A DNA stretch of 22,173 bases from a virus. Location: IMG/VR virus record IMGVR_UViG_3300030085_003395, positions 3,679-25,851 of that record; one strand, 5' to 3'. The position numbers and the translations under genes were made by a program. The notes beneath the pieces are model-generated. The model made no database searches. It worked only from the letters and a program-made list of their open reading frames with translations, and was not told the DNA's origin. The number at the start of each line of letters is the position of its first letter. Position 1 is the first letter of the stretch. Shown piece after piece: positions 1 to 22,173 of this stretch.

Positions 1-101
1 AACTGCTCATCACATACATTGATGTCGATGGCAGGGAAACCTAATCTACGAAGAGCATAATTTTTTAACTCTGTTTTAGAAGCGGGTTTTGTAGCAGACA
101 T
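1..101 (-). CDS. 13: Probable neck protein gp13, N-terminal 33 codons (partial)
   Basis: The ATG at 101 lies 5 bases after the fibre gene stop, and the frame is open to the window edge. The visible residues read MSATKPASKTELKNYALRRL and then GFPAIDINVCDEQ. The pattern (T/K)ELKxYxLRRLGxPxxxINVxxxQ is what I recall at the start of T4-like gp13, the neck protein that with gp14 closes the filled head and binds the tail. Position supports this: in T4, gene 13 follows the gp8-gp12/wac block. No Shine-Dalgarno sequence is seen; translation probably depends on the preceding gene. Only a third or less of the usual protein is visible, so the assignment rests on a short segment and synteny. Confidence 0.7.
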   Translation of the reverse strand, partial: MSATKPASKTELKNYALRRLGFPAIDINVCDEQ

Positions 102-106
102 TTAGT

Positions 107-3100
107 TTACCAAGTAGCGAGAGCGGATCTTTTCCAAGTGTTTGTAGCAACACAAACATAGATGTAGTTAGCATCATAAACAATATCACCAGCAACACCT
201 GGAGAAGTTGCAGTTAATGGTGCAGTACCTTCTAGTGTAACTTCACCAGAAATATTACCATCAACATTACCAGTTAGATCACCAGTAACATTACCAGTCA
301 CATCACCAGTTACGTCACCAGTCACATCACCAGTAACGTTACCAGTGACATTACCTGTAACATTACCAGTTAGATTAGCGGCAACGGTAGGTACCGTTAA
401 TACATTGGTGAGATTATTGAAGTAAATCTGAGGATCTGTATAGAGAACCTCATTTGCAGCAACAGCATTGTTGCTGTTTGCAAGTGTGAAGTAATGATTA
501 GCACCAACCAACTGACCTGCTTGGACTACCTTAACTTGATCTGCACCATCTGCTTGACCAGTCAGATCACCCGTTACGTTACCAGTTACATTGCCTGTAA
601 CGTTACCAGTTAAGTTGCCAGTAACATCACCAGTTACGTCTCCAGTAAGATCTCCAGTTACATCACCAGTAACATTACCTGTAACGTTGCCAGTGACATT
701 TCCTGTCAACGATGCAGTGATGACGTTAGCAGCAAAGTTACCCGATGCATCACGAATGACGAGGTTATTTGCCGCGTTAGTGCTCGCAGAAGCGACGTTA
801 AGGGTTGGATTGCCACTAACACCATCAGCGTTGGTAATAGTGATACCAGACGATGCAGTGACTGCCAGAGAGCGTTGTGCATAAACACCTGTAGCAGTCC
901 TTGTAACAAGACCCGTGCCAACCTGTGCAGCAAGAGCAGTAATATCACTGTCACTATAAGATGTTGTAATACTTACGTTGGCAGATCCATTGAAGGATAC
1001 TGTGCCAGTAACAACACCCTCAAGAGTAATATCTCTTGCAGTCTTGAGTGCATCAGCAGTAGTTGCATTACCTTGAATACCAGCACCAGCACCTGTGCCA
1101 GAAGCAACAGTAATGATATTGGCAGCAAAGTCACCTTGACCATCTCTAACAACAACTGTAGATGCTGTGTTTGCACTAGCAGTTGTATAACCATCTAGCA
1201 AATCAGCATTCAGGTTATTAATCTTAGTCGTGTTTGGAATAACCAGAGCAGGACCAGAAGAAACCTGAGATCTGATCTGACCATCAACAGTCAGTTGACC
1301 ATCAATGTTGGCATCGGCATCAACATCAAGAATCGTGCCAGTGCCAGTAAGATTAAGAGAACCAGCACGAAGAGCACCATCTGTGCCAGCAAGAACTTCA
1401 GAGTTGTTTGTTGCACTTGTCAGGAATGCGAATTGGTTGGCGGATCTGTCATATCCGAAGAAACCCACTTTCGCAGAGCCGTCGAAATAACGGAATTCAA
1501 CACCACGGTCCTTAGCATCGTTAGACGCTGGTGCTGTGTCACCACCCAAAGTGATAATAGGGTCATCGAGAGTAGTGACCGTGCTGTTGACTGTAGTGGT
1601 TGTGCCATTGACAATGAGGTTTCCGCCGACTGTAAGTGTGTTGTGTAATTCTGCATCACCAGTGCTTACATCAACAAAGAATGCATTTCTGGTGTTTGCG
1701 TTGTCATAAACAATAAAGTCACCACCAACATATGCATTCTTGCTTACTCTAAGACCACCATCGGTTGCAAGAGCAACTGCAGAATCTGCAAAAGATGTGG
1801 CATCAGAAGTGTTAGTAATATCAACTTTACCAACAACGCCAAGGTCACCAGTCTGAGTAGTTGCACCTGTGATTTCAACGTCACCATAAACTCTAGCAGC
1901 ACCACCAACGGCAAGATTCTTACCGATACCAGCGCCACCCGTCAGACGGAATGCACCATCCGCACCGTAGTTACCAGTTAGAGTTTGTTGAGAGTTTGCA
2001 GTGATGCTAGTAACACCAGATACACCAAATGTATCATTAATCTGAGTTGCATCACCAACAGTCAGTGTGCCGATGATATTTGTATTGCCGTTGTCAGAAT
2101 CAACTGTAAACTTATCAACTCCACTTCCATTTTCAACAATAAAGGATTCGTTATTAGCACGAAGTCTAAGAGTATCATTGATTCTGGTTTCACCATCAAC
2201 AGTTAAGGTGCCATCGATTTGTGTATTACCAGAAGAGGAAGCAACAGTAAACTTGTCAGTAGTGCCACTTCTAACTGCAAAGTTGGCATCGACATCAACA
2301 GTGCCATTAAACTCGGAGTTACCAGTTACTGTGAGTGTGCTACCAAGAGTTGTAGCAGCATCAACATTCAAGGTCGAATTCAACTCAGTATGACCATCAG
2401 CGGTCAGAGTGCCTTCGATGTTGGTGTTACCAGTTACATTATCAACGAAGAATTTGTCGGTTGTGCCATTTCTAACAGCGAAGTCTGCATCAACATCTAA
2501 GGTGCCGTTGAAGTTTACATTATCATTAACAGTTAATGTGCCTTCAATTGTAGTATCACCAGTCGCACCAATAACAGTAAACTTCTCAGTATCTCCAGAG
2601 TTTTTCTTACCAACGGAGAATCTTTCACCAGATCCAGTAGCACCAACATACAGGGATTTCATAATACCTGCACCACCATGTGCCTTAATGGTGGAGTTGT
2701 TGTGAGATGCGTAAGAGGGATCTGCCTGATAGGTGTCACCGAAACGACCTCTATATCTGACTCTCAACCAGTTAAGTCTAGATTCAGTCTCTGTTGCACT
2801 ATCCTTAACTTCGATAGGACCATTAACATGCAATGTGCCATCAATCAGACCAGATCCTGCCACATAGAAACCACCATCAAGACGGAGAGCACCGTAGTCA
2901 TTAGATTGAATCTCCCATTCACCAGTTGTGCCATTCTTAGCAGTGGTGATGTCATTTGTGCTTTCGAGGTAAACATCACCAGCAACATTCAAAGTGCTGT
3001 TGAGATCAGTAGCACCAGTTACTGTAGTTTGACCTGTAACACCCAGAGTTCCTGCAATAGTAGTGTTACCAGAAGCAGCAACAACATTGAATTTATTACT

Positions 3101-5347
3101 ATTGACATTGAAGTTGCCAGTTACATCTAGGATGCCAGCAAGAGATCCGTTACCAGTTGTAGATTGGAATTCTACCTTAGTGGTGCCGCTACCATTGTTG
3201 AGTTGTAGTGTCTTAGACGCACCTTGGATGACCATGTTGTCATCGAAACGAGAGGTGCTATGGACACGCAGGGTGCTGTCAATATCAACCAGACCACCGA
3301 TGTTAACATCTTGACCAATACCAGCACCACCAGCAATTACAAGGTCACCAGTTGTGTTGGAAGTAGAGTTAGTGTTAGTGGTGAGTTTTACATTACCAGC
3401 AATAATACCAGAATCAGTGCCAGTAAAAGTTTCGGAAGAATTTGTAGCAGCATGAAGGAAACGGTAACCACCTTCATGACCACCCAAATCAGTGTAGTTA
3501 GTATCCCAACCATAGAAACCTAAGCGTGCTTGAGAATCATAATATCTAAACTCAACACCACGATCGAGGTTATCATCAGATCCAGGAGCAGTATCACCAC
3601 CCAGAGTGATGACAGGATCATCGACCTGTAGGGTTGTGCTGTTTACAGTGGTGGTAGTGCCATCAACTTGGAGGTCACCCCAGACGCGGACAGTGCCAGT
3701 TACAGCACGGTCATCGCCAGGGTCAAGATTCATCGTCGCATTCTCTGTGGCGATGTAGTTAGACTGGAATCTAGCGTTTTCTACATGGACCTTACCATTT
3801 GCATCTGATGCATCAATGTCAACAACATCTTCTGCAGTGATTGTAACTGTGCTTGTGCCAGATCCAGCATTTGTGGAGAGAATACTAAGGTTTCTAGCAG
3901 ATGAAGAGTTTTGAGTTAACTGGAAGGTAAGGTTACCATCCCCAGTCTTATCCAGTGTCTGAGCAACTGCTCCATCAAGAGTAATATCAGGATCAGAAAA
4001 ATAGGAACGGACATTGACATCAATCTCACCAGCGCCACTGTCCCCTGTATTATTAGCGCCAAACAGTAAGTTGCCACTAGTGTCATTGATTTTAATATAG
4101 TTGAGATAATTAAATCCATCATATGCATCAGTAGCAGTAAGCTCATTATCTAATTCAAACTCTTGTACTGAGTTTCTATCAGTAAAGATGAGTCTATTAT
4201 TTTGAAGTTGAGTATTATCTACTCCTGCGGCGGCGATGGTGACATGCCCGTTGCTGTCAACATCGAAATCTTCCTGTGCAAAACTAGCCAGTCCCTTCTG
4301 TTCCGTTGCTTCAGCCGCGAGGTAGCGCCAACCTCCAGAATCGCCGCTGGAATGAGTAGGAGCGCCAGCACCAGCATTAATTGATGTAAGTGCTTGATAA
4401 ACCTTCGATGCGTTTTGGATAATGTCATATCTGACATAAGCAGTCCCTGCAGCATAGTTAGCATACTTACTACCCTCAGTAGCAGTAGCAATAGGCACAT
4501 TTGTTGCACTTGTTAAACGACCATATTGGTCAACTGTAAATTTCGTAGCGTTTACAGTTTGTGTGCCGAAAGGCTCATTATTACCGCCTACCGTTGCAAT
4601 TGATGTTAGTGACTCAGTATTGTAGTCACCAGGGACAACAGTAGTATCAATTAGATCAAGTGCGGGATTGCCACTAATACCATTACCATTAGAAACACTG
4701 ATTCTACCAGCACTACCAGTGATTGCCCTGGTGGTCATATTACCAGGACTAGTTCTGATAATAATTCCGTTTGTAGTAAGATCTGTAATTGCCTGCAGAT
4801 CTAGATTATATGCTTGTGCGTCTTCACCAACTGTAGTTCCATTCAACCCATATTCCGCAAGGGTCATGTTGGAAAGTGCTACAGCCTGCTTAACCCTACC
4901 GTTAGCATCTACTGTAACTTTAGTGTAAGTTCCTGAAGAAGTTTGCGTGCCATCATAGTGCAGCAAGTCAGGCATAATTTTGAGATTGGTTTGAATCTCA
5001 ACGTTATCGCCACCATCAAATAGTGTAAAACCTTCTACGTCTCTAGAAAGTAGAATCTGTCTTTGAGAAGCAAGTCTCGAAGTGGTAGAAGCATTACCAA
5101 TAAGAGTAGCGGTGATAACACCTGCTTGGAAGTTGCCATCAGCATCCCGTTTAACAAGAGTATTTGCTGTGTTTGAGATTGCTTCAAGAGGTCTCTCATA
5201 TCTCAGTGTATTCCACGCGGAAACACCGTCACCGATTTTGATACGTCCCGTATCCAGCTCGATCCCTAATTCGCCTTGAGCAAGTGTGGGGTTTGCGTTT
5301 GCCCATTCCTGAGCGCCACCTCTTCTTAGTTGAATTCTATTTGCCAT
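107..5347 (-). CDS. Repetitive tail fibre protein with Mtd_N-like N-terminus
   Basis: 1746 aa. Residues 1-50 (RIQLRRGGAQEW, LAQGELGIELDTGRIKIGDG, WNTL) match the N-terminal domain of the Bordetella phage major tropism determinant (Mtd_N), a virion-anchoring domain common in phage fibres. Residues 292-345 resemble a CBM5/12-type fold (Y-x-x-Y-D-I-x-x-x-x-K-V-Y-Q-A ... W-R-Y-L). A GGDTAP module occurs twice (558-655 and 1241-1333). The shaft has GNTxIxGTLTV units at 760, 930, 973, 1040 and 1087 plus GGAGI-x3-L-x-VGG motifs. Two VTGN/VTGD arrays lie near the end, and the C-terminus is GDIVYDANYIYVCVATNTWK, a known fibre tip ending. It sits just upstream of gp13, where T4 has gp12 and wac, so a short tail fibre or whisker-like function is possible. 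Receptor binding is inferred, not shown. Confidence 0.88.
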   Translation of the reverse strand: MANRIQLRRGGAQEWANANPTLAQGELGIELDTGRIKIGDGVSAWNTLRYERPLEAISNTANTLVKRDADGNFQAGVITATLIGNASTTSRLASQRQILLSRDVEGFTLFDGGDNVEIQTNLKIMPDLLHYDGTQTSSGTYTKVTVDANGRVKQAVALSNMTLAEYGLNGTTVGEDAQAYNLDLQAITDLTTNGIIIRTSPGNMTTRAITGSAGRISVSNGNGISGNPALDLIDTTVVPGDYNTESLTSIATVGGNNEPFGTQTVNATKFTVDQYGRLTSATNVPIATATEGSKYANYAAGTAYVRYDIIQNASKVYQALTSINAGAGAPTHSSGDSGGWRYLAAEATEQKGLASFAQEDFDVDSNGHVTIAAAGVDNTQLQNNRLIFTDRNSVQEFELDNELTATDAYDGFNYLNYIKINDTSGNLLFGANNTGDSGAGEIDVNVRSYFSDPDITLDGAVAQTLDKTGDGNLTFQLTQNSSSARNLSILSTNAGSGTSTVTITAEDVVDIDASDANGKVHVENARFQSNYIATENATMNLDPGDDRAVTGTVRVWGDLQVDGTTTTVNSTTLQVDDPVITLGGDTAPGSDDNLDRGVEFRYYDSQARLGFYGWDTNYTDLGGHEGGYRFLHAATNSSETFTGTDSGIIAGNVKLTTNTNSTSNTTGDLVIAGGAGIGQDVNIGGLVDIDSTLRVHSTSRFDDNMVIQGASKTLQLNNGSGTTKVEFQSTTGNGSLAGILDVTGNFNVNSNKFNVVAASGNTTIAGTLGVTGQTTVTGATDLNSTLNVAGDVYLESTNDITTAKNGTTGEWEIQSNDYGALRLDGGFYVAGSGLIDGTLHVNGPIEVKDSATETESRLNWLRVRYRGRFGDTYQADPSYASHNNSTIKAHGGAGIMKSLYVGATGSGERFSVGKKNSGDTEKFTVIGATGDTTIEGTLTVNDNVNFNGTLDVDADFAVRNGTTDKFFVDNVTGNTNIEGTLTADGHTELNSTLNVDAATTLGSTLTVTGNSEFNGTVDVDANFAVRSGTTDKFTVASSSGNTQIDGTLTVDGETRINDTLRLRANNESFIVENGSGVDKFTVDSDNGNTNIIGTLTVGDATQINDTFGVSGVTSITANSQQTLTGNYGADGAFRLTGGAGIGKNLAVGGAARVYGDVEITGATTQTGDLGVVGKVDITNTSDATSFADSAVALATDGGLRVSKNAYVGGDFIVYDNANTRNAFFVDVSTGDAELHNTLTVGGNLIVNGTTTTVNSTVTTLDDPIITLGGDTAPASNDAKDRGVEFRYFDGSAKVGFFGYDRSANQFAFLTSATNNSEVLAGTDGALRAGSLNLTGTGTILDVDADANIDGQLTVDGQIRSQVSSGPALVIPNTTKINNLNADLLDGYTTASANTASTVVVRDGQGDFAANIITVASGTGAGAGIQGNATTADALKTARDITLEGVVTGTVSFNGSANVSITTSYSDSDITALAAQVGTGLVTRTATGVYAQRSLAVTASSGITITNADGVSGNPTLNVASASTNAANNLVIRDASGNFAANVITASLTGNVTGNVTGNVTGDVTGDLTGDVTGDVTGNLTGNVTGNVTGNVTGDLTGQADGADQVKVVQAGQLVGANHYFTLANSNNAVAANEVLYTDPQIYFNNLTNVLTVPTVAANLTGNVTGNVTGNVTGDVTGDVTGDVTGNVTGDLTGNVDGNISGEVTLEGTAPLTATSPGVAGDIVYDANYIYVCVATNTWKRSALATW
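242..373 (-). repeat. Second 12-bp tandem array, 11 (V/L/I)xG(N/D/E) units
   Basis: Fibre residues 1659-1702. Eleven tetrapeptides, the last two degenerate (VDGN, ISGE). It is separated from the first array by a 60-residue unique segment, and the beta-structured C-terminal tip follows. Confidence 0.88.
554..709 (-). repeat. 12-bp tandem array encoding 13 (V/L)TG(N/D/Q) units
   Basis: Fibre residues 1547-1598. Thirteen tetrapeptides of (V/L)-T-G-(N/D/Q) without interruption. Codons for V and T vary in third position from unit to unit, so the repeat is exact in protein pattern and imperfect in DNA. Confidence 0.9.
1346..3676 (-). repeat. Duplicated GGDTAP module flanking the fibre shaft repeats
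   Basis: Fibre residues 558-655 (3676-3380) and 1241-1333 (1627-1346) share VNGTTTTVNST-like, DDPxITLGGDTAP, DRGVEFRY, GFxG and a terminal GTDxxxxAG block at matching spacing. Between them lie five GNTxIxGTLTV units about 40-170 residues apart. The two copies have diverged in bases, so the duplication is old or under protein-level selection. Confidence 0.75.
4313..4474 (-). other. CBM5/12-like segment in the fibre (candidate glycan-binding module)
   Basis: Fibre residues 292-345. The pattern is aromatic-x-x-G-T-A-Y-V-R-Y-D, then K-V-Y-Q-A-L, a P, and a closing W-R-Y-L. This resembles the chitin-binding ChtBD3/CBM5/12 layout (Y-x-x-G-D-x-V-x-x-x-x-x-x-Y-x-A ... P ... W). Assignment is by pattern only. 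Confidence 0.35.
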
Positions 5348-5385
5348 TTTTTACGACAACCCGTACAGATAAAATGCTTCTGAGT

Positions 5386-5393
5386 TATTTATG
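5386..5393 (-). promoter_or_regulatory. T4-type late promoter box (CATAAATA)
   Basis: CATAAATA on the minus strand, directly downstream of the terminator and 38 bases before the fibre gene ATG at 5347. It resets transcription for the fibre and gp13. The predicted leader is about 33 bases and has no Shine-Dalgarno sequence. Confidence 0.72.
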
Positions 5394-5398
5394 CCATT

Positions 5399-5423
5399 AA
5401 AAAAGGGGACTTGCGCCCCCTTT
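5399..5423 (-). terminator. Rho-independent terminator
   Basis: On the minus strand, AAAGGGG (5423-5417), an 8-base loop, then CCCCTTT (5408-5402) running into six consecutive T (5404-5399). The 7-bp stem with a GC core and U-tract begins 2 bases after the stop of the 69-aa gene. It closes the unit starting at gp8. Confidence 0.85.
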
Positions 5424-5425
5424 GA

Positions 5426-5635
5426 TCATTCTGCGTCTTCTTCATCTGGAGGAGCGGACATAGTTTGCTCCTCCGAATAATATTCAAGAGTTTCAATCGC
5501 ACCCTGAAGTTTCAAGGCAGTGATTTCATTCTCTTTAATTTTTTCTGCAAGTTTTTTATTCTCTTCTACAACTGCAGCAAAACGCTCTTTAAACTGCCCA
5601 AGCATTTCATCTTGGGATACCTTTTCAATCGTCAT
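5426..5635 (-). CDS. Small acidic coiled-coil protein, unknown function
   Basis: 69 aa. Its ATG lies 11 bases inside the end of the 84-aa gene in another frame, so the two are probably co-translated. Residues about 10-52 (EMLGQFKERFAAVVEENKKL onward) predict a continuous coiled coil. The tail APPDEEDAE is acidic and probably disordered. There is no Shine-Dalgarno sequence. It is the last gene before the terminator. Coupling, size and coiled-coil content suggest it could pair with the 84-aa protein or act as a fibre assembly chaperone; no family is recognised. Confidence 0.72.
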   Translation of the reverse strand: MTIEKVSQDEMLGQFKERFAAVVEENKKLAEKIKENEITALKLQGAIETLEYYSEEQTMSAPPDEEDAE

Positions 5636-5879
5636 GATGTTTATTTTGATTTTGGACTAACGTTAGTAAGAGTGACTTGATATCACTCATTTCAGATTTT
5701 AACTGAGAAACCTCTTTTTGTAAAGTCTCTTTCTCAGTTTTCGCTTTTTGGCGTCCATTGTAGGATGCCATATATTTATCATATTCGGATTTGTTTCCGT
5801 TTACAATAGCATTAGTGGAGGGGTCTCTATACCACCCCTCCTTTCCATCAACAGGAATTAGATCTTCAAAGTCATTCAT
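5625..5879 (-). CDS. Small coiled-coil protein, unknown function
   Basis: 84 aa. The start overlaps the stop of the 2439-aa gene (TAATG), a classic translational-coupling arrangement. The N-terminus contains EGWYRDPSTNAIVNGNKSEY (14-33), a conserved-looking globular patch. Residues about 45-76 form an amphipathic heptad pattern (LQKEVSQLKSEMSDIKSLLL) that predicts a coiled coil. Small proteins with the same YRDP...I...SEY plus coiled-coil layout occur in T4-like cyanophages to my recollection, without a known role. Position between two giant fibre-like proteins suggests an assembly factor or a minor structural part, but this is a guess. Confidence 0.75.
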   Translation of the reverse strand: MNDFEDLIPVDGKEGWYRDPSTNAIVNGNKSEYDKYMASYNGRQKAKTEKETLQKEVSQLKSEMSDIKSLLLTLVQNQNKHHDD

Positions 5880-8800
5880 TAGGTTGCGAGAGCAATAGCA
5901 CGAAGGTCAGCAATTAGTGGGATTCTTGCCTGGTTTGAAGATCTCATTACAATCTTGATTTGGAATGCATTGAAATTCAAACCACTTACCTCGTAGTAAT
6001 AATCTTTCCAAAGAATTTCTTCTGAAGGAGAAGAATCATACTGAAGAGGTGCTGGCATTAGAGTCCAACCAAGGTCTTCAGGAGTTGCGGTATCACCTGT
6101 GTTGAAAGTTCTGTAATACAGTTTCACTTCAGACTGTGGTGGACGAGACATCTGGAAGTCTACTCTAATAGATCTAGACTCTCTAATCAATCTCGCCAAA
6201 CGAGTTACATAAACCGCATCGTTTTGATCACCGAATGGTAATGTAGAAACATCCTGAGTAGGATCAATATTATTTTGTTGACCATATGGATCGGGTCCAC
6301 CAGGCCATTCATTAATACGATTAGTTGTTGTAATCAATGAGCATCTGTCAAGGTCAACAACAGGAGAAAGGGTTGCCTTCTCTGTAGAAAGATCGATCAA
6401 CATGGTAAGAGACTTACCACCATTCAGTTTGTTTTGCTCGTTAATTTCAGAGCAAATCATTCTTGGATTATCAAAGAAGTTGAGATCATTCAGAGTGATA
6501 GGCGTATATGTGCCATCATTAATGAATGATTGTTGATCAACATTAGCAGATCCATCACCAATAGATGTAGCACTGGTTGTATTAATTCTTGCAGTAATCT
6601 CCGTTTCAGGAAGATTCATTGTAGAAATAGTAGGTGTTAGAGTCTCAAACTGGACGTTTTGAGTAGCAAATACATTGCTGCCGCCACCTCTGATACCATT
6701 GGTTGCTACACCATTGATATGTAGCATATAAGTATCCAACCAAGGACAAGAAATACTAGTATGTGTTTTATTAAGATCGATTAGAGGAATGCCATCTAAA
6801 TTATAACACTCAACAACAGCTCCTGATGTATGAGATACATCATCTGTGCCATTTGCTCCTCTACCCGAAGTTGCAACTGTGATAGTTTTACCATCAGCAG
6901 AGATATCAGAATACTGAATAATCTCATCTCCGATCTTAAGATAACCAGGATTGACAATACCATATGCAGATCCATTGATAATCTTATGGAATTCGCTAGC
7001 ATCATCTACAGAAATTGAAGTAGATCCAGCAGATAATGCACTGGTCAGAGTAGTAGATCCAATCTCAGATACAATACCTTCAACCTTGATATTGTTAGTT
7101 CTGTTATGCATACCATGATTTCTATGGTATACCAAAACTTCTCTCTCATCATTTCCATAAGAAGGTGTAGCAGATAGATAACCTCCGATTGTATCTCCGC
7201 TGTAAGTTGCACTTGCAAAAACGCAAGTTGCACCGCCAGGTTCTTCAATCGTTTCACTTGCACTAAACTGACCACTCACATAATTTACAGTGATATCACT
7301 TCCATTAATTTCAGTAATAATACCAGTTGCTGCAGATGTTTGACCAGTAACTGTATCACCAACTTCAAATGTGCCGATGATTGTATTTACGGTAAGGACA
7401 GCAATTGCTTGAGAAGATAGGATATTGTATGTGTTTGAGGTGCCTTGAATCCAAGATCCACTAACATTATCAACGGTGATAATATCAGTAGTTTCATCAT
7501 ATTCAACAACTGTTGCTTGTGCAGTTGTTGTTACCTGAGTTAGTTGTGCGCCTGCAGTATAAGTTGAGTTGGAAAGACCAGACTGCAACTGAAGTTTTGG
7601 TTTGATGGTCAAAATAGGATTGTTAATCATCCTATGAATACCACCATTACCTCTACCCTGAGGACTATTATTCAGAGCAACTGTGCCTGTGCTTTCGGTG
7701 AAGTTTGCGCGATAAACCGTAAACTTCAAATCTTCATACTGGTCAGCAGTCCAGGTAGATGCGTTTTGTGACTTGAAGAGCACACCAGCATAAGGTTGCT
7801 CAGAGATCGTCCTAGTGCCAGTAACATCAACGTCACCCATTCTAGAGATCCAAACCTTATACTCGTTAGAGTCAGATAGAAGCACGAAACAGTATTCAAC
7901 AGAAGACTTAATGTAAACAGGTGCTCTGAATGTAAACTTGGTTGGGATTGCTGCAGTTTCAGAAGTATCTACTTCATCAGGTGTGATGGTAACATCAGAG
8001 AAAGGAAGAATAGTCTTTGTGGGATAACCATTTTCCATGGTCCTGATCTGCATCGAGATAGGAATATTGGTGTCTTTGGTATTGAAGAAGATCTCAACAC
8101 CTGTCAAGAATACACCACCTTCCTCTTCAACAATGAAGGACTGTGCAAGAGGGTCATACCAACCAACCTGTCTCTCTTCAACTCTAGTTGTCTGCACAAC
8201 TCTTTCTTCACTAACAGTGTCTTGGACAATCTCAGCGTTTCTAACTGCAAGAATATTTTCTTGGACAACACGAAGTGTGCCGCTTGCAGAGTAAGTTGTC
8301 TGTGCAGAAGATTCTACAGTGCCAGGTTGAGAACTATTAGTTTCATTTGTGGTGAATCTAACGTTTCTTGTGCCTGTTGCCCAACGGGGATTAGCATCAT
8401 TCTTAGGCGAAGGAATGAAGAATGTGCCTTTCAAAGATCCAACGTTATCAGTGAGGAGACGACGATCTCTTACAACTGCTCTAGCACCAGAAGTTTGACC
8501 AACTAAAATTTCGCCAACTTGCATGTTACCGAAGAAGTCTGGAGAAATATTCTCAGCAATAGCAGTAATATCATGATTTAGATAAGCAGTCTGAGAAGAG
8601 TAGGTTGTGGGAAGTGCCTCAGTGCCTGTGCCATAAGGATTAGTTTTATATCCATCATCAGGAGCAACAACCTTTATCTGACATCCAGAAGTTTCACCAA
8701 TTACAGTTTCACCGACAACAAAAGGAGTTTCATTTGTTCTTGCATCTTCAGCAGAATTTTTTACAAGCTCAATAACTTTTGGTGTAATATAATTTGTAAT

Positions 8801-11800
8801 CGACTTACCATCAAAGAATGCATAGAATTTAGTGCGTGGTTTCATACGAGCAACATTGAAACCAATGTTTCTGGATCTAATCCAAGGCACAGCAGACTGA
8901 GATAGGATAGTATCACCTAAAGATTTACGCTCAATCTTGGGCACAACTTTGGTGCGAATACCTTGACGTGCCTGGTTATTAACGACTCTAAACTCCTGAC
9001 GCTCATGCAGGTAGAAAAGACCTTGACGACGTTGACCGTGACCAGCACGACCCAACTGACGACCAATACCATATGTGCCAGACTGAGATGTGAATTGACT
9101 TGAAGAAGTTAGCGTTTCACCAGTCCAGTTAGTTTGCCAGGATCCCCACTGAATAGGAGCAAATCCATTTTGATCAACTCCAAGATCTCTAGAAACGGAG
9201 GAGAAGTCACCCTCAACGTTTTCAACACGAGCAGGAAGGCGATCAATATCAATCCAGTCATCAGATGCTGGAGTTAGATCAACACGACCAATGAATGTAA
9301 AGACGTTGAATGGGTTTACATTCTCAGTCCTAGATGCATAAGGTTGAGTGATAATTGCCACATCTTCGTATGGAAGCATGAGGACATTACCCTCAGTCTT
9401 TACAATATTAGTAGATGCAGATTCATCAAATTGTAAACCGACATTAGTTGTGAAATGCTGAGGACGAAGTTGACCCTCTCTAAAGTCTAGAGAGCACTTG
9501 TAATCAACACTATTGACATTACCAATAGTATGATCGGTGAAGTCGTCTACAACATATCCATTTTTAAGACGATCAAAACCATTTTCATCATATGTCTTAG
9601 TATTGTCTGCTTGAGACTCAAGCATAGACAAAGATGTATAGTATTCAACGTGAGTCAATCTTTGCTCAAGATCGCCAATGTCCTTCATCGTATAACGACG
9701 AATAACCTCTTGTTTAATCAAGACATCTCTTTCTGGATCAAATACATAAGGTTTGTATTCAAGAGTTGCAAGGAGAAGAGAGTTATCAATGTTTCCAGGT
9801 GGAATCAGATACTTACCAGAAACACCCTTAACAACCTTAAGATTGCCATCATGGGTTAGATACAACTTATCAATTCTGGGTAGATACCAGGAGTAGTCTG
9901 CACGGAAGGACGAATTGACCTGCATGATATCAAAGATTGTCGATCCACCAGCAGTATCAAATACTCTAGAAGCAAAATCTAAGGTTGTGCAATTTACAAA
10001 GTATGGTGCGCCAATTCCTCCAGATCCAGATACCAATTCCTTAACACCAGGACGGAAGTCAATCTGGTCACGAATAAACTTAATAGATCCATCCAGTTTA
10101 TAGTTGGGAATCTCTTTGAAAAGAATACCGCTATAGGATTCAGCAGCAAAATAGTCACCAGATGCTTCATGAATAAAGTAATCGAAGATGACAAGCAATC
10201 TTCTAGAAGGATCAGTTGTGCCAGGAAGTCTTTGTAACTTAGAGCAGTCATAGAAATTAGTTCTCTGACCAGCATTCAACTCGTAGTTTTCCGTGATAAC
10301 TTTACTACCAGCGAAAATAGATCCATCAGCATCATCGATAATACCAGTGATATCTTCATCGCTAGCATTCAATCCTTCAATTGTTTCACCAGCAACAAAT
10401 CCAATCTCATTCAGAGAAACATAATATAGTCTTAGGTTGGTGTTTGTAAATGAAATGACACGACCTCTCGCACCAGAAGTTTTACCAACAATCAATGTGC
10501 CAGTTGCAAAGAATGTTGATTCTGTAAGAGTTACATATGGTGGTGATGCATCGTTATCATCTAATGATTCGTAAATAGCATGAATCTTATAGACATCATT
10601 CAGACCAAAGGAAATTTGTCTATCTTCAACTCTAGTGCCAAAAAGTGTGCTGTATTGTAGACGCTGCTGAAGAGCAGTATTGTCAGTATTTCTCAGGGTC
10701 TTAATAACCTTGAGAGATCTCATCTTAGAAGCAGTCTTAATCTTTTTAACTACAGTATTTTTAGATACAAGTGCAGTTAGAGTAACTGTAGCAACGCTAC
10801 CTAGACCACCAATAGAGAAAGATTGATTGTTAGCACCAAAAGATGCTGTGAGATTACCTGCATCTACCTGGGCATCAACATCAATATTAGATCCATTAGT
10901 CCAAGTAGAGTCACCATTATCGTTAACGATGGTAAGAATATAGTTTTCGGAGTTTAATGCTGCAAAGGATTCCGTTTCAGGAACTGTAAATGTAATAGAT
11001 CCTGAAGTTACAGTTTTATTTGCAAAGTTTCTGTAAACAAAGAATGATTCATCACTAATTGATTTCATTCGATCTTCAGGAAGGTCAAATGACAATTCGC
11101 CGTTTTGATAATCTTTCTGGAAAACAAATGGGCGTAGTCTTACCAACTCACTGTAATCATCAGTGGTAACTGTGCCTACTGATAGAGCAGTGTCGAGTGC
11201 TGCAATTTGATCTGCATAATCAAAGATAACATCTGCATCGGCAACTGTAGACTTCTTATTGAGGGTTGTAGTTGCAATTGCAGTGGGATCAACTCTCTCA
11301 ATACGAACTGTATTATTACCTGTATAGTCAGAAATTGTTGGAGTAACAACATCTCCAGGTCTCAAATCTTTATCAAATCTAGTGCGGAAACCTGTAAGCT
11401 CACTATCACTACCAACGTCAACGTTAATAGTAGAAGATTCAATAGGTCTTGCATCATTCAGGACAAGATTGCAACCAAATCTAATATTTTGGGTAGCATT
11501 ACGACCGAAAGCAGATCTAGCATCAGTCAAACTGAAAGTATGTGCTGCTTCTAGTGTGCCGACATCAATACCATCAACTTGAAGGATTTCTCCATTGATA
11601 AACTCACCACTAACTTGCTCAAGATAGACATAGTGAGTATTGTTTCCAGTATTAGCAATAGTACCGAAAGCACCAGAGGTCTTACCAGCAATTCTGGTAT
11701 TAGTAGCATATGGAGTTACGGCATTAGCAATGTTTAATACTGTCCACATTTGGACATCAAAGAACCACATATCGTAGATAGGTTCGTCAACATTACCATC

Positions 11801-13198
11801 AGGTGCAAATGGATTTGTGCCTGCATTAACAGTAGATGCCTCCTGCAACTGAATAAGTCTAGCTCTACCAATAAGGTTAGCACCTGACTTGGGAGTAGAA
11901 GTAGCATTTACAGTCCAATCATCATACAATTCAATTGTTTGATATGCAGATGCAACACCATCACCAGTGATTTCAGGCCAACCATATACATCATAAACTT
12001 TCAGGAAGTTGCCTAAGTTAAAGTTGATGATAGAGTTTTGGACTGAATCAAAATCTCTGGGTTTATCTACATCAACATATTGAGGAGCAATAAACTCGTT
12101 ACGGTATCCTCTAATATATGCCTTACCAGGAGAAATTTCAATCGCTAACTTTTCTTCTGTAGCAGTATTTCCTTGTCTAGACTTTTCGTTTTTATTGTAG
12201 ACACCGTTATTGAAACCATCATTAAGATGCTCTCGCATCGTGACGCTGTAAGTGTCGATAACATAATCGCCACTTTCTTCAAAAGTTCTTCTAGCGAGTG
12301 CTTTTTCTAACTCACTATATTCTGTCCTAGTTACAAAGTTTTCAACTCTACTATTGTTGATCCTGAGTAATTCTAGGAAATCTTTATCTGCTTCATCAGT
12401 AATTGTCTTCTTGACAAACTGAGTGCTAATTTTTAAACGGTGAGCGCCTGGAGCAGCATAGTTTGAAGTGCCTGCTGCATTATCATTGAGAGACTCATCA
12501 TCTTCTGGAGTAATAATTGATTCAAAAACTTCCAGACCAATACGATAAGAAGCACTACTAGAATATTGCTCAAGGATAATATAAGATGTAGGGACATCAA
12601 CAAAGTGTCCTCTAATGAAATAAACACCATCACTAATATATGCAACAGATCCTACGCCAGTTGCATCAACTGGAAGTAACTGTGCAAATGGAGTGCCAAC
12701 CTCAATAAGTGTAGATCCAAATGTAATCTCATCATCAGAGATTAACTGCTCATTGGTTTGGAAAGTTTTTAGAGTTGATTCAGAAGTTGTGTCACCAGAG
12801 TCAATATATTTTACATATAGTGTAATATAACCCTTTTCCGAATCTGTTGCACTTAGAGAGAAAAGGACTTTTGCCTTGATACCTGTTGTTAGTCCCTCAA
12901 CAATCTTTCCTTCTAGTTGAGTTCTGTAACTCTCAACATCTGTGCCGAGGAAAGATTCCTGTAACAGCACTGCCTGGACATTTAGATCGTAACCAACTTG
13001 ACCTGGGATGACCATCGCACCATCCTTGAAGAAGTGCGTGCCAATTGACTCTACCTGATTCTGAAGAATCGACTGCATAGTCGTCAATTCACGAGCCTGA
13101 ATCGGGAATCCAGGACGGAAAAGAACTCTATAGAAGTTTTTATTCTTATCGAAATCCTCGTAATAAGGAGTTACGTTGAGGTTAGTATTCTGGGGCAT
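5879..13198 (-). CDS. Giant DUF4815-type virion structural protein (2439 aa)
   Basis: 2439 aa, the largest gene here. Residues 10-65 (YYEDFDKNKNFYRVLFRPGF, QARELTTMQSILQNQ, FFKDGAMV) are the signature of DUF4815, an N-terminal domain of phage tail and fibre proteins. TSGA-type beta motifs recur at 503-515, 902-915, 1496-1511, 1561-1577 and 1946-1964. A basic stretch (about 1376-1460) leads into PWIRSRNIGFNVARMKPRTK and FYAFFDGKSITNYITP, then YDPLAQSFIVEEEGGVFLTG (1681-1700), motifs I recognise from large phage structural proteins. A GxExixY module lies at 2060-2132. No enzyme motif or membrane segment is visible. It follows gp8 after one base (TAAGATG, no Shine-Dalgarno), so translational coupling is likely. 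Its position matches T4 genes 9-11, and a large fibre- or pin-like baseplate component is the best inference. Confidence 0.88.
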   Translation of the reverse strand: MPQNTNLNVTPYYEDFDKNKNFYRVLFRPGFPIQARELTTMQSILQNQVESIGTHFFKDGAMVIPGQVGYDLNVQAVLLQESFLGTDVESYRTQLEGKIVEGLTTGIKAKVLFSLSATDSEKGYITLYVKYIDSGDTTSESTLKTFQTNEQLISDDEITFGSTLIEVGTPFAQLLPVDATGVGSVAYISDGVYFIRGHFVDVPTSYIILEQYSSSASYRIGLEVFESIITPEDDESLNDNAAGTSNYAAPGAHRLKISTQFVKKTITDEADKDFLELLRINNSRVENFVTRTEYSELEKALARRTFEESGDYVIDTYSVTMREHLNDGFNNGVYNKNEKSRQGNTATEEKLAIEISPGKAYIRGYRNEFIAPQYVDVDKPRDFDSVQNSIINFNLGNFLKVYDVYGWPEITGDGVASAYQTIELYDDWTVNATSTPKSGANLIGRARLIQLQEASTVNAGTNPFAPDGNVDEPIYDMWFFDVQMWTVLNIANAVTPYATNTRIAGKTSGAFGTIANTGNNTHYVYLEQVSGEFINGEILQVDGIDVGTLEAAHTFSLTDARSAFGRNATQNIRFGCNLVLNDARPIESSTINVDVGSDSELTGFRTRFDKDLRPGDVVTPTISDYTGNNTVRIERVDPTAIATTTLNKKSTVADADVIFDYADQIAALDTALSVGTVTTDDYSELVRLRPFVFQKDYQNGELSFDLPEDRMKSISDESFFVYRNFANKTVTSGSITFTVPETESFAALNSENYILTIVNDNGDSTWTNGSNIDVDAQVDAGNLTASFGANNQSFSIGGLGSVATVTLTALVSKNTVVKKIKTASKMRSLKVIKTLRNTDNTALQQRLQYSTLFGTRVEDRQISFGLNDVYKIHAIYESLDDNDASPPYVTLTESTFFATGTLIVGKTSGARGRVISFTNTNLRLYYVSLNEIGFVAGETIEGLNASDEDITGIIDDADGSIFAGSKVITENYELNAGQRTNFYDCSKLQRLPGTTDPSRRLLVIFDYFIHEASGDYFAAESYSGILFKEIPNYKLDGSIKFIRDQIDFRPGVKELVSGSGGIGAPYFVNCTTLDFASRVFDTAGGSTIFDIMQVNSSFRADYSWYLPRIDKLYLTHDGNLKVVKGVSGKYLIPPGNIDNSLLLATLEYKPYVFDPERDVLIKQEVIRRYTMKDIGDLEQRLTHVEYYTSLSMLESQADNTKTYDENGFDRLKNGYVVDDFTDHTIGNVNSVDYKCSLDFREGQLRPQHFTTNVGLQFDESASTNIVKTEGNVLMLPYEDVAIITQPYASRTENVNPFNVFTFIGRVDLTPASDDWIDIDRLPARVENVEGDFSSVSRDLGVDQNGFAPIQWGSWQTNWTGETLTSSSQFTSQSGTYGIGRQLGRAGHGQRRQGLFYLHERQEFRVVNNQARQGIRTKVVPKIERKSLGDTILSQSAVPWIRSRNIGFNVARMKPRTKFYAFFDGKSITNYITPKVIELVKNSAEDARTNETPFVVGETVIGETSGCQIKVVAPDDGYKTNPYGTGTEALPTTYSSQTAYLNHDITAIAENISPDFFGNMQVGEILVGQTSGARAVVRDRRLLTDNVGSLKGTFFIPSPKNDANPRWATGTRNVRFTTNETNSSQPGTVESSAQTTYSASGTLRVVQENILAVRNAEIVQDTVSEERVVQTTRVEERQVGWYDPLAQSFIVEEEGGVFLTGVEIFFNTKDTNIPISMQIRTMENGYPTKTILPFSDVTITPDEVDTSETAAIPTKFTFRAPVYIKSSVEYCFVLLSDSNEYKVWISRMGDVDVTGTRTISEQPYAGVLFKSQNASTWTADQYEDLKFTVYRANFTESTGTVALNNSPQGRGNGGIHRMINNPILTIKPKLQLQSGLSNSTYTAGAQLTQVTTTAQATVVEYDETTDIITVDNVSGSWIQGTSNTYNILSSQAIAVLTVNTIIGTFEVGDTVTGQTSAATGIITEINGSDITVNYVSGQFSASETIEEPGGATCVFASATYSGDTIGGYLSATPSYGNDEREVLVYHRNHGMHNRTNNIKVEGIVSEIGSTTLTSALSAGSTSISVDDASEFHKIINGSAYGIVNPGYLKIGDEIIQYSDISADGKTITVATSGRGANGTDDVSHTSGAVVECYNLDGIPLIDLNKTHTSISCPWLDTYMLHINGVATNGIRGGGSNVFATQNVQFETLTPTISTMNLPETEITARINTTSATSIGDGSANVDQQSFINDGTYTPITLNDLNFFDNPRMICSEINEQNKLNGGKSLTMLIDLSTEKATLSPVVDLDRCSLITTTNRINEWPGGPDPYGQQNNIDPTQDVSTLPFGDQNDAVYVTRLARLIRESRSIRVDFQMSRPPQSEVKLYYRTFNTGDTATPEDLGWTLMPAPLQYDSSPSEEILWKDYYYEVSGLNFNAFQIKIVMRSSNQARIPLIADLRAIALAT

Positions 13199-13199
13199 C

Positions 13200-14732
13200 T
13201 TAGAACTCGATTACGATTTTAATGTCTTCTACTTGGTCATTTGCGCGACTGATCGCACGTCTATTATCTATATAGACCACCTGTCCTGTGCCTGATTTCA
13301 ACTCAGGTTTAGCATATCCACTGTTAAATTTCATACCAAGATCATACTCAGTATTGTTAATAACTCTAGATGATGTATTAGGAACTGTGGGGAAGTTTAC
13401 ATCTGGTTGACCAGCAGCACCAGAAGTTGCCCCATTAATAATATTCGATCCATCAAACTCGTTTAGAGTACCTGTAACTTCAGGGAAAATACCATCAACA
13501 GAGTTTTGATAATACTTCAAAACTTTAGTTGTAGGATTCCAAGAAATAACACGACCACGAGCAGTAACACTCTGTCCACCAACCGTGCGAGTTTGAGTAA
13601 TAATCTCGTCAGGAGAATAATTACCTTGGAATGAAGGATTAAAGATAACTGCTTTTGTGCCAGAAATGGTCAAGTCAGAAATCAATTCTTCTGTGCCAAA
13701 CTTTAGAGGATTGGTGATAAGACCAATACGACGATAATCGTTATCGATTGGGAAGTCGCCAGCGCCCTCGTCGTAGGACAACTTAGCATTAATCATTACT
13801 CGATATGCACCCATCTCAATGATGGGATCGAATCCATGACCATTTGGGGGAGGAATAATAACGTCAACTTGAGCACTGTTTCCTGTGCCAATACCTGTAA
13901 TATTGTCAACACTAATTTTACCGAAGGTATAACCCGTGCCACCAGAGGTTACAGTAGCAGAAATAATTTTACCACCATCTACAACGATAGAAACACGACC
14001 ACCAGTGCCGTCACCATTAATAGAAACGTTGTCATAGGTGCCATTATTATAACCACTACCTGCAGATGTGATAACAACAGTATCAATTTCACCAGTAACA
14101 GCGTTTGTTTTTACTGCATCATTGATAAAAACAGGCATGTAGTCTGTTGAGAAAAATTTCAAAACAGAAGCAACAGGGATGGTGTAAAGATATTTCCAGC
14201 GATAACCATCAGAAGTAGAGATAATAGAAGTAGAAGTGCCAGTTGGCTCAACCGTGGATGGTTTTCCGTTAGGGTCCGAAGGAGACGTGCCATTGTAAAT
14301 ACACTTATAGACCTGATACTGAGAATTCACAACATAAAAGTCGGAATCATACAGTTTCGTTGCACCAGAAGACGCAGTTTTTGTGGGAGAATAGTCATGA
14401 CGATACATGTCATAGGTATAACCCAATCCACCTGTAGTTTGCTCGGGAGAAACCCAATCAATTCTACGAGCAACCTGAATAGTATCAGATGCCAAAACTC
14501 TCTTAAGAGAAATTAAGTCATCATAAGAATTTGAAAACTCTAAGAAAGAGTCAACCGCTTGAGGTGGTGAGTTTTCATTATCCCATGATTGAGGTCTACC
14601 AATGAAGATGTATAGACGATCTCTCGTATCACCAGCATCAGCATCGCTTTGAGTCGCAATAGGACCCTCAAGCGATTTAATGAATTTTCTGGATGTGAAA
14701 ATCCTAAATTGATCAGTAAGTAAAGCTGCCAT
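13200..14732 (-). CDS. 8: Baseplate wedge subunit gp8
   Basis: 510 aa. Clear homologue of T4 gp8 (334 aa), the wedge protein that joins gp6, gp7 and gp10 in the baseplate. Matching blocks in order: FTSRKFIKSL (12-21), YIFIGRPQSWDNEN (41-54), ARRIDW (88-93), GYRWKYLYTIP (176-186), YRRIGLITNPL (333-343) and the C-terminal VVYIDNRRAISRANDQVEDI (485-504). The surplus length comes from two inserts: GSGY/GTGY repeats at about 213-295, and a segment at about 352-440 with an ARGRVISWNP strand like those in neighbouring proteins. An in-frame TAG two codons before the ATG fixes the start. It leads the third transcription unit, and its TAA is one base from the start of the 2439-aa gene. Confidence 0.93.
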   Translation of the reverse strand: MAALLTDQFRIFTSRKFIKSLEGPIATQSDADAGDTRDRLYIFIGRPQSWDNENSPPQAVDSFLEFSNSYDDLISLKRVLASDTIQVARRIDWVSPEQTTGGLGYTYDMYRHDYSPTKTASSGATKLYDSDFYVVNSQYQVYKCIYNGTSPSDPNGKPSTVEPTGTSTSIISTSDGYRWKYLYTIPVASVLKFFSTDYMPVFINDAVKTNAVTGEIDTVVITSAGSGYNNGTYDNVSINGDGTGGRVSIVVDGGKIISATVTSGGTGYTFGKISVDNITGIGTGNSAQVDVIIPPPNGHGFDPIIEMGAYRVMINAKLSYDEGAGDFPIDNDYRRIGLITNPLKFGTEELISDLTISGTKAVIFNPSFQGNYSPDEIITQTRTVGGQSVTARGRVISWNPTTKVLKYYQNSVDGIFPEVTGTLNEFDGSNIINGATSGAAGQPDVNFPTVPNTSSRVINNTEYDLGMKFNSGYAKPELKSGTGQVVYIDNRRAISRANDQVEDIKIVIEF

Positions 14733-14748
14733 TTCCTAGGTCTCTGGT

Positions 14749-14754
14749 CCTCCT
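14749..14754 (-). promoter_or_regulatory. Perfect AGGAGG ribosome binding site upstream of gp8
   Basis: AGGAGG on the minus strand, 16 bases before the gp8 ATG, a longer spacing than usual. It is the only strong Shine-Dalgarno sequence before any gene in the window. It overlaps the transcription start predicted from the adjacent late promoter. Confidence 0.6.
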
Positions 14755-14757
14755 GTT

Positions 14758-14765
14758 TATTTATG
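14758..14765 (-). promoter_or_regulatory. T4-type late promoter box (CATAAATA)
   Basis: The minus strand reads CATAAATA, one base from the T4 late consensus and identical to the box before the 1746-aa fibre gene. It lies in the short gap between the 1377-aa gene stop (TGA, 14775-14773) and gp8. Using T4 geometry, transcription would start near 14752. Confidence 0.7.
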
Positions 14766-14772
14766 TTGTTTA

Positions 14773-17700
14773 TCAATAATTGTCTGTGGTTCTAATTAAG
14801 GTGGTTGATTTAACCGACTTAATTCTGTAAGCTGCACCCGCATTACCAACAATTCTTTCACCACCCAAAATTGCTTGGACAACTGCACCTGTGCCAGTTG
14901 TATCACCAACAGCAGGAGTAACAGTTGCAGTTGGATGATAAACACCCAGTGTCACTTCACCAGGATATCCATATCCACCATCAGTAACAGTTACTGATGC
15001 AATCTGGTCACCAGCAGTGGTCATATTAGCTGTCACAACTGCAGGGACATCTCCGATTGCTTCAATCGCAATAGTTGGTGTTGCAGAATAGTTAATACCA
15101 GGATCTTGGACAATAAAGTCTACAATGGTGCTATCTACAGAGAAGTTATACAAGTAACCACCGTTTCCTAGATTCACATCACCAGTAAAGTATGGTGTGA
15201 GTTGATTAACAGTCAATACACCTGTGCTGGAGAACCAAGAAACGACTCTTGCAGTAATTCCAGATTCCTCACCAGTAATCAATTCACCTGTGCTGTAGTT
15301 GAGTCCATTGCCACCATCAGTATCCAATGTAATTTCAATAAGTGCTTCGTGTGGGACACCCTCACTTAGAGCACCTGCTTCAATAATAGTTGCAAACTTA
15401 ACTGGAATAGCAGCATCTTTTACCTGATCTCCAACTTGGAATAGTGTTGTATTTTGACCACCAAATGTTTCTTCAATACCATATAGGGAGCTGTAGATAC
15501 CTCCATCAAGATTGATTTGATTCAGATAATCAGTGTTTGTATTGACAAGATCGGGAATGCCATCACCTTCATTATTCTCACCTTCATCATCATCTTCAAA
15601 TTTAAAATCAACTAACGTAGATAATGGATTCGTCAATAGTGCAATTGTTGATCCCGTTTCTGCTACAAGGACATGAGGTTGCTCCTGTCCGCTGCTACTT
15701 GCAATCCCTGCATCAAATTGGACAGTAGCATCTTCAGTAGAAGGAATACCACCATCAATGAATGCTAATTCGTCAACCTCAAACGTAACTAGAAGTTCTC
15801 TATTGCTGGGATTCCAATCATAAACTTTTGCAATTTTATTATTAGAGTTTTCGACTCTACGAATTACTCTATCACCAACGTTAAATTCATATTGAGATAT
15901 ACCGTCTTGGTCGTTTTGTGATAAGTCTAAAACAACTCTTTGATCATATTTAAAAGTCGTGCCTCTAGTAACACCAGTAAAACTATTGAAAGTCTTACCT
16001 GTATAGAATACAGATTCATTATTGATAACTAGATCTCCAGATCCTGGGAATCCGTTAGTGCTTCTTACAAAAATTTCATCATCATTAGAGGTTAGTGCTT
16101 TTACTAGACCAGTTTGATAATATGCTTCAGAGTTAAATGATTGTCTAGAGTTGACCTTTCTCTTGAGATTTACCAACTTGGTAAAGATTACATTTGGTGG
16201 TGACGTATATCCTTGACCAGGATCCGTAATTTCAATACCAGTAACCTTGCCTTGGTCGATGATAGGAACACCTTTAGCACCTTCACCGCCACCACCAGTA
16301 AATAATACATATGGAGGCTCAAGATAGAAATCACCTTCGTCAATCATGCTGACTCTAGTAACCTTACCAGTGGTATCAACTTTCGCTCTACCTCTAGCAC
16401 CTTCACCGCCACCACCTTCAAAAATCAGTGTTGGTGGTGTTGCAAACTGAGTGCCCTCATTCAAAAGCACCAAACTGGTAACACTCTGCGTACCTGGATT
16501 TGTAGTAGCGCCGCTACCTTCTCCACCTAAGATTTCTGCTCTGGTTGCTCCAAAGTAACCATCACCAGTATTAATCATATTAATGTAAGAAACTCGTCCC
16601 TGATTATCAAGGACAACTTTTCCTTCTGCTCCCGCAGCAAAATCATTAACTACAGCAGGCACTTCACTATTCTGGAAGTATGGAATACCATACATCTCAG
16701 GACCAATTGCATAAGGATATTCAGGATCTCCATTATCATCAATACACATAAAGTATGCGTATGTGCCATTTGGATATTCTGGAGTTACTGCAAATCTACC
16801 ATTATATTCATCCAAATCACCCACCGTAGCATCGTAGATGTAATCTTGAATTAGATCTCCTAAAACATATCCTTCTTGGACACATCTGAATCCATATAGA
16901 GATGCAGTTGTAGAGAAAGTATACAGAAGATTTGGCGCATCTACTTTTGGAGCAAACCTAACTTCTCTACTAGTAGCTGTAGCAAACTGTGCTGTATAAA
17001 CTGATTCTGTTACTTGAGATCCATCAATAAAATACTGGACCCCTGAGTCAAAAATAGTTCCTGAAGCATGTGTGCCATCAGAAGTTTCACTAAAGTAGAA
17101 TGGTGCTCCTGCATTAGATGCATCAGTTAAATTAAAGACATATGTCTTTCCTCTACCAAGAGATAAGAATGATGGTTTCGATCCATCAATATAATATTCA
17201 CCATTAACAGTAGTAACTGTATAATTTACTGTTTCGACAGTGTTGATTTGTGGTCTATTACCATCAGTTTCAACACCTTGCTTAAATCTAAAAGAAGATC
17301 TTACATTAATTACAGATCCATTATCATCATATCCATATGGTCCATAAATTGGATATCCATCAAAAGATAATCCTAGAATTTTTGAGTGTCCATCAGGATG
17401 TCTATCATATTCAGGATCACCGTTTGAATTTGTAAAGAAATTGTAGATATAATAATCATTTTCCATCTCCTCCTCTTCTATTTGAGGATCAAGGATCATA
17501 TAACCTTCATCACCTGTATAACCAGACATGTATTGATGATGCTGGCAGTAGTAATAGATCCTATTAGTCTCATCCTCATGCATGAGGAATATAGGTTGAT
17601 ACAACTGCTCATAGTCCGCAGCAGGAGCATTTGAAGCACCAGTGCTATTGTAATACAGTGTGCCAGGAGTAGGATTCAGCGTCCCATCGGGAGTAGTGCT

Positions 17701-18906
17701 GAATTGCATTGGGTGACCAATATTGCTTGGATCAGATTGATCCCAAATAATCAAGTAATTTCTCTGTACCTGAATATTTTGTGGAGAAAGATAATATGTG
17801 TTTGGAATAAAGTCTCCAAACTCATGTGCCTCAGGACCAAAGTCGATATAAAAAATACCGTTTGGAAATAAAATCGGATCATCGGATACTGTCATCCTGA
17901 ATCCTGTAGATCCAACTAAAACATCTCCAACTTGAAGTGGAGATCCAGTAACTTGTCTCAGATAAACTTTAGTAATAGCACCTTGCTGATCTGTGATAAT
18001 CTTTGCAATTTGTGCGGAGGTGCTTCCATTTAAAACATCAACAGTTCTTCCAACTTCAACGTCCCCAAGATTTTGGATGATATTAGTTACACTAATTAAG
18101 ATATTGTCTAATTCAGTCTTAATTCTCCAAGTAAAGACCTCTTCAAAACCAGTATCAAGCACATCATTCTTTCTACGCCAAGCATCCAAAAAGTTGCTAG
18201 TGTGATAGTAATAAACCCCATTATCAATAACACCATCATGAGTATCCATATTTTTCAGATATGGATGCTTTACTACATCAATATTAAAATTGACTGGTGC
18301 GTTTCCTGCTGATCCCCAATCAGGTGTATGAAGAAGACCACCATTTGCAAGGATGCCAAAAGATTTATTAGTCTGCTTTAATCTTAGACCTGGATTTGGG
18401 ACATCTTTAGATCCACGATAGATAAATGTCCTATCGAATGTTTGATCTACTAATACCTTATTAGCATATGTTACTTCACTAGCAAGATATGATGGTTTTA
18501 AATTATTATCACTTTGTATTCTGAGTCTATCAGTAATATCACCATTAATTACTGTAAACGCAGCAGTGGTTTCTGAGTTGGGATCCGATTGCCAAATTCT
18601 TTTGATATCAAAAGATGGAGCAATAGTATTTGTATCTTGCTGAGGAATAAAATTAATTCTCAGAGGATCATATCCACGACCAGACTCTAATACTCTGACA
18701 TGGACAATTCTTCCAGAGTCGTCGTCAATGATTGGATATAATAATGCTTCTTGATCTGGAGTGCCACAACCAGATACAGTAAGTCTAGGAGGGTCGGAAG
18801 ATACATATCCACTTCCACCTTCTTTTACAATAACCGATCTTACTCCAAATACATCATTAAAAATTGGCTCGATTACTGCGCCCGATCCAGGAATTTCTCT
18901 AGCCAT
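14773..18906 (-). CDS. Large YHYH-domain virion protein with two cupredoxin-like modules (possible gp7 position)
   Basis: 1377 aa, starting 4 bases after the 407-aa gene stop with no recognisable Shine-Dalgarno sequence. Regions in order: GSGY-type repeats (about 25-80); a unique region with YYYH (232-235); a cupredoxin-like module (about 365-465) with His398, Cys454, His457 and Met460; the first half of a YHYH domain with DGHSKILGLSFDGYPIYGPY (505-524); an insertion carrying a second cupredoxin-like module without ligands (about 558-677); the second YHYH half with LDEYNGRFAVTPEYPNGTYA (698-717); GSGY/GGGGEGA repeats (about 770-910); a GxExixY module (940-985); an acidic GDGIPD calcium-site-like loop (1103-1126); and further repeats to the end. 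It lies directly upstream of gp8, where T4 has gp7 (1032 aa), so a baseplate wedge role is plausible, but I see no sequence similarity to T4 gp7. Gene existence is certain; function is inferred. Confidence 0.85.
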   Translation of the reverse strand: MAREIPGSGAVIEPIFNDVFGVRSVIVKEGGSGYVSSDPPRLTVSGCGTPDQEALLYPIIDDDSGRIVHVRVLESGRGYDPLRINFIPQQDTNTIAPSFDIKRIWQSDPNSETTAAFTVINGDITDRLRIQSDNNLKPSYLASEVTYANKVLVDQTFDRTFIYRGSKDVPNPGLRLKQTNKSFGILANGGLLHTPDWGSAGNAPVNFNIDVVKHPYLKNMDTHDGVIDNGVYYYHTSNFLDAWRRKNDVLDTGFEEVFTWRIKTELDNILISVTNIIQNLGDVEVGRTVDVLNGSTSAQIAKIITDQQGAITKVYLRQVTGSPLQVGDVLVGSTGFRMTVSDDPILFPNGIFYIDFGPEAHEFGDFIPNTYYLSPQNIQVQRNYLIIWDQSDPSNIGHPMQFSTTPDGTLNPTPGTLYYNSTGASNAPAADYEQLYQPIFLMHEDETNRIYYYCQHHQYMSGYTGDEGYMILDPQIEEEEMENDYYIYNFFTNSNGDPEYDRHPDGHSKILGLSFDGYPIYGPYGYDDNGSVINVRSSFRFKQGVETDGNRPQINTVETVNYTVTTVNGEYYIDGSKPSFLSLGRGKTYVFNLTDASNAGAPFYFSETSDGTHASGTIFDSGVQYFIDGSQVTESVYTAQFATATSREVRFAPKVDAPNLLYTFSTTASLYGFRCVQEGYVLGDLIQDYIYDATVGDLDEYNGRFAVTPEYPNGTYAYFMCIDDNGDPEYPYAIGPEMYGIPYFQNSEVPAVVNDFAAGAEGKVVLDNQGRVSYINMINTGDGYFGATRAEILGGEGSGATTNPGTQSVTSLVLLNEGTQFATPPTLIFEGGGGEGARGRAKVDTTGKVTRVSMIDEGDFYLEPPYVLFTGGGGEGAKGVPIIDQGKVTGIEITDPGQGYTSPPNVIFTKLVNLKRKVNSRQSFNSEAYYQTGLVKALTSNDDEIFVRSTNGFPGSGDLVINNESVFYTGKTFNSFTGVTRGTTFKYDQRVVLDLSQNDQDGISQYEFNVGDRVIRRVENSNNKIAKVYDWNPSNRELLVTFEVDELAFIDGGIPSTEDATVQFDAGIASSSGQEQPHVLVAETGSTIALLTNPLSTLVDFKFEDDDEGENNEGDGIPDLVNTNTDYLNQINLDGGIYSSLYGIEETFGGQNTTLFQVGDQVKDAAIPVKFATIIEAGALSEGVPHEALIEITLDTDGGNGLNYSTGELITGEESGITARVVSWFSSTGVLTVNQLTPYFTGDVNLGNGGYLYNFSVDSTIVDFIVQDPGINYSATPTIAIEAIGDVPAVVTANMTTAGDQIASVTVTDGGYGYPGEVTLGVYHPTATVTPAVGDTTGTGAVVQAILGGERIVGNAGAAYRIKSVKSTTLIRTTDNY
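16687..17418 (-). other. YHYH-family domain split by an insertion
   Basis: Residues 497-740 of the 1377-aa protein. The first half has DGHSKILGLSFDGYPIYGPY, the family core. The second half has LDEYNGRFAVTPE, NGTYAYF and PYAIGPEMYG, which match the family's LDxxNGRF, YHYH and PYxxG block. The eponymous YHYH motif reads YAYF (716-719), so both histidines are lost. About 160 residues separate the halves, much of it a cupredoxin-like module lacking ligands. Confidence 0.75.
17512..17814 (-). other. Cupredoxin-like module with complete putative ligands in the YHYH protein
   Basis: Residues about 365-465 of the 1377-aa protein. The pattern is a strand (YLIIWDQSD, 384-392), His398 in GHPMQF, then YYYCQHHQYMSG with Cys454, His457 and Met460, again Cys-x2-His-x2-Met. 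It lies immediately before the YHYH domain. Cys454 is encoded by TGC at 17547-17545. Confidence 0.55.
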
Positions 18907-18910
18907 TTAA

Positions 18911-20134
18911 TTAACTTACTACGTTGATAGTTCCATTCATAAGTGCATGGATAGTACACTGATAATACAATACATTTGGAGCATCCATTGGGACTGTCCA
19001 ATACAAGACTGCAGTTCCACTTCCAGACTGACCATCGGTATAAGGATTACCAGAAAGACCTTGAGTGGTTTGAATTCTAAATGGATGTGAAGTGCCTTGC
19101 ACCGTATTATCAAATGCGTATGTAAACCCTCTATACACATAGAGAGTGGGATCATTAGCAGTTGTTGGGAATCCTGGTCCATCAAACGTATAATCAGATG
19201 CCTGATTTGCCGATAACTCCCACCAAATGATTGGACTATTTGTTGCTGTCCAATCAGTGCCATTGTAAAACAGAGAGTTGCCCTGGACGATACCTGAGGT
19301 GAAATCAGTATCGGTCATCCCAGCAAATGTTGTGATGGGAGTGCCAGTATAGTTGATTGTTAATTCATCACCAACAATTGCAGTGGCAATATCTGTGCCA
19401 CCACTGATTGTAAGAGTGTCTGTTTGTGAATTTGCAGTTGTAGATCCACTATCAGAATCAATAGTAGAAAACAGGTTAATAGATGCAAGACCCGACTGAT
19501 CATCACCAGGAACCCAATTTGTCCCATTCCACTTCAGGACTTGATTGTTTGTCGGAGCGTTTGTAGTAACGTCTACATTAGTAAGATCGTCAATACCAGA
19601 ATATTGAGTTAGTAGTTTTACACGACTATCACCAGCACCACCTGCAGTGATATTCATGTTTACATAAGGACTATCATCACCATTGATAGTATAAAAATAA
19701 CCCAGGTTTCCTGTAGGAGCTGGTGCATTAGCAAGAAGACTATACTGATTCTTATAAAGAATATTAGTTGGAAAAACTACTTGATTGTCAGTGCCATTAA
19801 ATGTTGCGGTGTTAGATCCATAACCAATCGTGACATTTCCCGTGCCATTAGGAGCGACATTAATATTACCATTTGCGGATGAAACAATGTTAAAACTGTT
19901 TACATCCAGATTTGTCTCCAACTGATTGATGAAGGATGGGACAAAATTCACACCATTATATTTCAACACCTGATTAGTTGCAGCACTAGTCAAACTAATC
20001 TGAGTGTTAACGCCATTACCAATGGCGCTATAAATTTCAGCAAAATTATCATTAATCTTATCACCGCCAGTGCGGAGAGTATCTCCGCTACTGTCGTTGG
20101 CAAATGTGCCTAAATTTAGAGACTGATACGCCAT
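18911..20134 (-). CDS. Fibre-like virion protein with C-terminal cupredoxin-like domain
   Basis: 407 aa, starting at an ATG 24 bases after the previous stop and just downstream of a consensus late promoter. Residues 5-38 (LGTFANDSSGDTLR then KINDNFAEIY) match a motif I know from the N-termini of T4-like cyanophage fibre and structural proteins. Three short motifs recur: NQVLKYNGVNFVP (54-66), NQVLKWNGTNWVP (197-209) and SLFYNGTDWT (287-296). Residues 303-407 resemble a cupredoxin: a TLYVYRGFTYAF strand (330-341), His350 in SHPF, a DAPN turn (384-387), then YYQCTIHALMNG with Cys393, His396 and Met399. That Cys-x2-His-x2-Met spacing is the one seen in amicyanin. No signal peptide is present, so it is not an exported electron carrier; a copper-binding or purely structural fold on the virion is inferred. 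It is followed after 4 bases by the 1377-aa gene, presumably in the same transcript. Confidence 0.85.
   Translation of the reverse strand: MAYQSLNLGTFANDSSGDTLRTGGDKINDNFAEIYSAIGNGVNTQISLTSAATNQVLKYNGVNFVPSFINQLETNLDVNSFNIVSSANGNINVAPNGTGNVTIGYGSNTATFNGTDNQVVFPTNILYKNQYSLLANAPAPTGNLGYFYTINGDDSPYVNMNITAGGAGDSRVKLLTQYSGIDDLTNVDVTTNAPTNNQVLKWNGTNWVPGDDQSGLASINLFSTIDSDSGSTTANSQTDTLTISGGTDIATAIVGDELTINYTGTPITTFAGMTDTDFTSGIVQGNSLFYNGTDWTATNSPIIWWELSANQASDYTFDGPGFPTTANDPTLYVYRGFTYAFDNTVQGTSHPFRIQTTQGLSGNPYTDGQSGSGTAVLYWTVPMDAPNVLYYQCTIHALMNGTINVVS
18914..19228 (-). other. Cupredoxin-like domain with complete putative type-1 copper ligands
   Basis: C-terminal domain of the 407-aa protein, residues 303-407. 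Putative ligands are His350 (codon 19087-19085), Cys393 (18958-18956), His396 and Met399. A strand-rich frame ends in the usual G-x-I-x-V terminal strand. The fold is assigned by motif only. Confidence 0.6.
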
Positions 20135-20155
20135 TGGTGTCGCTACTTTTTTAGT

Positions 20156-20163
20156 TATTTATA
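20156..20163 (-). promoter_or_regulatory. T4-type late promoter box (TATAAATA)
   Basis: The minus strand reads TATAAATA here, the exact T4 late consensus recognised by the gp55 sigma factor with gp33 and the gp45 clamp. It overlaps the stop codon of the upstream structural gene and lies 21 bases before the ATG at 20134. Counting from the T4 model, transcription would begin near 20150, giving a leader of about 16 bases without a Shine-Dalgarno sequence. Confidence 0.75.
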
Positions 20164-22173
20164 GGATCTCTGGATCAATTGCTTCTTCGCCATAAAGACT
20201 TAGATCAGGTGCGGTCCAGTCATCAGGTACGGATGTTTCAACTGCAACCTCTGGATTTTGATAACCAGTGCCGCCGTTACCAACAACCACGCTACCAACG
20301 CCAACTAGTGCCTTGATATTTGCGTCAAATCCGCTGATAGAGTCAATTCTAACATTGGGTCTGGAGGTATAACCAGATCCGCCAGAAGTAACATTAACCT
20401 CGCTAATAAATCCAGAATTCAAGATTACCTGTGCGTCCGCACCCGTGCCGAATACCGACCCGAGATAGTCGAAAGTAATTAGAGAGTTGGAAGATTCAAT
20501 AACCGCAACTTCACGATCTTCTGTCTCACCTTGAATCGTGATGAAGTCACCAGCTTCGATTGGTGGGACAACTTCAGCAGCGTCAACGTCTGCTTCAGAT
20601 CCGACGTAAGAGAATGCGACGAAGGTCGATCCAACGCGAGGAATTTCAGAGAAGATGATTCTAGAACCAACAATCTCAAAACCAACTCCAGGTTCTTGTA
20701 ACACACCATTCAAGGAAACAATGATATTGTTTTCTGGTCTAATCGTAGAAGACTGGACACCTTCCGTCAATGTTAGCGAGTAGAAAATATCATCGCGCTT
20801 GAGGTTGAAGGTTTGACGTAGAGAGTCAAATTCAAACGAGATATCATCCAACTGTCTCAATTTACCAATATAGAATCCATTGAAGGAAGATCCTTGTGTT
20901 GGAGCTTCAGTAAACTGAATCTTATCAGAGAATGTAGTGTATCCACCAGATGCACCTGGAGGTTGCAGAATGCCATTAATGAAGACCAAGATGTGACCTT
21001 CTGTGTCTGGAATGTATTGATTGCCATTATCAATCGTCAGATCAAATGTGGTCTGAGTGCCATCAAAACCAACGAAGAATCTCTTAACTCTTGCCTTCAA
21101 CTCAACATATTCATTGATCGATGCTTTGAATCCATTGGAAGACTTGATACTATCTCTGCCAGAGATAGATCCAACAATATCACTTAGATAAAGTCTCTTA
21201 GAAATACCAATGGTTTCAATATTTTGAATCAATGCACCACCCGCGCCCGCGTAGGAAGTTTTACCAACAATTTGAGCACGACCTTCAGGGAATCCTTGAC
21301 CCTCAAGATAGTATCCAATCTCATCACCGTTGGTGATACTTCCCTCAATCACGGTTGCGTAGATATAATTATTATCAAGATCTAATTCAGTAACAATTGC
21401 ATAATTTTGAGAATCTCTTGCGCCATTTACAATCTTGTAAATGTATTTGCCAACTTCAAATGTATTCAAATTATTTACAATCGAGATTGCAAATCTGTCA
21501 TGACCAAGAGATGAAATTCTATCACCAACCTCAATATCGATTGTGCCAGCAAATTGCTGAATATCGACATATGCTCTAGAACTTTCAGGATATACAACTG
21601 CAGTCTTTTCAAAGTCACCAGTGATTGTATCTGTATCAAGCGTAAGTTTACCGCCAGCATTTGACGTTACTGCCGCTTCATTTGTAATCTGCTGGACACT
21701 ATCTCCAGTTGCTCCTGAAGTGTAAGCAAGGAATTCTACATTAGGTGTAAAGATACCCTTAGTATCAATTAATTGCAGTCTAAAGTCAATATTTCCAATT
21801 TGTGCTGATGCGCCACTTGTTTGACCTTCCATTGTATCGAGAAGTGCCCAAGCACCTGCACCCGCATTCATAGCAATATCGACATATTCATAATTAGGAT
21901 CGGTGTGTGTTGCATAAACAACACCAACAACTGATGCATCACCTTGTTTTTGAATTGTTTCACCAATCTGGAAGACTCCACCAGCACCTTGAGTAATTTC
22001 TCCCTCAACTCTTAATCTCTGGAAGATCTTAACGATCCTGCCTTCATTAGTAGTGAGAGATTCAACTTCAGCAGAGATATCAGATTGCTTACCATACATA
22101 TAGTCTGCACTAAACAATCCACCACCCAGAGGAGTAGGAATACTTCTATCACCATAAACTTTAGATGGGATAG
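20159..22173 (-). CDS. Large virion structural protein, N-terminus outside the window (partial)
   Basis: The frame stays open to the window edge. The first in-frame candidate start inside the window is a TTG at 22117, but 18 further sense codons lie upstream (IPSKVYGDRS then IPTPLGGG), so the true start is beyond 22173. Residue numbers count from that TTG. Residues 93-108 hold a GQTSGA-type beta motif. Residues 346-421 and 427-507 are two diverged copies of a module centred on FINGILQPPG and SLNGVLQEPG, each followed by an I-x-F-x-E-x-P strand. The C-terminus has two GSGY/GTGY motifs (near 579-583 and 615-619). No catalytic residues, signal peptide or membrane segment are visible. It ends 24 bases before the 407-aa gene, and a late promoter overlaps its stop. 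By T4 synteny it lies in the gp6/gp7 region, but I see no gp6 signature. Baseplate or fibre structural role is inferred from content and neighbours. Confidence 0.8.
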   Translation of the reverse strand, partial: IPSKVYGDRSIPTPLGGGLFSADYMYGKQSDISAEVESLTTNEGRIVKIFQRLRVEGEITQGAGGVFQIGETIQKQGDASVVGVVYATHTDPNYEYVDIAMNAGAGAWALLDTMEGQTSGASAQIGNIDFRLQLIDTKGIFTPNVEFLAYTSGATGDSVQQITNEAAVTSNAGGKLTLDTDTITGDFEKTAVVYPESSRAYVDIQQFAGTIDIEVGDRISSLGHDRFAISIVNNLNTFEVGKYIYKIVNGARDSQNYAIVTELDLDNNYIYATVIEGSITNGDEIGYYLEGQGFPEGRAQIVGKTSYAGAGGALIQNIETIGISKRLYLSDIVGSISGRDSIKSSNGFKASINEYVELKARVKRFFVGFDGTQTTFDLTIDNGNQYIPDTEGHILVFINGILQPPGASGGYTTFSDKIQFTEAPTQGSSFNGFYIGKLRQLDDISFEFDSLRQTFNLKRDDIFYSLTLTEGVQSSTIRPENNIIVSLNGVLQEPGVGFEIVGSRIIFSEIPRVGSTFVAFSYVGSEADVDAAEVVPPIEAGDFITIQGETEDREVAVIESSNSLITFDYLGSVFGTGADAQVILNSGFISEVNVTSGGSGYTSRPNVRIDSISGFDANIKALVGVGSVVVGNGGTGYQNPEVAVETSVPDDWTAPDLSLYGEEAIDPEIL
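20597..21082 (-). repeat. Two tandem 'NGxLQxPG' protein modules
   Basis: In the partial upstream protein, residues 346-421 and 427-507 (counted from the TTG at 22117) share a pattern: a Q-T-F strand, then an I-x-V-x-x-N-G-x-L-Q-x-P-G turn, then I-x-F-x-E-x-P, then G-S-x-F-x-x-F-Y-x-G or the like. Similarity is at protein level only and the bases have diverged. Such NGxLQ modules recur in phage tail and fibre proteins. Confidence 0.6.

Follow-up and report, generated by a model that had tools for sequence, protein, structure and literature searches.

Phage T4 carries gp9 in its baseplate, and the C-terminus of T4 gp9 is a beta-sandwich that has not been described as a copper protein. Marine T4-like cyanophages, which are very abundant viruses, have a counterpart of this protein. 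Metal sites in the tail apparatus of marine phages have been discussed before, since HxH iron sites on their tail fibres were proposed to matter for host contact under the Trojan Horse/Ferrojan hypothesis (PMC11705849). No prior description of a cupredoxin in a phage tail was found in the literature searched, in which subscription papers were mostly outside coverage. To our knowledge, no blue-copper centres in virions have been known before. Here we propose, with a probability of about 0.62, that the part of gp9 that forms the long-tail-fibre socket in T4 is a predicted type-1 copper cupredoxin in marine T4-like cyanophages and that it is copper-loaded on the virion.

The analysed DNA (the window, 22,173 nucleotides) belongs to a source record of 25.9 kb, in which the gene order was that of the baseplate region of Synechococcus phage S-MbCM6 (Kyanoviridae). 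Judged from its genes, the source phage is a T4-like cyanophage. The gene for a gp9-type baseplate wedge-tail fibre connector of 407 aa was located at 18911..20134 on the minus strand and was followed by a PHROG 708 gene and then a gp8-type gene, the same order as in S-MbCM6. Pfam T4_gp9_10_N (PF07880) matched residues 4-63 of the ORF (E 4.8e-7), PHROG 677 "baseplate wedge tail fiber protein connector" covered it over its whole length (residues 1-406, E 5.4e-179), and its counterparts in isolate phages were labelled "baseplate wedge tail fiber connector" or gp9. The ORF thus combined a gp9/10-type N-terminal domain with a position among baseplate wedge genes. The sequence-only reading, made earlier on the same DNA, had given the 407-aa ORF and its named residues at the right positions (residues 303-407 corresponding to 18914-19228) and had correctly noted that the protein has no signal peptide. 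Its label "fibre-like protein", however, is better read as the connector between the baseplate and the long tail fibre, because of the T4_gp9_10_N and PHROG 677 matches, with which the isolate annotations agree. By homology with T4, gp9 and its cupredoxin domain would be present on the virion; no structure of a cyanophage gp9 was found, and its arrangement as a trimer holding the long tail fibre is taken from T4. Separately, an ORF at 20159-22117 (TTG start) matched PHROG 701 only at the C-terminal end of the profile (5494-6135 of 6136), so that the ORF probably represents the final portion of a far larger virion protein extending beyond the window.

The C-terminal domain of gp9 (residues 300-407; 18914..19237, minus strand) was modelled with AlphaFold from an alignment of 40 homologues, and the model was all beta with a pLDDT of 95.3 and a pTM of 0.87. 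When it was compared with the PDB using Foldseek, 21 matches were obtained at E<=0.001, nearly all of them to cupredoxins (E 3e-5), including Hyphomicrobium nitrite reductase, rusticyanin, pseudoazurin, small laccase, AcoP and plastocyanin. Amicyanin (1aaj) narrowly missed this cut-off at 1.3e-3, and TM-scores to solved cupredoxins were moderate, mostly 0.46-0.58. Significant sequence matches to cupredoxins were given only by a profile of 22 diverse relatives, in which the best PDB match was plastocyanin 2plt (E 1.7e-5), followed by copper nitrite reductase (CuNIR; 8e-5), amicyanin (2.9e-4) and rusticyanin (4e-4). The single gp9 sequence of the window had no significant PDB or Pfam cupredoxin match, and the profile of close gp9 relatives was also not significant (best cupredoxin E 0.08). 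The Pfam Copper-bind domain was found in 9 of the 22 diverse relatives (best E 6.7e-8). Alignment of amicyanin with the gp9-domain family by hhalign, for which an amicyanin sequence matching PDB 1aac over all 105 residues was used, gave E 4.4e-6 (87%). Both a predicted Greek-key beta-sandwich and sequence homology therefore characterize this domain, and by its model and its profile matches it is a cupredoxin in fold and family. The cupredoxin fold and the relationship to plastocyanin and amicyanin, both suggested in the sequence-only reading, were borne out by the Foldseek matches and by the diverse-relatives profile, respectively.

In alignments with plastocyanin and amicyanin, four gp9 residues fell on the copper-ligand columns, namely His350 (19085..19087) on that of the N-terminal His, Cys393 (18956..18958) on that of Cys, His396 (18947..18949), within the ligand loop, on that of the second His and Met399 (18938..18940) on that of the axial Met, all encoded on the minus strand. 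Cys393 ended strand 89-94 of the domain model. The Cys-x2-His-x2-Met loop aligned without a gap to amicyanin and with a two-residue gap to plastocyanin. Two His, one Cys and an axial Met thus occupied the canonical order and loop positions, and by these alignments the domain holds a complete predicted type-1 (blue) copper ligand set. The column matches and the secondary-structure positions in the model would fit a site at which the four side chains come together. Chance occurrence of the motif was ruled out, because the pattern H-(30..65)-C-x2-H-x2-M was absent from all other ORFs of at least 200 aa in the retrieved loci (601 ORFs, 349,016 aa, with family members left out of the count).

Conservation of the four residues was surveyed at several distances. 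All four were invariant in 82/82 gp9 sequences, which were collected with search words that excluded the ligand residues. Their codons varied among 69 distinct proteins (CAT/CAC 42/27 and 41/28 for the two His, TGT/TGC 46/23 for Cys), indicating that purifying selection, rather than recent descent, accounts for the invariance. The gp9 proteins of S-WAM1, P-TIM40 and ACG-2014d, with N-terminal identities down to 34%, also kept all four ligands. When relatives with identities as low as about 26-30% were compared, invariance was limited to six columns, of which four were the ligands; these relatives had been selected beforehand for the first His and the Cys, and the second His and the Met played no part in that selection. 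In the wider domain family all four ligands were kept in 315 of 365 distinct domains, a figure biased upward because part of the set was fetched with words including the Cys-His loop, and nearly all losses were in one other domain of the neighbouring PHROG 708 protein. The amicyanin-type spacing Cys-x2-His-x2-Met, which had been pointed out in the sequence-only reading, was present in 313 of 316 family members. That reading had left a vestigial site as one option; for the gp9 domain the invariant ligands together with their varying synonymous codons argue against it.

These ligands point to copper as the predicted occupant of the site. It is conceivable that the natural metal is instead zinc, cobalt or iron, comparable to the tail-fibre iron that would exploit host uptake receptors in the Trojan Horse/Ferrojan scheme, and cupredoxin sites are indeed able to take other divalent metals. 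A metal site in marine phage tails has also been put forward already (HxH iron, PMC11705849), but the ligands found here form a type-1 set of one Cys, one Met and two His rather than an HxH site, and the homology of the gp9 domain is to copper proteins. We consider another natural metal very unlikely.

The gene following gp9 encodes a PHROG 708 baseplate wedge protein of 1377 aa (14773..18906, minus strand; PHROG 708 E 0) and starts 4 bases past the gp9 stop codon. It contains a YHYH domain (Pfam, E 3.9e-17), for which the function of a zinc-binding tail hydrolase has been predicted (PMC7824862). A second, diverged cupredoxin-related domain was detected at residues 345-481 of this protein (17464..17874, minus strand). 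By hhalign it matched the gp9 domain with 95-97% probability (E 1.6e-8 and 2.5e-10) and with the ligands aligned, and His398, Cys454 and His457 were invariant in 118/118 homologues and Met460 in 116/116. Its AlphaFold model had a pLDDT of 92.8; Foldseek gave no PDB match at E<=0.001, and the best weak matches were Ig-like domains. A third region, residues 558-667 (16906..17235, minus strand), was identified by profile matches as a decayed cupredoxin-like domain (i-E 7.1e-5 with the iterated profile and 0.013 with a non-circular one) in which the ligand positions were not His or Cys in nearly all homologues. In the homologue L164, all four ligands were kept at this place (2.6e-11). Both the second invariant His/Cys/His/Met set and the ligand-less copy had been missed in the sequence-only reading.

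The ligand-less copy bears on the question of whether the gp9 domain needs a metal at all. The domain could be a metal-free Greek-key beta-sandwich, a building block used like the Ig-like domains of other phage virion proteins, whose four residues are retained for reasons of folding or packing; fibres, spikes and proteases are among the many unrelated virion proteins that have this fold, and the copy at residues 558-667 has persisted after losing its ligands. On the other hand, what is invariant in gp9 and its diverse relatives goes beyond generic core residues and comprises the type-1 ligands, with the tight Cys-x2-His-x2-Met loop kept in all but three of the family members counted above. We regard a metal-free role as unlikely. 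The decayed copy shows that the fold can lose its site, which makes the retention of the site in gp9 meaningful. The gp9 connector appears to have exchanged its fibre-socket domain for a complete predicted blue-copper domain, which selection maintains.

The distribution of the domain was determined by tblastn. Matches were found in 329 of 50,697 INPHARED phage records, nearly all from Synechococcus or Prochlorococcus phages, although the records are not independent, since a few isolation campaigns yielded many closely related phages among them. More distant members were found in Prochlorococcus podoviruses and in single pelagiphage, actinophage and uncultured records. In Methylophilales phage Melnitz-1 (Kyanoviridae), which has a heterotrophic host, the gp9-like protein kept the N-terminus and the domain was missing. 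By these searches the domain is nearly restricted to phages of marine picocyanobacteria. Domain-bearing proteins were annotated as baseplate, fibre or hypothetical proteins, and never as copper proteins among the annotations seen. In the T4-like Synechococcus phage S-CREM2, from another cluster, four baseplate proteins were examined and none contained the domain, so it may not be needed to infect Synechococcus. Virion proteomics of S-CREM2 was considered as evidence that the domain is present on virions and was rejected, because its proteins at the matching place, a PHROG 219 wedge protein and another large baseplate protein, are without the domain.

This host range, together with the ligand set, raises the question of electron transfer. 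Type-1 sites containing Met are the classical electron-transfer sites, and the domain could exchange electrons with partners in the host envelope or periplasm, acting as a redox sensor or as a trigger of tail contraction. Its near restriction to phages of photosynthetic hosts and the presence of one such ligand set in each of two neighbouring baseplate proteins would fit this function. However, no redox partner or pathway was visible in the sequence, S-CREM2 infects Synechococcus with baseplate-wedge proteins in which the domain was not found, and copper-bearing domains can act in binding alone. We therefore judge an electron-transfer device to be quite improbable.

Regarding origin, the closest relatives of the gp9 domain are, by sequence comparison, members of a domain family in phage virion proteins and not the phage plastocyanin encoded by petE. 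Recent capture of host plastocyanin (petE) was not supported, as its loop is spaced differently and the gp9 domain is closest to other domains of phage virion proteins. Relatives were rare in picocyanobacterial genomes (14 of 201 searched), and some of these may be plastocyanin itself. One of them, L376 from genome G158, is a stand-alone protein of 139 aa with a signal-peptide-like start and a Cys-x2-His-x4-Met loop, and a host protein of this kind is a possible origin of the phage domains. In another picocyanobacterial protein, L387, a related domain with the ligand motif was located behind an apparent cyclophilin-type prolyl isomerase. Among phage proteins, a cupredoxin domain formed the C-terminus of an annotated subtilisin-like protease of Synechococcus phage S-H9-1 (L373, 1318-3324), and other cyanophage S8 peptidases were among the structure matches of the gp9 domain. 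In a viral structure library, the gp9 model was also matched by small giant-virus proteins, namely Pithovirus/Marseillevirus LCPAC/LCMAC entries named "beta-sandwich protein" (E 3e-7 to 4e-6).

For the copper-loaded cupredoxin that we prefer, the following sequence of events can be envisaged. gp9 would join the baseplate through its T4-like N-terminus, and, since T4 has six gp9 trimers, about 18 such domains would be expected per particle. Folding in the cytosol of the host would probably take place in the absence of copper, which the domain might acquire later from the lysate or from sea water. Once bound, copper would lock the ligand loops, and the resulting patch on the surface, stable and probably redox-active, would lie where the tail fibres dock or come into contact with the host envelope. 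We regard it as most likely that the domain would act, where the fibres attach, as a copper-bearing module for docking or for contact with the host. In a more elaborate version, which we regard as unlikely, gp9 and its neighbour would provide two kinds of copper centre, some tens of copper atoms per particle, that serve when the phage meets its photosynthetic host, one option being a redox-sensitive switch that governs attachment or tail firing; we know of no virion with a metalloprotein function of this kind.

If copper is bound, these particles would be, as far as we know, the first virions with blue-copper centres, the finding would be relevant to how picocyanobacteria are recognized as hosts, and the particles could be carriers of copper in sea water. 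At present the databases name the protein only "baseplate wedge tail fiber connector" despite its apparent blue-copper domain.

Compared with known systems, the gp9 domain resembles amicyanin of Paracoccus denitrificans and its relatives in the cupredoxin fold and in the gap-free His...Cys-x2-His-x2-Met arrangement. Overall identity to amicyanin 1aaj is low (19% by Foldseek), and amicyanin, which has a signal peptide, carries electrons as a free periplasmic protein, whereas the gp9 domain is the C-terminus of a baseplate protein. Plastocyanin, including that encoded by petE of some cyanophages, shares the same four ligand columns; it differs in its Cys-x2-His-x4-Met loop and is a soluble lumenal carrier outside the virion. 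Phage T4 gp9 corresponds to the cyanophage protein in its N-terminal domain, as recognized by Pfam and PHROG, and in its location among the baseplate wedge genes, but the C-terminus of the cyanophage gp9 is a predicted cupredoxin. The fibres with proposed HxH iron sites have in common with the arrangement proposed here a metal site on the tail apparatus of a marine phage, although the fold, the ligands and the expected metal are all different.
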